Origin: Turneriella parva DSM 21527
GTDB taxonomy: Bacteria; Spirochaetota; Leptospiria; Turneriellales; Turneriellaceae
Assembly (NCBI RefSeq): GCF_000266885.1
Contig: NC_018020.1
Span: 62,001 to 126,000 of the forward strand
DNA: 64,000 nucleotides
Direction: 5' to 3'
A program made the translations under genes and the position numbers. How positions within the stretch are numbered: the stretch's first letter is position 1; every line of letters begins with the position of its first letter. Shown here one piece after another: positions 1 to 64,000 of this stretch. The notes beneath the pieces are model-generated. The model did no database searches. It saw only the letters and a list, made by a program, of their open reading frames with translations, and was not told the origin of the DNA.

Positions 1-524
1 TTCAGCGCCAATATGCTGTCAGAGATTACAAAGGCTATTGCCCCGGCTACCACTGTGAGGTTGAGACTTGACCTGTGCAGCGAGGTCACAAGCATCGAGG
101 CAATCACGCTGATATAAAGCGCGACCGGCAGCTGCATCGGCCCGAGATGGGGCCACAAGAATAGCGCCATGCCCACGGGAAAGCTGAGCGCCAATAGCGT
201 GGCGAAGGCCAAGCTACGACGAAACCTCGCGCCTTTGAGAAAGAGCACCACATAGAAAACATGCGCCGTCAGAAACGAAACAAGTCCGGCGATAAAGCTG
301 CCTTCAAATACTAAATCGAGAATGACATCGCCTGCGCCAGAGAAGAAAATCGCCGCGACGAGCAAACCCCTGCCGGCAAAGCGTGGCGCCTGCAGCGTCG
401 CCCAAATGAGCAGCAGAATGGGCGCAACCTTGGGCACAAAACTGCCGCCGTATGGCGCCCACGGCAACGTCGCGATAAACGTGAGTGCGAGCACTGCAAA
501 GGCGAGGCGATAACCCAATCTCAT
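1..524 (-). CDS. YhhN/TMEM86-family membrane protein (lysoplasmalogenase-like), 3' end cut by window
   Basis: The minus strand is open from an ATG at 524 down to base 1, so the stop lies outside the window; about 174 residues are visible. The protein is almost entirely hydrophobic, with at least six membrane segments. Two stretches match the YhhN pattern: S-G-A-G-D-V-I-L-D near residue 62 and F-L-T-A-H-V-F-Y near residue 80. A further A-F-V-I-S-D-S lies close to the window edge. YhhN/TMEM86 proteins hydrolyse the vinyl-ether bond of lysoplasmalogens, or are of unknown role in many bacteria. The in-frame stop at 534-536 limits the start to this ATG or an internal one. It is divergent from thrC. 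Family assignment is from recalled motifs. Confidence 0.7.
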   Translation of the reverse strand, partial: MRLGYRLAFAVLALTFIATLPWAPYGGSFVPKVAPILLLIWATLQAPRFAGRGLLVAAIFFSGAGDVILDLVFEGSFIAGLVSFLTAHVFYVVLFLKGARFRRSLAFATLLALSFPVGMALFLWPHLGPMQLPVALYISVIASMLVTSLHRSSLNLTVVAGAIAFVISDSILAL

Positions 525-610
525 TTGCCAACATTACCACCGCCAAAGCCACAGCAAAGCCTTTTCGCTGATCGCGGGTTGCACGGCAGGTCGCGCATCT
601 TGTTAACTTC

Positions 611-1969
611 TTGTCCGCACGTTTCGGGGCGAAACTTGCGCATGTGTCCCAAGCCTGGTTTCAAAGTATAAATCCGCAATACACAGACAGGTATGCGCTC
701 GACCAGATTATCTATCGCTGCCCCGGTTCAGGCGATCTGCTCGAGGTGCGCCATGACATGGACGCGCTCAAGAAGAAATCGGCTCAGGACTGGCGTGACC
801 TCTTTGAAAGCCGCTGGCGCTCGCAGAATAAGGCCGACGCCTCGGGCATCTGGGGCAAACGCGAATGGGTTTTGCCCGAGTTGCCCGTTGAAGATATTGT
901 AACGCTCGGCGAAGGCGCAACAGCGCTTTTTTCGGGCGCCGAACTTTCGCGGCAATTTGCACACCAGGATATCTTTGTAAAACTCTGCGGTAACAGCCAC
1001 ACGGGTTCGTTTAAAGACCTCGGCATGACGGTGCTCGTCTCGCAGGTGAACCACATGATCAAAAAGGGTGCGCCGATTCGCGCGATCGCCTGCGCCTCGA
1101 CGGGTGACACTTCGGCTGCGCTCGCCGCGTACGCGGCGTATGCGGGTATCTTGAGCGTCATACTTTTGCCGAAGAACAAGATCTCACTCGCGCAGCTGAT
1201 GCAGCCGATCGCAAACGGTTCTCTCGTGCTCGCACTCGACACCGACTTCGACGGCTGCATGGAGATTGTGCAGCAGCTCACCCTGGAGAAAGACATCTAC
1301 CTGGCCAATTCGATGAACAGTCTGCGCATCGAAGGTCAGAAGACTGTGGGCATCGAAGTTGCGCAACAACTCGGTTGGCAACTTCCCGATTGGTTCATAA
1401 TTCCCGGCGGTAACCTCGGCAATGTTTCGGCGCTCAGTGCGGGCCTCAAGATGCTCTATGAACTCGGCCTCGTGAACTCATTGCCGCGCATTGCGGTGGC
1501 ACAGGCCGAAGCGGCCAACCCTCTCTACCTCGCGTCAAAAAACGGCTTCAAAGATTTTCAGCCTATCACGGCGAAAGAGACAGCGGCGTCTGCAATCCGC
1601 ATCGGCAACCCGATCTCGGTCAAAAAGGCGATCGCTACGCTCAAAGAGTTTGGCGGCGTCGTTGAACAGGCGTCAGAACGCGAGCTCGCTGATGCTGCGG
1701 CGCTCGGCGACAAGGCGGGTTTATTGGTCGACCCCCATACAGGTGTTGCGCTGGCGGCGTTCAAAAAGCTGAAGGCCGCCGGAGTGATTCGCGAACACGA
1801 ATCGGCCGTCGTGATTTCGACGGCTCACGGCCTCAAGTTTGCCGATTTCAAAATCAACTACCATTCCCCAGAATCGACTGCGCCGCATAAAAATCTGCCG
1901 GTTGATCTGAAGCCAACGCTCGGTGCCGTGAAAGATGCGGTGGCGGCGTTTCTCGACAAGAAAAAATAA
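611..1969 (+). CDS. thrC: Threonine synthase
   Basis: A PLP enzyme converting O-phosphohomoserine to threonine in the cytoplasm. The Schiff-base lysine sits in H-T-G-S-F-K-D-L-G-M, with an A-S-T-G-D-T-S-A phosphate-binding loop and a P-G-G-N-L-G-N glycine loop further on. The N-terminal lid contains Y-R-C-P-G-S-G-D-L-L-E-V, typical of the bacterial form that accepts a stand-alone substrate. Length (about 450 residues) is normal. The longest start is TTG at 611; a GTG at 644 would begin just before A-W-F-Q-S and is equally plausible, as neither has a strong Shine-Dalgarno. The gene lies 9 bp upstream of a Cys/Met-metabolism PLP enzyme, so the pair probably forms an operon at the homoserine branch point. 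Confidence 0.93.
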   Translation: MSARFGAKLAHVSQAWFQSINPQYTDRYALDQIIYRCPGSGDLLEVRHDMDALKKKSAQDWRDLFESRWRSQNKADASGIWGKREWVLPELPVEDIVTLGEGATALFSGAELSRQFAHQDIFVKLCGNSHTGSFKDLGMTVLVSQVNHMIKKGAPIRAIACASTGDTSAALAAYAAYAGILSVILLPKNKISLAQLMQPIANGSLVLALDTDFDGCMEIVQQLTLEKDIYLANSMNSLRIEGQKTVGIEVAQQLGWQLPDWFIIPGGNLGNVSALSAGLKMLYELGLVNSLPRIAVAQAEAANPLYLASKNGFKDFQPITAKETAASAIRIGNPISVKKAIATLKEFGGVVEQASERELADAAALGDKAGLLVDPHTGVALAAFKKLKAAGVIREHESAVVISTAHGLKFADFKINYHSPESTAPHKNLPVDLKPTLGAVKDAVAAFLDKKK

Positions 1970-1978
1970 AAACAAACA

Positions 1979-3202
1979 ATGCGAAAAGACAGAAACAAGA
2001 TTTTACCCGCAAGCGGGGTTTCAACCCGGTCGATTCATGCAGGCCACGACAATACACGCGACCCGCACCAGCCGCTGATCACTCCTGTTTACCAGACGGC
2101 GAGCTATGCATTCGACGAGGTCGCGGGCCTGTGGGCGTATTACGACAAGAAGTCTGACCGCCTCGCCGAATATGCGCGTTATGGCACGCCGACGCAGCGC
2201 GCCCTCGAAGAGACCCTGATGTCGCTTGAGTCGGCAGAAGACTGCATCGTCATGTCGAGCGGCATGAATGCCATCGCAACGGCGATTTGCGGGCTACTCG
2301 GCCAGGGCGACCACATGGTGTCGCTGCGCGAAGGCTACCGGGGCACCTTTAAACTCTTTGACCAGCACCTCGCCCGCTTTGGCATCGGCATCAGTTATTC
2401 AGGTGTTTCGCTTGAAGCGATTCAAGCGGCCTGCACCGAAAAGACAAAATTGATTTTTGTCGAAGTACCGACCAACCCATACCTGCGCCTCGTCGATATC
2501 GAAGCTCTGGTGAAATTCGCGCGTGGCAGAGGCATCTACACTCTCGTCGATGCAACCTTCGCTTCACCGATGAATTTTAATGCCCTCAGGCAGGGCGCCG
2601 ACCTCGTGACGCATTCGCTGACGAAATTTCTGAACGGTCACAATGACGTTATCGCGGGTGCGGTTCTGGGGTCGAAGGAGCTGATCGAAAAAGCCAGGTC
2701 ATTTCGCAACCTCTTCGGTAGCAACCCTGACCCGCACCAGTGTTACCTGATTTCGCGCGGCATTAAATCGTTTGGCGTACGCATGCGCGAGCATAATCGA
2801 TCAGCGCTCGAGATTGCCCGTTTTCTCGAAAAGCAGCCCCAGATTGAAAAGGTCTGGTACCCGCTGCTTGAATCGCACCCCGACCATGCGCTCGCAAAAA
2901 AAACGCTGGCCGGCGGTGGCGGCATCGTCTCATTTCAGGTAAAGGGAAAAGACGGTTCGCAGAGCGCGGGGCTTAAAGCGTCGACCCAGGTCGTTGAAGC
3001 GCTGAAACTTGCAACAATCGGCGCCTCACTCGGCGGTGTCGAATCATTGGTGCACCAGCCATCGGTCATGAGCTACGCCGATATGGATGCCGACGCCAGA
3101 CTCAAAGAGGGCATCTACGACAACCTGATCAGATTCTCGGTGGGGCTAGAAGACACCGCCGATTTGATCGCAGACCTTCAGCAGGCGCTCGCCACGCTCT
3201 AA
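1979..3202 (+). CDS. Cys/Met-metabolism PLP enzyme (cystathionine gamma-synthase / homoserine sulfhydrylase type)
   Basis: A fold-type I PLP enzyme of the trans-sulfuration family. The PLP lysine is in H-S-L-T-K-F-L-N-G-H, and the earlier V-M-S-S-G-M-N-A-I binds the cofactor phosphate. The family covers cystathionine gamma-synthase (metB), cystathionine gamma-lyase, methionine gamma-lyase and O-acyl-homoserine sulfhydrylase, and the sequence alone does not separate them. Placement directly behind thrC favours a homoserine-consuming, methionine-biosynthetic role (inference). Length of 407 residues is normal. ATG at 1979 follows the thrC stop by 9 bp. I saw no SAM riboswitch or terminator ahead of it. 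Confidence 0.88.
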   Translation: MRKDRNKILPASGVSTRSIHAGHDNTRDPHQPLITPVYQTASYAFDEVAGLWAYYDKKSDRLAEYARYGTPTQRALEETLMSLESAEDCIVMSSGMNAIATAICGLLGQGDHMVSLREGYRGTFKLFDQHLARFGIGISYSGVSLEAIQAACTEKTKLIFVEVPTNPYLRLVDIEALVKFARGRGIYTLVDATFASPMNFNALRQGADLVTHSLTKFLNGHNDVIAGAVLGSKELIEKARSFRNLFGSNPDPHQCYLISRGIKSFGVRMREHNRSALEIARFLEKQPQIEKVWYPLLESHPDHALAKKTLAGGGGIVSFQVKGKDGSQSAGLKASTQVVEALKLATIGASLGGVESLVHQPSVMSYADMDADARLKEGIYDNLIRFSVGLEDTADLIADLQQALATL

Positions 3203-3236
3203 CACAAGAGTTTCTGCTTGCCCCCGCAGCGGCGGC

Positions 3237-3773
3237 GTGTACTCTTGGGTCATCAATAAAAGAGTACAAAATGCCTTTTACGTTCTCGAGATCTTGCTGG
3301 TGGCAACCGCGTATATTGCGGGCGCGCAGCTTGGCTTTTTTCTGGCGTTCTTGCATTCGCAGGTTTCCCCCGTCTGGCCGCCAGAAGGTATTTCGCTGGC
3401 ACTGGTACTTTTGCGCGGCTATCGAATTGCTCCCGGCGTGCTTGCTGGTGCGTTTCTCGCAAATTACCTGCATAATCCGCACCTGCCGACTGCGGCCCTG
3501 ATCGCGGCCGGTAACACCAGCAGTGTGCTGCTCGCGGCGTATTTCATACAAAAATACAGCGGCAGGGCAAATCCGTTTACACGCGTGCGCAGCGTTCTGA
3601 TTTTTCTGACCGTCGGCACCATGCCCGGCGCAGCGGTGAGTGCATTCACGGGCGTCACGTCACTGCGCGCATTTGGTTTTGTGCCGCCAGAAACCTACTG
3701 GCGGGTGATGCTCACCTGGTGGACAGGCGAAATGCAGGGGCTCATTATCGTGGCGCCGTTCGTCTATACCTGA
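3237..3773 (+). CDS. MASE1 sensor fragment (N-terminal part of interrupted hybrid histidine kinase)
   Basis: These 178 residues are the first two-thirds of a MASE1 integral-membrane sensor domain. Visible hallmarks are Y-I-A-G-A-Q-L-G, then S-P-V-W-P-P-E-G-I-S-L-A and L-L-R-G-Y-R near residue 60, and W-W-T-G-E-M-Q-G-L-I-I-V-A-P close to the end. Translation stops at TGA 3771-3773, just after V-A-P-F-V-Y-T. MASE1 domains normally continue for several more helices. The same reading frame does continue without another stop into the kinase at 3843-5255, so this is one gene split by a nonsense codon. The GTG start at 3237 overlaps an inverted repeat with 9-bp arms (3238-3246 and 3260-3268) of unknown role. 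Confidence 0.75.
   Translation: MYSWVINKRVQNAFYVLEILLVATAYIAGAQLGFFLAFLHSQVSPVWPPEGISLALVLLRGYRIAPGVLAGAFLANYLHNPHLPTAALIAAGNTSSVLLAAYFIQKYSGRANPFTRVRSVLIFLTVGTMPGAAVSAFTGVTSLRAFGFVPPETYWRVMLTWWTGEMQGLIIVAPFVYT
3771..3773 (+). other. In-frame TGA splitting the MASE1 kinase gene
   Basis: Frame 3 is open from 3237 to 5255 except for this single TGA. Codons after it read S-K-L-P-A-I-R-W and run straight into the rest of the sensor. A tryptophan is common at the equivalent point after the V-A-P-L-L-L stretch of MASE1 proteins, so TGG to TGA is the simplest explanation. Confidence 0.8.
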
Positions 3774-3842
3774 TCGAAGCTGCCGGCAATCCGCTGGTCA
3801 TTCGACCGCAGTATCGAAGCACCTGTACTCATTTCATCCCTC

Positions 3843-5255
3843 GTGGCGCTCTCGTACGCTGTCTTTCGCGCCGGCTTTGACCTGACATATCTGCCGATTC
3901 CGTTCATCATCTGGGCGATCTTTCGCTTCAAGATGCACGGAGCGGTCAGCGCAATCATCATCTTGTCGTTCGCTTCGATCTATTACACGATCAGGCAGCA
4001 GGGACCTTTCGCCATTATGCGCGGCGACCAATTGTCGATAAACGACTCACTGCTATTGCTCGAACTGTACATCGGGGTCTTTACCGTCATGACGATGGTG
4101 CTCGCCGCGACAATTCAGGAGCGTGAAGACTACCTCGTCGCTGAGAGAAACTATGCCACTATTAAGGCCAAGGGTGAATTTCTGATCACGCTCAGCCATG
4201 AAATTCGCACGCCGCTCAACGGGGTAATCGGCGCAACAGAGCTCATCAAAACCACCAAGCTGAGCGCAGAACAGCAAAAATATGTCGAGACCCTTTCGGG
4301 TACTGCGCACACGCTGGCGAGCCTGGTGAACAACGTGCTCGATTATTCGAAACTCGAGGCAGGCAAGCTGCACCTCGAAACGATAGCCTTCGACCCGTCT
4401 GCAATGCTCGCCGAAATCAAGAGCATGTTCGCCAATGCCGCCGAAAGAAAAGGTTTATCGTTCAGCATCAAGAGCTCTGGCCTGCCCGCCGCAGTTCAGG
4501 GCGACCCGCTCAGAATTACACAGATTCTGATGAACCTGTCAGCAAATGCTCTACGCTTCACCGAGAAAGGCTCGGTCACTGTCGAGGCTCTCTACCGCGA
4601 TGGCGCGTGTACATTCAGTGTCACAGACACGGGTATAGGCATGCGCAGAGAAGAGCGCGAACGCCTGTTTATGCCGTTTCAACAGGCAAAGCGTGAAACT
4701 GCCAGAAAATTCGGCGGCACCGGGCTTGGGCTTTCGATTAGCGCCCACCTGGCAGAACTCATGCAATCGCACATCGACGTCGAAAGCACCGAAGGCAAGG
4801 GCTCGAGCTTTCGTTTCAAGGTGTCTCTGCCCGAAACGAATGCCAGTGCCATTGCGGCGAATGCCGAGTCAGAGGTCGATGCGGCATTCGCGCAGAGAAT
4901 TCCATTGCGTATTCTTGTCGTCGACGACACCGATGTGAACCGCATGCTCACGATCGCGATGCTCGAAAAACTCGGGTTTCAGAATATCGGTGAATGCGAC
5001 GACGGCTTTAAAGCAGTCGATGCAATTCTGACGGGCGCCTACGACGTCGTTCTGCTCGACGTGCAGATGCCCGGCATGGACGGCACCGAAGTTGCGCGGC
5101 TCGTTAAAGACCGCATGCGCAAGCCACCCCGGCTTGTCGCGGTTACCGGCAATGTCGAAACCGAAGACCGGCAGACTTACCTGAAGACCATGGACGACTA
5201 CATACCAAAGCCGTTTACCTTTGCGATGCTGATGGCGGCTCTCAGCCGCGCCTGA
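3843..5255 (+). CDS. Hybrid sensor histidine kinase: end of MASE1, HisKA, HATPase, receiver
   Basis: The downstream part of the split kinase. Its first ~90 residues are the last MASE1 membrane helices. A HisKA domain follows with phospho-accepting histidine in L-S-H-E-I-R-T-P-L-N-G. The ATPase domain shows an N-box (L-M-N-L-S-A-N-A-L-R-F), G1 (D-T-G-I-G-M) and G2 (G-G-T-G-L-G-L). A C-terminal receiver has paired acidic residues in V-V-D-D-T, the phospho-acceptor in L-L-D-V-Q-M-P-G-M-D-G and K in I-P-K-P-F. GTG 3843 is only the first start after the TGA and has no visible Shine-Dalgarno; the native start was probably 3237. If expressed alone the kinase would lack most of its sensor. No response-regulator partner is adjacent. 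Confidence 0.88.
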   Translation: MALSYAVFRAGFDLTYLPIPFIIWAIFRFKMHGAVSAIIILSFASIYYTIRQQGPFAIMRGDQLSINDSLLLLELYIGVFTVMTMVLAATIQEREDYLVAERNYATIKAKGEFLITLSHEIRTPLNGVIGATELIKTTKLSAEQQKYVETLSGTAHTLASLVNNVLDYSKLEAGKLHLETIAFDPSAMLAEIKSMFANAAERKGLSFSIKSSGLPAAVQGDPLRITQILMNLSANALRFTEKGSVTVEALYRDGACTFSVTDTGIGMRREERERLFMPFQQAKRETARKFGGTGLGLSISAHLAELMQSHIDVESTEGKGSSFRFKVSLPETNASAIAANAESEVDAAFAQRIPLRILVVDDTDVNRMLTIAMLEKLGFQNIGECDDGFKAVDAILTGAYDVVLLDVQMPGMDGTEVARLVKDRMRKPPRLVAVTGNVETEDRQTYLKTMDDYIPKPFTFAMLMAALSRA

Positions 5256-5270
5256 GGCGATATTTGCGGG

Positions 5271-6611
5271 TCAGCGCCACCAAAGGCTGAGCCACGGCAC
5301 ATAGGTTATCAGCAGCTGCGCCAGTATCAAAGCGACAAGATAGGGGATTATCGACTTATAAACTTCGCTCATAGGCTTCTGAAAGCGCAGTGAACTCAGA
5401 AAAAGATTTAATCCTACCGGTGGGGTGAGATAGCCGATCTCGAGATTCGTCAGAAAAATAATGCCCAGGTGCAGCATCGGAATCTGATAACTTTCTGCGA
5501 TCGGAATAATCAGCGGTGAAATGACGATAATGGCCGAGAAAATATCCATCAATGCGCCGACGATCAGCAGAAAGATATTCAGCAGCATGAGAAACGTCAG
5601 AGGCGAGTGAATGTACTGGCTGATAAAGGCAAACATCTTGCCGGGTAGCGCGTCGTAGAGCAGTGCGTTCGTCAGAATCATCGCGAAAAAGATGATCATG
5701 ATGATTGAGCCGACCATCGCAATCGCTTCTTCAAATACCTGCACGAGCTTAGACCAGCCGATCTCGCGAAAGATAAAAACTTCGAGTACCAGGTAATAGA
5801 GCAGAAAAAATACGCCGAGCTCTGTGATTACCATGAAGCGCGAGTGCATCAGCACGTAGAGCAGCGGAATCGCCGCGAGCTCTGCGCCGAGCTTTATCGC
5901 GTCACGCGCAGAAAACACCGCTGCATCGAGCTGTACTTTGAGTTCGCTCGCCTGCGCTGCCGTCTTTGCGGTGAACGAATGCAGCAGCACAACCGTCGCC
6001 AGCGCCAGCAGCAGCACAAGGCCCGGCAACAGACCCGAGCGGTAGAGTTCGTTGATGTCGGCCTTGTTTTCGCTCATGATACCAAAGAGCATTACCGGCA
6101 GGCTGGGGCTGAAGAGCAGACCAATTGAGCCAGAGGCCGTAATGAGGCCGACGGCCCTCTGATTAGAATAACCGACACCCGTCAAAATCGGCAACAGAAT
6201 GCCGCCGATCGCGACGATCGTGACGCCAGAAGCACCGGTCAGGGGCGTGAAAAGAGCGGCGATAAAAATGCACACAACACCCAGACCAAAAGTGCCCACC
6301 GAGCCGACCCGACGCACTGCGATGAGGTACAGGTTAATCACCCGCTTTGCAAAATTTGAATGCGCAATGAGATAGCCCGTGAGCGTAAAATAAGGAATCG
6401 TCAGAAAAAGTGCGCTTTGATCCCCGGTTAATTTAGCGAGCGGGTCGCTGAATATGACTGTCATTTGTCGGGTCATGTCGGCAAAACTATCGGTACCAAT
6501 TGCCGCAGCGTTCGTCTGCTGGTAGATCGTGCCGAGAGTACCCAGACCGATAAAGAGCGGCATGCCGAAGAGCAGAGCCGCAATGCAGAGAAGTGACAGC
6601 GCGAGCGTCAT
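5271..6611 (-). CDS. TRAP transporter large permease subunit (DctM family)
   Basis: Twelve or so hydrophobic segments in 446 residues. Family features include the N-terminal L-F-G-M-P-L-F-I-G-L-G, a T-G-A-S-G-V-T-I-V-A-I-G-G loop, a S-G-S-I-G-L-L-F-S-P-S-L-P stretch and a C-terminal G-Y-L-T-P-P-V-G-L-N-L-F. DctM subunits move organic acids across the inner membrane using a sodium gradient and a periplasmic binding protein. The usual partners DctP and DctQ are not next to it. Instead the upstream neighbour gldC overlaps its ATG by 4 bp (ATGA, 6608-6611), implying translational coupling. It converges with the kinase gene across 15 bp. Confidence 0.9.
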   Translation of the reverse strand: MTLALSLLCIAALLFGMPLFIGLGTLGTIYQQTNAAAIGTDSFADMTRQMTVIFSDPLAKLTGDQSALFLTIPYFTLTGYLIAHSNFAKRVINLYLIAVRRVGSVGTFGLGVVCIFIAALFTPLTGASGVTIVAIGGILLPILTGVGYSNQRAVGLITASGSIGLLFSPSLPVMLFGIMSENKADINELYRSGLLPGLVLLLALATVVLLHSFTAKTAAQASELKVQLDAAVFSARDAIKLGAELAAIPLLYVLMHSRFMVITELGVFFLLYYLVLEVFIFREIGWSKLVQVFEEAIAMVGSIIMIIFFAMILTNALLYDALPGKMFAFISQYIHSPLTFLMLLNIFLLIVGALMDIFSAIIVISPLIIPIAESYQIPMLHLGIIFLTNLEIGYLTPPVGLNLFLSSLRFQKPMSEVYKSIIPYLVALILAQLLITYVPWLSLWWR

Positions 6612-6949
6612 GAATCTTGCAGAAGTTTTACGTGTTTGCCGAATTCGCGGCTGAAATTGCGCACGAGCTGCGCTGCTTCTTTGTCTTGAGTGGCACGATC
6701 AAGCACATCGGCCATTTTCTTGAGGGATTGATAGAAGAAAATATTCATGTCACCGACGAGCATCTCTTTTGTCCACAAGTCGATACCGAGCGTGGTTTTT
6801 TCGCTGCCGCTGAAAAGCGAGAGCATGAATGCATCGGCTTTTTCTTCGCCGTTCGATGCTCCCGGGGCAAGCCAGCTGATCGATTCGGGAATAGCGTCTT
6901 TGTCGAGCCCTACCCTGATAATAATTTCTTTTTTCTCTGTGTCTGACAT
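6608..6949 (-). CDS. gldC: GldC-like protein
   Basis: A 113-residue soluble protein matching the gliding-motility-associated GldC family from memory: I-I-I-R-V-G-L-D near the start, a central I-D-L-W-T-K-E-M-L-V-G-D-M-N motif, and a helical C-terminus. GldC proteins occur in Bacteroidetes and scattered other phyla, where the protein is not itself a core motor component and its activity is unclear. Here it is co-transcribed, by overlap, with a TRAP permease and sits 5 bp behind a lipoprotein gene. That context gives no direct motility link. No signal peptide or membrane segment is seen. Confidence 0.75.
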   Translation of the reverse strand: MSDTEKKEIIIRVGLDKDAIPESISWLAPGASNGEEKADAFMLSLFSGSEKTTLGIDLWTKEMLVGDMNIFFYQSLKKMADVLDRATQDKEAAQLVRNFSREFGKHVKLLQDS

Positions 6950-6954
6950 GTAAC

Positions 6955-7566
6955 CTACTTCTTCTTTTTGTTCTGCTCGCTGAGTATCTTCAGCGCCTGC
7001 TCGCGTGTAATCTTCTTTCGCAGCACCACCTGATAACTGACCCTGAAATCTTTGGGCACAATTTCCGTTTTGGCAAACTGCAGCTGCCAGCGTGTAATAT
7101 CGTCGCTCATAATCTTGTCGGTCTCTTTCATAATCGACGGTTTCGACTGCCGAACGCGATAGGGTTTGCCGGTCGTCGGGTAGAGTTCTACGCGAATCTG
7201 CCCTTCTTGCAGACTATTCACCATGTCGAATTTGCGAAATTCTTCAGCAATCGCCTGATCGCCTGCGAGGTCTTCTTTGACGCTGATATTTTCATTAAAC
7301 GCGATTTGCTTGCGGGTAAAGCCGTCAGAGGTTACGAAGACGCGAAACACCTCTTCGTTTTCCGCGGGCCGGTTAAAGAAGGCCTCGCGCATTTCTGCAA
7401 CCTCGGCATCTGAGGGGTAACCTGCATGAGCCACATCGGCCTTGATCGGTTGGTTCGCAACGAGCGCCGAAGTTGCGCCCGCTGCCGAGGGCACTGAACC
7501 CTCTCCCGTTGATTTACATGCCAGAACAAATGCCGCAAGTGCGAACGCGAGAACCGTAAAACGCAT
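6955..7566 (-). CDS. Lipoprotein of unknown function, TRAP/gldC operon
   Basis: 203 residues with a lipoprotein signal peptide: hydrophobic core, then F-V-L-A-C with lipidated Cys17. The mature part begins with a low-complexity Ser/Ala linker and then a soluble mixed domain ending in a lysine-rich tail. No recognised domain. It is the first gene of a three-gene minus-strand unit (lipoprotein, gldC, TRAP permease) with gaps of 5 and -4 bp, so it may be an envelope partner of the transporter (inference). The cyclase gene ends 65 bp upstream. Confidence 0.75.
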   Translation of the reverse strand: MRFTVLAFALAAFVLACKSTGEGSVPSAAGATSALVANQPIKADVAHAGYPSDAEVAEMREAFFNRPAENEEVFRVFVTSDGFTRKQIAFNENISVKEDLAGDQAIAEEFRKFDMVNSLQEGQIRVELYPTTGKPYRVRQSKPSIMKETDKIMSDDITRWQLQFAKTEIVPKDFRVSYQVVLRKKITREQALKILSEQNKKKK

Positions 7567-7631
7567 ACAATAGCGACTTGAATGCGCTTTGCAGCGTCAA
7601 ATCAAAACAGGGCAGTAGCCGACGAGGTTTT

Positions 7632-9512
7632 TCAGGCAATACGCACGACAGGTATCTGCAGAGGTGCGCTTGTCCAGGTTGCGCTGAACGGCTTCAGTTC
7701 TGGCTGCAGTCTCTCTGCGCGCAGGTACTCCGCCACGCGCTTATCTTGCGCGAATTCTGCACTGTAGGCGATTTCGCGCGCGCCCGCCATTTGCTGCAGC
7801 TTGGCCGCGAAATTTACGGTATTACCAAAATAGTCGATGCCATTATTCAGGTTCACAGCCAGGCATGGCCCGCTGTGAATGCTGACCCGCAGCAGCACGG
7901 CGCCGGTCGCCGGGTCTCCATTGAATTCGCGCTGTAATTCGACAGCGGCCCTGATGCACTGCAGGGCGTCGGCAAATGCGACCATCGCCGAATCGCCGAT
8001 GGTCTTAACAACCGCGCCGTTGTTGCGCCGAATCACTTCGTAAGTGCGCTGAAAGTGGCGGCGCACTGCGGTGAACGCTTCGCCGTCGCCGCTCTTCAGG
8101 TAGAGCGCAGTCGAGCCAACAATGTCGGTGAAGAGAATATTCTGCGTGCCGAGCTCGATCTTCAGACCTTCAGCCAGCGTCTGGCTGCCGAACAGATCGC
8201 GAAACGTCTGCAGCCCGAAAATTTCGGCGGGCCTGAGCGCGTCGTTGTCTTCGTCTTTGCGCTCGATGACGAGCGTCAGTGGCGCGGGTGTCTCGTTCGC
8301 AAACACAAAGTCGGGCTGAGGCGCAGTGCTGAGCTGCGGTAGGCCTGTTTTCAGAGCGAGTTTTTTCTCAGAGCCCGCACCGACTGATATCTGCGTATAG
8401 CGGTTGTCGCCGATAACGCGCGCCCGGTATTCTCCGTTATCAAAATCGGTGTTGAGCTCGACCGTTGTCTGCGGCAAAACCCGGCGCTGAAGGTAGATAT
8501 GTCTTTTTGTCGCCGGTTCGGCCGCGCAAAAAAACTTTTTCTCAACCTTACGAATTTCAGGGTTCACCTGAAAAATGACTTCGAGATTGCCGATTTCAGA
8601 AGTCGAAAAATTAATGTCGCAGACATCGCAGCGTTCTTCTTGCGGCAGGTCTCCCAGCGAGCCGACTGACTTTCTCACCCCGCGGCAGTGCGGGCAGGTG
8701 ACATCCCACGACAGGGCAAGAATACCGGCATGCGTCGCATAGAGCGAAGTCTTGAGCACTTGCTCAAGCGGCCGCGACAGTTGCCTTGCCAGCATTTTGG
8801 GTTTTAGCCGCGTCAGCTCTTCTTCGGGCGCTTCGACGATATGCTTAGCAAGCGCGTGCAGATCTTCGCTATTGCCACCTGCCTCGACCGCACGCTTAAC
8901 CAGCGCCTCAAGCCGCGCTTCGTGTTCTGCGTCGACGGGTTTCTCTTCTGGCGCGGTTTCAGCGTAGATTGCGCGCTGGCGCGATTCAAAATCGCGGCGC
9001 GTATGAATCGCTTCGGTAATTTTCTTAAGCGCACGCTCGTAATCTTTTCGCAGGCGCGGCATTGCGACCTTGAGCAGCAGACGCGCCCACCACGTTCGCG
9101 GCACCCAGCCGAAGTAGACATAAAAATCTGTCGCATTACCGTTCGGCACCAGCAGGTAACGGCTGCGCACATAGGTGGCGAAACCCTTCGAATAGATGCG
9201 TGCATTATTCAGGCCCTTATGGTATTCCCATTCCCAGGGAACCTCTTCCCATTCAGAAAGAATGCCTGCGTTGACCGAACTGCCGAAAAGCCGGCCATCT
9301 TTTTCGACATAGGTCATGCGCGGCAGGGCGAGCAATTTGTTAAAGGTGGATGTATCAATGAGAAAAGGCCATAGGTCTGCCACAGCCTCTGGCAGTGAAA
9401 ATTTCCACAGAAAATTCTGCGGCCTTGTCGAACCCGTCTCAGTCTTCTGCCACGGATACCGATCGAGAAACTCTTTCAACGTAATGGTGGGCGTAGTTAT
9501 GTTTGCCGGCAT
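7632..9512 (-). CDS. Class III adenylate cyclase with N-terminal SRPBCC-like and zinc-ribbon-like regions
   Basis: A 626-residue soluble protein. Residues ~20-190 resemble a START/SRPBCC-type domain; the middle has two C-x-x-C pairs (C-P-H-C and C-D-V-C), as in DUF5939-type cyclases. The C-terminal catalytic domain (about 455-600) has metal aspartates D463 (F-T-D-I-V-G-S) and D507 (K-T-I-G-D). Lys503 and Asp560 (I-D-Y-F-G) are the adenine-selecting pair, so the product should be cAMP. The transition-state pair is Asn567 and, unusually, Lys571 where arginine is expected (N-F-A-A-K). A Crp-type protein is encoded at 32273-32911. TTG and ATG choices were not an issue: ATG 9512 is the only good start. 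Confidence 0.87.
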   Translation of the reverse strand: MPANITTPTITLKEFLDRYPWQKTETGSTRPQNFLWKFSLPEAVADLWPFLIDTSTFNKLLALPRMTYVEKDGRLFGSSVNAGILSEWEEVPWEWEYHKGLNNARIYSKGFATYVRSRYLLVPNGNATDFYVYFGWVPRTWWARLLLKVAMPRLRKDYERALKKITEAIHTRRDFESRQRAIYAETAPEEKPVDAEHEARLEALVKRAVEAGGNSEDLHALAKHIVEAPEEELTRLKPKMLARQLSRPLEQVLKTSLYATHAGILALSWDVTCPHCRGVRKSVGSLGDLPQEERCDVCDINFSTSEIGNLEVIFQVNPEIRKVEKKFFCAAEPATKRHIYLQRRVLPQTTVELNTDFDNGEYRARVIGDNRYTQISVGAGSEKKLALKTGLPQLSTAPQPDFVFANETPAPLTLVIERKDEDNDALRPAEIFGLQTFRDLFGSQTLAEGLKIELGTQNILFTDIVGSTALYLKSGDGEAFTAVRRHFQRTYEVIRRNNGAVVKTIGDSAMVAFADALQCIRAAVELQREFNGDPATGAVLLRVSIHSGPCLAVNLNNGIDYFGNTVNFAAKLQQMAGAREIAYSAEFAQDKRVAEYLRAERLQPELKPFSATWTSAPLQIPVVRIA

Positions 9513-9570
9513 GCGCGACTAATTTACATTGCAGCAGGCCACTCAGCCATTTTTCTGACCAGAGAAAACC

Positions 9571-11049
9571 ATGAAAGCAATATTGAAAAACATGACTGCC
9601 GCCGTGCAGGTCGACAAGGCCGACTACAAGGTGCGCGAAGAAAGCCTTCGCCTCAGGCTCTTGTCGCTGCAAAAAGAACTCGCCACATCGAATCGGGCAA
9701 TACTGATTCTCATGAACGGAGTCGAAGGCTCTGGTAAGGGAGAAACCACACGTAAGCTGCTCGAATGGCTCGATGCGCGCGGCGTAGAAACCAACGCATT
9801 CTGGACAGCGCAAGGCGAAGAAGCCGAACACCCGCCGCTGTGGCGCTTCTGGCAAATGCTGCCCGCGCGCGGCCGCATCGGTATCTATTTTGGCTCATGG
9901 TACACGCAGCCCATTATCGACCGGGCGTTTAAGAACATCGGTAAAGAAGAATTTGAACGGCAACTCGGTGAAATACGCAACCTTGAAGAAATGCTGATCG
10001 CAGAGGGGGTAATCCTCATTAAATTCTGGATGTACCTGTCGCTCGATGCGCAGAAGGCGATCGCCAAAGCCAAGAAGGCAAAAGCGAAAACCCGTTGGCG
10101 CATCTCTTCGCTCGCGCGCAAGTTTGCGCGCAAACGCAAGCGTTTTCAGAAGGTTGACCTTGAGGTGCTGAGCCAAACCCACACGACGATCGCACCGTGG
10201 ACGATCATCGACGCGGCTTCTGAAAAATCGCGCGAACTGGCCGCAGGCGAAGCGCTTGTCGAAAAATTGCGCCAGGCACTGCACCCGTCGGGCGCGGTGC
10301 ACCTGCAGATCAGCCCCCGGTTTAAGACAGCGCCGCGCAACTACATTGCCGACCTGAACCAGAACAAAAAAATCAATGATGACGAATACAAAGAGCAGCT
10401 CGAAATTCTGACAGCGAAAGCTGCGGCCCTCGCCGACAAGATGTCGACTTCAAAAAAGAGCCTCGCGCTCGTCTTCGAAGGCCCTGACGCTGCGGGCAAA
10501 GGCGGCGCGATTCGCCGCGTTATTGCCGGCATGGATCCGCGGCATTACCGCGTGATCGGCATCGCCGCCCCGACCGACGAAGAGAAAGCGCGCCCCTACC
10601 TGTGGCGATTCTGGCGCAACACCCCGCGCGACGGCAAGCTGCATATTTTTGACCGGTCGTGGTATGGACGGGTACTGGTTGAACGAATCGAAAAATTCTG
10701 CACCGAGAATGAGTGGCAGCGCGCGTACGGCGAAATCAATGACTTTGAGCTCGCGCTGACCGAAGCTGGCGTCACTGTGCGCAAGTTCTATCTCGCCACT
10801 ACGCAAGACGAACAGCTCGCCCGCTTCAAAGACCGCGAGATTACCCCGTACAAGCAATACAAGCTGACAGAAGAAGACTGGCGCAACCGCGACAAATGGC
10901 ATGCCTATGAAACCGCTGCGTGCGACATGTTCGCCAACACCTCAACGGCGTATGCACCATGGATTCTGGTTGAAGCGAATAACAAAAACCACGCCCGCAT
11001 CAAGGTGATGCGCGCCGTGGTCGATGCGTTAGAAGAAGCGCTGAGATAA
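9571..11049 (+). CDS. pap: Polyphosphate:AMP phosphotransferase (two PPK2 domains)
   Basis: 492 residues built from two PPK2-type P-loop kinase domains, the arrangement of polyphosphate:AMP phosphotransferase, which makes ADP from AMP and polyphosphate. The N-terminal Walker A is G-V-E-G-S-G-K-G-E-T near residue 50, the C-terminal one G-P-D-A-A-G-K-G-G-A near 305. The C-terminal half also has the lid motif R-S-W-Y-G-R and W-R-F-W, both typical of PPK2. The first half has G-S-W-Y-T in place of the lid, and its region ~165-190 is a lysine/arginine-rich insertion. Ppx is encoded elsewhere in the window (26715-28229). The gene stands alone and is followed by a hairpin. Confidence 0.9.
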   Translation: MKAILKNMTAAVQVDKADYKVREESLRLRLLSLQKELATSNRAILILMNGVEGSGKGETTRKLLEWLDARGVETNAFWTAQGEEAEHPPLWRFWQMLPARGRIGIYFGSWYTQPIIDRAFKNIGKEEFERQLGEIRNLEEMLIAEGVILIKFWMYLSLDAQKAIAKAKKAKAKTRWRISSLARKFARKRKRFQKVDLEVLSQTHTTIAPWTIIDAASEKSRELAAGEALVEKLRQALHPSGAVHLQISPRFKTAPRNYIADLNQNKKINDDEYKEQLEILTAKAAALADKMSTSKKSLALVFEGPDAAGKGGAIRRVIAGMDPRHYRVIGIAAPTDEEKARPYLWRFWRNTPRDGKLHIFDRSWYGRVLVERIEKFCTENEWQRAYGEINDFELALTEAGVTVRKFYLATTQDEQLARFKDREITPYKQYKLTEEDWRNRDKWHAYETAACDMFANTSTAYAPWILVEANNKNHARIKVMRAVVDALEEALR

Positions 11050-11053
11050 ATCA

Positions 11054-11080
11054 GGGTCGCTTCGAGCACCTCAGCGACCC
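11054..11080. terminator. Hairpin after pap
   Basis: Perfect 8-bp arms GGGTCGCT (11054-11061) and AGCGACCC (11073-11080) around an 11-nt loop, starting 4 bp after the pap stop. No clear U tract follows, so termination is inferred from position. Its loop nearly matches the loop of the next hairpin on the other strand. Confidence 0.55.
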
Positions 11081-11118
11081 AAGCCGCAGACACAGCCGAA
11101 CGGCCAAGAGTGCAAATA

Positions 11119-11147
11119 GCGCACCCTGAGGCGCTCGAAGGGTGCGC
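11119..11147 (-). terminator. Hairpin after gapA
   Basis: Perfect 9-bp arms GCGCACCCT (11119-11127) and AGGGTGCGC (11139-11147) with an 11-nt loop, abutting the gapA stop codon. On the minus strand the centre reads CCCTTCGAGCGCCTCAGGG, which resembles a palindromic repeat that I recall from many bacterial genomes. The following minus-strand sequence is only mildly T-rich. Confidence 0.6.
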
Positions 11148-12164
<1,017 letters not shown>

Positions 12165-12307
12165 TCAAAAACGCGGTGTCCAGCAGGTTACGCAGGGTTT
12201 TTTGAGTAACCAGGCGGGACGGCACCCGAATTTGGGCGCCGCCCGCTGTTACTTTTTGAGTTTTTGATTCCGCAGGCCCGTACGCAGTGGGCTTATTCGG
12301 GCAACTG

Positions 12308-13063
12308 TCATCGAAATCCGAAGCGGCCGCGTATCTTGAGCCCTTCGGTCGCTTCGGTACGCTTCTCTTTGCGCATAATCTGTTCGACGTAGGTCAGCTG
12401 GATATCATATTTCTTGGCAATTTCGCGCGCCGTTGAGCCGGCGTTGTATTCTTTCACCATTCTCACGACGTCTTTGTCGGTGAATTTCGAGCGCGGATGG
12501 TTTTCGCCCTGGTGGCTGTCAGGGTTAATCGGCACCATGCGAATATGCCGTGGATTCACGCACTTGACGTTGCCGCACAAATTCTGGGGTATCGTGCGAA
12601 AGTTTCGGCGTCGGCCGCGTGCGGGGTTTTCAAGAATATATTTTCGTGCGTCGACATTGAGGCGATGCCCCCGTTGTGAGTTCACCGTCGTGACAACGGG
12701 ATATCCTCCCTTGAACGCACCACGCCATTCGCTGCACGCACCCGTGACGCCGGCGCGCGCCCGGCCACCCGAACGCGTCAGCATTTCGAATACCATGTGC
12801 GCCTTGAGTTTCGCGGGCCTTGGCATCTGCACTTTTTTTTCGAGAACCTTATCGGCAATCTCAAGCAGCGTCAGGCGGGCCGTGCTGAACTTCAACGGAA
12901 AGCGCCGCAGAAATGCTGCGATGATATCGATATTGACCTTCTGCAACGAAGGCCGCGCAGTATAGGGCGAGCGGTCGCTGCGGTTGCGTCGCGCCGAGCG
13001 CCGGCGGTTTTTACCCGATGCGCTTTTGGCTTTGGCAGTTCGCCCTGCTGGTCGAATACGCAT
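12308..13063 (-). CDS. HNH-fold protein with C-terminal helix-turn-helix, catalytic His replaced
   Basis: 251 residues. The first 45 are very basic (Arg/Lys/Ser). Residues ~105-175 follow the phage/free-standing HNH endonuclease pattern: G-A-C-S-E-W-R-G-A, an internal G-H-R-L at 132-135, and L-C-G-N-V-K-C-V-N-P-R-H-I with Cys163, Cys168, Asn170 and His173. The position before the first cysteine, normally the catalytic histidine, is Asn161. Residues ~187-233 (E-N-H-P-R-S-K-F-T, then A-R-E-I-A-K-K-Y-D) form the helix-turn-helix that follows HNH domains in many phage enzymes. It therefore looks like a DNA-binding protein that has lost nuclease chemistry (inference). It starts 7 bp after the acyl-CoA synthetase and is probably co-transcribed with it. 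Confidence 0.7.
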   Translation of the reverse strand: MRIRPAGRTAKAKSASGKNRRRSARRNRSDRSPYTARPSLQKVNIDIIAAFLRRFPLKFSTARLTLLEIADKVLEKKVQMPRPAKLKAHMVFEMLTRSGGRARAGVTGACSEWRGAFKGGYPVVTTVNSQRGHRLNVDARKYILENPARGRRRNFRTIPQNLCGNVKCVNPRHIRMVPINPDSHQGENHPRSKFTDKDVVRMVKEYNAGSTAREIAKKYDIQLTYVEQIMRKEKRTEATEGLKIRGRFGFR

Positions 13064-13070
13064 CGTCGCC

Positions 13071-14948
13071 TCAGTACATGCTGTCGATCAGCTTGGCATA
13101 TTTATCGGCGATGAAGTTGCGCTTCATCTTAAAGAGGTTCGTAATTTCTTCGCCGACCTCCATGGGTTTCGGCAGAAAGCGAAAGTCTGTCACGCGCTCA
13201 AAGCCCTTGAAGCCGTTGTCGGCTGAGACCTGGCGCTTTACGATTTTGTTAAAATGGTCAACTAGCTCTTTGTTCGCGTTGAGGTCTGATTTCGGGTCGG
13301 CTGAGATTCCGGCGACCTCTTTGACCTTTTCGAGGTTCGGCCACACAAGCGCCGTGAGTGTTTTTTTATCCTGACCGACGACGATGATTTGGTTGATCTG
13401 GGCGTCTTCGAGAAGTTTGTTCTCGATCGGTACCGGTTCGACGTTTTCACCGCCGAGCAACACTATCGTCTCTTTGGCGCGGCCACGAATCGAAAGCGTG
13501 TTGTTGAAACTGAAGAAACCTATATCCCCCGTGTTCAGCCAGCCGTCTTTGTTGATGGTCTTCTCTGTTGCTTCGGGGTTTTTGTAATACCCTTTCATGA
13601 CCTGCGGCCCGCGTACATGAATCACGCCCTTTTCGCCCGTGCGCACGCGTTCGCCCTTGTCGTTCAGAATCGCGACTTCAGTGCCATTGGGCACAAAGCC
13701 GACGCTGCCCTGAATAATTTTGCCTTCGGTTCGCACCGAGATAATCGGCGCGCATTCAGTCATGCCATAACCTTCATAAACGGGAATACCGATGACATTG
13801 AAAAACTCGTCGACGTGCGCGGGCAGAGCGCCGCCGCCCGAGATGCTGCCGCGAAAACGGCCGCCCATCGCCTCGCGAATTTTCGAGAACACGACACGGT
13901 CTGCGAGACGCGCGGGAATATAGAGGCTTGCTGCAGTGAAGAGCGATGAAGCGGTGCGCGACAGACGGTCGGCGTCGCTTTCGGGTTGTTGCATGAGTTC
14001 GTTGCCCGCAAGGTAGTCGACGGCCTTTTTGTACTCTTTTGAAATTCTGTAAGCGGTTTCGAACATGACCTTGCGTGCGGGCTCAGACTTTTCGATACGC
14101 TGCATAATGCCCTGATAGAGGCTCTCCCACAGGCGCGGGGCTGACGGCATGAACGTGGGCTTTACCTTCGCAAAGTCATCGCGCACATCGCGCACATTGG
14201 TATAATAGAGCGGAATACCCTTGGCGATCGCACCGTAGTCGACCGCGCGCTCGAAGATGTGCCATACGGGCAGAAGCGAAAGCATGCTGTCATCGGGGCG
14301 AAGGCCAATCGCCTTGGGCACTTCGTTGATATTGTATACCATGTTGCCATGCGAAAGCATCACACCTTTCGGCAGGCCGGTTGTTCCAGAAGTATAAATA
14401 ATGGTGAAGAGGTCGTCGCTTTTGACCGCATCGCAGCGCTCTTTGAGGCCTGCGAGTTTCTCTTCGCGTGCCGCGGCGCCTTTTGCGAGAAGATTCTGCA
14501 GCGTCAAAATGTTTTCGGCGTCGCTCTTGTATTTGGGGTCGAGTACAATGATAGTTTGCACACCCGTATCTTTGATCACCGATTGCAGCTTTTTGAGCGT
14601 GGCTTCGTTTTCAACGATGCAGATTTTGCATTCTGCATGCGACATAATATACTTGATTTCATCGACAGTCACATCGGTGCCGCGTGGCACATTGGCAGCG
14701 CCCGTGAGCAGAACGGCAATGTCTGAAATAATCCACTCGACGCGGTTATCAGCGAGAAAGCCGATGCGATCGCCGGCGGCGACGCCCATATCGATCAGCG
14801 AGATCGCGAAGTTCTCTGCATTTTTCAGCACTTCGCCAAATGTTGTGCCGACATAATCTTTTTTTTCGTTCTTGGAGTAAAAAAGCTTCTTCTTGCCGTA
14901 AAGTTCGTTGGATTGATAAAAAATCTCGTTGATTGTGCTGTATGCCAT
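13071..14948 (-). CDS. Long-chain acyl-CoA synthetase (AMP-binding)
   Basis: An adenylate-forming enzyme activating fatty acids to acyl-CoA. The AMP-binding P-loop is I-I-Y-T-S-G-T-T-G-L-P-K-G-V; later come Y-E-G-Y-G-M-T-E-C and W-L-N-T-G-D-I-G, with R-G-R-A-K-E-T-I in the C-terminal lid. About 625 residues, like eukaryotic-type/FACL long-chain synthetases found in spirochaetes. ATG 14948 (M-A-Y-S-T-I-N-E) is preferred; an in-frame TTG at 14981 is possible and would sit 12 bp from a palindromic operator at 14994-15010, which would then overlap its promoter. The downstream gene is the HNH/HTH protein. Confidence 0.9.
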   Translation of the reverse strand: MAYSTINEIFYQSNELYGKKKLFYSKNEKKDYVGTTFGEVLKNAENFAISLIDMGVAAGDRIGFLADNRVEWIISDIAVLLTGAANVPRGTDVTVDEIKYIMSHAECKICIVENEATLKKLQSVIKDTGVQTIIVLDPKYKSDAENILTLQNLLAKGAAAREEKLAGLKERCDAVKSDDLFTIIYTSGTTGLPKGVMLSHGNMVYNINEVPKAIGLRPDDSMLSLLPVWHIFERAVDYGAIAKGIPLYYTNVRDVRDDFAKVKPTFMPSAPRLWESLYQGIMQRIEKSEPARKVMFETAYRISKEYKKAVDYLAGNELMQQPESDADRLSRTASSLFTAASLYIPARLADRVVFSKIREAMGGRFRGSISGGGALPAHVDEFFNVIGIPVYEGYGMTECAPIISVRTEGKIIQGSVGFVPNGTEVAILNDKGERVRTGEKGVIHVRGPQVMKGYYKNPEATEKTINKDGWLNTGDIGFFSFNNTLSIRGRAKETIVLLGGENVEPVPIENKLLEDAQINQIIVVGQDKKTLTALVWPNLEKVKEVAGISADPKSDLNANKELVDHFNKIVKRQVSADNGFKGFERVTDFRFLPKPMEVGEEITNLFKMKRNFIADKYAKLIDSMY

Positions 14949-14993
14949 CTGCCCGACTGAGATTTCGCGCGCGGCGGTCAAGTTATGTTCAGC

Positions 14994-15010
14994 TGTGAAC
15001 CCGGTTCACA
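14994..15010. promoter_or_regulatory. Palindromic operator upstream of the acyl-CoA synthetase
   Basis: TGTGAACCCGGTTCACA is a perfect palindrome with 8-bp arms and one central base, 45 bp upstream of ATG 14948. Size and symmetry fit a TetR-type repressor site; fatty-acid degradation genes are commonly controlled that way. No regulator gene is adjacent except the HNH/HTH protein downstream. Confidence 0.55.
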
Positions 15011-15070
15011 CGCTACGCGAATATCGTTTTACGCACCAAACCCACCCACAACCCTGAGCGCAAGACCCAT

Positions 15071-15553
15071 ATGCCAGAGAAAAATTTGCCCTATCGACCG
15101 AATGTCGGCATCGTCGTCTTCAACGACGCAGGCGAGGCGCTTGTCGGCGAGCGGCTCGACAACCCGGGTGCGTGGCAATATCCGCAAGGTGGTGTCGACG
15201 AAGGTGAAAACTTTGACGCAGCCGCCAGACGCGAGCTCTACGAAGAGACAGGCATCGCGGTCGACGCGTTCGTAGCCGTCACGAGCGATTTTCTTTATTA
15301 TGATTTTCCCCCTGATCTGGTGATACCCGGGTTAACCAACCGCTACGCCGGGCAAAAGCAGCGCTGGTACCTCGCGTACTGGAACCACCCGGCAGAATCA
15401 GCGAACCTCAAAACACACACGCAAGAATTTGCGCGCGTGCGTTTCATGCCGATGGCTGAAGCGACGAACCAGATCGTGCCGTTCAAACGCGATATCTATC
15501 AGGCACTCGAACGCGAATTCTTGCCGCTGATGCAAAACTTTCTCTCCCGCTGA
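15071..15553 (+). CDS. rppH: RNA pyrophosphohydrolase (Nudix)
   Basis: 160 residues, the length of RppH/NudH, which removes pyrophosphate from mRNA 5' ends or hydrolyses dinucleoside polyphosphates. The Nudix box runs from G-G-V-D-E-G-E to R-E-L-Y-E-E-T-G-I. The N-terminal L-P-Y-R-P-N-V-G-I-V-V-F and the W-Q-Y-P-Q-G-G that precedes the box are RppH hallmarks. It is divergent from the acyl-CoA synthetase and shares its 120-bp upstream region containing the operator. A single gene; the next gene begins 138 bp later. Confidence 0.9.
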   Translation: MPEKNLPYRPNVGIVVFNDAGEALVGERLDNPGAWQYPQGGVDEGENFDAAARRELYEETGIAVDAFVAVTSDFLYYDFPPDLVIPGLTNRYAGQKQRWYLAYWNHPAESANLKTHTQEFARVRFMPMAEATNQIVPFKRDIYQALEREFLPLMQNFLSR

Positions 15554-15691
15554 ACTCAAGCGTAGTTGATCCAGGCGAACCCTTTCGCCGGTATTTCGCG
15601 CTTCATTCGTCGTTCGCAAACGAACAGGCCGACTCAGACTGAGCTGTCAGCTATTGCCTTGACCATACCTGTCTGTGTCAGATAGCGCTGT

Positions 15692-16852
15692 ATGAGTATT
15701 GCTTTAAAAGACTTCGGTCTTAACGACCGCAAGCTGCTAAAGCAGTTTGCTGAATTTCCCTGGAAACACTATTCTCTCAAAGAAAAGTATATACCGCAGC
15801 TGAACGCAGAACTGCTCGGCAACGGACTCTTAGGCATCAAAGGTCTCTTCACAAAAAAACATCCCTATCACAAACATGCGAGCGTACGGCACTGGCTTGC
15901 GTATGAAGACGGCAAAGTCGTGGGGCGTATTTCAGCTTCGGTGAATCAGGTCTATAACAACCACCACAAAACACAAATCGGCAACTTTGGCTTCTTCGAA
16001 TCGATCAAAGATGAACGTGTATCGACGGCACTCTTTTCTGCGGCTGCTGAATGGCTGAAGGCTCAGGGCATGAAAACAATGCGCGGCCCGGGCCAATATG
16101 GCAACGCAACACACGAAATTCAGTCGTGGGCGATGAACAGTTTTCACGACGCGCCGACAGTCGAACTCACGATGTCAAAATGGTATTACCCCAAGATGGC
16201 AGAAAAGTTCGGTATGTACAAGGCGAAAGACTACTTCGCTTACCTCAATCCGGTTGAGAGCGTCGAATGGGACAGGGATAACAAGTTACTCGAACGCATG
16301 ACGCACCGGTCGCGTTTTCGCATTCGCAAGATGGACATGAAAAACCTGCGCGCCGAAGTCGACAAGGTTATTGAAATTTACAACGAAGCCTGGAAAGACA
16401 ACTGGGCATTTCTGCCGCTGACGAGCGATGACGGCCAGGCGATGGCCGAGACTCTCAAAATGGTCGCCGACCCGAATCTGTTGCTATTCGTTATGGATGG
16501 CGAGCGCGAAGTTGCCGTGATCGGCACGCTGCTTGACCTGAACGAAAAATTTCTGCGCCGCCGCAGCATCTTTGGCAATTCAGACATTGTGCGGTTGCTG
16601 CGCTTTTTTCTGGGCAAGAAGAGCATCTCTCGCGCACGCATCATGTTCTTTGGCATACGCCCCGAATACCGCAAGCAGGGCATCGACGCGATGGTACTCT
16701 TTGCGACGCGCAATTATCTATATGAGCACACTTCGGTGCGTGCAGTCGAGGCATCGCTCGTGCTTGAAGAGAACATGATTCTGAGAAACCTGTTCGGTCA
16801 CTTCAGCGGTATCGAATACAAAAAATACCGCATCTACGATTTTGATTTGTGA
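15692..16852 (+). CDS. GNAT-like acyltransferase of unknown substrate
   Basis: 386 residues resembling two tandem GNAT folds. The first half contains V-V-G-R-I-S-A-S-V and I-G-N-F-G-F-F-E-S, then G-P-G-Q-Y-G-N-A-T-H-E; the second half carries I-E-I-Y-N-E-A-W-K-D-N-W and an acetyl-CoA loop-like P-E-Y-R-K-Q-G-I-D. These features recur in a conserved bacterial family annotated only as N-acetyltransferase. No membrane segment. It overlaps DUF167 by 4 bp (GTGA, 16849-16852), so the two are translationally coupled. A TTGACC at 15659 could be a -35, but the -10 is poor. Confidence 0.75.
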   Translation: MSIALKDFGLNDRKLLKQFAEFPWKHYSLKEKYIPQLNAELLGNGLLGIKGLFTKKHPYHKHASVRHWLAYEDGKVVGRISASVNQVYNNHHKTQIGNFGFFESIKDERVSTALFSAAAEWLKAQGMKTMRGPGQYGNATHEIQSWAMNSFHDAPTVELTMSKWYYPKMAEKFGMYKAKDYFAYLNPVESVEWDRDNKLLERMTHRSRFRIRKMDMKNLRAEVDKVIEIYNEAWKDNWAFLPLTSDDGQAMAETLKMVADPNLLLFVMDGEREVAVIGTLLDLNEKFLRRRSIFGNSDIVRLLRFFLGKKSISRARIMFFGIRPEYRKQGIDAMVLFATRNYLYEHTSVRAVEASLVLEENMILRNLFGHFSGIEYKKYRIYDFDL

Positions 16853-17097
16853 TCGTCAGAGTACAGGTCAAACCCCGCAGTAAAAAGCCTGGCGTCGAGC
16901 TTGGGGCTGACGGTACTCTTATTCTGAAAATTCACGAGCCTCCGGTTGACGGCAAGGCAAACCAGGCTGTCATCGAAAGGATTGCAGAGCTCTACGATAT
17001 CGCAAAATCAGCTGTGCACATCGTCAGCGGCGAGACCTCGCGCATGAAGAGAGTTGAGATACCAGACCATGCAGAACTGAAATTGCCGTCAGGTTAA
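16849..17097 (+). CDS. DUF167/YggU-family small protein
   Basis: 82 residues with the complete DUF167 signature: V-K-P-R-S-K-K-P-G near the start, then L-K-I-H-E-P-P-V-D-G-K-A-N-Q-A-V and V-H-I-V-S-G-E-T-S-R-M-K. The family is widespread, has a known fold and no agreed function. The GTG start overlaps the stop of the GNAT-like gene. Its 3' end overlaps the convergent thioesterase gene by 4 bp. Confidence 0.88.
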   Translation: MIVRVQVKPRSKKPGVELGADGTLILKIHEPPVDGKANQAVIERIAELYDIAKSAVHIVSGETSRMKRVEIPDHAELKLPSG

Positions 17098-17627
17098 TTC
17101 ACAACTGCCTCTAAGGCGGTCTTGCTGCCAGACCTGTTCAGCTTCTGCAATTCTTTGACGCGGGCCGCAAAATTTTCGCCACCCCAGGGCTCTTCGGTGC
17201 TGATCGCCGCGAAGAACCTCTGCAGCGCCTCGTCATATTTTACCGGCCTGCCCTTTGCCGTGTTCACATAAATGAACTCGATCCACCCGAGAGCGTGAAT
17301 GCGTTTACCGTCGCGGCTGACCATATAGGCTTCTGGCACGATTCTGAAAGAATCGTAGTGCAGCAGGCGCGTCTTAATCGTCACGGTTGCATTGAACTTC
17401 GCGGGTATAAGGTACGCGAGATGGGTCTGCGCAACCACCCACCCATTGCCGGTTTCAGCGGTATGCGCATAGAGGTCAAAGCCATAGCTCTCTTTCAGCT
17501 GGTCTGTGCGCGCCCTCATGAAATAGTTCAGGTAGCGGGCATTGTTCAGGTGCCCAAACGGGTCACAGTCCTGAAAGTCTATCCACGCCTCAGATTCAAG
17601 CTCTTTCGCCAGGTTTGTCGGGTTCAT
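17094..17627 (-). CDS. Acyl-CoA thioesterase-like (4HBT hotdog)
   Basis: 177 residues with the hotdog signature I-D-F-Q-D-C-D-P-F-G-H-L-N-N-A-R-Y-L-N-Y, in which the Asp/His/Asn cluster is the active-site region of 4-hydroxybenzoyl-CoA thioesterase/YbgC relatives. The substrate is presumably an acyl-CoA or acyl-ACP. ATG 17627 is chosen because GGAGGCGGT lies directly before it; the frame stays open upstream but runs through a 47-nt inverted repeat and has no ribosome site. That repeat abuts the Shine-Dalgarno, suggesting control at the promoter or at translation. Confidence 0.85.
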   Translation of the reverse strand: MNPTNLAKELESEAWIDFQDCDPFGHLNNARYLNYFMRARTDQLKESYGFDLYAHTAETGNGWVVAQTHLAYLIPAKFNATVTIKTRLLHYDSFRIVPEAYMVSRDGKRIHALGWIEFIYVNTAKGRPVKYDEALQRFFAAISTEEPWGGENFAARVKELQKLNRSGSKTALEAVVN

Positions 17628-17634
17628 ACCGCCT

Positions 17635-17681
17635 CCATATAGTGTATACGCACGTAATGTACGTGCATATACACTATATGG
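17635..17681. promoter_or_regulatory. Long inverted repeat at the thioesterase ribosome-binding site
   Basis: Arms of 22 nt (17635-17656 and 17660-17681) with a 3-nt centre and one mismatch. On the minus strand the distal arm ends at the GG of the thioesterase Shine-Dalgarno. It could be a dyad operator, or an mRNA hairpin occluding the ribosome site. On the plus strand a T7 run follows at 17686, so it could also terminate plus-strand transcription. Confidence 0.7.
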
Positions 17682-17792
17682 CAAGTTTTTTTGCGGGCTT
17701 TTCTGATCTGTAGTGAGCTGCCTGCCAGCAGCCTGCTTTTTCGCGTACGTCTTCGGGTCAAGTTGACCCGGGCGCCGATACGAAGATATATT

Positions 17793-17960
17793 ATGGAAAT
17801 CGACCCGATTGCGAATCTGGCAGCGAGCATGGCAGACATGAGCCAGACGCTGATGAAAATGAGCGATGCGAAGCTCGCGCTTGAAGACAAGATGCTGCGC
17901 GTGGCCGGCGAAGAAGCGGCCGCGTCTCTCGCCGCAGGTTCAGTAGACGTAACGGCCTGA
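17793..17960 (+). CDS. Small helical protein, weakly YjfB-like
   Basis: 55 residues, mostly one amphipathic helix rich in Ala, Met and Asp (M-E-I-D-P-I-A-N-L-A-A-S-M). The start I-D-x-I-A-x-L-A-x-x-M recalls YjfB-type putative motility proteins, but the match is weak. ATG 17793 is favoured over the longer frame from 17691, whose first 34 residues look like untranslated leader. Upstream lie a palindrome GGGTCAAGTTGACCC (17755-17769) and GCCGATAC (17774-17781), similar to a flagellar sigma-28 -10 element but without a matching -35. A hairpin follows the stop. Confidence 0.5.
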   Translation: MEIDPIANLAASMADMSQTLMKMSDAKLALEDKMLRVAGEEAAASLAAGSVDVTA

Positions 17961-17977
17961 GATCCCCTTCGGGATCT
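17960..17977. terminator. Bidirectional hairpin between small gene and aspC
   Basis: AGATCCC (17960-17966), loop CTTC, GGGATCT (17971-17977). It fills the gap between two convergent stop codons. No long U tract on either side. Confidence 0.5.
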
Positions 17978-19192
17978 TCATGCCCAGAGGGCGTCGACAA
18001 ACTCGCGCACGCGGCCGAGGCCCTTTTCGATCTGCGCCTCGCTCGTCGCATAGCTAATGCGAAAACCGTTTTCATAGCCAAACGCCGAACCGGGCACTAC
18101 CGCAACGAGCTTCTCGTTCAGAAGGCCCGTGCTGAATATTTTTCCCGTATCGGTTTCGCCGGTTCGCTTTTTCAGGTCTGGCCAGCCGGGCGCTGCGGTT
18201 AAACCTGCAATATCAGGGAAAAGGTAGAACGCCCCCTGCGGCTTAAAAACCCTGAGTCCTTTGAGGTTCGAGAGCAGATTGAACGCGAGGTCGCGGCGCT
18301 TTTCGAATACCACGCGCATGTCTTCGACGCACTGCTGCTCGGCATTCAGAGCGGCGACAGCTCCCTTCTGCGAAAAACTCGTGGGGTTAGACGTCGATTG
18401 CCCCTGAATCATGTCCATCGCTGCGATAATTTCTTTTGGCCCACCCGCGTAACCCAGGCGCCATCCCGTCATCGAATAGGCTTTCGAAAGGCCATTGACC
18501 ACCACGGTGCGCGGGCGCAGTTTTTCTGAAGCGGTTGCAATATTCAGAACATCGGTGCCATAGGCGAGCTTCTCGTAGATGTCGTCAGTCACGACGAGCA
18601 GATCGGGATACTTCTCAAGCGCCGCCGCAAGGGCGCGAATCTCATCGGGAGTATAGGTTGCCCCGGTCGGGTTCGAAGGCGAATTGAGAATAAAAACCCT
18701 GGTCTTCGCACTGACATTTTTTTCGATATCGTGCGGTGACAGCTTAAAGCCACTTTCAAACGTGGTGTGTATCAGCTTCATCTCGCCGCCCGCGAGGCGC
18801 ACAATATCTTTATAGCTCACCCAGTAAGGCGCAGGACATACAACTTCGTCGCCGTCGTTGATCACAGCCAGAAAGAAGTTGTAGAGCACCTGTTTGCCCC
18901 CGGTACCGACAATGATCTGGTTGGGTTTGAAATCCAACTGGTTGTCACGCTGAAATTTGGTGATGATTGCCTGTTTGAGCTCGGGAATGCCCGATACCGG
19001 CGTATACTTCGTGAACCCCTTATTGAGCGCCTCAATCGCGGCAGCCTTGATGTGCGCCGGTGTGTCGAAATCGGGTTCGCCGGCACCGAAGCCGACGATG
19101 TCTTTGCCCTCGGCCTTCAGTTCATTGGCGCGTGCCGTGATGGCGAGCGTGGGGGATGGCTCAATCAGTTCAAGGCGGCGCGCGAGTTGCAT
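17978..19192 (-). CDS. aspC: Aspartate/aromatic aminotransferase, class I PLP
   Basis: A fold-type I aminotransferase transferring amino groups between aspartate or related amino acids and 2-oxoglutarate. The PLP lysine is in L-S-K-A-Y-S-M-T-G-W-R-L-G-Y, with N-S-P-S-N-P-T-G-A and a conserved G-A-G-E-P-D-F-D-T-P near the start, as in subgroup I-gamma AATs. ATG 19192 gives M-Q-L-A-R-R-L and about 404 residues, normal for the family; M at 19213 is an alternative. The frame continues up to 19354 but that part lies in a palindromic element and is unlikely to be translated. Confidence 0.9.
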   Translation of the reverse strand: MQLARRLELIEPSPTLAITARANELKAEGKDIVGFGAGEPDFDTPAHIKAAAIEALNKGFTKYTPVSGIPELKQAIITKFQRDNQLDFKPNQIIVGTGGKQVLYNFFLAVINDGDEVVCPAPYWVSYKDIVRLAGGEMKLIHTTFESGFKLSPHDIEKNVSAKTRVFILNSPSNPTGATYTPDEIRALAAALEKYPDLLVVTDDIYEKLAYGTDVLNIATASEKLRPRTVVVNGLSKAYSMTGWRLGYAGGPKEIIAAMDMIQGQSTSNPTSFSQKGAVAALNAEQQCVEDMRVVFEKRRDLAFNLLSNLKGLRVFKPQGAFYLFPDIAGLTAAPGWPDLKKRTGETDTGKIFSTGLLNEKLVAVVPGSAFGYENGFRISYATSEAQIEKGLGRVREFVDALWA

Positions 19193-19272
19193 ATGCCACC
19201 GCAAACTACGCATGAGACAGGCCGTCGAGAAATTGGAAATTTGCACGGGTGTCCAGGCGGGCACTTGCTGAC

Positions 19273-19423
19273 GCGCATTTTCTTGCCCATGCGAACAGCT
19301 AATCAAAGCAAATTCCTCCGCGAATCGAAGCGATTCGCTATGCGAGGGCCGCAAAGCCGCCAGAATTTGCGCTGATTTGCCGCCCTTGGCGGCATCGCAA
19401 TTCGCATGGGCAAGAAAATGCGC
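19273..19423. repeat. Cloverleaf-like palindromic element, 151 bp
   Basis: Outer perfect 23-bp arms (19273-19295 and 19401-19423) enclose three further stems. These are an imperfect stem around 19301-19315/19363-19377, GCGAATCG-AAG-CGATTCGC (19320-19338) and GCCGCC-CTT-GGCGGC (19379-19393). It occupies most of the 339-bp gap between aspC and the DoxX-like gene; the rest shows no gene. No target duplication or transposase is visible. Size and layout resemble a MITE or REP-type element. Confidence 0.75.
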
Positions 19424-19531
19424 CTAGTCTGTTATGCTTCGCGAGTTCCCGCCTGGTCACATGGGTGACCCGATTACCGTGCCGGCTGCGCAAATTTCTT
19501 GCTATGTTATGTCACATTAGTGCAATGCCGC

Positions 19532-19888
19532 ATGGAACTGAAGACCCTGTCGCTCTATGGCATGGCGGGCTTTTACACGCTCGCGGGCATCGGGCACTTC
19601 GTGATGACGAAGTTTTTCATGCGCATCATGCCGCCTTACATTCCGTGGCATAAACCGATCGTGTACCTGAGCGGCGTCGCCGAAATCGGCCTCGGTATTT
19701 TGCTCATTATGCCCGCCTACTCTGCCTGGGCAGCGTGGGGAGTTATCGCTCTGCTGGTCGCAGTTTTCCCGGCAAACCTCTACCACTTCTCAAGCGGCGG
19801 GGCAGGAATGAAAATACCCCAATGGGCGCTCGCACTGCGCCTGCCCCTGCAGGGAGTGCTGATGCTTTGGGCGTATTGGCACACATGA
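19532..19888 (+). CDS. DoxX-like membrane protein
   Basis: 118 residues with four hydrophobic segments, the size and layout of DoxX-family proteins: A-G-I-G-H-F in helix 1, Y-L-S-G-V-A-E-I-G-L-G-I-L-L in helix 2, and F-P-A-N-L-Y-H-F before helix 4. DoxX relatives have been tied to quinone chemistry or redox stress but most are uncharacterised. ATG 19532 is preferred to the TTG at 19499, whose extra residues are unlike the family. Its stop overlaps the rpiB start (ATGA, 19885-19888). Confidence 0.82.
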   Translation: MELKTLSLYGMAGFYTLAGIGHFVMTKFFMRIMPPYIPWHKPIVYLSGVAEIGLGILLIMPAYSAWAAWGVIALLVAVFPANLYHFSSGGAGMKIPQWALALRLPLQGVLMLWAYWHT

Positions 19889-20316
19889 AAATAGCCATTG
19901 CAGCAGACCACGGCGGCGTTGAACTCAAAGACGCCCTCGTGCAGAAATTTTCGGCTCTGGGCATCACCGACCTCGGCACGCATGGCTCAGATTCGGTCGA
20001 TTATCCCGATTTTGGCGCGGCACTCGCGAAGCGCGTCGCGTCGGGTGAGTTTGACCGCGGTATCTTGATTTGCGGCAGTGGCATTGGTATTTCGATTGCC
20101 GCGAACAAAATCAAAGGCATTCGCGCCGCGCTCTGCCACAATGCATACACCGCCGAAATGGCGCGCCGGCATAACGACGCCAACATCATTGCGATGGGCG
20201 GCCGGGTCGTTGACGAAGCGACCGCAACAGCCATGACCGAATTATTTCTGAATACCGAATTTGAAGGTGGCAGACATGCGCGGCGCGTGGAAAAAATTTC
20301 GGCGCTCGAAAAATAA
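19885..20316 (+). CDS. rpiB: Ribose-5-phosphate isomerase B
   Basis: 143 residues, the normal RpiB length, interconverting ribose-5-phosphate and ribulose-5-phosphate. Family motifs: I-A-A-D-H-G-G-V-E-L-K at the N-terminus, D-Y-P-D-F, and the I-C-G-S-G-I-G-I-S-I-A-A-N-K anion-binding loop, followed by R-A-A-L-C-H-N and H-N-D-A-N. The catalytic base position in G-S-G is Cys-Gly-Ser-Gly as in classical RpiB. ATG 19885 is coupled to the DoxX-like gene; the next gene begins inside this one, 41 bp before the stop. Confidence 0.93.
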   Translation: MKIAIAADHGGVELKDALVQKFSALGITDLGTHGSDSVDYPDFGAALAKRVASGEFDRGILICGSGIGISIAANKIKGIRAALCHNAYTAEMARRHNDANIIAMGGRVVDEATATAMTELFLNTEFEGGRHARRVEKISALEK

Positions 20317-21952
20317 CAGACTCAAACTTGCCGCGCTGCTGATGCTCGCGGGCAGTTTTAGCCTGTTGGCGCAAGAAGGCACACGGCCGTCTGCGACGCG
20401 CAATAAACGCTTTCTCGCGAGCGACAATTTCACAGCCTTTCAGCTGATTGATGTTGAACGCACACAGCTCGGCCGCCAAAGCGTGCTGCGGCTCGTGCGC
20501 CGCAGCGAACGCGAACCGGGCGGCGACGATCTTTTCATGAATTTTGAGTCTGAATCGCTGTTCTCAAACCCCGCACACCAGTCGCTCATTCTCAAATCTG
20601 CCGTCGAACTGTCAGTGCACAATAGCATGTCGGGCAAAGCAGGCCTGTTTACGCTGCCATCGCACCTGGTACGCATGAAGCTGCCCGACTACCTGAATCT
20701 TTCGGGTAACACACAGAGGCGTGAAGCGGGCGACTTTAGCTTTTCTGCAGAAATTGAGCCGCATGCAGCCAATGCAGAGATTCTGCGGCGTGAAAATTTC
20801 AAGGGCGGGCGGCACTACCTGTTTTCCGTAGCGCTGCAGAACGGACACGTTAGCGTTAAGCTCACGAACCTGTTGCGCAGAATCGGCGGCACTGAGACGA
20901 TACTCGACAGCATCGAGCTGGTTTCTATCGACAAAGTCAAATCGCAGAAACGCAACGCCATTATTCTGAGCTACGACGAGGCGCAGGGCCGGGTCGAACT
21001 CAACGTCAATGGGCGCGAGCAGACGGTGAAATTTCTGAAGCGTGAACAGAGCGATAATTTTGCTCTCGACTTCACTCCGCTCAAGGCGGCACCGCTGTCG
21101 CTGTTTTCGCCGTTTCGCGGTTATGCCGACAACATTCTGTTTGCGAACCGGGTACTGAACAGCGAAGACCAGAGGCATTACGGCGCGCTCGAGCCCTATG
21201 GCGATCGCTACACACAGCGCCGCGGCAGCATCACGACGCAGGTATTCGACATGGGTTTCTCGGCGAGCAATATCAATACAATCAGTGCGGATGCAGAACT
21301 GCCACGGGGCACGCACGCCGACTTCAGTTTTCGCTGCCACAACCGCAGGTTTGACGCAGCACTCATACCGGCTGCTCTGCCCTTTCAGCCGCTCGCGACT
21401 GCTGCAGGCAGTAAATGCAGGTTTTTGCAGCTGCATGCGCAGCTCACGGCCGACAATGCCGGTGAAGCGACCCCGGCTTTAAAAGCGTTCAATCTTGAGT
21501 ACAGGGAAAATCCCCCGCCTGAAAGGCCGCTGCCACCGCGGGTCGTCAAGGCAACAGCAGAAAGTGTGACGCTCGAGATTGCGCCCAACAGCGAACTCGA
21601 TGTGGTCAAGGGCGGGCGCTACATCGTCTACTACGGCCATAAGCCGCATAGAAGCGAGGGTGCCGTCTATTACACGTCGACAACTGTGCAGGGCGCAACA
21701 GTCAAAGGTGAGCCGATACTCCACCGGGTGCCGGTGCGCCTGACGATCACGAACGATCTGCTCGCCCGCAACAAGTATTACGCCGACCAGAACCCACGGT
21801 TCAAGAGCCGGTATCCGTTTTTCGCACCGGGTCTGGGCTATTACTTCTGGGTGACTGCATGCGACAACGCGTACACTGACGCGCAAGAATTTGCCGACCA
21901 TGAATCGGGCCCGTCTGACACGGTATTCGTGCGCTTTTCGCATTCGCCATAA
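20276..21952 (+). CDS. Secreted beta-rich protein, LamG/concanavalin-like
   Basis: 558 residues. A basic N-terminus and hydrophobic core ending L-L-A-Q-E form a Sec signal peptide. The middle (about 90-290) has the alternating pattern of a laminin-G/concanavalin-type sandwich, including F-S-F-S-A-E-I-E-P-H and later Y-A-D-N-I-L-F-A-N-R-V-L. Residues ~420-530 resemble a fibronectin-III-like module starting at P-P-R-V-V-K-A-T. Likely a periplasmic or surface carbohydrate/protein-binding protein. ATG 20276, after GAAGGTGG, is preferred to TTG 20261; it overlaps rpiB by 41 bp. Function not recognised. Confidence 0.7.
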   Translation: MRGAWKKFRRSKNNRLKLAALLMLAGSFSLLAQEGTRPSATRNKRFLASDNFTAFQLIDVERTQLGRQSVLRLVRRSEREPGGDDLFMNFESESLFSNPAHQSLILKSAVELSVHNSMSGKAGLFTLPSHLVRMKLPDYLNLSGNTQRREAGDFSFSAEIEPHAANAEILRRENFKGGRHYLFSVALQNGHVSVKLTNLLRRIGGTETILDSIELVSIDKVKSQKRNAIILSYDEAQGRVELNVNGREQTVKFLKREQSDNFALDFTPLKAAPLSLFSPFRGYADNILFANRVLNSEDQRHYGALEPYGDRYTQRRGSITTQVFDMGFSASNINTISADAELPRGTHADFSFRCHNRRFDAALIPAALPFQPLATAAGSKCRFLQLHAQLTADNAGEATPALKAFNLEYRENPPPERPLPPRVVKATAESVTLEIAPNSELDVVKGGRYIVYYGHKPHRSEGAVYYTSTTVQGATVKGEPILHRVPVRLTITNDLLARNKYYADQNPRFKSRYPFFAPGLGYYFWVTACDNAYTDAQEFADHESGPSDTVFVRFSHSP

Positions 21953-22071
21953 GACTGCGGCCATTCGTCGTCACCAAAGCGCGAACGTGCTGGCGCGGGT
22001 TACCGCTGAGGGGGCTGAACCACCCGGGACGAAAAATGGCCGACAGTGCCGGGCTTGGATATTTTCAGGCA

Positions 22072-22093
22072 TATAATTGATTTTAAAGAGGAG
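22072..22093 (+). promoter_or_regulatory. htpX -10 box and strong ribosome-binding site
   Basis: TATAAT at 22072-22077 is a perfect -10 hexamer; no good -35 is seen at 16-18 bp. AGGAG at 22089-22093 lies 5 nt before the ATG at 22099. Confidence 0.5.
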
Positions 22094-22098
22094 ATAAA

Positions 22099-23007
22099 AT
22101 GTTCAAACGCGTGTTTCTATTTATTCTGACGAACATTCTGGTCGTCGCGACCATTTCGATCTTGCTGAGCGTCTTTGGCGTCACGCACTATGTCGAGCGC
22201 GCGGGCCGCGGCTATGGCCTCAACATGCAGAAGCTGCTGATTATCTGCCTCGTCTGGGGTTTTGTCGGTGCCTTCATCTCGCTCGCCCTGTCGAAGGTCA
22301 TGGCGAAGTGGATGATGGGGCTCACGATCATCGACCCTCGCAATGCTTCGGGTGGTGAAGCGCAACTCGTTTCGACCGTGCACCGCCTCGCGCGCGCAGC
22401 GGGACTGACAACCATGCCCGATGTTGCAATCTACGAATCTGAAGAAGTGAACGCCTTCGCGACGGGCCCAACCCGTTCGAGTTCGCTGGTTGCCGTTTCG
22501 ACAGGCCTCTTGCACAGCATGAGCTGGGATGAAGTCGAAGGCGTGCTCGGCCATGAAATTGCACACATCGCCAACGGCGATATGGTGACGATGGCGCTCG
22601 TGCAGGGCGTTGTCAACGCCTTCGTCATGTTTCTCTCGCGTGTGCTCGCGTTCGCTATCAGCACTGCGGTCAGCCGCAGCGACGAAGAGAACGCTTTTCC
22701 GCGCATGCTGAATTTTATTCTGACATTCGTCTTTGATATCTTCTTCACGCTGCTGGGCTCGCTGGTCGTTGCCGCGTTCTCGCGTTTCAGGGAATACCGC
22801 GCCGACGCCGGCGGGGCAAATCTCGCGGGCAAACAGAAGATGATCGCTGCGCTCGATCGCCTGCGCCGCACGCACGAGCTGGTTGACAATTCTCAGGCAC
22901 CGGCGCTGGCTGCGATGAAAATTTCAAACAAAGGCGGCATTCTGGCACTCTTCTCAACCCACCCACCGCTCGAAGACCGCATTAAGCGTCTGCAGAGCGG
23001 CAGGTAA
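22099..23007 (+). CDS. htpX: Membrane zinc metalloprotease HtpX
   Basis: 302 residues of the M48B family, which degrades misfolded inner-membrane proteins together with FtsH. Two N-terminal membrane helices, then the zinc site H-E-I-A-H in L-G-H-E-I-A-H-I-A-N-G-D, two more hydrophobic stretches and the third ligand region F-R-E-Y-R-A-D-A-G-G-A. The C-terminal S-T-H-P-P-L-E-D-R-I is also a family mark. It stands alone with its own -10 and Shine-Dalgarno and ends at a hairpin. FtsH is encoded 720 bp downstream. Confidence 0.95.
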   Translation: MFKRVFLFILTNILVVATISILLSVFGVTHYVERAGRGYGLNMQKLLIICLVWGFVGAFISLALSKVMAKWMMGLTIIDPRNASGGEAQLVSTVHRLARAAGLTTMPDVAIYESEEVNAFATGPTRSSSLVAVSTGLLHSMSWDEVEGVLGHEIAHIANGDMVTMALVQGVVNAFVMFLSRVLAFAISTAVSRSDEENAFPRMLNFILTFVFDIFFTLLGSLVVAAFSRFREYRADAGGANLAGKQKMIAALDRLRRTHELVDNSQAPALAAMKISNKGGILALFSTHPPLEDRIKRLQSGR

Positions 23008-23013
23008 GACAAT

Positions 23014-23043
23014 CTGAATCTGCGGCGAATGCCGCAGATTCAG
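23014..23043. terminator. Bidirectional hairpin between htpX and LapA-like gene
   Basis: Perfect 13-bp arms (23014-23026 and 23031-23043) with loop GAAT, 6 bp after the htpX stop. The minus-strand stop codon of the neighbouring gene lies inside it. There is no U tract. Confidence 0.65.
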
Positions 23044-23264
23044 AGGTTAATCTTTCTTCGAACAAGGCGCATGTAACTGCGCGAAATACTCAGAAACAGA
23101 AAAGTCAGGCCAACGCCGGTTGCGATACACAAAGACATGATCGCGCCGAGGGGCATGAGGGTGCTGACGAACAGAATCTGCACCTGAACGCGGTGGTTAT
23201 TGATGAGCAGCATCAAGACAATCAAAATGCTGGCAATCGCCAGCGCGTTCAGGCGGTAAGACAT
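23040..23264 (-). CDS. LapA-domain-like small membrane protein
   Basis: 74 residues with two hydrophobic helices separated by a short polar turn. The pattern N-N-H-R-V-Q-V-Q-I-L-F-V followed by P-L-G-A-I-M-S-L resembles the LapA/DUF1049 family (small proteins linked in some bacteria to LPS assembly control), where N-x-x-x-V-x-V-x-F precedes helix 2. The C-terminus is basic and presumably cytoplasmic. It is convergent with htpX and 19 bp downstream of the zinc-ribbon gene. Confidence 0.6.
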   Translation of the reverse strand: MSYRLNALAIASILIVLMLLINNHRVQVQILFVSTLMPLGAIMSLCIATGVGLTFLFLSISRSYMRLVRRKINL

Positions 23265-23283
23265 GCAGGGCGGCGCCGGTATC

Positions 23284-23553
23284 TCAGATCTGGCTGGTAT
23301 TGGCGCTGCCGCACATCGGGCAATATTGCGTGTCGTCGAGTTCGTCGTCTTCTTCTTCTAGGTAGACCTCCCACCGGTAATCGCAGTCTTCGCAGGCATA
23401 GCTGATCGCGATTTCACGTTCGCCACCGACCGTCTCTTCGTCTTCGTCGTCGAACTCTTTCTCTGGCTTGTCATCGTCATCGTCGTCATCGTCAGATGCG
23501 AGGTAAATCTTCGCTTTGAGGCCCGCTTCGAGCTCGTCATTCATTTCGTGCAT
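23284..23553 (-). CDS. Acidic zinc-ribbon protein
   Basis: 89 residues. A run of eight aspartates (about 22-29) begins a long Asp/Glu-rich region; a zinc ribbon follows, with C-E-D-C-D-Y-R-W and Y-C-P-M-C-G-S near the C-terminus. Such ribbons bind nucleic acids or proteins; no family name is recognised. ATG 23553 is preferred (second ATG at 23544), because the longer frame to 23664 starts with unrelated residues. The Asp run is encoded by GTC/ATC-type triplet repeats on the plus strand (around 23470-23500), so its length may vary between strains. Confidence 0.65.
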   Translation of the reverse strand: MHEMNDELEAGLKAKIYLASDDDDDDDDKPEKEFDDEDEETVGGEREIAISYACEDCDYRWEVYLEEEDDELDDTQYCPMCGSANTSQI

Positions 23554-23730
23554 AGTTACGCGTGGGCAAAATGACAAAAGCGGGGTCAAGTATTTTTGGC
23601 AATACCACCGTTTTTTGTTATTCTGTGAGTGCAAGAATGCCAAAATGGCAATGCAATTGACCACTTATCTGCAATTACACTTGAATTTCAGGCGCTCAGC
23701 CGTTGCGTATTTTAGGGAGACACGAATAAC

Positions 23731-25704
23731 ATGACACCACAAAAGCCCGGCCCACTCGGCTCAGGAAGCCCCAATAAAACCATGAAAAACATCGCGCTCA
23801 TCTTGCTCATCGTCATTATGGCAGCCCTGACGTACGAAGTGTTTCAAGAACAGCAGGGCAAAGTTCAAGAAATTCACTATTCCAAATTTCTCGACCTGAT
23901 CGAAAAACAGTCTGTCATCACCACAGAGCAGAGCCCCCTGACGATTCAGGGGCACCAGATCATGGGCCGCTTCAAAAACGATAAAAACGAAGAACTGACA
24001 TTCCGCACAATAATACCGTACCCTGACGGCGAATTGCTTGAACTTCTGAAAACGAAGCAGGTGAAATATTTCAAGGGCGCCGCAGTCGAAGAAAGTTTCT
24101 TCTGGCGCACGCTCATGCCACTTCTTCCGTGGATTGCGATAGTCGGCTTCTTCTGGTTCATGATGGCGCGCCAGGTACAGTCGGGCAGCAACCGCGCATT
24201 GACGTTCGGCAAATCGCGGCCGAAAATCGGCCCCGACATGAAAAACCGCGTCACGTTTAACGATGTTGCGGGCGTTGAAGAGGCGAAAGAAGAACTCAAA
24301 GAAGTTGTGGATTTCTTAAAGGCCCCGCAAAAGTTTCAGGCCATTGGCGCCAAGATTCCCCGCGGTGTTCTGCTCGTCGGCCCCCCAGGCACCGGCAAGA
24401 CTCTGCTCGCGAAGGCCGTTGCGGGCGAAGCCGGCGTGCCGTTCTTCTCAATTTCAGGTTCTGACTTCGTCGAGATGTTTGTCGGCGTGGGTGCAAGCCG
24501 CGTTCGCGACCTCTTTAACCAGGCGAAACGCCAGACGCCCTGCATCATCTTCATCGACGAAATTGATGCAGTCGGTCGATTGCGGGGTGCAGGCCTCGGC
24601 GGTGGCCATGACGAGCGTGAGCAGACTCTGAACCAGCTACTCGTGGAAATGGACGGCTTCGAAGAAAACGACGGTATCATCATTATCGCAGCAACGAACC
24701 GTGCAGATGTACTCGACCCTGCGCTACTGCGCCCCGGCCGTTTTGACCGCCAGGTCGTCGTCGACACACCCGACCTCAAGGGTCGTGAGGCGATTCTCAA
24801 GATTCATGGGCGCAAGGTGCCGCTTGAAGAAGGTGCTTCACTCGAGAAAGTTGCGCGTGGCACTCCGGGTTTCACCGGCGCCGACCTCGCGAACCTCATC
24901 AACGAAGCTGCGCTGCTGGCGGCGCGCGGCGACCGCAAGAAGGTAACAGAAACCGATCTCGATAATGCGCGCGATAAAGTTCTGATGGGCCCTGAGCGGC
25001 GTTCATTCTTTATTATTCCTGAAGAGAAAAAAATAATCGCGTACCACGAGGCAGGCCACGCAATTCTCGGCGAATTGCTCGAGCACGGCGAAGAAATTCA
25101 CAAGGTGACGATAATCCCCCGTGGGCGTGCGCTCGGCATGACGCAGCACCTGCCAGAACAAGAGAAGCACATGCGCTCACGCAACTACTGGCTCGACCAG
25201 CTCGTTGTTTTCATGGGTGGTCGCCTTGCTGAAGAAATTGAGTTTGAAGACGTCACGACTGGCGCTGCCAACGATATCGAACGTGCGACTGAAATTGCGC
25301 GCCGCATGGTCACCGAATGGGGCATGTCTGATCGCGTAGGCCCGATGCGCCTCAGCGGTGCGGATAATGGCGCTGTATTTCTTGGCCGCGACTATTCGCG
25401 TAAAGGCGACCACTCAGAAGAATATTCAAAGCTGGTCGACTCAGAAATCAAGCGAATCATCGACACCGCATTCGAGCGCGGCCGCACTCTGCTGAAAAAG
25501 AACAAAAAGCGTCTTGATCAGGTAGCGCAGGCGTTGCTCGATCGTGAAACAATCTCGGGCGAAGAACTGCGCGAAATCATGAGCGGCCGCAAACTCAAGC
25601 CTCTGCCCCCGCCGCCACCTGAAAAGAGCGGCGACAAAAAGACGCCGAACAACCCGGCCCCGGCCTTTGGGCAAGATCTGCTTTCAGGCGCGCAGCCGGC
25701 GTAA
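23731..25704 (+). CDS. ftsH: ATP-dependent zinc metalloprotease FtsH
   Basis: 657 residues: two membrane segments (about 18-38 and 126-148) around a small periplasmic domain, an AAA+ domain with Walker A G-P-P-G-T-G-K-T near 216 and Walker B I-I-F-I-D-E-I-D, a second region of homology R-P-G-R-F-D-R, and the protease zinc site H-E-A-G-H near 439. The C-terminus is Pro/Lys-rich. It degrades membrane and regulatory proteins. ATG 23731 follows GGGAGA. The gene has its own 177-bp upstream region and is followed by a 45-nt inverted repeat. Confidence 0.97.
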
Positions 25705-25717
25705 CACGATGGGTAGT

Positions 25718-25762
25718 ATTCGTGATTGTTATTGCACCAAAGGTGCAATAACAATCACGAAT
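25718..25762. repeat. Perfect inverted repeat between ftsH and next gene
   Basis: 21-bp arms (25718-25738 and 25742-25762) separated by AAA, 13 bp after the ftsH stop and 5 bp before the next ATG. It has no U tract, so it may be a stem in the mRNA leader or an operator. It leaves no room for a normal Shine-Dalgarno before 25768. Confidence 0.75.
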
Positions 25763-25767
25763 CAATT

Positions 25768-26718
25768 ATGAAAAGGCCTGGGCCCATCATCTATATCTTT
25801 CTCGATGGTGTCGGCATCGGCACAGGCGACAGGTCAAAGAACCCGTTCGCGAGGTTCGATAATCCCTTTTTCGCAGGCCACGGGGGTCGTGAGTACAAAC
25901 TGCCCGGGCAGCTGCTCAGTACCGATGCGCATATGGGTATTCCCGGCCTGCCACAGTCGGCGACGGGCCAAACTGCGCTGTTCACCGGCTACAACGGCCC
26001 GATGATACTCGGGCGGCATGTGAACGGTTACCCGACATTCACGCTGCGGCCTTATTTCAAAGAAAAAAATCTGCTCAAAGTGATGAATGACGCGGGGTTC
26101 AAGGCGACGCTGGTCAATTCATATTCGAGCTGGTACCTGAAGCGCCTTGAACACCCGCGGGCAGAACGTATGCTATCCGCCTCATCGCTCATGCAACGCC
26201 ACTCGGGCCGCCCCTACTTCACCACTGAAGATTACCTCGAGGGACGCAGCCTCTATATGGATCTGAACAACTGGTTTCTGCGCAAGAATGGCATGAAGAT
26301 TCCTTTCGGTTCAGCGCGCGCCAGCGGACGCAAGCTCGTGCAGATCGCACAGAATTATGACATGGTGGTGTTCGAGTATTTTTTTACCGACAAGGTTGGC
26401 CATGAGCAATCTTGGGGCGCAGCGAAGCGCATTATTCGCCAGGTCGACGATTTTCTCAGTGGCGTGTGGGAAGAGCTCGACGCAGAGCGCGACACGGTCG
26501 TCATCAGTTCTGACCATGGAAATCTCGAAGACCTGTCAGTTAAAACGCACACCCAGAACCCCGTGGGTACATGGGTTCACGGCAAACACGCAGCGCTATT
26601 TGCCGGCCGCGTCAAGGCGCTGAACGATATTCCGCAGGTGATACTGGATATTTTTGGTTTGCCGTTCGCGGCAGATTTTCAACCAAGTGCCTCAGTCATT
26701 TCTGAGGAAACCACTTGA
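25768..26718 (+). CDS. Alkaline-phosphatase-superfamily metalloenzyme
   Basis: 316 residues with the fold and metal sites of the phosphoglycerate mutase/phosphopentomutase/phosphatase superfamily: I-F-L-D-G-V-G-I-G near the start (metal Asp), G-L-P-Q-S-A-T-G-Q-T-A-L with a candidate catalytic Ser/Thr, V-F-E-Y-F-F-T-D-K-V-G-H, then I-S-S-D-H-G-N-L-E-D and T-W-V-H-G-K-H. Such proteins are annotated only as metalloenzyme domain proteins in relatives; the substrate is unknown. ATG 25768 follows a long inverted repeat. The end overlaps the ppx start (TTGA, 26715-26718). Confidence 0.82.
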   Translation: MKRPGPIIYIFLDGVGIGTGDRSKNPFARFDNPFFAGHGGREYKLPGQLLSTDAHMGIPGLPQSATGQTALFTGYNGPMILGRHVNGYPTFTLRPYFKEKNLLKVMNDAGFKATLVNSYSSWYLKRLEHPRAERMLSASSLMQRHSGRPYFTTEDYLEGRSLYMDLNNWFLRKNGMKIPFGSARASGRKLVQIAQNYDMVVFEYFFTDKVGHEQSWGAAKRIIRQVDDFLSGVWEELDAERDTVVISSDHGNLEDLSVKTHTQNPVGTWVHGKHAALFAGRVKALNDIPQVILDIFGLPFAADFQPSASVISEETT

Positions 26719-28229
26719 ATATTGCAATCGTCGACGTTGGCTCAAACAACATAAAGCTCGAAATCTTTGAAGTGAATGCCGAGGGCCATTCGCACCTGGT
26801 GTTCAGCGAGAAGTTTCCCGCCCGCCTCGGTGCCGATGTTTTTTTGACACGAAAGTTACGCAGCGAAAATACCGAGGTCGCGATCGGGGCACTCAAAGAA
26901 ATTCGCCGCATCACGCAAGAATTCAAGTGCAAACAGACGGTAGCACTGGCGACTGCGGCGCTCAGAGAATGCGACAGCGGCGATTTCATCGAGCGCGCGC
27001 GTCGCGAGGCGCAGATCAATGTCACTCTCATCTCAGGCCTTGAAGAGGCGCGGCTCGTCTACAGCGGCGTGCGAGCGCATACTTCGCTCGGCAACCGCAA
27101 CTTCTTGGTCAACGACATCGGCGGTGGCTCGACCGAAATTCTGGTCTGTAACGACGACGACATACACTTTGTCGAAAGCCTGAGGCTCGGCACTGTTCGG
27201 CTGCGCGAAATGTTCGCCAGCGAGGCGAAAGACCTCGTGAAGCTGATCGATCGCTATGTGCAGAGGTCGGTCGAACCTTTTCTGTCAGACATAGCGCGGT
27301 TTAAGCCTGAAGCGGGGCTATCGACCGGTGGTACCGCTCGCACAATTCTCGAGATATTGCGTGAAATGGGTGTTTCGTTGCGCGAAGACCTGAGACTGCC
27401 TGTCGTCGAAGTGCGCGATTTTGCCGAGGTTGTCGACCAGCTTTCGCAGATGAGCCGAAAAGAACTCGCGAAGCTGAAGAGCATCGACGAAGGCCGCCGC
27501 GACATCATTTTGCCAGGGGCAGCCCTGCTTTTGGCGCTACTCAAGCATACGCGCATGACGCGTTTTATGGTTTCGCCCAATGGACTCAGAGACGGTGCGC
27601 TCGCTGACTACGTTTACAACAAAGTCAACAAGAACGTCTACCTGCGCAGCCAGGCACAGTTTCGCGAGGCGGGCCTTGCAACGATCGTCGACAAATACAA
27701 GATGGACCGCGGCCATTCGCAGCACGTGGCCACGCTTTCAGCGCAGCTCTTTGATATTTTCGCAGAAGTGCACAAGCTGCCGGCAGATGCGCGCGATCTG
27801 CTCAAGGCTGCAGCGATGCTGCACGACATCGGCAAGTTCGTCGATTATTCTCAGCACCACAAGCATGCCCTCTACCTGCTGAGCAACATGAGCCTGCCGG
27901 GATACAACAACGATGAACGCGACATTATCGCCCACACTGCGCGGTACCACCGTAAGTCGAACCCCAAGGCATCGCACGTTGAATTTCAACGGCTCTCGGC
28001 GCGCAAACAAGACACGATCATCAAACTTTCGGTATTGCTCAGAATCGCCGACAGCCTCGATCGCAGCTATTCGAGCTCGATCACCGGCCTCAGGGGCACG
28101 AAGATCGACGCGCGTACCTGGCGCATGGGCTTTGACACGAACGCAGAAAGCCAGATGGAGCGCTGGGCCTTTAACCGTAAAAAAGAGAGTTTTGAAAAAG
28201 TATTCGAAACGACCCTCGAACTCGAATAA
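26715..28229 (+). CDS. ppx: Ppx/GppA exopolyphosphatase with HD domain
   Basis: 504 residues. The ASKHA fold is shown by I-V-D-V-G-S-N-N-I-K-L, A-L-A-T-A-A-L-R-E-C and V-N-D-I-G-G-G-S-T-E-I; the C-terminal third has H-S-Q-H-V-A-T and L-H-D-I-G-K-F-V-D, an HD domain as in long Ppx/GppA proteins. Members hydrolyse inorganic polyphosphate or pppGpp. The start codon is TTG, overlapping the previous stop. The window also encodes a polyphosphate-using kinase (9571-11049), so polyphosphate is probably an active pool in this organism. Confidence 0.9.
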   Translation: MNIAIVDVGSNNIKLEIFEVNAEGHSHLVFSEKFPARLGADVFLTRKLRSENTEVAIGALKEIRRITQEFKCKQTVALATAALRECDSGDFIERARREAQINVTLISGLEEARLVYSGVRAHTSLGNRNFLVNDIGGGSTEILVCNDDDIHFVESLRLGTVRLREMFASEAKDLVKLIDRYVQRSVEPFLSDIARFKPEAGLSTGGTARTILEILREMGVSLREDLRLPVVEVRDFAEVVDQLSQMSRKELAKLKSIDEGRRDIILPGAALLLALLKHTRMTRFMVSPNGLRDGALADYVYNKVNKNVYLRSQAQFREAGLATIVDKYKMDRGHSQHVATLSAQLFDIFAEVHKLPADARDLLKAAAMLHDIGKFVDYSQHHKHALYLLSNMSLPGYNNDERDIIAHTARYHRKSNPKASHVEFQRLSARKQDTIIKLSVLLRIADSLDRSYSSSITGLRGTKIDARTWRMGFDTNAESQMERWAFNRKKESFEKVFETTLELE

Positions 28230-28258
28230 CAGCCTCAGGTCTTTAGTGCAGAAACCGA

Positions 28259-30055
28259 TCAGGGCTGGCGCAGCGCCCGGCTGTGCAGCTTCTCGAGAAA
28301 AACAAGCTGTTGGTCTTTGTAGCTGCGCGCGGCTTTGAGTGCGTCAAGCCCTGGCGGGCAATTCAGCTGCTTCAATTCTGCCGGGTCAGCGGCGAGGTCA
28401 AACCTGCGGCAGATGCCCGTGCGCAGGTATTGCGTCTTTAAACCGTCTTTCGAATATACGGTCACCGTCTCTTCATTGCCATACGCGAGAATATGCTCCC
28501 GATCGAACGGGCGCACCAGCGATACGCCCTGAAACTGCTTCGCTTTGTAGGGTATTTTCAGAAGGTTCAGTACCGTCGGGCCGATGTCGACGTGCGAAGT
28601 CACCGACGTGACACGCCGCGGCTTGATCAAAGACGGCGCATAAATCAGTGCGGGTACTGCAAGATTTTCTTCATAACTGTGCAACGAATGAATATAATTT
28701 CCCCTGTGCTGCCTGAATGCCTCGCTGTGGTCACCGACCAAAACGATCACAGTATTCTGCAGCAACCCGCTTTTTTCGAGCGCCGCATGGATTTTCTCAA
28801 TCTGCGCGTCGACAAGGCGAAGGTTGTCAACGTAGCGATCGAGGCGCTCGTCACCCTGTGTTATATGCCAGCGTTCGCCGTAATCGTGGTATGGGTAATG
28901 CGGCGCAAAGCTGATGTAGGTCGCGACGAATGGTTGCGTAGCTTTTAGCACACGCGCGACAAAAAAATCTGCGGTCTGCTCTTCATTGCGCCCTTCGGCC
29001 GGGTGCGTGCGCTTTTCAGAAAACTCGAGCTGGCGCTGACCGTATATCTCTTCGACTCCGTTGTTCTTCAGCAGGCCCAGGGGAAAATACCATTCGACTG
29101 CGCATGGGGTGACGAGAAATTGAGAAGCGGCCGGCAAATAACTGGTCCAGGTTCTGATGTGCAGCGACGGGCGTAACGAGAAGAATTCGGGCACTGGCTC
29201 AGGGTATAGTCCGGTAAAAATTGAGAAGAGCGCCCGGGGCGAACTGTTCGCCGTCGCATAATGGCGCGCAAGGTAGAGCGACTTCTGCGACAGCGAGTAC
29301 AAAAACGGCATCGGCATGCCCTGTCCAGGCCGGGTCAGCGCAGCATCGAATACATAGCGCGAACCGGTACTCTCAAGAATAATGAGGATTACGTTCGTTC
29401 TGGCGGCGATCGCCGATGCGGCAAGCGAACCGACTGGTAATTCTGAAAAGTCTTCGGCCGGGTTTTTGTCCGGGCTCTTGACCACGGCGGCCCCCAAACC
29501 CGTCGGCTTCTGAAACAGATTCAGCACGACGAGCAGAGGCACACGCACCGCCGGCGCGGCGATCTGTGGCGCCCACCGGCCTGCAAAAAATCCGGTGCAA
29601 ACCAATAAGACTGTGAGCGCATAGAGAGCCCGCGGCATCCGCATGGGATTTTCTATTCTGACGATCGGTAAACGCGCGGCGAAGGGTGTCAGCAGCGCGA
29701 GTGCTATGAACAGCCAGTCAGTCAACGACAGCAGTGAAATCATGGTTTCAGCGGGCATCGCGCTGAACGCCTCACGCACGAGCATCAGATCGAGCGGACG
29801 CCTGAAAGCAGTAAACACGCGCAGGTCAGTGATGAAGACGATGGCATAGACCAGATTGAAAGTTGTGTCTGCAAAGGGGGCAAATGCAGGCCTCACGAAA
29901 CGGGCGCGCAGACGGCCGGCGAACGTGTGCCAGATGATGAATTCGAGAAATCCACCTGATACCAAAAAGAAAGTAAACGAGAACCAGTCGGTATTCTCGC
30001 GGTGCGCCGCGAAAATCATCGCGAGCCGCGATACAATAAACAGCAGGGGAAACAT
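28259..30055 (-). CDS. Membrane sulfatase/phosphoglycerol transferase (LtaS-type)
   Basis: About 598 residues: five N-terminal membrane helices, then a periplasmic alkaline-phosphatase-like domain. Its nucleophile motif is I-I-L-E-S-T-G-S-R near residue 230, with metal and substrate sites at V-L-V-G-D-H-S-E-A-F and H-S-Y-E-E-N. LtaS/OpgB-type proteins transfer phosphoglycerol, phosphoethanolamine or sulfate groups; in a diderm an envelope glycolipid or glucan is the likely acceptor (inference). ATG 30055 is preferred; GTG 30079 would add eight residues. Divergent from tsaD. Confidence 0.85.
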   Translation of the reverse strand: MFPLLFIVSRLAMIFAAHRENTDWFSFTFFLVSGGFLEFIIWHTFAGRLRARFVRPAFAPFADTTFNLVYAIVFITDLRVFTAFRRPLDLMLVREAFSAMPAETMISLLSLTDWLFIALALLTPFAARLPIVRIENPMRMPRALYALTVLLVCTGFFAGRWAPQIAAPAVRVPLLVVLNLFQKPTGLGAAVVKSPDKNPAEDFSELPVGSLAASAIAARTNVILIILESTGSRYVFDAALTRPGQGMPMPFLYSLSQKSLYLARHYATANSSPRALFSIFTGLYPEPVPEFFSLRPSLHIRTWTSYLPAASQFLVTPCAVEWYFPLGLLKNNGVEEIYGQRQLEFSEKRTHPAEGRNEEQTADFFVARVLKATQPFVATYISFAPHYPYHDYGERWHITQGDERLDRYVDNLRLVDAQIEKIHAALEKSGLLQNTVIVLVGDHSEAFRQHRGNYIHSLHSYEENLAVPALIYAPSLIKPRRVTSVTSHVDIGPTVLNLLKIPYKAKQFQGVSLVRPFDREHILAYGNEETVTVYSKDGLKTQYLRTGICRRFDLAADPAELKQLNCPPGLDALKAARSYKDQQLVFLEKLHSRALRQP

Positions 30056-30132
30056 GGGGGCGTATGCGAGGCTGGGCACTCACACACGCTGAAAAACCTT
30101 TTTCGCCCTGTTTGCAGCACCGCGCATGCCGC

Positions 30133-31182
30133 ATGGGTCTCGGCCTCGCCTTTGAATCAAGCTGCGATGAGACGGGCGTTGCGCTCGTCGAAAATGGCCG
30201 GCGTGTGATCAGCGCTCCCCTTTTCAGCCAGATCGCGATGCACCGGCCGTATGGCGGTATTGTACCCGAATACGCTAGCCGCGCACACCTCGAAAAATTC
30301 ACACCGCTGCTGGCAGAAATTCTCAAAGCACACCCGCTCGCGCCCGGCGATCTTGATTATGTGGCCGTGACGACGCGTCCGGGCCTTGTCGGCGCACTGC
30401 TGGTCGGCTACCAGACGGCCCGCGCCGCCGCCCGCCATTTTCAGGTTCCGCTGATCGGCGTGCACCATCTTGAGGCGCATCTCGCCGCTGTCAGGTTGTC
30501 GGGGCATGAATTGCAGTTTCCCGCGCTCGGCATGATTCTCTCGGGGGGTAATTCAGCTATCTACCGGTTGTCGAGTGTTGGCCAAACAGAGCTCGTTGGT
30601 GACACGCTCGACGACGCGGCAGGCGAAGCGCTCGATAAAGCCGCGCAGATTCTTCGGCTTGGTTACCCGGGTGGGCCGGCTATCGAAAAGCAGGCGGCGC
30701 TCTACCTTGAACGAAGAGGATTTCTAACCGGAGAAGAAGCGAAGCTCGACGCAGAAAATCCTTTTCCCTTAATTTTGAAAAGCCTCGAACGTGAGCGGGT
30801 ACAATTCAGCTTCAGCGGCATCAAGACGGCACTGCTGCGCAGGTTTGACGCGGCAAAACCCGAAGAAGTGCCGGCGCTCGCATTCTTCTACCAGGATCGC
30901 ATTGTCGAACACATTGTGCGCAACCTCGCGCACGCGATTGGCCTCAACCCAAAGCGCCCGGTTATTGCAGCAGGCGGAGTGCTCGCGAACCAAAGGCTGC
31001 GCCGCGCGCTCAGCCAACTCTGTGAAAAATTGCGTGTGCCTTTAATTGTGCCCGAAAACCAGTTCTGTACCGACAATGCGGCGATGGTGGCCGCAGCGGC
31101 AGAACTCTATTTCGAAGCAGGTTTAAAATCGCCGTATACCGAAATTTCATCCAATAACGGCTTTGCGGCGGCGAAGGGCTGA
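30133..31182 (+). CDS. tsaD: tRNA threonylcarbamoyladenosine synthase TsaD
   Basis: 349 residues of the Kae1/TsaD family, which attaches threonylcarbamoyl to A37 of ANN-decoding tRNAs. Start motif G-L-A-F-E-S-S-C-D-E-T-G-V; metal histidines in H-H-L-E-A-H-L; V-P-E-Y-A-S-R-A-H and L-S-G-G-N-S-A-I nucleotide motifs; L-V-G-D-T-L-D-D-A-A-G-E-A-L-D-K. ATG 30133 matches the family start; the frame upstream to 30064 is unlikely to be translated. It is followed 6 bp later by holA. Confidence 0.95.
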   Translation: MGLGLAFESSCDETGVALVENGRRVISAPLFSQIAMHRPYGGIVPEYASRAHLEKFTPLLAEILKAHPLAPGDLDYVAVTTRPGLVGALLVGYQTARAAARHFQVPLIGVHHLEAHLAAVRLSGHELQFPALGMILSGGNSAIYRLSSVGQTELVGDTLDDAAGEALDKAAQILRLGYPGGPAIEKQAALYLERRGFLTGEEAKLDAENPFPLILKSLERERVQFSFSGIKTALLRRFDAAKPEEVPALAFFYQDRIVEHIVRNLAHAIGLNPKRPVIAAGGVLANQRLRRALSQLCEKLRVPLIVPENQFCTDNAAMVAAAAELYFEAGLKSPYTEISSNNGFAAAKG

Positions 31183-31188
31183 ACTGAA

Positions 31189-32238
31189 ATGACCGCAAAG
31201 TCATCGGGCAAGTTCGCGGCATTTTGCCGAAAGCTCGACGCGAGCACTGAACCGACGCCCTACATTATCTACGTGGGCGAAAGCGCCGACGAGCTTGAAG
31301 AACTTCTCGGTACCCTGAGGCAGAAACTCGCCAGGGCATATGGCAGCTGCGACGAAGTACACCTTTCGGGCCTCGACAATGAAATTACCAGCTGGCATGC
31401 CGAGCTCATGACAATGCCTATGTTTCCCTCGGGCAGGCTGATTCTTGTTCGCCACGCCGAGGCGCTGCTGAAACGCATCGAAGCGAACGCGCGCGCGCTG
31501 CAGAACTATCTGCACGATATTCCACAGGCACCCGAGTTTACCGTCACCGTTCTGCAATTTCGCGAAAAGAAGATTTCGAAAAAACTTCAGGCGATTGAAG
31601 ACCTGGCCCATACTTACGAAGACATACCGCTTTCAGGGCCCGATCTGGTCGATCACCTTGTGGCGCGCGCGGCAACGCTCGGTTTCAAAACCGACCGCGA
31701 CACGATCGAACACTTAGTTGACAAGTCTGCGGGGCAACAGAAGGTCGCTTTCGCGAACTTCGACCGGCTTATCACCTTTCGCCTGCACGAAAAAGAAATT
31801 CGTATCGAAGACGTCGAAGAAACCGCGGCGAGCGCCGAAAGCAATCTGCATTTTCAGTTACTCGACCTGACTGCGCAGCGCAATATCGGCGAATGCCTGC
31901 AGCTGCTGCAGCGCCACGCGCTCGAGAGCGGCGAGCAGTTTATCGCGGCGCTTGTTCGCCTGTTCAGCGAGTCGCTGCGTTTCTATTACTACCGCGATTC
32001 GGGAATGCAGCTCGCCGAAATCGGGCAGATCATTTCGACGCGCCCCATGACCGGCTACCCTCTGAAAAAGAGCGCCGAACGCTACAATACGCTGATCAAT
32101 AAATATTCACCCGATGGCATTCGCCTGGTGATGGATGCACTGCTGCGGGCCGATGCGCTTTGCCGTGAAACCGCAGACGCAGGCCGGCAGCAGGTAATTC
32201 TGACAAGCCTTTACCTGATGCTGTCGCGCGGCACGTAA
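31189..32238 (+). CDS. holA: DNA polymerase III delta subunit
   Basis: 349 residues, the length of HolA, the clamp-loader subunit that opens the sliding clamp. Sequence features: an N-terminal Y-I-I-Y-V-G-E-S-A-D, an acidic A-E-L-M-T-M-P-M-F-P-S-G-R-L-I-L-V-R, and the C-terminal helical domain with F-Q-L-L-D-L-T and Y-P-L-K-K-S-A-E-R-Y. HolA is poorly conserved; the order of these segments is the evidence. ATG 31189 comes 6 bp after tsaD, so they share a transcript. Convergent with the Crp-type gene. Confidence 0.85.
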   Translation: MTAKSSGKFAAFCRKLDASTEPTPYIIYVGESADELEELLGTLRQKLARAYGSCDEVHLSGLDNEITSWHAELMTMPMFPSGRLILVRHAEALLKRIEANARALQNYLHDIPQAPEFTVTVLQFREKKISKKLQAIEDLAHTYEDIPLSGPDLVDHLVARAATLGFKTDRDTIEHLVDKSAGQQKVAFANFDRLITFRLHEKEIRIEDVEETAASAESNLHFQLLDLTAQRNIGECLQLLQRHALESGEQFIAALVRLFSESLRFYYYRDSGMQLAEIGQIISTRPMTGYPLKKSAERYNTLINKYSPDGIRLVMDALLRADALCRETADAGRQQVILTSLYLMLSRGT

Positions 32239-32272
32239 CAGGTTTATGGAAAAGAGACCCGCTTTAGAACCT

Positions 32273-32911
32273 TTACACGATATTGAAGTATTCGAAAATT
32301 TTCGGCGAGAACGATATGTACTGCTTGCCGGCGAGGTCTTTACGAATGTGCAGCAGATTCTGGTTGCGCAGCTTCAAGAGGCTCTGGTTCGCGTCTTCGA
32401 CAGTAATGCCATAGGTTTTCTTCAGATAATCGCAAAAACCAAGATAGGGTAGCAGCAACACTTCGCCCGAAGCATCTTTGTGTCCCTCTATGTTCCAATA
32501 GGCCGACATCGCTTTCAGCACCCGTGTCTCGCGGCTAAAGACTAAAAGTTCGCTGATCTGGTTATCCGCATTTCTGAGGCGCTCGCAGAGTTTACGAATC
32601 ATGTTGATCGCAAAAGCCGTATTGCCATTCACCATGTAATCGAACGATTTTTTGTCTATGCGCAAGATTGTGCTCTCGACGGCGACGGTCGCCGTCGCCG
32701 ATCGGGCAGAATCGGTGAAGAGGGCCATTTCGCCAAAAAAATCGCCATCTCGCAGCGTCGCCAGAATCTGCTCGGCATTGCGAGCGCGTTTCGATATATT
32801 CACCTGCCCCTGGTGAATGATAAACATCTCTTCGGCGTGGTCACCTTCTTTAAAGATAGTCTGCCCGGCGCTGTAGGTCGAGCCAAAACGTTTAACGAGT
32901 TCGGCGCTCAT
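32273..32911 (-). CDS. Crp/Fnr-type cyclic-nucleotide-binding regulator
   Basis: 212 residues. The cNMP beta-barrel has Q-T-I-F-K-E-G-D, I-I-H-Q-G-Q-V-N-I, and the phosphate-binding cassette F-F-G-E-M-A-L-F-T-D-S-A-R-S-A-T, complete with the glutamate and arginine that bind cAMP. A long helix follows (about 105-135), then a C-terminal winged-helix-like region ending R-N-Q-N-L-L-H-I. The presence of an adenylate cyclase in the window (7632-9512) makes cAMP a plausible ligand. DNA targets cannot be read from the sequence. Confidence 0.87.
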   Translation of the reverse strand: MSAELVKRFGSTYSAGQTIFKEGDHAEEMFIIHQGQVNISKRARNAEQILATLRDGDFFGEMALFTDSARSATATVAVESTILRIDKKSFDYMVNGNTAFAINMIRKLCERLRNADNQISELLVFSRETRVLKAMSAYWNIEGHKDASGEVLLLPYLGFCDYLKKTYGITVEDANQSLLKLRNQNLLHIRKDLAGKQYISFSPKIFEYFNIV

Positions 32912-32983
32912 GCGAATCCCGGGTTTAGGCCGCGCGACAGGCCAGGGAGAAACAACCCATATGTGAAATAGCTGGCCAGAAAG

Positions 32984-33208
32984 TTACTCATTCTTCATTA
33001 TATCATCGACGGCGCCTATGATGCTCTTGAATTTCTGAAATTGCTCATAGCTGAGTGCCACACCCTTTTTCGTTGGCGCAAGCTCGCCCGCTTCATTGGT
33101 GTACCAGGTGCGAATATGCAAGAGTTTCTTGCCCTTAAATTCACCGACTTCGACGCGAATTACCTCGCCCCGGGCTTTTTCAATATCGATCAGCACCTTG
33201 TTGTCCAT
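32984..33208 (-). CDS. PC4/Sub1-like ssDNA-binding protein
   Basis: 74 residues covering a PC4 core: E-V-I-R-V-E-V-G-E-F-K-G-K-K-L-L-H-I-R, then W-Y-T-N-E-A-G, and P-T-K-K-G-V-A-L-S, which matches the PC4 consensus for the beta-sheet and the turn that contacts single-stranded DNA. PC4 family proteins in eukaryotes and some bacteria bind melted DNA and influence transcription. The gene is isolated, 73 bp downstream of the Crp-type start. Confidence 0.85.
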   Translation of the reverse strand: MDNKVLIDIEKARGEVIRVEVGEFKGKKLLHIRTWYTNEAGELAPTKKGVALSYEQFQKFKSIIGAVDDIMKNE

Positions 33209-33291
33209 GGCCGACCATATACAGGCAGCCGCTCGCCGGGAAAACGCCGAAATTCTCTGTTCTGAAAACCGGGCGTGAGCGACACCCGAAG

Positions 33292-34296
33292 TCAGAACGG
33301 CAGCACGGGAATCTTCTTTTTGAGATTCTTACGCACCTTGTTCGTGAGGGCAATTCTGAAATCGGCTGCATACACTGCAGGCAATCTTTCGGTCGTCGCC
33401 AGTGTCTTGAAACTGAATTCGAAGAGACCGGGCGTGTCTTCAGCCATCGGCCAGAGTGTCTCGGGCGAAAGCTGCAATAACCCCATCGGCATGTTGTAAA
33501 GGGGAGCTCCCCCTACTTTCACACCTTTGAGCTCGACCGCGCTGAACACCGACCACTGTGAACGCGCGAGTTCGGCGGTCAGCTTCAGTTCGGCTTCGCC
33601 GGCGCGAACGACGAGTTTACGGCTGCTGAGGCGGGGCAGCTTTGACAGGTCACTGTGACGCGCCGTCACGTTCGCCGACACATTTTGCAGCTGCAGGCCG
33701 TTTCCATTTCGCTCGAGCGCCAGAGAAACATTGCGGCCTGTAACGTTCAGGTTCTTTGCGGCCAGAGTTATACGGTCTGCCTTGATCGCCACGGTCTTTT
33801 CATCGGGGTAGACCAGAGTGGCGATGGTATTCAGACGCGCCGCGCCAATCTCGCGCAGCGGTATGTCAGCGCCGCGAATCTCGAATATGATGCCTGCGGC
33901 GGATGTATACTGACGAAGACTAAAATCGCTTTGGTTCGTGTCTTTCGAGAAACAGCGCCGGTCAAGACCCTCGGCTGTAATACGAACATCGGCGAGCGTA
34001 ATACTCTTCAGCAAGCGCTGCCTGAGCTGAAAGTCGCCTTCGATCTGGCGCAGAGTCGCGAGCACCTTAGCCGGGCAGGCGCCGGCTTCGCGGCCCAGAA
34101 TCTGCACATCATTCAATACAAATCGGCTGGTGAGAAACGAGACCGAAAGATTGGCTACGACAACCTCACGCGGCAGCCGTGCAAGAATGAACCGTTCGAT
34201 GCGCAGCACAAACCAAATGCTGAGCCCGGCGAAAGCGAGCGCCAGCACCAGAAAAGCCCAGCGCAACCATCGCAGAATGCGGTGAGAACGCGCCAT
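33292..34296 (-). CDS. AsmA/DUF748-like membrane-anchored protein
   Basis: 334 residues. One N-terminal transmembrane helix (about 12-32) then a periplasmic domain rich in beta-strands with repeated patterns such as V-V-V-A-N-L-S-V-S-F and I-T-L-A-D-V-R-I-T. This layout recalls short AsmA-like proteins that act in lipid or outer-membrane transport, but no definitive motif is seen. It is 9 bp downstream of hinT on the same strand. The C-terminus is basic (K-V-R-K-N-L-K-K-K). Confidence 0.6.
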   Translation of the reverse strand: MARSHRILRWLRWAFLVLALAFAGLSIWFVLRIERFILARLPREVVVANLSVSFLTSRFVLNDVQILGREAGACPAKVLATLRQIEGDFQLRQRLLKSITLADVRITAEGLDRRCFSKDTNQSDFSLRQYTSAAGIIFEIRGADIPLREIGAARLNTIATLVYPDEKTVAIKADRITLAAKNLNVTGRNVSLALERNGNGLQLQNVSANVTARHSDLSKLPRLSSRKLVVRAGEAELKLTAELARSQWSVFSAVELKGVKVGGAPLYNMPMGLLQLSPETLWPMAEDTPGLFEFSFKTLATTERLPAVYAADFRIALTNKVRKNLKKKIPVLPF

Positions 34297-34305
34297 AAAG
34301 CCAAA

Positions 34306-34638
34306 TCAACCCGGAGGCCAACCCATGTGCCGACCGAATAGTATATGCCAGTGCAGGTGAAACACTGTCTGCCCCCCGTGTTCACCGGTATTCGCCACGA
34401 CGCGAAAACCTTTTTCGAGCTTCTCGGCTGCGACAATGTTCTTCAGCGCCCTGTGCATCGCCAGAGCGGTGGCGTCATCAAGGTCGAGCATATTTTCCAT
34501 GTGCCGGCGCGGTATCAAGAGAATATGGCCGGGTGCAACCGGATTAATATCTTTGAACGCAAACGTTTCGTCATCGGCATAAACCTGGGTTGCGGGTATT
34601 TTACCCGCGACCAATCTGCAAAAGAGGCAATTCTCCAT
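34306..34638 (-). CDS. hinT: HIT-family nucleotide hydrolase (HinT)
   Basis: 110 residues with the histidine triad H-L-H-W-H-I-L near the C-terminus and C-L-F-C-R-L-V-A-G-K-I-P at the start. F-K-D-I-N-P-V-A-P-G-H-I-L-L-I-P is the standard HinT core. These enzymes hydrolyse adenosine phosphoramidates. The gene sits between the OstA-like lipoprotein (2 bp gap) and the AsmA-like gene (9 bp), so it is carried in the envelope operon without an obvious link to it. Confidence 0.93.
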   Translation of the reverse strand: MENCLFCRLVAGKIPATQVYADDETFAFKDINPVAPGHILLIPRRHMENMLDLDDATALAMHRALKNIVAAEKLEKGFRVVANTGEHGGQTVFHLHWHILFGRHMGWPPG

Positions 34639-34640
34639 TC

Positions 34641-36128
34641 TTAATCTCCCTGAACCGAATCTGTCATTCTTTTTTCCACTACACCCGGCAAGATGCCCAG
34701 CATTTCATAGCGCTGCTCTTCGTAATGCAGAATAATGTCTCTGGCACCGATGCGCCCCAGTTCTGCCTCTACATAAGGGCTGCCGTTGAGCTGAATAATT
34801 TTCTGCTCGCGCCGCACTTCGGCCCATTCTGCGCCCATACGCACCGGGGGTGCTGCAGCGTCTTTGCTGAATTGCATAATGAGCACGTCGCCCCGCGCCT
34901 GTGGGTTCGCGCCGGTTTTTGCACGCGTAATGCTCGACGCGGCGATTTCGGCCGTCGGTACAGACTTCTTGTTGTAGAGAATCGTGCGTGTGCGCGAGGT
35001 CTTGCGCGCTGTCAGGGTCATGTAACCGGTTTCGCGCAGCCATTCGAAAGCGTCGCCGAATGACTTGCTGTTCTCTTCACGGTTGATCAGCACCACCTGT
35101 TCCCGGGCTTTTACCAGTTCGGCGCCTGAACCGAAAATTTCGGCTTCTTCGCTGTAGGCTGAATAACTCTTGCGTTCAATGGAAACTTTTCGGCGCAGGC
35201 TCAGACGCTGGCCGTGCAGCAGGCTATCATCTTGTACCAACGTGCCTTCGGATGCCCTCACCGCCGAATCGACATTCTTCTTTTTCTGTCCCTCTTCGCT
35301 GCGGCTGAAATAAGCGCGCACATGGCCCTGAAATTCAGCGGTGTTCTTGCTCATGTTCCACTGTATGTTATCGGCGAGAAAAAGGTCTTCACCTGAGAAT
35401 ATACGGGGGTTCTGGCGCGAACGCAGCGTGTCCTGCGTTTCGAGAAACTCTGCGCTGTCTGCGTAGAGTACGCCACTCGCCGTCGTTGCAACAACCTTGC
35501 CCCTCGCCACCGAAACTGACGTATCGAAGTTGCGCTCAATTTCTGCGCAGGTAAGCTGCAACTTCTCTTTTTTCTTTTTCTTGCCTGCGAAAACCGCATT
35601 GAGCTTCGCATTGCCCCGCAGCACGGCCCGGTTCTCGGCCCTGATGAAGAGCGCCTCGTCTGCAGTAATTCGCGTGGCATTGCGTGTGTCGATTATCTCA
35701 ACCGGCCCGCGTGCATACGCCATTTTACCGTCATCGCCATAAACTTCGATCTGCGGCGACGAGATCTTCACGTTCTTGGCGCTGAGCTTGGCATGCCCCT
35801 TTAGGCGTATGATCGTGTCGTTCTTGTTTTCAAAGGGATTCTGCCCGCTCTCTTTGACGAATTCGTCGCCGCTGAATTGAAACCTGCCACGCTTTTTGCC
35901 CTTCTGTTTCGCGATCACGGGCGGATCAGTTTTGAGGCCCTGAACGGTGACTTCTGGCGTCGCGACACTTTCGATGTCAGCGTCGAGCGCGGCCTGCGGC
36001 CGCATTTTTTCGTCGCCGGCATCGAAGCTGGGTATCTCAGGCTTCTTTGTAGTGCGCGAATTGCATGCAAGAACACCTGCCGCTAAAAGGCAGATGGCAA
36101 AAGTAAATGGCCATCTTCTACAAATCAT
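34641..36128 (-). CDS. LptA/OstA-like lipoprotein
   Basis: 495 residues. Lipoprotein signal peptide with L-A-A-G-V-L-A-C (lipid Cys22), then a linker and a domain of OstA/LptA repeats: short strands such as I-R-L-K-G-H-A-K-L-S-A-K-N and A-R-G-P-V-E-I-I-D-T-R-N, A-V-L-R-G-N-A-K-L-N and A-E-F-Q-G-H-V-R-A-Y. LptA-type folds carry LPS from inner to outer membrane. The protein is longer than ordinary LptA and lipidated, so it may combine LptC- or LptD-like parts (inference). Overlaps ndh by 11 bp. Confidence 0.72.
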   Translation of the reverse strand: MICRRWPFTFAICLLAAGVLACNSRTTKKPEIPSFDAGDEKMRPQAALDADIESVATPEVTVQGLKTDPPVIAKQKGKKRGRFQFSGDEFVKESGQNPFENKNDTIIRLKGHAKLSAKNVKISSPQIEVYGDDGKMAYARGPVEIIDTRNATRITADEALFIRAENRAVLRGNAKLNAVFAGKKKKKEKLQLTCAEIERNFDTSVSVARGKVVATTASGVLYADSAEFLETQDTLRSRQNPRIFSGEDLFLADNIQWNMSKNTAEFQGHVRAYFSRSEEGQKKKNVDSAVRASEGTLVQDDSLLHGQRLSLRRKVSIERKSYSAYSEEAEIFGSGAELVKAREQVVLINREENSKSFGDAFEWLRETGYMTLTARKTSRTRTILYNKKSVPTAEIAASSITRAKTGANPQARGDVLIMQFSKDAAAPPVRMGAEWAEVRREQKIIQLNGSPYVEAELGRIGARDIILHYEEQRYEMLGILPGVVEKRMTDSVQGD

Positions 36129-37419
36129 CAGAGGTAATCAGTCGCACGGCGCGGCTGTTCGTGACGTAACTGTACATCCACAAAATCATGACTGCAAAGC
36201 GGTTGCGAAAACCGACAAGATAGAGCACGTGAATTACCGACCACATGAGCCACGCAATAAAACCCGTCATGTGCAGTCGCCCGACTTTGGCAACGGCCCG
36301 ACCACGGCCAATCGTCGCCATAGAGCCTTTGTCCCAGTAGCGAAAGTCGGCAAGTTTGGCGGATCTAGACGTCGCCAGAATCTTTTTGGCCACGTACTGC
36401 CCTTGCTGAATTGCCACGGGGGCGACGCCTGGCAGGGGCTGGCCGGTGCCCTGATCGACAAAATGCGCTGCATCGCCGATGACAGAGATATCGTCGAAAC
36501 CCTCTGGCGAGAGCTGGGCATTCACCACGGCGCGCCCCGCCCGATCAAGCGGAGTGCCGAGCGTTTTCAGCAACGTCGAAGCCGTGTTGCCAGCGGCCCA
36601 CAAAATATTGGCGGCCGAGACGAGCTCATCATTGATGTAAACGCCATCGTACATGACGCTTTTGACGACAGCGCCGGTGCGCACCTCAACGCCCAGCTTT
36701 TCGAGCACGCGGCGCGCATTTTCACCCAGTGAACCGGGAAAAGCCATCAGCAGATGTTCGCCACCCTCGACGAGAATAATGCGCGTTGATCGCGGGTCGA
36801 TTCCGCGAAATTCTTTCTTTAACGTGTGGTGCGCAATCTCGGCAATCGCGCCGGCCATCTCGACGCCAGTCGGGCCGCCGCCCACGACGACGAACGTCAG
36901 TAACTTTCTGAGCTCCGCATCGTCTTCTTTACCGATCGCCAGCATCGCCTCTGCCTGCTCGAATGTCGCCAGAATTTTCTGGCGAATGCGCAATGCGTCG
37001 GCGAGGCTTTTAAGCCCCGGTGCATTTTTTTCCCATTCGGGGTGCGCGAAGTACGAATGGCGCGCACCGGTGGCAATCACGAGATGATCGTACGTAAATT
37101 CGTCGCCCGAAACCAATCGGATTTTTTTCTCCTGGGCACGAATTTCACCGACGCGGTTCATGAGCACGCGCACATTCTTTTGGCTGCGAAAGATCGCCCT
37201 GAGCGGCATCGCGATATGCCCCGGAGAAAGCGAAGCGGTTGCAACCTGGTAAAGCAGCGGCTGAAACAGATGGTGGTTCGCCTTGTCGATGAGGGTAATG
37301 TAGACCGGCGCACGCCTCAAACGCCGCGCCACGGTGAGACCGCCAAAACCGCCGCCGACAATGACGACATGCGGCTTTTTCGCGCCCTGATTCTGCGGGG
37401 GCCAGCTATGCGAAACCAT
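36118..37419 (-). CDS. ndh: Type II NADH dehydrogenase
   Basis: 433 residues. FAD Rossmann V-V-I-V-G-G-G-F-G-G-L near residue 18, the second (NADH) nucleotide fold V-V-V-G-G-G-P-T-G-V-E-M-A-G near 180, and a conserved I-G-D-A-A-H-F-V-D before the quinone-binding C-terminus. A-P-V-A-I-Q-Q-G-Q-Y is typical of NDH-2. It feeds electrons to quinone without pumping protons. C-terminal hydrophobic stretches suit membrane attachment. Its stop lies inside the downstream OstA-like gene start. Confidence 0.92.
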   Translation of the reverse strand: MVSHSWPPQNQGAKKPHVVIVGGGFGGLTVARRLRRAPVYITLIDKANHHLFQPLLYQVATASLSPGHIAMPLRAIFRSQKNVRVLMNRVGEIRAQEKKIRLVSGDEFTYDHLVIATGARHSYFAHPEWEKNAPGLKSLADALRIRQKILATFEQAEAMLAIGKEDDAELRKLLTFVVVGGGPTGVEMAGAIAEIAHHTLKKEFRGIDPRSTRIILVEGGEHLLMAFPGSLGENARRVLEKLGVEVRTGAVVKSVMYDGVYINDELVSAANILWAAGNTASTLLKTLGTPLDRAGRAVVNAQLSPEGFDDISVIGDAAHFVDQGTGQPLPGVAPVAIQQGQYVAKKILATSRSAKLADFRYWDKGSMATIGRGRAVAKVGRLHMTGFIAWLMWSVIHVLYLVGFRNRFAVMILWMYSYVTNSRAVRLITSDDL

Positions 37420-37473
37420 GCGCTATGCACAGATGCCGCGAGGCGCTGTAAAAGGCTTTTCGATAAAGCGCAG

Positions 37474-38355
37474 TCAGAAATAGCCGGGCAGCACGGTGTT
37501 ATATTTTTTGCGCAGCGAGGCCGGCCGCTTCTCGGGAGCCGTGATAATGCCAAATTTCACCGAACCGATAAGGCTGTTCAGACTGCCCTTTTTCGCGGCG
37601 AGATGGGGCAGCGCGGCCTTAAGAACCTTCTGCGCATTGTCGGAGTTCTTTTTGACGACGGCCATAATTTCATCGGCCGTCACGGCGTGGTCGTGTTCGC
37701 GCCATGAATCATAGTCGGTGGCCATACAGATCATCTGGTAGGGCAGTTCGAGTTCGCGGGCGAGCTTCGCCTCGGGCAAAACACTCATATTGATTATGCC
37801 TGCGCCCCATGACTTGTAAAGTTTCGATTCAGCCCGCGTCGAAAATTGCGGCCCTTCCATACAGATGAGCGTTTCATTTTCGGCGAGCGGCAAAGAAAGT
37901 TGGCGAATCGCCCCCGCGAGAATAGTCGCAAGGGTGTTGTCCATGGGGTCACCGAATGAAACGTGCACAACGATACCTTCGTCGAAATAGGTGTCGCGGC
38001 GGTGGCGTGTGCGGTCGATCACCTGGCTCGGCAGAACAAAATGCCCGGGGGGAATCTCTTCTTTCAGACTGCCCACAGCAGAGAATGAAACAACGGCCTC
38101 GCAGCCGAGCATCTTGAGCGCAGCAAGATTCGCATGCGCCGGTATTTTTGTCGGAGGTATAAAGTGCCCCTTGCCGTGGCGCGGCAGAAAAGCGAGAGTA
38201 ATCGCTTTATCACCCTCATGGTACTCTGCCAGTGTGATTTCATCTGAAGGGTAACCCCACGCCGTTTTGACACGCACCTTGTCTGTGACGCGCATGCCTT
38301 CGACGCCGTAAACCCCCGTGCCGCCAATGATACCGATATCTGCTTTGTGTTTCAT
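37474..38355 (-). CDS. mtnP: S-methyl-5'-thioadenosine phosphorylase
   Basis: 293 residues of the purine-nucleoside phosphorylase family, phosphate loop G-I-I-G-G-T-G-V-Y, R-H-G-K-G-H for phosphate binding, M-E-G-P-Q-F-S-T-R-A-E-S, and A-T-D-Y-D-S-W. The two Asp residues in T-D-Y-D indicate a 6-aminopurine, so MTA rather than inosine is the likely substrate. It starts methionine salvage. It lies between ndh and pepA, all on the minus strand; the pepA stop is 15 bp upstream of its ATG. Confidence 0.9.
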   Translation of the reverse strand: MKHKADIGIIGGTGVYGVEGMRVTDKVRVKTAWGYPSDEITLAEYHEGDKAITLAFLPRHGKGHFIPPTKIPAHANLAALKMLGCEAVVSFSAVGSLKEEIPPGHFVLPSQVIDRTRHRRDTYFDEGIVVHVSFGDPMDNTLATILAGAIRQLSLPLAENETLICMEGPQFSTRAESKLYKSWGAGIINMSVLPEAKLARELELPYQMICMATDYDSWREHDHAVTADEIMAVVKKNSDNAQKVLKAALPHLAAKKGSLNSLIGSVKFGIITAPEKRPASLRKKYNTVLPGYF

Positions 38356-38370
38356 TTTTTATCCTTAGTG

Positions 38371-39861
38371 TTATTGAGCGAGTTTTCGGGCAATTTCAGC
38401 GAGCAACCTCACGCCGTAGCCGCTGCCCGAAGCCGTGTAGACGTTAAAGGGCTTCTTGATCATGCCGACCCCGGCGATATCGAGGTGTACCCACATCTGC
38501 CCGTCTTCGATAAACGCATGCAAAAATTCGGCAGCGGTCGATGCCCCGCCATAACGACCACCGATATTGTTGAGATCAGCAATGTCGGAGTTTAAGAGTT
38601 CACGGTATCTTTTGCCAACGGGCAGCGGCCACACCGGTTCACGTGTTTCTTCTGCGGCAGCGACCACGAGGTCGCGTGCTGCGGTATTGTTGCTGAAAAG
38701 CCCTGCATAAAAATCACCTAACGCGACGACACAGGCACCGGTGAGTGTTGCCATATCGACTATCAGGTTCGCGTTGTAGTTCTGCTGCACATAGGTCAGC
38801 GCATCGGCAAGAATGAGTCTGCCCTCTGCGTCGGTATTCTGCACTTCGACTGTTTTACCATTCAGCGCAGTGTAGACATCGCCGGGCTTAAAGGCATTGC
38901 CTGAGGGCATATTCTCAACCATCGCGAGAGCGCAGACGACATTCACGGGAATCTTCTGCTCTGCGATCGCAGCAAGAGCTGCAATCGCCATGGCGCTGCC
39001 CGACATGTCATATTTCATTTCGTGCATATCTGCGCCGGGCTTTAAAGAAATGCCGCCGGTATCGAACGTAACGCCTTTGCCCACGAGCGCGAGAGTTTTT
39101 TTCGCCCCGACGTGCCGGTATTCGAGCACGATGAGCCGTGGCTCGCGCTCAGAGCCCTGTGCCACGGCAAGAATGCCGCCCGCACCCATACGCGTCAAAT
39201 CAGCACGGCCGAACGATTTACGTGTCAGCTTGTAACGCGTCGCAATTTCTTGCGAACGCGCGTCCATCGTCTGCGGTGTCAGGTAGTTGCCGGGCAAAGC
39301 CTGTGTCTGCCGCATGGCCGCCACGTGGCGCGCTTCGATGAGCGCAGAGTTATAAATCTCAGCGGCCGCCGCGAGAAAACTCTTCGGCACAACCACGACG
39401 GTCGCCGATACAGTAACTTTTTTGCGCGCATCCGCACCTTTAAGAAAGTCGGTGGGGTATTCGGCATTATGCTGCGCGACGGTAATGAGACGCAGGGCGG
39501 TACGAAATCCCACTTTTTCGAGAACCGCCTGGCTCGCGACAATCTCATATTCTTTGAGCTGGGCCGCAGCTTTGCCGAGTGCCGCCGCCACTGTGTCGGC
39601 AAAAATTTCGGCGTCCAGTTTTTCCAGTGGCCCAAGCCCGACGGTCAGGCCGGCGACGAGCGTCGCGGTGCTGCCGGGGTCGGCTTTGAAGTACGAAGGC
39701 AAATCTTTTATTTCTTTGACTTCTTCGGTGGTGATGAAGCGCACATGCAGCCTGAAATGCCCGGTACCCGACGCGACGCGACTGTTAATTTTTTCGGGGT
39801 ATACAAAGATGTCACCCTTTGAGTTTTTTTTCTTTGCTGCGGTTTTCTTTATCTGCGCCAT
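38371..39861 (-). CDS. pepA: Cytosolic leucyl aminopeptidase
   Basis: About 496 residues of the M17 family, hexameric, di-zinc. The C-terminal catalytic domain shows L-V-G-K-G-V-T-F-D-T-G-G, M-K-Y-D-M-S-G-S-A and N-T-D-A-E-G-R-L-I-L-A-D-A, which contain the metal and catalytic residues. N-terminus starts M-A-Q-I-K-K-T-A-A-K-K-K (ATG 39861); an ATG at 39876 adds five residues and would overlap the divergent pseudopilin frame. Confidence 0.94.
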   Translation of the reverse strand: MAQIKKTAAKKKNSKGDIFVYPEKINSRVASGTGHFRLHVRFITTEEVKEIKDLPSYFKADPGSTATLVAGLTVGLGPLEKLDAEIFADTVAAALGKAAAQLKEYEIVASQAVLEKVGFRTALRLITVAQHNAEYPTDFLKGADARKKVTVSATVVVVPKSFLAAAAEIYNSALIEARHVAAMRQTQALPGNYLTPQTMDARSQEIATRYKLTRKSFGRADLTRMGAGGILAVAQGSEREPRLIVLEYRHVGAKKTLALVGKGVTFDTGGISLKPGADMHEMKYDMSGSAMAIAALAAIAEQKIPVNVVCALAMVENMPSGNAFKPGDVYTALNGKTVEVQNTDAEGRLILADALTYVQQNYNANLIVDMATLTGACVVALGDFYAGLFSNNTAARDLVVAAAEETREPVWPLPVGKRYRELLNSDIADLNNIGGRYGGASTAAEFLHAFIEDGQMWVHLDIAGVGMIKKPFNVYTASGSGYGVRLLAEIARKLAQ

Positions 39862-39990
39862 GGGGTTTATTTGCAAATTTGCTCAGCCTGCAAAGAAAAA
39901 AGAAATAATGAGGATTCATTAGTTGCTGCTGCTTTTCGCCGATTCTTAGTTTTCGCTGACACTCCAACGGGCTTATGCGCTGCTACCGCA

Positions 39991-40638
39991 GTGAGCCTCG
40001 CCCGAGCACACGAACTGTCATTGGCCCGGCTGCGGCGTACCTCGGCGCAGGCCGGCTTTACGCTCGTTGAGCTGATGGTCGTCTTAACGATCGGCGGCGC
40101 ATTGCTTCTGATGGCGTATAACCTTCTCACAAGCTTCATGCAGGCACGCCTCTCTGGCAATCAGGATATCGCCTTTGAAGGCTATTTTCAAGATGCCCGC
40201 CGGCAGGCGATCATTCTGTCGAAGACGCTGACGCTCGAAATCAATCTCGACAAAAAGACCTTTGGTCTCAGGGAATATGACCCGAAGCTCGAAATCAACC
40301 CCGACGCGTCGCTGCAGGCACTCGCCGAAATGAAGCGCTACCGTTTCGAACGCGAACGCGATAAAGAAAATGCCGAACAAGAGCTGCCGAAGCCGAGATG
40401 GGTCAGCTCGGTGCAGAAGATACCGACTGTGCTGACTAAAATACTCAGCAGTTCGGGCCTTGAGCTCACGGGGCCGATCATCAATGTGCACTTTTACCCG
40501 ACTGGCAATTCAGACTCGGTTATACTCCAGTTCGGTGATACGAAACCGAACTATGTCTACATACCGCGGTATAACCTGCAGCCGGTGCATCTGCCCGACC
40601 TGAAGCAGTTTGAGCGGCAGAAGGTGCTGCGACAATGA
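39991..40638 (+). CDS. Minor pseudopilin, GspH-like
   Basis: Type II secretion pseudopilin. The prepilin-peptidase site is A-G-F-T-L-V-E-L-M with Gly before Phe+1 and Glu+5, then a hydrophobic N-terminal helix. Body of about 190 residues with C-terminal beta-rich part. The longest frame starts at ATG 39871 but would give an unusually long leader and overlap pepA; GTG 39991 or TTG 40021 are more realistic, and neither has a clear ribosome site. It is the first of three coupled genes. Confidence 0.75.
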   Translation: MSLARAHELSLARLRRTSAQAGFTLVELMVVLTIGGALLLMAYNLLTSFMQARLSGNQDIAFEGYFQDARRQAIILSKTLTLEINLDKKTFGLREYDPKLEINPDASLQALAEMKRYRFERERDKENAEQELPKPRWVSSVQKIPTVLTKILSSSGLELTGPIINVHFYPTGNSDSVILQFGDTKPNYVYIPRYNLQPVHLPDLKQFERQKVLRQ

Positions 40639-41132
40639 CGCTGCGCAGAAGGTTTCGGTTCTACCTGCTGCAAAAAGGGCGGCGCGGTTTCACGCTCGTC
40701 GAGGTTCTGATGGCAATGGCAATAGCCGCTTCGATGACCGGGTTGCTCATCACGAGCCTCATGAACGCGATGTCGATGCGGCAGCGCGCACTCAGCCTCA
40801 ACCGCGCCATCACCATGGCCAAGAAGAAGATGCACGAGATCAAGGCGCTCAACAAGACCGACAGCGGCAGCGGAGAATTTCAGGGTTCGCCGGGCTATCG
40901 TTTCGCGTACGTGATTCGTGAGCAAGAGCTCGACCTGCAGAAAATTGCCGACGAGCTCGGTGCAGGCAACGCCGTGGCCAACAGCGCCGCAGGCAAATAC
41001 TTCAAAGAGCGTAATTCTACCGCAAAAAGTGCAACGGGATTAACCTTCAAACTGCTGCATTTTCATGTCGAAGTATTTTTCAACGAAAAAGAAAAGTATG
41101 AGCTCGACTATTACCGGGGCCTGGGCATCTGA
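40635..41132 (+). CDS. Minor pseudopilin, GspI-like
   Basis: 165 residues. Leader of basic residues ending K-G-R-R-G, cleavage site before F-T-L-V-E-V-L-M-A-M-A, the pattern of GspI/PulI. The N-terminal helix runs to about residue 60, followed by a small polar domain with a long disordered-looking stretch (about 100-130). Overlaps GspH by 4 bp (ATGA) and GspJ by 1 bp, so all three are translated together. GspI is the centre of the pseudopilus tip complex. Confidence 0.82.
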   Translation: MTLRRRFRFYLLQKGRRGFTLVEVLMAMAIAASMTGLLITSLMNAMSMRQRALSLNRAITMAKKKMHEIKALNKTDSGSGEFQGSPGYRFAYVIREQELDLQKIADELGAGNAVANSAAGKYFKERNSTAKSATGLTFKLLHFHVEVFFNEKEKYELDYYRGLGI

Positions 41133-41773
41133 TGCGCAGCATTCGTCGCCTCGCCGGCTTCACGCTCATTGAACTGCTGATCGTCATCGGTCTCTCAGGT
41201 TTTATTTTCACGACACTCATGGGCGTTTATCTGCAGGTGAAAAAACTCACCACCGCGCAAACGCAGGTGTCGAGCCAGTCGGCCGCAGTCATCGACGTCG
41301 GTGTGGCGATCAGTTACGATCTGGCGAATCTGATATTTGAAAAGTACAATGTGCGCCAGATCTTTCTTGTCGAGAAAGAGCTGCACGGTGGCAAACGATT
41401 CGATGCATTTGTATTTCCCTCGGCGGCGCTGAACGCGAATCCGTCGGTGCTGCAGGCGCGCAGCTTCATGGTCGCCTATTTCGTCGAACAAAGCCCTGCC
41501 GGTCAGGACTACACCCTATACCGCTCAGAAGACATGTTCATCGACCCAAAAAATCTCTATCGTGGCATCGCGGTACCGGTTCTGAACTTTATTGAAGAAT
41601 TTCGCGTCGAAGGCTCGAATAACGGGGTCGACTTCGAAGAAAGCTGGGATTTCAAATCGCGCCGGCAGATGCCCCGCTACGTCAGGGCAACGATCAAGTA
41701 CCGGCCAAGCCAGGCTTCGACTGAAGTACTCGAATATGTGGTCGACGTCAGGCCGCCGATTCTCTGGAACTGA
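41132..41773 (+). CDS. Minor pseudopilin, GspJ-like
   Basis: 213 residues. Basic leader then A-G-F-T-L-I-E-L-L-I-V-I-G-L-S-G, with Gly/Phe cleavage site and Glu+5. The C-terminal region has the alternating strands and F-I-E-E-F-R-V-E typical of GspJ. The H-I-J order matches T2SS operons, but GspG (major pseudopilin), GspK and the secretion machinery are not in the window on this side; the next gene, hemW, is convergent. Confidence 0.82.
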   Translation: MRSIRRLAGFTLIELLIVIGLSGFIFTTLMGVYLQVKKLTTAQTQVSSQSAAVIDVGVAISYDLANLIFEKYNVRQIFLVEKELHGGKRFDAFVFPSAALNANPSVLQARSFMVAYFVEQSPAGQDYTLYRSEDMFIDPKNLYRGIAVPVLNFIEEFRVEGSNNGVDFEESWDFKSRRQMPRYVRATIKYRPSQASTEVLEYVVDVRPPILWN

Positions 41774-41801
41774 ACCAGCTGGCTCCTTTTTCAGGGAACT
41801 G

Positions 41802-42962
41802 TCAGATGTTCCAGAGCTCGGCGATGATTGAATCGGTGAATGCGAGACCAGTTTCAGTGAGCCGAATGGTATTCGTGGTGATATCAATCCACCCTCTGCC
41901 CTCTGCCGCCTTGAGCACTGCCATCACCTTCGCGTGCTGCGCTTCTTCGAAATAGCCGAGCAGGCGCGACACAGCCAGCGGCTGCAGCAGACGCAGGCGA
42001 TTGATCAGCGCATCACGCGGCTGAACGTTGGTATCTTCTTCGGGCAGACTTTCGGCCGCCGTATAGCCGTCGAGCGAGCGAACGTTCAGAAATCTTCGCT
42101 CGCCTGTGAAAGCGTGCGCCGCGACGCCAACGCCCAGGTACGGCCGGTGCGTCCAATAGATTTGGTTATGCAGGCAACGAAAATGCGGCAGCGCGAAGTT
42201 AGAAATCTCGTAACGCATGAAACCTGACCGCTGCAGGTGGTTGGCGGCAATGCGCATCTGTCTCAGTTGCCGGCCGTCTGCGGGAGCTTCAAGCCGCCCC
42301 GCCTCAATGCGGGATTTCAGCAGCGTGCCCGGCTCAATCGTCAATTGGTAGAGCGACAAATGTTTCACACCTGCTGCCAGCGCGAAATCGATGTCGGTGA
42401 GCGTGCTTCTGATCGTCTGCCCAGGCACGCCGGTGATAAAATCAGTATTGATATTATCGATACCTGCGTCCTGCACGATCTGTATGACCTTTTCATATGC
42501 CCCGCTGTTGTAGAGTCGGCCAAGATATTTCAGCACCGCCGGGTCGCGGCTCTGCATGCCGATGCTGACGCGATTGATTTTTGAGGCTGCCCAGTCTTTG
42601 GCAACGTGTTCTGTCAAAGACTCGGGGTTCGCCTCGGCTGAAATTTCGATCGCCGGCAAACTGCGTGCGAACACAGAACGCGCGTGCGCGATGATTTCGC
42701 TGAAAACGAATGCCGGGGCCTTTGACGGGGTACCTCCGCCAAAAAATATCGACGCCAGCACTACACTGGCAGAATCTTCGGTAAGGCGCTGGTATTGCCA
42801 GTCGATGTCAGCTTTGAGTTTAACGAGATAGCGCGGCCAGAACGCCGCATCGACATGCCTTGCGGCAACCGAATAAAAATCACAATATGCGCACTTGACG
42901 TCGCAGAACGGCAGATGCACATAAAGCCCGGCCAGGCGAGCGCGCTGCCGTCTCGGCGGCAT
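41802..42962 (-). CDS. hemW: HemW-like radical SAM protein (annotated as coproporphyrinogen III oxidase)
   Basis: 386 residues from ATG 42962, close to HemW length (about 380). The radical SAM cluster is C-D-V-K-C-A-Y-C in Y-V-H-L-P-F-C-D-V-K-C. Further on are F-F-G-G-G-T-P-S and E-A-N-P-E-S. HemW binds haem and is thought to hand it to respiratory enzymes, rather than acting as oxygen-independent coproporphyrinogen oxidase. The open frame extends upstream through a 57-bp tandem repeat to 43283 without a stop, because 57 is a multiple of 3; those residues are probably not translated. Confidence 0.85.
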   Translation of the reverse strand: MPPRRQRARLAGLYVHLPFCDVKCAYCDFYSVAARHVDAAFWPRYLVKLKADIDWQYQRLTEDSASVVLASIFFGGGTPSKAPAFVFSEIIAHARSVFARSLPAIEISAEANPESLTEHVAKDWAASKINRVSIGMQSRDPAVLKYLGRLYNSGAYEKVIQIVQDAGIDNINTDFITGVPGQTIRSTLTDIDFALAAGVKHLSLYQLTIEPGTLLKSRIEAGRLEAPADGRQLRQMRIAANHLQRSGFMRYEISNFALPHFRCLHNQIYWTHRPYLGVGVAAHAFTGERRFLNVRSLDGYTAAESLPEEDTNVQPRDALINRLRLLQPLAVSRLLGYFEEAQHAKVMAVLKAAEGRGWIDITTNTIRLTETGLAFTDSIIAELWNI

Positions 42963-43197
42963 CGATGTCCCAGGCGTCAACACAGAGGGCATCCATGCCT
43001 GTTGCCGCCTCTGAGACATCCATGTCCAAGGCATCAACACAGAGGGCATCCGTGCCTGTTGCCGCCTCTGAGACATCCATGTCCAAGGCGTCAACACAGA
43101 GGGCATCCGTGCCTGTTGCCGCCTCTGAGACATCCATGTCCAAGGCGTCAACACAGAGGGCATCCGTGCCTGTTGCCGCCTCTGAGACATCCATGTC
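42960..43197. repeat. 57-bp tandem repeat, four copies plus a partial
   Basis: Copies at 42960-43016, 43017-43073, 43074-43130 and 43131-43187, then ten bases of a fifth. Copies 3 and 4 are identical, copy 2 differs at one base, copy 1 at three. Each unit starts CATCCATGTCC and ends CTGAGA, so each junction carries GACATCCATGTC, itself a short palindrome. The array fills the gap between apt and hemW exactly, starting next to the apt stop. All frames are open in both directions because the unit is 3 x 19. Confidence 0.92.
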
Positions 43198-43734
43198 TCA
43201 ATAATGCAGCAGGCTTTCGATTGCCGGGAAACCGGCGGTACGCAGTTTTTCGCGGCCCTGCAGAAAATCGAGTTCAATAACAAACATTGCCTTCACCACT
43301 TCGGCACCGGCGTCTCTGAGCAGACAGGCCGCGGCGGTCGCCGTGCCGCCGGTCGCCAGCAGGTCATCGATGACTGCAACCCGATCGCCTTCTTTCACCG
43401 CATCTTCGTGGATTTCAATCGCGTCGGTACCATATTCAAGCTGGTAGGTTGCGCGCAGCGTCTTCCAGGGCAGCTTGCCGGGTTTGCGCAGCAGCACCAG
43501 CCCCACACCCAACTCAGTCGCAAGCGCGCTCGCAAAAATAAAGCCGCGCGATTCAATACCGGCAACAGCGGTGAGCCTTTCATTTCTCAACCCATCGGCG
43601 AGAGTTTTGATGACCAGCGCAAACGTCTTTGCGTCTTGCAGCACCGGAGTAATATCTTTAAACTGAATGCCCGGCTTCGGAAAATCCGGCACGTTTCTAA
43701 TCAGTTTATCAATCTGTTTTGCTGTTTCGTTCAT
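43198..43734 (-). CDS. apt: Adenine phosphoribosyltransferase
   Basis: 178 residues, the standard length of APRT, which salvages adenine with PRPP to AMP. PRPP-binding loop V-A-V-I-D-D-L-L-A-T-G-G-T-A, N-terminal V-P-D-F-P-K-P-G-I-Q-F-K-D-I-T, and G-I-E-S-R-G-F-I-F. Its stop adjoins the tandem repeat. Upstream is hldD, 21 bp away, in the same direction. Confidence 0.95.
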   Translation of the reverse strand: MNETAKQIDKLIRNVPDFPKPGIQFKDITPVLQDAKTFALVIKTLADGLRNERLTAVAGIESRGFIFASALATELGVGLVLLRKPGKLPWKTLRATYQLEYGTDAIEIHEDAVKEGDRVAVIDDLLATGGTATAAACLLRDAGAEVVKAMFVIELDFLQGREKLRTAGFPAIESLLHY

Positions 43735-43755
43735 GGTTTTCCTTTTTCGGTTTGC

Positions 43756-44736
43756 CTATCGCGCATCTTGCAGCCTCAATTCACCGGGCTGAAGATATTT
43801 GACCACATAGTCAGTGACGCCCTCTTCGAGCGGCGTTTTTTTCAACGCAATGCCTGCTTCGGCCAGCCGCGAGACATTGGCCTGGGTAAAATATTGGTAG
43901 CTGCCCTTGAGTGCGGCGGGCATATCGATATATTCAATATTCTTTTCTTTGCCCATGGCAGCGAAAACTGCCGCGGCAAGGTCGTTCCAGCTGCGTGCCA
44001 CGCCCGAACCGAGATTAAATATGCCGTTCGCGCTGCGTTTGGTAACGAGCTGCGAAATAACATCGACGCAGTCTTTGATGTAGACAAAGTCACGCTTCTG
44101 GTCACCGTCGCCGAATTCGGCACGGTTAGATTTGAATAACTTGAGAGATCCCACTTCTGATATCTGGTGAAACGCCTTATAGACAACGCTCGACATGTCA
44201 CCCTTATGGTATTCGTTCGGGCCGTAGACATTGAAGAATTTTATACCCGCAATGTGTTTTTGCCAGCCGTTCTGAATCGCGACTTCGTCAAAAATCTGCT
44301 TTGAATAGCCATAGCGGTTGATAGGCTTGAGGGTCATGCTTGTCGCATCGTCGTCGTTAAAGCCTGCCTCAATGCTTCCATAAGTTGCGGCGCTCGAAGC
44401 ATAGACGAAGCGAATGCCTTTTTCGAGCGCGTGCTCGGCGATGAAGCGCGTGTAGGCATAATTATTCGCCATCAGGTAGTCGCCCTGTTGTTCGGTTGTC
44501 GCCGAACATGCACCCATATGAATAATCGCGCTCACCGACTTGAATGCAGGTGTGCGCAGAGCTTCGAGAAACTGCGACTTATGCACGAAATCGCGGTATT
44601 TCAGTGAGACGAGGTTTTTCCACTTTGTCGACGCCTCGAGATTGTCAACGATGACAATGTCGGTTTCACCCAGTGAATTCAGGTGCGCCACCACAGCGCT
44701 GCCGATAAAACCCGCCCCACCGGTGACAACGATCAT
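43756..44736 (-). CDS. hldD: ADP-L-glycero-D-manno-heptose 6-epimerase
   Basis: 326 residues of the extended SDR family; makes the LPS core heptose donor. NADP fold M-I-V-V-T-G-G-A-G-F-I-G-S, active-site region Y-A-S-S-A-A-T-Y-G with Y-G-Y-S-K-Q-I-F, and K-F-F-N-V-Y-G-P-N-E-Y-H-K-G-D-M-S-S-V that separates HldD from GalE. Heptose synthesis implies a heptose-containing LPS. ATG 44736 starts the Rossmann strand; the extra 22 residues in the frame up to 44802 are unlikely. Divergent from the receiver-like gene. Confidence 0.92.
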   Translation of the reverse strand: MIVVTGGAGFIGSAVVAHLNSLGETDIVIVDNLEASTKWKNLVSLKYRDFVHKSQFLEALRTPAFKSVSAIIHMGACSATTEQQGDYLMANNYAYTRFIAEHALEKGIRFVYASSAATYGSIEAGFNDDDATSMTLKPINRYGYSKQIFDEVAIQNGWQKHIAGIKFFNVYGPNEYHKGDMSSVVYKAFHQISEVGSLKLFKSNRAEFGDGDQKRDFVYIKDCVDVISQLVTKRSANGIFNLGSGVARSWNDLAAAVFAAMGKEKNIEYIDMPAALKGSYQYFTQANVSRLAEAGIALKKTPLEEGVTDYVVKYLQPGELRLQDAR

Positions 44737-44795
44737 GGGTTCAAACGTCTGCTGCTGACAGGGCGAAAAGCACAAACGCTTGTCCGTGTGTCTGA

Positions 44796-44811
44796 CTCCC
44801 ATTTTTGGGAG
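44796..44811 (+). promoter_or_regulatory. Hairpin covering the ribosome-binding site
   Basis: CTCCCA (44796-44801), TTTT, TGGGAG (44806-44811). The 3' arm contains the GGGAG Shine-Dalgarno of the receiver-like gene (ATG 44815), so folding would block initiation. Confidence 0.6.
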
Positions 44812-44814
44812 CTA

Positions 44815-45546
44815 ATGACATTCAAGGTCCTTATCATCGAGGATAATCACAGCTTTATCGACAGCCTCAAGGTTATGCTGCGCGATTTATCGCTCGATTT
44901 TGCTCAGGCATTTCGTTTCAGCGACGCCGTCGCGCTGCTCGACAAAACAGGTGTTTTCTACAACCGGCAAACGCCAGACAAGCCAGAAGATCTCGTGGCA
45001 AGCGAGGTTGAAGCGGCCACCTCATCTGCCAAAAAGAGCAAAGAAAAGGCCGCCACTATGGCCAAGCTTTATAATGAGGGCGGTGTTTTTCTCGTCATTG
45101 TTGAACAGAACACCGAATCGAGCATGAAGGGCACAGACTTCGTCGCGCACGCGGTCAAAAGGTACCCCGGCCTGGCAGAAAGTGATTTTGTGATTCTGAC
45201 ACACCGCCTCGACGCTGTCCCGCAGAGAGCGCATGGTTTTCCTGTGCTCGAAAAACCCCTGCGCGCCGCCCAGATTCGCCAGATTGTCAGCGCAAAAATT
45301 AAACAGGCGCAAGATATGGTCGACCTGCAAGAGCGCGTCGCTAACGAAAGGTCATCGCCCGCAGCAAAAGCCGAAACGGCCCCAAAACCCGCACGCAAGG
45401 GCCTTCGAGACCTGCTAAAGATCAACCGGTCTGGCGATGCAGAAGCAGCCGTCGAAGCGCCTGAGAAAAAGCCGGTGCGCAAGCCACGCAAAACTGCTCA
45501 GGCAGCGACTGCAAAAAAGAAGCCGCGCACCACGGCGAAAAAATAG
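44815..45546 (+). CDS. Degenerate receiver-domain protein with basic tail
   Basis: 243 residues. Residues 1-165 follow a receiver fold: V-L-I-I-E-D-N with acidic Glu9/Asp10, Thr129 in V-I-L-T-H and Lys147 in L-E-K-P-L. The phospho-acceptor aspartate is replaced by Glu97 in V-I-V-E-Q-N, and there is an insertion of about 45 residues ahead of it. The last ~75 residues are Lys/Ala/Pro-rich, like histone H1 or nucleoid proteins. It may be a phosphorylation-independent regulator or DNA-binding protein (inference). ATG 44815 follows GGGAG; the open frame to 44683 is not supported. Confidence 0.75.
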   Translation: MTFKVLIIEDNHSFIDSLKVMLRDLSLDFAQAFRFSDAVALLDKTGVFYNRQTPDKPEDLVASEVEAATSSAKKSKEKAATMAKLYNEGGVFLVIVEQNTESSMKGTDFVAHAVKRYPGLAESDFVILTHRLDAVPQRAHGFPVLEKPLRAAQIRQIVSAKIKQAQDMVDLQERVANERSSPAAKAETAPKPARKGLRDLLKINRSGDAEAAVEAPEKKPVRKPRKTAQAATAKKKPRTTAKK

Positions 45547-45562
45547 CGTCGCCGCGGCACGC

Positions 45563-46102
45563 TCAGAAAGCGAGCAAGCGTTCTGTCTCTTTAATAATCT
45601 CACTTACGGCCATCATTTTTCCCTGACCCACGTCGCCGCACACGGCCTCGCCGTCAGCCGCGTCAAAAATATGGTAACCGAAACTCTTGCAGACCTTTAG
45701 AGAATTCTGCGTCGCGGGGTGCGCGTACATCGAAGGGTTCATCGCCGGGGCAAGCGCGACCTTGCCTGTAAAGGCGAGCAGCGTCGCGGCGAGCACATCG
45801 TCGGCTCTGCCCTGGGCTGCCCGCGCAATAAAATCGGCGCTCGCCGGGGCAACGAGCAGCAATTTAGCATCATTGCGCAGCTCTATGTGCTGCATTGCGT
45901 CTTGCGATAATGAGGATCTATAATCGTCATCGACCACGACGCGGTTCTCTGACAACGCCCCAAACACGACCGGATTAATCCACCCGGCGGCGGTGCGGGT
46001 CATTACCACGTGAACGTCATGGCCCCGCTTCACCAGCTCGCGCACAATGTCGCAGGCACGATAGGCCGCTATCGAAGCGGTAACTCCGTAGATGATTTTC
46101 AT
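45563..46102 (-). CDS. coaC: Phosphopantothenoylcysteine decarboxylase, stand-alone
   Basis: 179 residues of the HFCD flavoprotein family: V-T-A-S-I-A-A-Y-R at the FMN site, catalytic-type His in Q-H-I-E-L, V-A-P-A-S-A-D-F-I, P-A-M-N-P-S-M-Y, and the substrate-clamp cysteine in V-C-G-D-V-G-Q-G-K-M. It corresponds only to the CoaC half of the usual bifunctional CoaBC; no CoaB synthetase domain follows or is seen nearby. It overlaps the phospholipase-like gene by 4 bp. Confidence 0.88.
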   Translation of the reverse strand: MKIIYGVTASIAAYRACDIVRELVKRGHDVHVVMTRTAAGWINPVVFGALSENRVVVDDDYRSSLSQDAMQHIELRNDAKLLLVAPASADFIARAAQGRADDVLAATLLAFTGKVALAPAMNPSMYAHPATQNSLKVCKSFGYHIFDAADGEAVCGDVGQGKMMAVSEIIKETERLLAF

Positions 46103-47280
46103 GTGCTGCTCCTGTGGTGCGCTTGGGTAATGTAACGAAAGTTTCCGTCAATCTGTAAGGGCGAAAAGTATTGCATTTTTTCTGTCGGCACGGCGACGCG
46201 ACCGTTGTTCAGGCTGTAACCTTTGAGAACTCTGCGGGCGTCTTGTCTGTGCGAAAAGCCCCTTGCATAGTTGAAAGCGGCGCGAAAGAAGGCATGCGAG
46301 CGGGCGAGTGCCCGGCGCTGCAAAGCCTGAGGGCGAATGGATTGCTCGCGGTTAGACACGGGATCGCGATAAGACTGCAAATCTGATATCTTAAAAAAAT
46401 CCCCCTTTGATTTCGAAAGGTACGCACTGTAAGAAACTGCCGGGTAAAGCAGGCTACTGTTGAAATGCAGCCTGTCTTGGCGCTTGCGGTTATACCATAA
46501 ACCCGACCGTGCAATGCCCGCATTCTGAAAAAGCCGGTTAAATCGGCTCTGCTTCTTGTAACACCGTTTGACAACCGCAATCAGCGGATGCCGGCGAATT
46601 TCAGACTGAGTCAAAGACCCAAACTGCCGTGTAGCCTCTTCGGGAAATGCCAGCAGAATCGACTGTGTATAGAAGGCCAGCACCAAATCGCGCCATTTTT
46701 CAGGCAGCGCGAGTTTGTGCTTTGCCCTGAATTTCTTCAGATCAGAATCAATCGCCGCGAGATTGTAAAGATCGAGCACAGTCTCAATGGCGCGGTGCCT
46801 GGCTTCAGAGCGCAGCTTTTCACGTCGGTCGGGGGCATAATAGTTGCCGGCATAATGGTATACAATCGGGTGCATCACGGTATCGAGGGCGACGTGTGAA
46901 AGATAGCCCAGCACAAAGAGCAGCAAACCGTCACGCTGCTCGGTTGAAAATGCCCTGCCCGCGTTTATGTTGGCCTGCAGACGCTCGTCGCGCAGCGTAT
47001 CGAGCATCACCATAACATGCGCGAGCGAGTCTTCACCTTGCGTACCGTGAATCAATTCGCCCCAAAAAAGACCGCGGTGCTTCACGCGAAGTTCCCAAGG
47101 CAGCTTGATGTCGTAGAAAAAAATATCGGGTGAAACCGACCCGAAGTACAAGAGTTGCGGCAGACGTTCGGCTATAAAAACAATCTCGCGCCCAACAGCA
47201 TGTTTATCGGGAGACGCGGCCGCTGCAAGTGTATGCACTGCCCGCTCAGCCAGAATACAATGGGTGATTTCTTTTGGCAT
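46099..47280 (-). CDS. Zinc-dependent phospholipase C-like protein
   Basis: 393 residues. The first ~180 match the zinc-dependent phospholipase C/nuclease-P1 fold: K-E-I-T-H-C-I-L-A, L-Y-F-G-S-V-S-P-D, I-H-G-T-Q-G-E-D-S, and G-Y-L-S-H-V-A-L-D-T-V-M-H-P, supplying His and Asp zinc ligands. No signal peptide is visible, unlike secreted phospholipases, so it may be cytoplasmic. The C-terminal half has no recognised domain and is Arg/Tyr-rich. ATG 47280 is chosen over the long upstream frame (to 47556), which overlaps the CBS gene antiparallel in character and lacks a ribosome site. Confidence 0.75.
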   Translation of the reverse strand: MPKEITHCILAERAVHTLAAAASPDKHAVGREIVFIAERLPQLLYFGSVSPDIFFYDIKLPWELRVKHRGLFWGELIHGTQGEDSLAHVMVMLDTLRDERLQANINAGRAFSTEQRDGLLLFVLGYLSHVALDTVMHPIVYHYAGNYYAPDRREKLRSEARHRAIETVLDLYNLAAIDSDLKKFRAKHKLALPEKWRDLVLAFYTQSILLAFPEEATRQFGSLTQSEIRRHPLIAVVKRCYKKQSRFNRLFQNAGIARSGLWYNRKRQDRLHFNSSLLYPAVSYSAYLSKSKGDFFKISDLQSYRDPVSNREQSIRPQALQRRALARSHAFFRAAFNYARGFSHRQDARRVLKGYSLNNGRVAVPTEKMQYFSPLQIDGNFRYITQAHHRSST

Positions 47281-47339
47281 TTCTGTCTTGTTTTGGTATT
47301 CAAGGGATGCTGCGCAACCCTTGAATCTTCGGGTAGAAC

Positions 47340-47771
47340 CTACTGCTGCGCAATAAAGTCTTTCAGCAGCTGCGCCTCTGATTCTGTGCGCTTCAGGCGC
47401 GCCGAAATGATATCGTCTAACGAGATTAGGCCGACGGTTTTGCCGTCGCGCACCACGGGAAGGTGGTGAATGTGATTTTCTGTCATCAGACCGAGCGCCT
47501 GGTCGAGTGGCGTTTCTGAAGGTACCGTCGTAAGATTCTTCGACATGACCTCCCACACTTCAACTTTTTCGAGCTGCGTGTAGCGCTCGGCGATAAGCCG
47601 AAGCACGTCTTTCTGCGTAATAATGCCGACAACATCGCCTGCGGGGGTGAGAATCAAAAGGCCCGTCTCTTTTATCGAAAGCATGTGCCTCACTGCCGCC
47701 AGCACAGAGTCGGATTGTTTTACCTGCGGTTTCGGCTCGCTTTTGGCATTGATTATATCAAGAACACGCAT
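47340..47771 (-). CDS. CBS-domain pair protein
   Basis: 143 residues made of two CBS repeats: first around I-K-E-T-G-L-L-I-L-T-P-A-G-D-V-V-G-I-I-T-Q-K-D, second around N-H-I-H-H-L-P-V-V-R-D-G. Such stand-alone pairs bind adenosyl ligands (AMP, ATP, SAM) and regulate partners. No catalytic domain is attached. It lies between the phospholipase-like gene and the PilZ/DUF1577 gene, same strand. Confidence 0.9.
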   Translation of the reverse strand: MRVLDIINAKSEPKPQVKQSDSVLAAVRHMLSIKETGLLILTPAGDVVGIITQKDVLRLIAERYTQLEKVEVWEVMSKNLTTVPSETPLDQALGLMTENHIHHLPVVRDGKTVGLISLDDIISARLKRTESEAQLLKDFIAQQ

Positions 47772-47823
47772 AATCTACCGCCTGACCTGATTTCGCCGCG
47801 ACGTAAAGATGATTTTGGTACCT

Positions 47824-48951
47824 TTAAGGTGTTTTTGCCAGATTATCGATGTACTGGTGGTACCGATCGCTTTCGCCCTTGCGCGAAGAGAAACCCTTTA
47901 TAGCCACGCCAATCGCGAGATCATCTTGCGGAGTATACCCGGTATAACATATCTGCGTGAATACAGTTATCGGTTGCTGCAACTTGAAAATTACATCGAA
48001 GCTGAACCCCTTCTGGTGCACCAGAAACTTCTTGAGTTCGGGGTCGGTCACAACGAGACGCATGCCGCCGCGTGAAATATCGGCGATCGACTGGCGTTTG
48101 TTGATCAGCATCGTGTTCGAATCGCGCATCTGGTCGACCATTTCAAACGCAAGCATTTTCAGTTCGAGCGCTGTATCAATGCCAAGTTTCTTCTCGTGAG
48201 AAATCAGCTGAATAAAGCCGAGCGGAATCGAGGCGCCGTCGTGGCCCAGATAGATGATGGGCACGATCATCTCTGAAACGATCTTCTTCTTGCGATAGTC
48301 TTCCATTACTGTACCAATTTCGGTATTGAGGTGCTCGCGGTAGTCGACAAACCCATCGGTGTCTTCGGGCATATACGACAGCAAGTCTTGCGTGTCGTGT
48401 ATCATGAGAATTTTCATGGTCTTGCGAACAAGTTCTGTTTTCTCATCGTCTTTTTCAAAAATCTTAACTTTTACTTCATCAGCAAAATCTTTTAGCCGCT
48501 GTTGAAATTTCTCGAGGTGAATCTTAACCGAAGTGGGTACGTTAAAGAGCGAGGCGTTGATCGTATTGCGCGCGGCACGAATATTGTTCACGACAACCAG
48601 ATCTGAACTCATGGCGTAACGGGCAGATTTGCGTTCGTTCGCCGCGATTTTGACGTGCGCGACTGAAAACTTGTACTGGTTTCCGGGCAGCTTATCGCTG
48701 ATAGCGCCGACTATTTCGAGCTGCTTATTGAATGTGTGGTAGAGCGTCAGCTCGCCCTCAAGATCGCGCAGCGAATCAATGATCAGGCAATTCGGGTCTT
48801 TAAAATCAAGAACCTTGACTTCGATCTTCTCATAAAAACCCTTGATCATATAGGTTTTGCCAGCCGCGTATTGGCGCAGCATACCGGGCATCTTAGCCTG
48901 GTCTTCTATAATCTGGTATCTTCTTTCAGCCCGTTCTTTGAATACGCTCAT
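47824..48951 (-). CDS. DUF1577-like protein with C-terminal PilZ-like domain
   Basis: 375 residues. A helical N-terminal region, a middle part reading N-T-I-N-A-S-L-F-N-V-P and a C-terminal PilZ-like segment, R-Q-S-I-A-D-I-S-R-G-G-M-R-L-V-V, where the R-x-x-x-D/N-x-S-x-x-G pattern for c-di-GMP binding is visible. The overall architecture recalls DUF1577, a family I remember as restricted to leptospires. ATG 48951 lies 2 bp after the valS stop; a TTG at 48957 overlapping the stop is the alternative. It is likely coupled to valS. Confidence 0.65.
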   Translation of the reverse strand: MSVFKERAERRYQIIEDQAKMPGMLRQYAAGKTYMIKGFYEKIEVKVLDFKDPNCLIIDSLRDLEGELTLYHTFNKQLEIVGAISDKLPGNQYKFSVAHVKIAANERKSARYAMSSDLVVVNNIRAARNTINASLFNVPTSVKIHLEKFQQRLKDFADEVKVKIFEKDDEKTELVRKTMKILMIHDTQDLLSYMPEDTDGFVDYREHLNTEIGTVMEDYRKKKIVSEMIVPIIYLGHDGASIPLGFIQLISHEKKLGIDTALELKMLAFEMVDQMRDSNTMLINKRQSIADISRGGMRLVVTDPELKKFLVHQKGFSFDVIFKLQQPITVFTQICYTGYTPQDDLAIGVAIKGFSSRKGESDRYHQYIDNLAKTP

Positions 48952-48953
48952 GA

Positions 48954-51770
48954 TCAAGAGAGCGAAGACAGCATGTCGCGTACTCTGTCAAGGCGGGTAT
49001 TGTAATCGGCGAGTTTTTGCTTTTCGGCCTCGACCAGCTCGGCCGGCGCGCGATCGGCGAACTGCGGGCTGTCGAGTTTTGCCTGCGCTGCTTGTCTGCC
49101 TTTTTCGATGGAAATGATTTCTTTTTCCAGGCGCCCCTTCTCCCGTTCGATGTCAATCGAGCCAGCGAGATCAAGGTAAACTTCGACACCCTTGCGCAGC
49201 ACAGCGTGTATCATCTTGGTAGCCGGCTTGTCGAATTTCACCTCGCCGAGCCTTGCGAGGCTCACCAAAAAGGCGGAGTGAGAACGCACGAAATCCGCCG
49301 CGCTGGCGTCTTCGAGCATGACATGCACCGCGATTTTAGCACCCGGTTCGACCGAAAGTTCGGCCCTCACCTGCCGGATTTTTCCCGCGAGTTCCAGCAT
49401 TATGGCAGTGTGATTGTCGGCGGCGGCTGTAGGTGCGTGTGCGCCAGCCTTTGGCCAAGCTGACACCGTGAGCAATTTTGCGTCACCGCCCGGCAGAACA
49501 CTGGCGAGTTCCTCGGTGATAAATGGCATCGCGGGGTGCAAAAGGCGCAGCGCCGCGCGAAAGACTGTGTAGAGAGTGTAAAGCGCGCCGTCGCGCATCG
49601 AGTCATCTTTGAGTGCAACCTTGCTCATCTCGATATACTGGTCGCAGAAAGTTTTCCAGAGAAAGTCGTAGATCGCCAGCGCGTAGTCGGCAAAGTAGAA
49701 ACCTTCGAGCGCTGCATCGCATTTGGCAATGGCAACATCAAGCTCGCGCAGCACATATTCGTCGATCGCAGAAAGTTTTGGCGCAGCTTTCGGTAATTCA
49801 TATGCCTCGGGTGTATTCATGAGAATGAAGCGCGCGGTATTCCAGATCTTGTTGCAGAATGCCTGGTAACCCTTGAGGCGCGCTTCGTCGTAGATAATGT
49901 CTTTGCCGTCGGGCATGATGCTGATAAGAAAGAAACGGAATGCATCGGTGCCGTATTCGTCCATCTTCTCGAGCGGGTTGACAACGTTGCCCTTCGATTT
50001 CGACATCTTCTGCCGGTTGGCGTCGCGCACCAGCGAGTGGATGATCACTTTCTCGAACGGCGTCTTGTGCATGAAGTGCATACCCATCATGAGCATGCGC
50101 GACACCCAGAAGAAGATGATGTCGAAACCCGTGACGAGAGTTGAAGTGGGATAGAAATTATCCAGGAGAGGACTCCTTGGAGCTGGATAGTCCCCCTCCC
50201 GTCCTCCCCCGCTAGCGGGGGAGGTGCCGGAGGCGGAGGGGGAGCGCGATGGCCACACGTTTTCGATTTCTGCAATCTCCTGTGGCATCAGCGTCGAGAA
50301 TGGCCACAGCGCTGACGAGAACCACGTATCGAGCACATCTTTGTCGCGCTTGATGTTCTTCGACTTGCAGTGCGAACACTCCGTCGCATCAGAGACGCTC
50401 ACGGTCACACCTTCGCAGTCACTGCAATACCATGCCGGCACCTGGTGTCCCCACCACAGCTGGCGGCTGATGCACCAGTCTTCGATCTTGTTCATCCAGT
50501 CGAAGAACAGGTTCTCCCAGCGTTTGGGGTAAAACTGCGTCGCACCTGAAGTGACTGCGTTCACGGCCTTGTCGGCGAGCGGGCGAATTTTCACGAACCA
50601 CTGTAGCGAGAGGCGCGGCTCAACGACTGCACCCGAGCGGTACGAGTGTCCCACGCTGTGTCTATGCGGTTCAATTTTTTCAATCAGGCCGCCTTCGGCG
50701 CCGGCACCGAGGACATCCTGTCCGCCGGCGCTTTGGTGCGTCCATGCACCTAAATCTTCAACAATCTTCTTGCGGCAGGCCTCGCGGCTTAAGCCCTTGT
50801 ACGGGCCTGCAAGATCGTTCATGTGCGCCGAGTCGGTCATGACGTTCGTGAGCGGCAGGTTGTGGCGCGTGCCGGTGGCAAAGTCGTTGAAGTCATGCGC
50901 CGGGGTAATTTTCACCACGCCGGTTCCGAACTCCTTGTCGACGGAATCATCAAAGACAATCGGGATTAGCTTGTTGAGGAAAGGTACTTTAGCTTTCGCG
51001 CCTTTCAAATGCTTGTATCTTTCGTCTTCAGGGTGCACTGCCAGCGCCTCGTCGCCGAGAATTGTTTCGGGGCGCGTGGTTGCAACGAGCAGGTATTTCT
51101 TACCATCATGCTCCGCCCCCTCGAGTGGGTAGCGCACGTAGTAGAGGTGACCGCCGATTTCCTTATACTCCACCTCGATGTTCGACAGCGCTGTCTGGTC
51201 CTTCGGGCACCAGTTGATCATGCGCTCGCCGCGGTAGATCAAACCTTCGTTGTAGAGTTGCACGAACACGCGGCGAACGATATGGCTTAAGCCTTCGTCC
51301 ATCGTGAAGCGCTCCATGTCCCAGTTCACGCTCTCACCGAGCTGGCGCTGCTGGTGCGTGATCATGCCGCCCGATTCAGCTTTCCACTGCCACACGCGCT
51401 CTTCAAACTTTTCGCGCCCCATGTCTTCGCGGCGCAGGCCCTCTTTCGCGAGCAACCTCTCGACGACGTTCTGCGTCGCGATACCCGCGTGGTCGGTGCC
51501 CGGCACCCAGAGCGCAGCTTTACCCAGCATGCGCTGGTGGCGAATCAATATATCCTGCAGTGTGTGGTTGAGCGCATGGCCGAGATGCAGCGACCCGGTG
51601 ACGTTAGGCGGAGGTATAACAATACTGTAACAATCTTCGGGTTTGAGATCTGCATCCGCCTTACCGGTATTCTTATGGTAATCAAAGTAGCCCTCTTTTT
51701 CCCAGAGCGGGTACCACTTTTCCTGCAGCCCCTGCGGATTATAAACGGAGCCGAGTTCCTTCTTCGCCAT
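48954..51770 (-). CDS. valS: Valyl-tRNA synthetase, with palindromic-element insertion
   Basis: 938 residues. Class I synthetase: HIGH motif G-S-L-H-L-G-H-A, editing-domain T-T-R-P-E-T-I-L-G-D, and KMSKS in Q-K-M-S-K-S-K-G-N. C-terminal coiled coil near the end (R-E-K-G-R-L-E-K-E-I). Between N-V-W-P and D-N-F-Y-P-T-S, where other ValRS are short, lie about 29 residues of Ser/Pro/Gly-rich sequence encoded by two hairpins (see 50159-50249). The frame is kept across it. The first gene of a transcript running into the DUF1577-like gene. Confidence 0.95.
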   Translation of the reverse strand: MAKKELGSVYNPQGLQEKWYPLWEKEGYFDYHKNTGKADADLKPEDCYSIVIPPPNVTGSLHLGHALNHTLQDILIRHQRMLGKAALWVPGTDHAGIATQNVVERLLAKEGLRREDMGREKFEERVWQWKAESGGMITHQQRQLGESVNWDMERFTMDEGLSHIVRRVFVQLYNEGLIYRGERMINWCPKDQTALSNIEVEYKEIGGHLYYVRYPLEGAEHDGKKYLLVATTRPETILGDEALAVHPEDERYKHLKGAKAKVPFLNKLIPIVFDDSVDKEFGTGVVKITPAHDFNDFATGTRHNLPLTNVMTDSAHMNDLAGPYKGLSREACRKKIVEDLGAWTHQSAGGQDVLGAGAEGGLIEKIEPHRHSVGHSYRSGAVVEPRLSLQWFVKIRPLADKAVNAVTSGATQFYPKRWENLFFDWMNKIEDWCISRQLWWGHQVPAWYCSDCEGVTVSVSDATECSHCKSKNIKRDKDVLDTWFSSALWPFSTLMPQEIAEIENVWPSRSPSASGTSPASGGGREGDYPAPRSPLLDNFYPTSTLVTGFDIIFFWVSRMLMMGMHFMHKTPFEKVIIHSLVRDANRQKMSKSKGNVVNPLEKMDEYGTDAFRFFLISIMPDGKDIIYDEARLKGYQAFCNKIWNTARFILMNTPEAYELPKAAPKLSAIDEYVLRELDVAIAKCDAALEGFYFADYALAIYDFLWKTFCDQYIEMSKVALKDDSMRDGALYTLYTVFRAALRLLHPAMPFITEELASVLPGGDAKLLTVSAWPKAGAHAPTAAADNHTAIMLELAGKIRQVRAELSVEPGAKIAVHVMLEDASAADFVRSHSAFLVSLARLGEVKFDKPATKMIHAVLRKGVEVYLDLAGSIDIEREKGRLEKEIISIEKGRQAAQAKLDSPQFADRAPAELVEAEKQKLADYNTRLDRVRDMLSSLS
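50159..50249. repeat. Palindromic element inserted in frame in valS
   Basis: Two adjacent hairpins. First: TATCCAG (50159-50165) with CTGGATA (50183-50189), enclosing CTCC-TT-GGAG. Second: TCCCCCTCC (50191-50199) with GGAGGGGGA (50235-50243), enclosing a perfect 22-bp palindrome (50203-50224) centred on GCTAGC. The inserted codons encode about 29 residues rich in Ser, Pro and Gly. The inner core is of a type I recall from scattered bacterial genomes; this is memory, not a search. Confidence 0.75.
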
Positions 51771-51828
51771 GCGTTAGGGCTGGCTTTTGAGTCAGGGTGA
51801 AAAGCATTGATAGTACAGCCTATTGCGG

Positions 51829-51993
51829 TCACTTACCGCGAAAGAATTCATAAACCGCGAGTAGCGCTCCAACCAGGCCGATGGCCTGAATTAGTGTCTC
51901 TACGGTAGGTTTGAACTCATTGTACGTCGAAACTAGTAAGAGCAGGGTTGTCGCAATACCCGCACCCAGAAAAGCAAGGACGCGCTCGTTCAT
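51829..51993 (-). CDS. Small membrane protein, 54 residues
   Basis: M-N-E-R-V-L-A-F-L-G then two hydrophobic stretches (about 8-23 and 34-48), ending F-F-R-G-K. Its ATG overlaps the stop of a 39-residue membrane ORF by 4 bp. The longer frame to 52263 is not membrane-like and lacks a start site. No homologue recognised. Confidence 0.5.
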   Translation of the reverse strand: MNERVLAFLGAGIATTLLLLVSTYNEFKPTVETLIQAIGLVGALLAVYEFFRGK

Positions 51994-52109
51994 CGATGCG
52001 CAGAGTTCTTGGCGACTTCTTTGGCAACCATGCGCGACAGACCAACCGCCAACAGGTAAATGCCTGAGGTAATGCCGACGATTGCCATGATGAGAGTAAA
52101 TGTACTCAC
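51990..52109 (-). CDS. Very small membrane protein, 39 residues
   Basis: GTG start at 52109 (ATG 52088 possible). One hydrophobic helix, V-G-I-T-S-G-I-Y-L-L-A-V-G-L, then a basic tail K-E-V-A-K-N-S-A-H-R. Stop TGA 51990-51992 overlaps the next gene start. The pair could be a small membrane complex, a toxin-like peptide pair or chance ORFs; coupling is the main support. Confidence 0.4.
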   Translation of the reverse strand: MSTFTLIMAIVGITSGIYLLAVGLSRMVAKEVAKNSAHR

Positions 52110-52171
52110 GGCACGAGTATAACCTGAGCCAACCTGTGCTGGCAACAAAAACAAATGCTCTCAGTTGGCCC

Positions 52172-52231
52172 CTCCTTGGCCACCGAATTAGCAGTTCGAC
52201 CAGGCTTGCCGCAAGGTCACTGGCCAAGGAG
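52172..52231. repeat. Spaced inverted repeat upstream of the SDR gene
   Basis: Perfect 11-bp arms CTCCTTGGCCA (52172-52182) and TGGCCAAGGAG (52221-52231) 38 nt apart. It lies between the small-membrane genes and the SDR promoter. Role unknown; could be a terminator for leftward-oriented leader or a palindromic element. Confidence 0.55.
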
Positions 52232-52241
52232 ATCATCTTGC

Positions 52242-52257
52242 TGTAGCAAACGCTACA
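52242..52257 (+). promoter_or_regulatory. Operator TGTAGC-N4-GCTACA at the SDR promoter
   Basis: TGTAGCAAACGCTACA, continuing to TACAAT (52254-52259), a good -10 hexamer, so a bound regulator would block the promoter. No -35 is obvious. The same palindrome occurs at 54160-54177. ATG of the SDR gene is at 52298. Confidence 0.7.
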
Positions 52258-52297
52258 ATACAACTTTACACCTTAACGCGTCGATAGATTTCGACGC

Positions 52298-53044
52298 ATG
52301 TTCAAAGACAGAGTAGCAGTAATTACGGGTTCACAGCGCGGTATTGGCCGCGCGATTGCAGAGTCTCTCGCAGAACAGGGATGCAACATTGTCATCTCTG
52401 ATATCAACGGCGAGGGCGCACAAAAAACTGCCGATGAAATCGCCGCGAAGTACGGGGTGAAAGCAATCGGTGTTTCGTGCAACGTTACCAAGAAAGAAGA
52501 GCAGACCGCGCTCGCCAATGCAGCGGTGGAAAAACTCGGACGCCTCGACATCTGGGTCAACAACGCCGGCGCGATACGCGACGACCTGCTGATGCGCATG
52601 TCAGAAGCCGACTGGGATCTCGTGCAGACCGTTAACCTCAAAGGTGTGTTCTTCGGCATCCAGGCAGCAACGAAGGTCATGATGAAAGCCAAGTACGGCA
52701 AGATCGTGAACATCTCGTCGGTTGCAGGTCTCGTCGGCAGCGCCGGCCAGGCGAACTACGCTTCAGCGAAAGCCGGGGTGATTGCGATTACGAAGACTGC
52801 AGCGCGCGAATACGCTTCACGCAACATTACTGTCAATGCCGTGTGCCCGGGCTTCATTCTGACTGACATGACGAGCAACCTGCCCGACAAGTGGAAAGAA
52901 GAAGTTATCAAGCAGACCCCACTGCCAAAACGCGGTGAGCCCGCCGACATCGCGAAGGCAGTCCGCTTTCTTGCATCTTCTGATGCGGATTTTATTACCG
53001 GCGTGATCCTTCGTGTGGATGGTGGTATGGTAATAGGCTTGTAA
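52298..53044 (+). CDS. FabG-like short-chain dehydrogenase
   Basis: 248 residues, classical SDR. Cofactor site A-V-I-T-G-S-Q-R-G-I-G-R-A, N-N-A-G-A-I, and catalytic Ser/Tyr/Lys in N-I-S-S-V-A-G and Y-A-S-A-K-A-G. The length and C-terminal G-G-M-V-I-G suit 3-oxoacyl-ACP reductase or a beta-hydroxyacyl-CoA dehydrogenase. The shared operator with a ferritin-like metal hydrolase rather than fatty-acid synthase neighbours points to a specialised lipid or alkane-type pathway (inference). Its stop is inside a hairpin. Confidence 0.88.
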   Translation: MFKDRVAVITGSQRGIGRAIAESLAEQGCNIVISDINGEGAQKTADEIAAKYGVKAIGVSCNVTKKEEQTALANAAVEKLGRLDIWVNNAGAIRDDLLMRMSEADWDLVQTVNLKGVFFGIQAATKVMMKAKYGKIVNISSVAGLVGSAGQANYASAKAGVIAITKTAAREYASRNITVNAVCPGFILTDMTSNLPDKWKEEVIKQTPLPKRGEPADIAKAVRFLASSDADFITGVILRVDGGMVIGL

Positions 53045-53060
53045 GCGCAGCTTACAAGCC
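53036..53060 (+). terminator. Terminator hairpin of the SDR gene
   Basis: Perfect 11-bp arms GGCTTGTAAGC (53036-53046) and GCTTACAAGCC (53050-53060) with loop GCA. The TAA stop lies in the first arm. No U tract. Confidence 0.6.
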
Positions 53061-53063
53061 GGG

Positions 53064-53198
53064 AGACCACCCGAAACCGCCGCGCATTTGTGCCGCCAGG
53101 CACAAACAAGAAAACGAAAACCGCGAAGCGTTCGCGTGGTGTTGCCTAAAAGGCAACACAGCGTTTTCGTTTTCTTGGCGGCGCTTGCAGGGTGGTCT
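53064..53198. repeat. Cloverleaf-like palindromic element, 135 bp
   Basis: Outer arms AGACCACCC (53064-53072) and GGGTGGTCT (53190-53198). Inside, a 15-bp stem pairs 53107-53121 with 53163-53177; inside that are CGCGAA-GCG-TTCGCG (53122-53136) and GTGTTGCCT-AAA-AGGCAACAC (53139-53159). It fills the gap between two convergent genes. Its architecture parallels the element at 19273-19423. Confidence 0.75.
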
Positions 53199-53212
53199 AA
53201 TCTCTGCGAAAA

Positions 53213-54118
53213 TTACCCAGCTACTGCCTTACGATTCTTAAATTCCTCAGCCACAGTCCCCTTCTCCGAAAAGTACTCCTGGCGATAACGCTCCACCAGT
53301 GCGCGCGTGTCACGCTGGTTGGGGTGAAAATCCTTCATCAGAAATTGCGGCATCTGCACGAGCACGTTCGTCAGAAAGCCGCCGGGCTTGAAGAGTGCCC
53401 ATAGGTCGCTCAGGTTGCGCTGCACGTCGAAGAGTTTGCCTTCGCGCGCGATGAGGTATGCCCATGACGTGAGGATTCCCGGCACCATGCAGGTAACGAT
53501 GATCGGCACCGCGAGAATGCGCTCGAGGTGTTCGTTCTCGCTTACCTGTTGCAGCAAATCGTACGCGACTTCTTTGTGCTCGAGCTCTTCGATACCATGC
53601 CAGGTCCACAGCTTGAGCATTTCTGCGTGCGTGCTGCCGCGAAACTCTTCGTGCGTCAGCCATTCTTCAGCAAGGTGCGCGGTGAAATGTTCGGCGAGCG
53701 TCGTGATCGCGAGCTGCTGCGAAGGGGAAAACCGTTCGCACAACCACAGGCTGAACTTGATCTGCGCTTCGGGAAATGCCATGTCGAAACCGCGCTTTTC
53801 GAACCACTCGTTGAGCTCCTCGTGCTCGCGGCCGTGCATCGCTTCCTGGCCAATGAAACCGGTGATCTTTGCCTTGAGCACCGGGTCTTTCACCTGGTCG
53901 CGAAAGTGCCGCACCGATTCGACGAAGTAGCGCTCACCCGGGGGAAAGATCGCCGAGAACACTGCTTTCAGTGTTGTACCAACCACGCTGCCGTTGTAGG
54001 CAAAATAGCGCGGCACTTCATCGGGGTGTTTAAACTGCAGGTTGCGCGTGGGTATGCCCACGGCGGCGCCGTTCATTTTGACGGCCTCAGCAGCCATGAA
54101 TTCGCGGGTATCTTTCAT
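53213..54118 (-). CDS. Ferritin-like metal-dependent hydrolase
   Basis: About 301 residues of the family annotated predicted metal-dependent hydrolase (PF10118-like). Di-metal helices show F-I-G-Q-E-A-M-H-G-R-E-H, L-A-E-H-F-T-A-H-L-A-E and G-I-E-E-L-E-H-K-E-V-A, giving the Glu/His set expected of a four-helix di-iron protein. Substrate unknown. ATG 54118 is used; a TTG at 54145 is an alternative. Its promoter carries the operator shared with the FabG-like gene at 52298. Confidence 0.82.
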   Translation of the reverse strand: MKDTREFMAAEAVKMNGAAVGIPTRNLQFKHPDEVPRYFAYNGSVVGTTLKAVFSAIFPPGERYFVESVRHFRDQVKDPVLKAKITGFIGQEAMHGREHEELNEWFEKRGFDMAFPEAQIKFSLWLCERFSPSQQLAITTLAEHFTAHLAEEWLTHEEFRGSTHAEMLKLWTWHGIEELEHKEVAYDLLQQVSENEHLERILAVPIIVTCMVPGILTSWAYLIAREGKLFDVQRNLSDLWALFKPGGFLTNVLVQMPQFLMKDFHPNQRDTRALVERYRQEYFSEKGTVAEEFKNRKAVAG

Positions 54119-54159
54119 AGGCGAAATATCGGCAAAAGCGAACAAGTCGTCAATATTTA

Positions 54160-54177
54160 TTGTAGCAATTGCTACAA
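54160..54177 (-). promoter_or_regulatory. Second copy of the TGTAGC-N4-GCTACA operator
   Basis: TTGTAGCAATTGCTACAA, perfectly symmetric, 41 bp upstream of ATG 54118. On the minus strand it runs into TACAAT, a -10 hexamer, as at the SDR promoter. Spacer AATT here, AAAC there. Confidence 0.72.
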
Positions 54178-54208
54178 CACACTCGGAATCAGTAAGGAAT
54201 ACATAGAT

Positions 54209-54508
54209 TCAATGCTGTACGCGTTGAGCTAACAACCCTGGTTCGCGACCTGCGTGCAAACAAGCGACGATCTCTATCTGTTCGGAATTTCGGTAGTAGA
54301 CGATGTACGGGAATTTTCTTAAGGCAAGCTTTCGGACTTCTTTTCCATAGGCGACACCCATTTGGAGATTGTCGAGGATTAGTTGCACAATTGCCGAAAA
54401 ATCTGACAGAAAGGCTTCCGCAAGATTGGCTCGGATTTCAGAATACCAGATCGCGGCGGCGGTTAAATCGGCCTCTGCTTCAGGCCAAACCAGGAGTTTA
54501 CGCGCCAA
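54209..54508 (-). CDS. RelE/ParE-type toxin
   Basis: 99 residues: V-W-P-E-A-E-A-D-L-T-A-A-A-I-W-Y near the start, R-K-L-A-L-R-K-F-P-Y-I-V-Y-Y-R in the middle and I-E-I-V-A-C-L-H-A-G-R-E-P at the end, a ParE/RelE beta-sheet pattern. Start codon is TTG at 54508, abutting the antitoxin stop. ParE toxins poison gyrase; RelE cleave mRNA, and the sequence does not decide. Confidence 0.85.
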   Translation of the reverse strand: MARKLLVWPEAEADLTAAAIWYSEIRANLAEAFLSDFSAIVQLILDNLQMGVAYGKEVRKLALRKFPYIVYYRNSEQIEIVACLHAGREPGLLAQRVQH

Positions 54509-54754
54509 TCAAAGCCTTGCGCGAATGCGTTTTTCTACATTCTCCCAGGTATCAGCATGGCTTGCAGAATTCTCTGCATCTGCAAGCCGTTGCTCAATCA
54601 GCGCGCGATGCCAATCGGGGCTCGGAGACTCCGGAGCCAAATTCTCCCAAACCTTGCCGACGAGCTCGAGCTGTTGGTCTTTGCTGAGGCTATTGATCGC
54701 GATCAGAGCTTCTTGTACGCCCACGGGCACAGTGTGCGATGATTTGGTCGGCAT
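54509..54754 (-). CDS. Addiction-module antitoxin (TIGR02574-like)
   Basis: 81 residues from ATG 54754 (M-P-T-K-S-S). L-S-K-D-Q-Q-L-E-L-V-G-K-V-W-E-N-L-A and a C-terminal W-E-N-V-E-K-R-I-R match the short addiction-module component family that pairs with ParE/RelE toxins. Toxin starts directly after it. A 91-residue version from 54784 is possible. Confidence 0.82.
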   Translation of the reverse strand: MPTKSSHTVPVGVQEALIAINSLSKDQQLELVGKVWENLAPESPSPDWHRALIEQRLADAENSASHADTWENVEKRIRARL

Positions 54755-54783
54755 GGCAACTTTTTTCGCAGGCACCGGCAGCA

Positions 54784-55200
54784 TTATCGAAAAGTCAAAT
54801 CGGCAAAATCAAAACCAGGCGCGACCATGCACGCCGCGAGCACGTAGTCGCCTTCGATCACAACCGCGTTGAACCATGTTCCTGCCGGCATCAACTGCTG
54901 CGGTATGGCGCCAGTCCCATGGCCTAATAAGTGGGATTGATATTTATCACCGATATAACTCCGCACATCGAGCACGCCCCCTCCCTGCCAGAGCCAGATT
55001 TCGTCCCAGGAGACTTTATGGATGCGCGACTCGACGCCCGCGGGCAAGAGGTAATAGATCAGCGTAGCGAGGTTGCGCTCCCCTTTGTCTGTCTGCAATT
55101 TCACCGGAGACCGGTAAGTCTCGCGGTACCAACCACCTTCGGGATGTTCAACCAGTTTGAGCTCGGTGACGAGTTTCTGGACTTCGGCCGAAAGTGCCAT
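54784..55200 (-). CDS. DUF985/cupin-family protein
   Basis: 138 residues from ATG 55200. L-V-E-H-P-E-G-G-W-Y-R-E-T-Y-R-S is the DUF985 signature; a cupin-like barrel follows with G-A-I-P-Q-Q-L-M-P-A-G-T-W-F-N-A. Function unknown. It is separated by 1 bp from the nitroreductase stop, and the antitoxin start lies just downstream. The longer frame to 55488 overlaps the nitroreductase and is not used. Confidence 0.8.
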   Translation of the reverse strand: MALSAEVQKLVTELKLVEHPEGGWYRETYRSPVKLQTDKGERNLATLIYYLLPAGVESRIHKVSWDEIWLWQGGGVLDVRSYIGDKYQSHLLGHGTGAIPQQLMPAGTWFNAVVIEGDYVLAACMVAPGFDFADLTFR

Positions 55201-55201
55201 A

Positions 55202-55762
55202 TCAGACCGCGAAAACAAAATCGCTTTGTGGTTTGCGGCTGTTGGGTTTTTCCAGTTCGCGGTGTTTTTCGAGCAGGTGGTCAGTTCCCCCGCGCTTGCC
55301 CAGCGCGACGCAGCAGATAATATCTTCTTCGCCCGTATCGATTGAGAGTTCGCGTTCAATGACGTCCCGCAGAATGCCTCCCATTTGCCGGGCAACCAGA
55401 CCCCGATGCTGAGCTTCGAGCACCAGGGCCATGACAGCCGCGCCGGTGTCATACCAGGCGTGGATATTGGGCTTACCCGAAGCGGCAAAATTCTTGCGCG
55501 CAGTGACCACGATAATCTGGCTCGCGTGGCTCGCCCACGTGCGGTTGGTATCGTTTACGAAAGCATTGAACCGCGCACGGCTTTCGGCATCTTTTGCAAC
55601 ATAGAATTTCCACGGTTGTTCGTTCGACGACGAGGGTGCCCAGCGCGCAGCCTCGAGCAGTGAGTGTAGTTCTTCTGAGCTGAGCGTGTAAGTGGAATCG
55701 AAACCACGTGGAGACCAGCGGTCGGTGAATTGGCTGTCAATGGGATGCTCGGGAGTGCGCAT
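55202..55762 (-). CDS. Nitroreductase-family protein
   Basis: 186 residues from ATG 55762 (M-R-T-P-E-H-P). R-W-S-P-R-G-F, A-A-R-W-A-P-S-S-S-N-E-Q-P-W-K-F-Y, and D-T-G-A-A-V-M-A-L-V-L-E-A are FMN-binding nitroreductase hallmarks. Length and motifs suit a short oxygen-insensitive type. Substrate unknown. Co-directional with the cupin-like gene. Confidence 0.88.
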   Translation of the reverse strand: MRTPEHPIDSQFTDRWSPRGFDSTYTLSSEELHSLLEAARWAPSSSNEQPWKFYVAKDAESRARFNAFVNDTNRTWASHASQIIVVTARKNFAASGKPNIHAWYDTGAAVMALVLEAQHRGLVARQMGGILRDVIERELSIDTGEEDIICCVALGKRGGTDHLLEKHRELEKPNSRKPQSDFVFAV

Positions 55763-55806
55763 TTGTGAATACAATCTAAGCAAAGAATAGCCGCTCGGCA
55801 ATACAA

Positions 55807-56247
55807 CTATTTGCGGGAAGAGAACGGGTTCTTCGGTTTGAGAGCCGGAAACTTATGGAAATCCCGGTCATTCGTGTAAATCGTGCGTATCCCGGCGGCC
55901 TCAAGTTGTGAGGCAATAATGGCATCGGAAACAAGCTTACCTTTGACCGGCATGATCTCGGCATAGCCGGCCAATAGGCGAAAGGATTCTGGACCGGGTG
56001 CTAACATTTCGACCTGCGGCATCGCCATAACGCTTTCGACATACGCACAGGCTTTGGCAAACGGCATCGGCCGCTGGAAGATTGCGGGATTAGTGACAAT
56101 GCGCACAAAGGCGTGCAAAGTTTCCCAACACAAGAAGCACGGCTCCTGTGTTGACAGAATACGATTCAAAAACTGCTCCGCCTCAACCTGCCGGGGTTCG
56201 CCCTTGATGGCAGCATAGATGAAGATATTGGCATCAATCGAGTACAT
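55807..56247 (-). CDS. PIN-domain toxin (VapC-type)
   Basis: 146 residues. S-I-D-A-N-I-F-I-Y at the start supplies the first metal Asp; W-E-T-L-H-A-F, S-D-A-I-I-A and T-N-D-R-D-F the others. Ribonuclease toxins of this fold cut tRNA or rRNA. Overlaps its antitoxin by 14 bp. Confidence 0.85.
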   Translation of the reverse strand: MYSIDANIFIYAAIKGEPRQVEAEQFLNRILSTQEPCFLCWETLHAFVRIVTNPAIFQRPMPFAKACAYVESVMAMPQVEMLAPGPESFRLLAGYAEIMPVKGKLVSDAIIASQLEAAGIRTIYTNDRDFHKFPALKPKNPFSSRK

Positions 56248-56485
56248 GTTTCTGGCGGTCGAGTATGTTGGTGACCAGTTCTTTGTCGGTAATGTCTATT
56301 TTCGGTTCAAGGTCGACAGCTCCCGGCCAGACGAATCTTGTTTTGCCACGGGCTTCTTTTCCGCGCAAACCCAGGACGATCAGCTCGTCCATGAGCTTCT
56401 TCAGCGTCTTACCTTCTTTACTCGCCATTGTCTTCAGCTTGCGGTATACGGGTGCCTCGAGCTCAAGCGTGGTTTTTGTCCGCAT
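56234..56485 (-). CDS. VapB-type antitoxin
   Basis: 83 residues. An N-terminal T-T-L-E-L-E-A-P-V-Y-R-K-L-K resembles a ribbon-helix-helix, and a C-terminal T-D-K-E-L-V-T-N tail would bind the toxin. Start ATG at 56485. No sequence-specific operator was found, but a 40-bp palindrome lies 64 bp upstream. Confidence 0.75.
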   Translation of the reverse strand: MRTKTTLELEAPVYRKLKTMASKEGKTLKKLMDELIVLGLRGKEARGKTRFVWPGAVDLEPKIDITDKELVTNILDRQKHVLD

Positions 56486-56549
56486 GGGCGGAATGTATAT
56501 TTTTGCCGTGTTTACGGCGATATTTTTTATGTAAGCACGGTGTCTTTCT

Positions 56550-56589
56550 TGTTTGTAGGGGTAGGTTTAAACCTACCCCTACAAACAAA
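56550..56589. repeat. Perfect 40-bp palindrome without loop
   Basis: Twenty-base arms meeting at TTTAAA, core GTAGGGGTAGG. It lies 5 bp after the purL stop, upstream of the vapBC pair. A sequence of this GTAGGGG type is one I associate with repetitive palindromes in other bacteria (from memory). Hairpin formation could end purL transcription. Confidence 0.85.
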
Positions 56590-56594
56590 GGCAG

Positions 56595-58850
56595 TCATCG
56601 AAAATATTCTTTCAATCCACCTGCCCAGGCCGCATAGAGATCAGCGAGAGCTATTTCAGTCTGACCCAGCTTCAACTTTCCGCCACCCGCTTCAAAGCTC
56701 CCCAGCTTCGCCACCGGAAACTCAGCGGAGTGTTCTTTTTCGAGCGCCGATGCGTTAGCATCGCTTACGGCCACGAGATAACAATGCGCTGTTTCACCCA
56801 GCAAGAGAGTGTCGGCGAGTCCCTTGCCCAGCACCGTGATATCCAGTGTGATCGATGGCATCTTGCCGCTCGATTCAAAGCAGGCAAACGCCACACGGCA
56901 GGCTGCGCGCATGAGGCCACCGGCTGAAAGGTCGATTGCCGCGGCAAGGACACCTGCCCCGGCGAGTTTCGCGAGCTTCTGCGCACCGGCAAGTTCGGTT
57001 TTGAGATCCAACGATGGTAATGGACCACCCAGCGGTTTGCCTTCGGCATAGTGGTATTGGCTCGCCTGCTGCGACGGGGCAAACTTGCCGCAGAGAAACA
57101 GGTTTAGTTTCGAGGATAAATCCGCAGGCGCCGCAGGCACGGCATGCACTGCCTTTTCGAGCAGGCCAACCACACCCATGGTCGGCGTCGGCAGTACCGG
57201 CCCATCTTCAGATTCATTGTAGAACGAGACGTTGCCGCTCACAATTGGCACCTTGAACTCGCGGCACGCGTCAGACATGCCGGTCACAGCCTGCGCGAAG
57301 AACCAGTAGTTCTCGGGAATATACGGGTTCGCGAAGTTGAGGCAGTTGGTGAGGCCAATCGGTACGGCACCGGTCGCGGCGATATTGCGGACCGCTTCGG
57401 CAACGGTGTGCTGCGCGCCCTTGTAAGGGTCAATCGCGATGTAGTAGCCGTTGCCATCGATCGTGACCGCGAGCGCTGAATCAGAATGCGGCACGCGCAC
57501 AACGCAGCCGTTTTGTCCGGGCCCAATGACGCGCTTGAGACCGATGTCGGTATCGTACTGCCGATAGATCGGTTGCCGTGAGCAGAGGTTTGGGTGTGCG
57601 AGCAGCTTCGCGAAAAGTTTTGTCACACCCGATATATCCGCCTTTTGCAGCAGTTCATCGAGTTGGTTCAAATCAGCTGCCCCCTGCTTCATCGCCACGG
57701 GTTTCTGCTCACGTTCGTAACGCGGCGCTTTCTTGGTAAGAATTTCTGCGGTGAGGTCGGCGTAACATTTACCGTCCATGAAAATCTGCAGATTCTTACC
57801 TTCGGTGGTTTCACCGATCACCGCTGCGTCGAGCTCCCACTTATCGAAAACAGCCTTCACCTTGTCCCAATTGCCGGGTTCGATCACCATCAGCATGCGC
57901 TCCTGGCTTTCTGAGAGCATAAATTCAAACGGCACCATGCCGGTCTCGCGCGCGGGAACTTTCTCCAGATCGAGGCGAACTCCCACATTGCCAGAGGCTG
58001 CCATCTCTGAAGAAGAACTGACGAGGCCCGCGGCGCCCATGTCCTGGATTGCGAGCACGAGCTTCTTTTGTATGCATTCAATCGTCGCTTCCATGACGAG
58101 CTTTTCGAGAAACGGATCGCCGACCTGTACTGCACTTCGCTCTTCTTCAGACTCTTTGCTGAGGTTCTTAGAGGCAAAGCTCGCGCCGTGAATACCGTCA
58201 CGGCCGGTCTTTGCGCCGACATACACAACCCACTTTCCGGGACCGGGAATCTTCGCGGTCGCCATCTTGTCGATGTCGGCCACGCCCACGGTCATCGCGT
58301 TCACCAGTGGGTTACGCGTATAACTTTCGTGGAAAAAGATTTCACCGCCCGTGTTGGCGATGCCGAGGCTGTTGCCATAGTCGCCGATGCCTTTGACGAC
58401 ACGGCGCAAAAGGTAGCGCGTTCTCTGATCTTTTGCGGGCATACCAAATCGCAGCGAGTTTAAGGTCGCAATCGGCCGCGCGCCCATAGTAAAAACGTCG
58501 CGCATGATGCCGCCGACACCGGTCGCCGCGCCCTGGTAAGGCTCAACGGCTGACGGGTGATTATGAGACTCAACCTTAAAGACAACTGCCTGCTTGTCGT
58601 TGATCTTGAGTGAACCGGCATTTTCTTCACCGGGCTTTGCCAGCAGTCGGTCTGATTCAGAATAGAGCTTCTTCAAAAGGAGGATTGAGTTCTTATACGA
58701 ACAATGCTCCGACCACATGCCCGAAAACATCGCGAGCTCGGTAAAAGACGGCTTACGGCCCAGATGCCCCACAATCAGGTCAAACTCCCCATCTTTGAGG
58801 CCGAGCTTCTTTGCCTCTTCGGCTGTGCCTTCGCGGTCTACAATGAGCAT
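56595..58850 (-). CDS. purL: Phosphoribosylformylglycinamidine synthase, large synthetase subunit
   Basis: 751 residues, the small PurL type that needs separate PurS and PurQ, which are not nearby. H-N-H-P-S-A-V-E-P-Y-Q-G-A-A-T-G-V-G-G and Q-D-M-G-A-A-G-L-V-S-S-S-S-E-M are the two signature motifs; the two halves are internally repeated. Step 4 of purine synthesis. Stands alone between two repeats. Confidence 0.95.
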   Translation of the reverse strand: MLIVDREGTAEEAKKLGLKDGEFDLIVGHLGRKPSFTELAMFSGMWSEHCSYKNSILLLKKLYSESDRLLAKPGEENAGSLKINDKQAVVFKVESHNHPSAVEPYQGAATGVGGIMRDVFTMGARPIATLNSLRFGMPAKDQRTRYLLRRVVKGIGDYGNSLGIANTGGEIFFHESYTRNPLVNAMTVGVADIDKMATAKIPGPGKWVVYVGAKTGRDGIHGASFASKNLSKESEEERSAVQVGDPFLEKLVMEATIECIQKKLVLAIQDMGAAGLVSSSSEMAASGNVGVRLDLEKVPARETGMVPFEFMLSESQERMLMVIEPGNWDKVKAVFDKWELDAAVIGETTEGKNLQIFMDGKCYADLTAEILTKKAPRYEREQKPVAMKQGAADLNQLDELLQKADISGVTKLFAKLLAHPNLCSRQPIYRQYDTDIGLKRVIGPGQNGCVVRVPHSDSALAVTIDGNGYYIAIDPYKGAQHTVAEAVRNIAATGAVPIGLTNCLNFANPYIPENYWFFAQAVTGMSDACREFKVPIVSGNVSFYNESEDGPVLPTPTMGVVGLLEKAVHAVPAAPADLSSKLNLFLCGKFAPSQQASQYHYAEGKPLGGPLPSLDLKTELAGAQKLAKLAGAGVLAAAIDLSAGGLMRAACRVAFACFESSGKMPSITLDITVLGKGLADTLLLGETAHCYLVAVSDANASALEKEHSAEFPVAKLGSFEAGGGKLKLGQTEIALADLYAAWAGGLKEYFR

Positions 58851-59019
58851 GTTTCAACACCGGGGTTCGAGACAGGCGGGCAACCATGATGAAAAAAATG
58901 ACCCATTCACAGTTGCCGGCCGTCTAATAGGTTGTGGGGCGTTTGGCGCCCCGCGACCGACGGCTATAACGAAGAGAAATCCTCATTATTCACCGCCGGC
59001 CGCAATTAGGCCTTTCGGC

Positions 59020-59048
59020 TTGACTTGGGATTGCAAAGACGCAATACT
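59020..59048 (+). promoter_or_regulatory. Promoter of the abundant lipoprotein
   Basis: TTGACT (59020-59025), 17-bp spacer, AATACT (59043-59048). The start would be about 55-60 bp before the ATG at 59112, which has AGGAG close ahead. Confidence 0.6.
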
Positions 59049-59111
59049 GCAACAAGTCCAAAAGGGCAGCCCGGCCAAAAGCGGGGCAAAATCAAGATTT
59101 TAGGAGAAAAC

Positions 59112-59588
59112 ATGAAGAAATTAGCGTACACAGCATTATTCGCAGTTGCATTTCTCGCGACATACTGCGGCGGCACAAAAGGCCTGCAAGACATCAGCCA
59201 GGGCGAAGGCTCGGTTGACTCACTCGAAGAAGGCTTCGTCGGCGAAGACAAACTGATCGTTAAAGGCGACGGCATTTCACCTGCGGGCCTCAAGAGCTCA
59301 CTGCAGAAAGAAGCAGCAGCTAAAGAAGCTGCGCGTATCGACGGTCAGCGTAAAGTGATCGAAATCTGCCGCGGCGCAAACATTCAGGCTGCAGCAACTG
59401 TTGACAACTTTGCACTCGCAGGTTCAGCTGTGGGCAAAGACCTCGCAGGCCGCATGAAAGGTGCTAAAGTGAAAAAAGCCAACTGCAAACCAGAAGGCGA
59501 CATCGTGGGCTGCAAAGTTCTGATGGAAATTCAGAAAAAAGGCATCAAGAAAGATTGCGAACTCGCAATGGCTGAATTGTCGAAGTAA
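59112..59588 (+). CDS. Lipoprotein, LPP20-like, likely highly expressed
   Basis: 158 residues. Signal peptide with F-L-A-T-Y-C (lipid Cys19), Gly-Gly after. Middle helix K-E-A-A-R-I-D-G-Q-R-K-V-I-E resembles LPP20/DUF-type lipoproteins where A-R-x-x-A-Q is common; three further Cys in the C-terminal domain may form disulfides. Codon use is biased toward GCA, AAA, GAA and CTC compared with neighbours, which with a good promoter, strong Shine-Dalgarno and two terminators suggests abundance. Function unknown. ATG 59112 is supported by the lipobox; the open frame to 59025 is leader. Confidence 0.8.
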   Translation: MKKLAYTALFAVAFLATYCGGTKGLQDISQGEGSVDSLEEGFVGEDKLIVKGDGISPAGLKSSLQKEAAAKEAARIDGQRKVIEICRGANIQAAATVDNFALAGSAVGKDLAGRMKGAKVKKANCKPEGDIVGCKVLMEIQKKGIKKDCELAMAELSK

Positions 59589-59601
59589 CACGATGTTACA
59601 C

Positions 59602-59639
59602 GCTCTGCCGCGGGCACGATGCCCTCTTGGCGGCAGAGC
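59602..59639 (+). terminator. First hairpin after the lipoprotein
   Basis: GCTCTGCCGC (59602-59611) with GCGGCAGAGC (59630-59639), enclosing GGGC-ACGAT-GCCC. No U tract; may protect the mRNA 3' end. Confidence 0.6.
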
Positions 59640-59654
59640 TAAATAACACCCGAC

Positions 59655-59698
59655 ATAGCAATAAAAAAGGCGGCGTCAGCCGCCTTTTTTATTGCTAT
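59655..59698. terminator. Bidirectional rho-independent terminator
   Basis: Perfect 20-bp arms ending in GGCGGC-GTCA-GCCGCC flanked by A6 and T6, between the lipoprotein and the convergent argS. This is the clearest intrinsic terminator in the window, active for both strands. Confidence 0.9.
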
Positions 59699-61428
59699 TC
59701 ATCTCTGTGCATTTCACGGAGCGCCGTGATTCCCAAAAGTCCCAACCCGGATTCGAGCACCTGGGTCGTCAGGTTACAGAGTGACAGCAGAGCTGCGGCC
59801 TCACCGGCATTTGTTGCGAGCAAGTCTTTAATGCGGTTATTTTTGGCGTGATAAAACGTCGTGAACAGCGTCGCCGTCTGGTAGAGGTATTCGGGCATTC
59901 GTTGGATCTCATAATTACGCGCAATATCTTGCACCAACTCGGGAAAACGCAATAACCAGAAGAGCAATGCCTCGCGCTCGGCCTGACCGGCTGCATTCAC
60001 GGCCAACTGTTCAATATTGATCTCGCCCGCCGGTTCAACGCATTCGCGAAAGATCGAATGGATGCGCGCGTTCGCGTATTGCACGTAATACACGGGATTC
60101 TTTTTGGACTGGTCGAGCGCAAGTGTCAGGTCGAAGTCAAGATGCGTGTTGAGGCCCCGCGTGACAAAGAAATAGCGGCACACGTCTACCGGTATCTTCT
60201 GTATCAGATCGCGCATCGTCTGAAACTTGCCAAGCCGCTTTGACATCACAACGGGTTCGCCGTTTTCGAGCAGGTTCACCTGCTGCGCAATAATAACTTT
60301 AAAGGTTTCGCCTGCTTTCTCGCCAAAGCCCAGCGCCTTGAGCGCGCCTGAAAGCCGGGCGATGTAACCGTGGTGGTCGGGGCCCCAGATATCGATGATT
60401 GTGGTAAAGCCGCGCGCCACTTTGTCGGCATGGTAAGCAATGTCGGCGAGCAGGTATGTTGGCCGGCCGTCGGAGCGCACAATCACGCGATCTTTGTCGT
60501 CTCCGTATTCTTTGCTCAAAAAAACTTTTGCACCGTCGTTCAGGGCGACCTTACCGCGTTTTTCCAGTTCGGCGCCAGCTTTCAGCACTGCCCCGCTCTC
60601 ATGCAGGCTTGCCTCTGAAAAAAAGCGGTCGAATTCGGTGTGAAAGGCCTGAAGATCTTTCTGTTGCTCGCCCAGAATTGCGGTCACGCCGCGCGGCGCG
60701 AAAAATTTCGCCGCAGAGGCCAGCCATTTTGCTTCATCGAGCGCCGCTACGCTGTCAGCTGTCAGAAGCAGATCAGCCTGAACCTGCCCCGCTGCGAGCA
60801 TCGCATCGAGGTACTCGATAATGTATTCGCCCTGGTAACAATCTTCGGGTAGAGTCACGGCCTTAAATTTCTGCAAATAGCGATACGCAAATGAAAGCCC
60901 GAGTTTTTCAACCTGGTTGCCATAATCGTTCACATAATATTCGCGCGCAACCTGATGACCCGCCGCTTTCATGATACGCGTGAGGCTGTCACCGACCGAA
61001 GCTGCGCGCGCTGAAACGATATTCATCGGCCCTGTCGGGTTGGCTGAAACATACTCAAAGATAACTTTTTCAGACTGCGTCTCGTTTTCGTTGGCCTTGA
61101 GCCAGTCTGCGAGATTTGCAAAGGGTGTGATCTTGCCGATCGAAGATTGATTCAGAGTGAAGTTGATGAAGCCCGCACCGGCCAGTTCAATCTTTGCAAA
61201 TGGCGCAGCGTCGATTGCCGCAATAAGTTTTTCAGCGATCGCGCGTGGGTTCTGGCGAAATGCTTTCGCGAGTTCCATTGCCGCGGGTGTTGCGTAATGG
61301 CCAAACTTGAGATCGGGCGTGTAATCGATACGCGGAGCAAAACCCTCGGGTAATGAAAGCGCGCCATCGGCTGCCACGCGTTCAGCCGCAGCAGCGACGA
61401 TCTGCTTCAAAAAGTAACGCAGCGTCAT
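59695..61428 (-). CDS. argS: Arginyl-tRNA synthetase with atypical HIGH motif
   Basis: 577 residues, class I. Expected S-A-N-P-T-G-P is present but the following HIGH signature reads M-N-I-V-S-A-R, both histidines replaced. The KMSKS-equivalent is V-V-M-S-K-R-L-G-K. D-Y-G-N-Q and W-G-P-D-H-H-G-Y are ArgRS features, and the C-terminal anticodon domain carries Y-V-Q-Y-A-N-A-R. 4-bp overlap with the MBL gene upstream. Confidence 0.93.
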   Translation of the reverse strand: MTLRYFLKQIVAAAAERVAADGALSLPEGFAPRIDYTPDLKFGHYATPAAMELAKAFRQNPRAIAEKLIAAIDAAPFAKIELAGAGFINFTLNQSSIGKITPFANLADWLKANENETQSEKVIFEYVSANPTGPMNIVSARAASVGDSLTRIMKAAGHQVAREYYVNDYGNQVEKLGLSFAYRYLQKFKAVTLPEDCYQGEYIIEYLDAMLAAGQVQADLLLTADSVAALDEAKWLASAAKFFAPRGVTAILGEQQKDLQAFHTEFDRFFSEASLHESGAVLKAGAELEKRGKVALNDGAKVFLSKEYGDDKDRVIVRSDGRPTYLLADIAYHADKVARGFTTIIDIWGPDHHGYIARLSGALKALGFGEKAGETFKVIIAQQVNLLENGEPVVMSKRLGKFQTMRDLIQKIPVDVCRYFFVTRGLNTHLDFDLTLALDQSKKNPVYYVQYANARIHSIFRECVEPAGEINIEQLAVNAAGQAEREALLFWLLRFPELVQDIARNYEIQRMPEYLYQTATLFTTFYHAKNNRIKDLLATNAGEAAALLSLCNLTTQVLESGLGLLGITALREMHRDE

Positions 61429-62282
61429 GTGAACTTGTGCTCGTAGCCTTCGGGTATCATCTTCGCTGCGGGAAAAAGCTTCTGCGCATCAGCTTCCATT
61501 TGCAGCAGTGTATTGTCGCTGTGTAACGGGTCGTGGTGAATCATGTGCAGGTTCTTCACCGAGCCGCGTTTGCAGATCTCGATCGCGCTTTCGTACGTCG
61601 AATGACCCCAACCAGCTTTGCCGGCGTTGTATTCGGCCATTGTATACTGGCAGTCATACGCAAGCACATCGGCCCCTTGAGAAAATTCGGCGAGGCGCCT
61701 CAGCATGTCGTCGTTATGCTCGACGTCAGTGGAAAAAACAAACGATTTACCATCGACATCAAAGCGAAACGCCAGCGTCGAATTGGGGTGGTGCAGGGCG
61801 AAACAAGATATTTCGATGCCGTCGATGCGAAAGCGCGAAGAGGCATCGATCGCGTGGAATGTCTTGTTCGACGACATGTATTTGGTGCCGACGGGAAAAT
61901 AGATGAAATGCTGCTGCATATGCAGAACGCGTTCGATATCCCACACTTCATCGCGGCCATCGAGGCCGGGAACAGTCTTGGTTTCGCCGTAGACGTCGAG
62001 TTTCACGTTGGGCAAGAAGGCAGGTATAAAGAAGGGAAAACCCTGAATATGGTCCCAGTGGCTGTGCGTAAACAGCAGGTGTATGTTGCCGCCCGTTTTG
62101 GGCAGGTCAGACTGCATCAGTTCAAGACCGAGTATACGAATGCCGGTGCCGGCATCGATAACAATGCGCGTGCCGTTGTGCTCTACAAGGCAGCAGGTAG
62201 TGTTGCCACCGAACTTGTCGAATTGTGAGCCGCTGACAGGCAGAGAGCCCCTGACGCCGTAATATTTTATTTTCAATGACAC
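61425..62282 (-). CDS. MBL-fold metallo-hydrolase
   Basis: 285 residues. H-S-H-W-D-H is the zinc site, followed by V-I-D-A-G-T-G-I-R, F-S-T-D-V-E-H and I-H-H-D-P. G-G-N-T-T-C-C-L-V is typical of a PQQB/phosphodiesterase-like subgroup found beside cyclic-nucleotide proteins or as orphan hydrolases. Substrate unknown. Overlaps argS start. Confidence 0.88.
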   Translation of the reverse strand: MSLKIKYYGVRGSLPVSGSQFDKFGGNTTCCLVEHNGTRIVIDAGTGIRILGLELMQSDLPKTGGNIHLLFTHSHWDHIQGFPFFIPAFLPNVKLDVYGETKTVPGLDGRDEVWDIERVLHMQQHFIYFPVGTKYMSSNKTFHAIDASSRFRIDGIEISCFALHHPNSTLAFRFDVDGKSFVFSTDVEHNDDMLRRLAEFSQGADVLAYDCQYTMAEYNAGKAGWGHSTYESAIEICKRGSVKNLHMIHHDPLHSDNTLLQMEADAQKLFPAAKMIPEGYEHKFT

Positions 62283-62345
62283 GCTTATTCCAATATCGTT
62301 CTGGCAGGGGGGGTAACTGTAACTACGCCAGTCCCGAAAATTGAG

Positions 62346-63038
62346 ATGCCGCCGAAACTAAATTTGCCACACTCAGAAGCCAGCGGCTCCGTGACCCGCG
62401 GCAAATCCCTGCCCGTTTTTACGACGCGCTATGCTTTCCCGTCGACCGAAGGCTTAGGCGAATCGATGTACCTCGGGGCGGGTGCTGACCTCGAACCTGA
62501 CACGCTGCTCTACGCTTATTCTCACGGCTTTTTCCCGTGGTACGAAAAGCCGCCGATACTCTGGTGCTCCCCACCGCAAAGAACGGTTCTGCGTGCCGGC
62601 GAGCTGCACATCAGCCGTAGCCTGAAAAAGGCACTGAAACGCAGCAATCTTGAAATTCGCTGCGACTCGTCATTCACCGAGGTGATTCGTCTCTGTGCCA
62701 GGGTCAGGCCAGAGACGTGGATTACCGATGAAATGCAGTCGGCTTATGTGAAGCTCTTCGAGCTCGGCTGGGCACATTCGTGGGAGGCCTATGAAGATAG
62801 TCGCCTGGTTGGCGGCATATACGGCGTAGTGCTCGGGCGGGCCGCGTTTCTCGAATCGACTTTTCATCTGCAGAATAACGCCGGCAAAATCGCGCTCGTG
62901 AATATGTACGAACAACTGCTCGGCAGCGGTGCGCAATTCTTTGATTTTCAGGTGCCCTCTGAGATCGCAGAATCTTTTGGCGCGTATGAAGTGCCGCGGG
63001 CCACTTTCGAGAAGATGCTGCGTCAGGCTCTGGTCTAA
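62346..63038 (+). CDS. aat: Leucyl/phenylalanyl-tRNA-protein transferase
   Basis: 230 residues. Y-S-H-G-F-F-P-W-Y, I-L-W-C-S-P-P-Q-R and L-H-I-S-R-S-L-K-K are Aat hallmarks; attaches Leu/Phe to N-terminal Arg/Lys for degradation by ClpAP. The usual G-E-S-M-F-S-x-x-x-N-A-S-K segment reads L-E-S-T-F-H-L-Q-N-N-A-G-K, a divergence at the substrate loop. N-terminal extension of ~25 residues. 3 bp before recC. Confidence 0.9.
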   Translation: MPPKLNLPHSEASGSVTRGKSLPVFTTRYAFPSTEGLGESMYLGAGADLEPDTLLYAYSHGFFPWYEKPPILWCSPPQRTVLRAGELHISRSLKKALKRSNLEIRCDSSFTEVIRLCARVRPETWITDEMQSAYVKLFELGWAHSWEAYEDSRLVGGIYGVVLGRAAFLESTFHLQNNAGKIALVNMYEQLLGSGAQFFDFQVPSEIAESFGAYEVPRATFEKMLRQALV

Positions 63039-63041
63039 TCT

Positions 63042-64000
63042 GTGTCGATTGAATATATTCATGGCAAATCACTGCGTGCACTTTATGCACCATTCTCACA
63101 ACAGCTGCATACTGACCGCCGGCATCTGCTGCCGCAGACGCCGCAGACCATTGTAGTCGGCAATCTTGACACCGAAACTTATCTGCAACGAAACCTGATT
63201 CAAGATGACGGCGTAGTCATGGGAGTCAACTTTCCGTTTCTGGAAAGCGCGATTGAAAATTTTTCACTGCGTTGCCGCCACGCATTGCCGCCCAACGCCA
63301 ATGAGAGCTGGTTTACCGCACCGCCAGCGAAACCGACAACAGAACGCAATCTGACTCTATTTGACCTCGAGATTGTCTTACTCGGCATTCTGCAAGATCG
63401 CGCGCATGATAATCTCTTGAATACGCTGGGCTACGACCGTCTTCAGCTCACACAAGCACGCATGTTGGCGCTCGCGCAAAAACTCGCGGGTGAATGGTAT
63501 GACTACCTGCTGCACATACCCGAGGCGCTGAGTTCACTCAAAGCCAAGAGCCCTGCAGACGTTTTATGGAAAACGCTGAAAGACACGCTGCTCAAAGCTG
63601 GATACACTTCAGCGCTGCTCGGCGGGCAGTTCAGTATTGAACCACCGCCGGCAGCAGGCAACGCGCAGGCAGGTTTGATTCTTTTCGGCATGCCGATTCT
63701 GTCAGCGCACCACCTGCGGGCGCTTTGCAGCATTGCCCGTTCGGTTCAGGTCACGATCTACGCGACAGATTTTGCCGAACTGCAGGCTTCGCCCGACACT
63801 TTCATGCAGGCAATCGGAGAAAAATTTGCAGGCTATCGCAGTTTGCTCTCACACACGGCAAAATTTTCGGGCGTTGAGGTTTCTTTCAGACACATTGAAG
63901 AGAGTGAGAACCTGGCAGCCCGCGTTGAAGTTGCGGCTTTGCCAGGTCTATGGCGTGCAGCAGAGATTATTGGCGACATCTGCCATGAAAAGCTGATGGG
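63042..64000 (+). CDS. recC: Exodeoxyribonuclease V gamma subunit (RecC-like), 3' end cut by window
   Basis: GTG start at 63042, open to base 64000; 319 codons visible. N-terminal I-V-V-G-N-L-D-T-E-T-Y-L-Q-R and I-L-F-G-M-P-I-L-S-A-H-H-L-R-A-L, the latter matching the RecC inter-domain motif (F-G-l-s-x-l-P-x-x-x-L). RecBCD repair; recB and recD would be expected downstream, outside the window. Coupled to aat. Confidence 0.78.
   Translation, partial: MSIEYIHGKSLRALYAPFSQQLHTDRRHLLPQTPQTIVVGNLDTETYLQRNLIQDDGVVMGVNFPFLESAIENFSLRCRHALPPNANESWFTAPPAKPTTERNLTLFDLEIVLLGILQDRAHDNLLNTLGYDRLQLTQARMLALAQKLAGEWYDYLLHIPEALSSLKAKSPADVLWKTLKDTLLKAGYTSALLGGQFSIEPPPAAGNAQAGLILFGMPILSAHHLRALCSIARSVQVTIYATDFAELQASPDTFMQAIGEKFAGYRSLLSHTAKFSGVEVSFRHIEESENLAARVEVAALPGLWRAAEIIGDICHEKLM

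Follow-up and report, generated by a model that had tools for sequence, protein, structure and literature searches.

Rickettsia palindromic elements (RPE; Ogata et al. 2000/2002, reviewed in PMC2229807 and PMC10969869) are palindromic, multicopy sequences that occur between genes and also, in frame, within conserved ones, and RPE-1 measures about 105-150 bp (PMC2229807). A protein-coding palindromic repeat outside Rickettsia is also known, the Wolbachia palindromic elements (WPE, cited in PMC2229807 and PMC3733652), whose host is a relative of Rickettsia. Intragenic GTAG and CGTC REPs were described by Di Nocera et al. 2013 (PMC3733652), the CGTC REP being defined by a CGTC tag, an 8-9-bp stem starting with AT and a CCA tail.

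We compared with these systems a 55-nt palindromic unit located in frame in the valS gene of Turneriella parva, within a window of 64,000 nucleotides (the whole stretch of DNA analysed, to which all coordinates refer). The unit and the RPEs are alike in being palindromic and multicopy and in being tolerated between genes as well as within the frame of conserved enzymes, and for both of them a target-site duplication has not been established and no mobilising enzyme has been assigned. The functional features of RPEs were found here, namely a multicopy palindrome that is intergenic and in frame in unrelated genes and whose site is empty in relatives' orthologues, while the length of 55-60 nt is below the range given for RPE-1. 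By description, the unit is also set apart from RPEs by its GC-rich three-way junction and by its occurrence in Leptospirales and Patescibacteria; the same comparison of descriptions separates a family spanning two unrelated phyla from the WPE of a Rickettsia relative. Intragenic REPs (PMC3733652) share with the unit a small palindrome in coding regions and the gene classes concerned (DNA repair, tRNA synthetases and tRNA modification), but the 55-nt unit has a larger compound structure and no RAYT linkage. A GTAG REP was rejected, as the unit has no unpaired GTAG end and no Y1 gene was flanked by the repeat at 30 Y1 loci, and so was a CGTC REP, as the unit has no CGTC tag, no AT-headed 8-9-bp stem and no CCA tail. 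The MITEs (NEMIS, ERIC, RUP, QMITE) are likewise short and non-autonomous, with terminal inverted repeats; unlike them, the unit has no target-site duplication, is paired over nearly its whole length instead of carrying terminal repeats around a spacer, and was assigned no parent insertion sequence in a search for Y1_Tnp. No Rfam family matched positions 48900-51900 at E up to 1, and the open-licence papers searched contained nothing that joins Turneriella to a palindromic element or describes such an element in Nomurabacteria. The unit works like the RPEs but constitutes an apparently separate and undescribed family common to two phyla.

The host gene, valS (48954..51770, minus strand), is an open reading frame for a valine--tRNA ligase of 938 aa that scored above the cut-offs of NCBIfam NF004349 and TIGR00422. 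The unit lies at 50190..50244 on the minus strand, where the covariance model gave 76.6 bits, and it is delimited further by its copies in the genome and by the empty site of the congeners; read on the minus strand, it is CTCCCCCTCC GCCTCCGGC A CCTCCCCCGCTAGCGGGGGAGG ACG GGAGGGGGAC. Codons 510-527 of ValRS (50190..50243, minus strand) specify the repeat-encoded peptide SPSASGTSPASGGGREGD, which is predicted to be disordered. The spacing from DTWFSS to TGFDII is 72 residues here versus 53-54 in five congeners (G001, G002, G004, G005, and G006), 52-53 in other members of the family and 49 in the other families of the order, and the net gain relative to the congeners is 54 or 57 bp (18-19 codons, approximately 50190-50244). 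The initial annotation had recognised a palindrome in frame in valS, which stands, but had made it about 29 codons long with two nested hairpins, of which only the 18-19 codons are an insert. It had also suggested that the adjacent hairpin (50163..50189, minus strand) forms one compound unit with the insert, and this part did not hold. The residues PAPRSPLLDN encoded here align with GKVPQSEVLKN in the linker of relatives, and the hairpin is therefore host gene sequence, an ancestral ValRS linker outside the element. It folds weakly, by chance (z -1.9), and has no second copy: a genome search with 50150-50260 gave no match elsewhere for 50150-50181, the repeat matches being confined to approximately positions 33-102 of the query. 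AlphaFold2, run with 14 ValRS sequences, gave a mean pLDDT of 73.9 and values below 50 for residues 511-526 of the insert, between two helices. Because the input alignment was shallow and the catalytic signature loops of ValRS also had low pLDDT, this prediction supports a flexible loop and makes no statement on activity.

The compound unit is a single 55-nt three-way junction, resembling a cloverleaf and made of a 10-bp outer stem, a 3-bp hairpin and a 10-bp inner hairpin, with strong covariation. In valS, on the minus strand, the 5' and 3' arms of the outer stem lie at 50235..50244 and 50190..50199 (folds and pair counts), the small hairpin GCC-NNN-GGC lies at the junction (50226..50234; pair counts), and the inner hairpin CCTCCCCCGC-TA-GCGGGGGAGG, the target of the core palindrome searches, is a perfect 22-bp palindrome (50203..50224). 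The consensus of copies in both orientations is GTCCCCCTCC GCC-TTC-GGC A CCTCCCCCGC-TT-GCGGGGGAGG NTG GGAGGGGGAC. The outer stem corresponds to terminal inverted repeats, with 89.7% of cells paired; variants range from 55 to 60 nt, with paired ends of the type GT...AC or TA...TA. The isolated 55-nt unit had a folding energy of -41.4 kcal/mol for RNA and -22.4 for DNA (z of about -4), and none of 200 shuffles was as good. In a gapless set of 18 copies drawn from three sources, double changes were seen at four pairs (30 cells versus 14 in shuffles), with a covariation score of 0.164 versus at most 0.060 for slid pairings. With 62 model-aligned copies, which take in subfamilies with other stems (CCCCACCCC, CCTCACCCC), double changes were found at 17 of the 23 pairs (185 cells versus 60) and the score was 0.365 versus at most 0.084; this larger alignment leans towards the structure because it was fitted to it, and the gapless set is less circular. 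Four composite copies (L015, L016, L017, and L153) carry half a unit and a CCCCTCCCCGC..GCGGGGAGGGG hairpin within one outer stem, and look as if they had been recombined.

The T. parva genome comprises 4,409,302 bases in two contigs. The search with 50150-50260 retrieved approximately 20 other places, with repeat copies 83-94% identical, and the core pattern gave 17 forward matches, of which 16 are perfect and one has two mismatches, versus 1 for a control pattern. The covariance model placed the unit at 28 or more distinct sites at E <= 0.001, a lower bound because 150 of the 1267 candidates were scored. In-frame copies with homologous protein on both sides were found in valS, queA, fmt, mnmA, recQ, feoB, and xdhB, in one half of a two-domain acyl-CoA dehydrogenase, in a protein without NCBIfam match that we take to resemble DUF4007 and near the start of a 269-aa protein; others lie at the C-terminal end of an SH3-like protein and of a 528-aa protein, and, as a rearranged mosaic, in ileS. 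The genome holds about a dozen in-frame copies besides that of valS, with gene identities given by NCBIfam, and the remaining copies are intergenic or directly upstream of starts (phosphofructokinase-like, flagellar-hook-protein-like, and queA genes). Three side observations were made. The ileS copy is apparently interrupted by a second palindrome, CGCCGGCTCCGCCCGCCGGAGCG, and the gene also has a threefold tandem repeat insert, ALGAQGLTPDTTSSSAS, that relatives do not have; a large RHS/SpvB-type open reading frame contains half a copy of the unit in frame; and, in the window, a 135-nt intergenic segment after a short-chain dehydrogenase gene (53064-53198) adopts a closed multi-hairpin fold (-78.8 kcal/mol, z -8.1) and may be a further palindromic element or else a structured RNA.

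All six frames occur among 34 in-frame copies, while the 14 of canonical length 55 use three (F1, 6 copies; R0, 5; R1, 3). These three frames give Ser/Pro/Gly/Ala-rich peptides, and the Arg-rich frames F0 and R2 are unused by the 55-nt copies. This bias hints at selection on the peptide, and it is a hint and not a test because the copies were chosen as open and some of them are orthologues. Selection for the absence of stops in all six frames was rejected, as 34% of the sequences obtained by shuffling the GC-rich consensus have no stop in any of the six frames, and the copy in valS has four open frames.

The covariance model found 9 matches in the nearest relative (G003), 0-2 in the other congeners and none in members of other families or orders covered by the search. 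G001, G002, and G007 have no copy at the acyl-CoA dehydrogenase site, which is empty there. Conversely, G003 has in-frame copies of its own in two genes, an allantoinase/dihydroorotase-like (amidohydrolase) gene and one that codes for 235 aa, and neither orthologue in T. parva contains one; two copies are at orthologous positions in both genomes (L146/L012 and L153/L015). The presence of both shared and lineage-specific copies indicates that copies were gained along the lineage and then inherited. Orthologous positions were found in G003, G002, and G001, but divergence near the junctions left no empty site exact to the nucleotide and makes the insertion junctions approximate; identity around the copies is only about 75-90% even for G003. 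The length of the loop varies among relatives at several affected sites (queA, ileS).

Other repeats were also seen in the congeners. The same acyl-CoA dehydrogenase loop carries a different in-frame palindromic repeat in G005 and another short in-frame hairpin in G004, and some loops seem to be repeated insertion targets. In G002, different palindromes, CCTTCTCCCGTAGGGAGAAGG and CCCTCTCGCTACGGGAGAGGG, lie at the C-terminal end of a gene that in T. parva has a copy of the unit at this site. Further repeat-like translated inserts (SPSPPPLGVRSGGG, PSTGSGQAHDG, DALRQAQGD, and LTPGPSPAGRGEKD) occur in amidohydrolase genes of G002 and G001 and at one other locus (L002), which suggests that the genus harbours several families of translated repeats that are unrelated to one another.

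When 84,980 genomes were scanned for CCCTCCGCCNNNGGCACCTCCCCCNNNNNNGGGGGAGG, 15 stretches were returned, mostly from Candidatus Nomurabacteria, the others being from Zambryskibacteria, one uncultured bin, the Spirochaetota bin G003, and one Aquimarina. Ten of the non-Aquimarina genomes were tested with the model and had 3-16 matches each in 0.5-0.8 Mb, some palindromes being counted on both strands, while the Aquimarina genome had none at the same threshold. The patescibacterial form ends in TA...TA and has an AT-rich tip, and most of its copies complete the outer stem beyond the searched pattern. Its in-frame copies are located in uvrC, recJ, polA, dnaG, a pcrA/uvrD-type helicase gene, cysS, lepA, fmt, purH, and iscS (NCBIfam), to which inspection added tig-, yraN-, and comF-like genes; when CysRS, Fmt, and LepA are compared with their solved counterparts, the repeat occupies either a gap or a stretch that is not conserved. 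Phages gave no match to the unit, and the plasmids searched gave just partial matches, on three Deinococcus plasmids. Transfer is an easier reading of the occurrence in two phyla than old descent with loss, because the unit is near-absent from most congeners and absent from the order's other families searched.

The flanks of the copies showed no target-site duplication (mean duplication-like length of 0.68 nt versus 0.60 in shuffled flanks) and no inverted flanks above those of shuffled flanks. A Y1_Tnp search of 18 genomes detected three Y1 transposases in T. parva and numerous ones in Nomurabacteria; none of those examined in T. parva is near a copy. The small patescibacterial genomes (G041-G050, 0.5-0.8 Mb) have up to 13 matches each to the Y1 transposase family, which is many for their size.

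The valS feature is very probably a copy of a palindromic mobile element of the non-autonomous type, for which we observed a multicopy family with a conserved structure, empty sites in relatives and open frames running through conserved genes. If this is correct, one strand of the 55-nt unit (55-60 nt in variants) would fold into the three-way junction, and an enzyme supplied in trans would have spread the element to new sites in the genome, in intergenic DNA and genes alike, leaving no target-site duplication. Genic copies would persist in surface loops, provided that the frame remains open. The valS copy would then add a flexible, Ser/Pro/Gly-rich linker of 18 residues, presumably tolerated and not useful, with a near-neutral effect on ValRS. 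The initial annotation had proposed a palindromic repeat translated in an essential gene, as in RPEs but in an unrelated lineage, and possibly mobile; both proposals agree with the present data, the open frames pointing to translation, and the empty sites of relatives and the approximately 30 copies elsewhere in the genome pointing to movement by transposition. The two objections named in that annotation, a loop of similar length in all close relatives and a hairpin confined to valS, are both contradicted by these empty sites and copies.

Mobilisation as a REP/REPIN element by a RAYT of the Y1 family, acting on a single-stranded DNA hairpin, is an unlikely alternative. It would agree with a palindromic, multicopy sequence free of target-site duplication, as Y1 transposition predicts, and with the Y1_Tnp genes of T. 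parva and Nomurabacteria, but the unit has no GTAG tag, the 30 Y1_Tnp loci examined included a single one (L189) with a core-like palindrome, a loose match, within 1.5 kb, and no Y1_Tnp was detected in G003 (assembly 83% complete), which has at least 9 copies. A domesticated regulatory hairpin, by which the valS mRNA would slow translation, end transcription or be protected, is improbable: the very stable RNA fold and the several copies near start codons would suit it, but gene, orientation and position vary from copy to copy, the gene context is inconsistent, the valS site of congeners is empty and no Rfam family corresponds. We give hardly any credence to a fast-evolving, GC-rich surface loop that is not mobile but grew by slippage and is palindromic by chance. 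The variable loops of queA and ileS are what slippage would give; the same 55-nt sequence with covarying stems is nevertheless found at approximately 30 loci unrelated to one another, in either orientation and, taken together, in all six frames, and this reading is already refuted because of these other copies.

The occurrence in two phyla could itself be an artefact of metagenome mis-binning or a convergence of GC-rich hairpins, since the patescibacterial genomes are metagenome assemblies and the first matches came from a pattern that fixes part of the sequence. This is very improbable, as the copies are within housekeeping genes of ten separately assembled genomes, belong to a lineage-specific variant and complete their outer stem outside the searched pattern, and as the genome of the window consists of one 4.38-Mb contig and one small contig. 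Returning to the mobile element, a wider proposal, which we make tentatively and for which the odds seem somewhat short of even, is that of a three-way-junction superfamily that moves horizontally between phyla (Leptospirales and Patescibacteria at least), survives as a translated disordered linker in the loops of essential enzymes and uses a mobiliser of a new type.

Protein-coding palindromes, formerly described as a peculiarity of Rickettsia, alongside a small number of intragenic REPs in other bacteria, are not confined to that genus. The same behaviour is found in a free-living spirochaete with a complete genome and in Patescibacteria, as one recognisable family whose structure provides an independent signature and whose covariance model can be used for searches. 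Movement without target-site duplication, the cost to the host enzyme and the recurrence of DNA-repair and tRNA genes as targets can be tested in a culturable organism. The family also explains the Ser/Pro/Gly-rich inserts SPSAFGTSPASGGGREGD, VPLPASPASGGGAEGGGG, and SPSQPPPQAGEVPKAEGD that housekeeping proteins carry in these genomes and that might otherwise be mistaken for lineage-specific adaptations.
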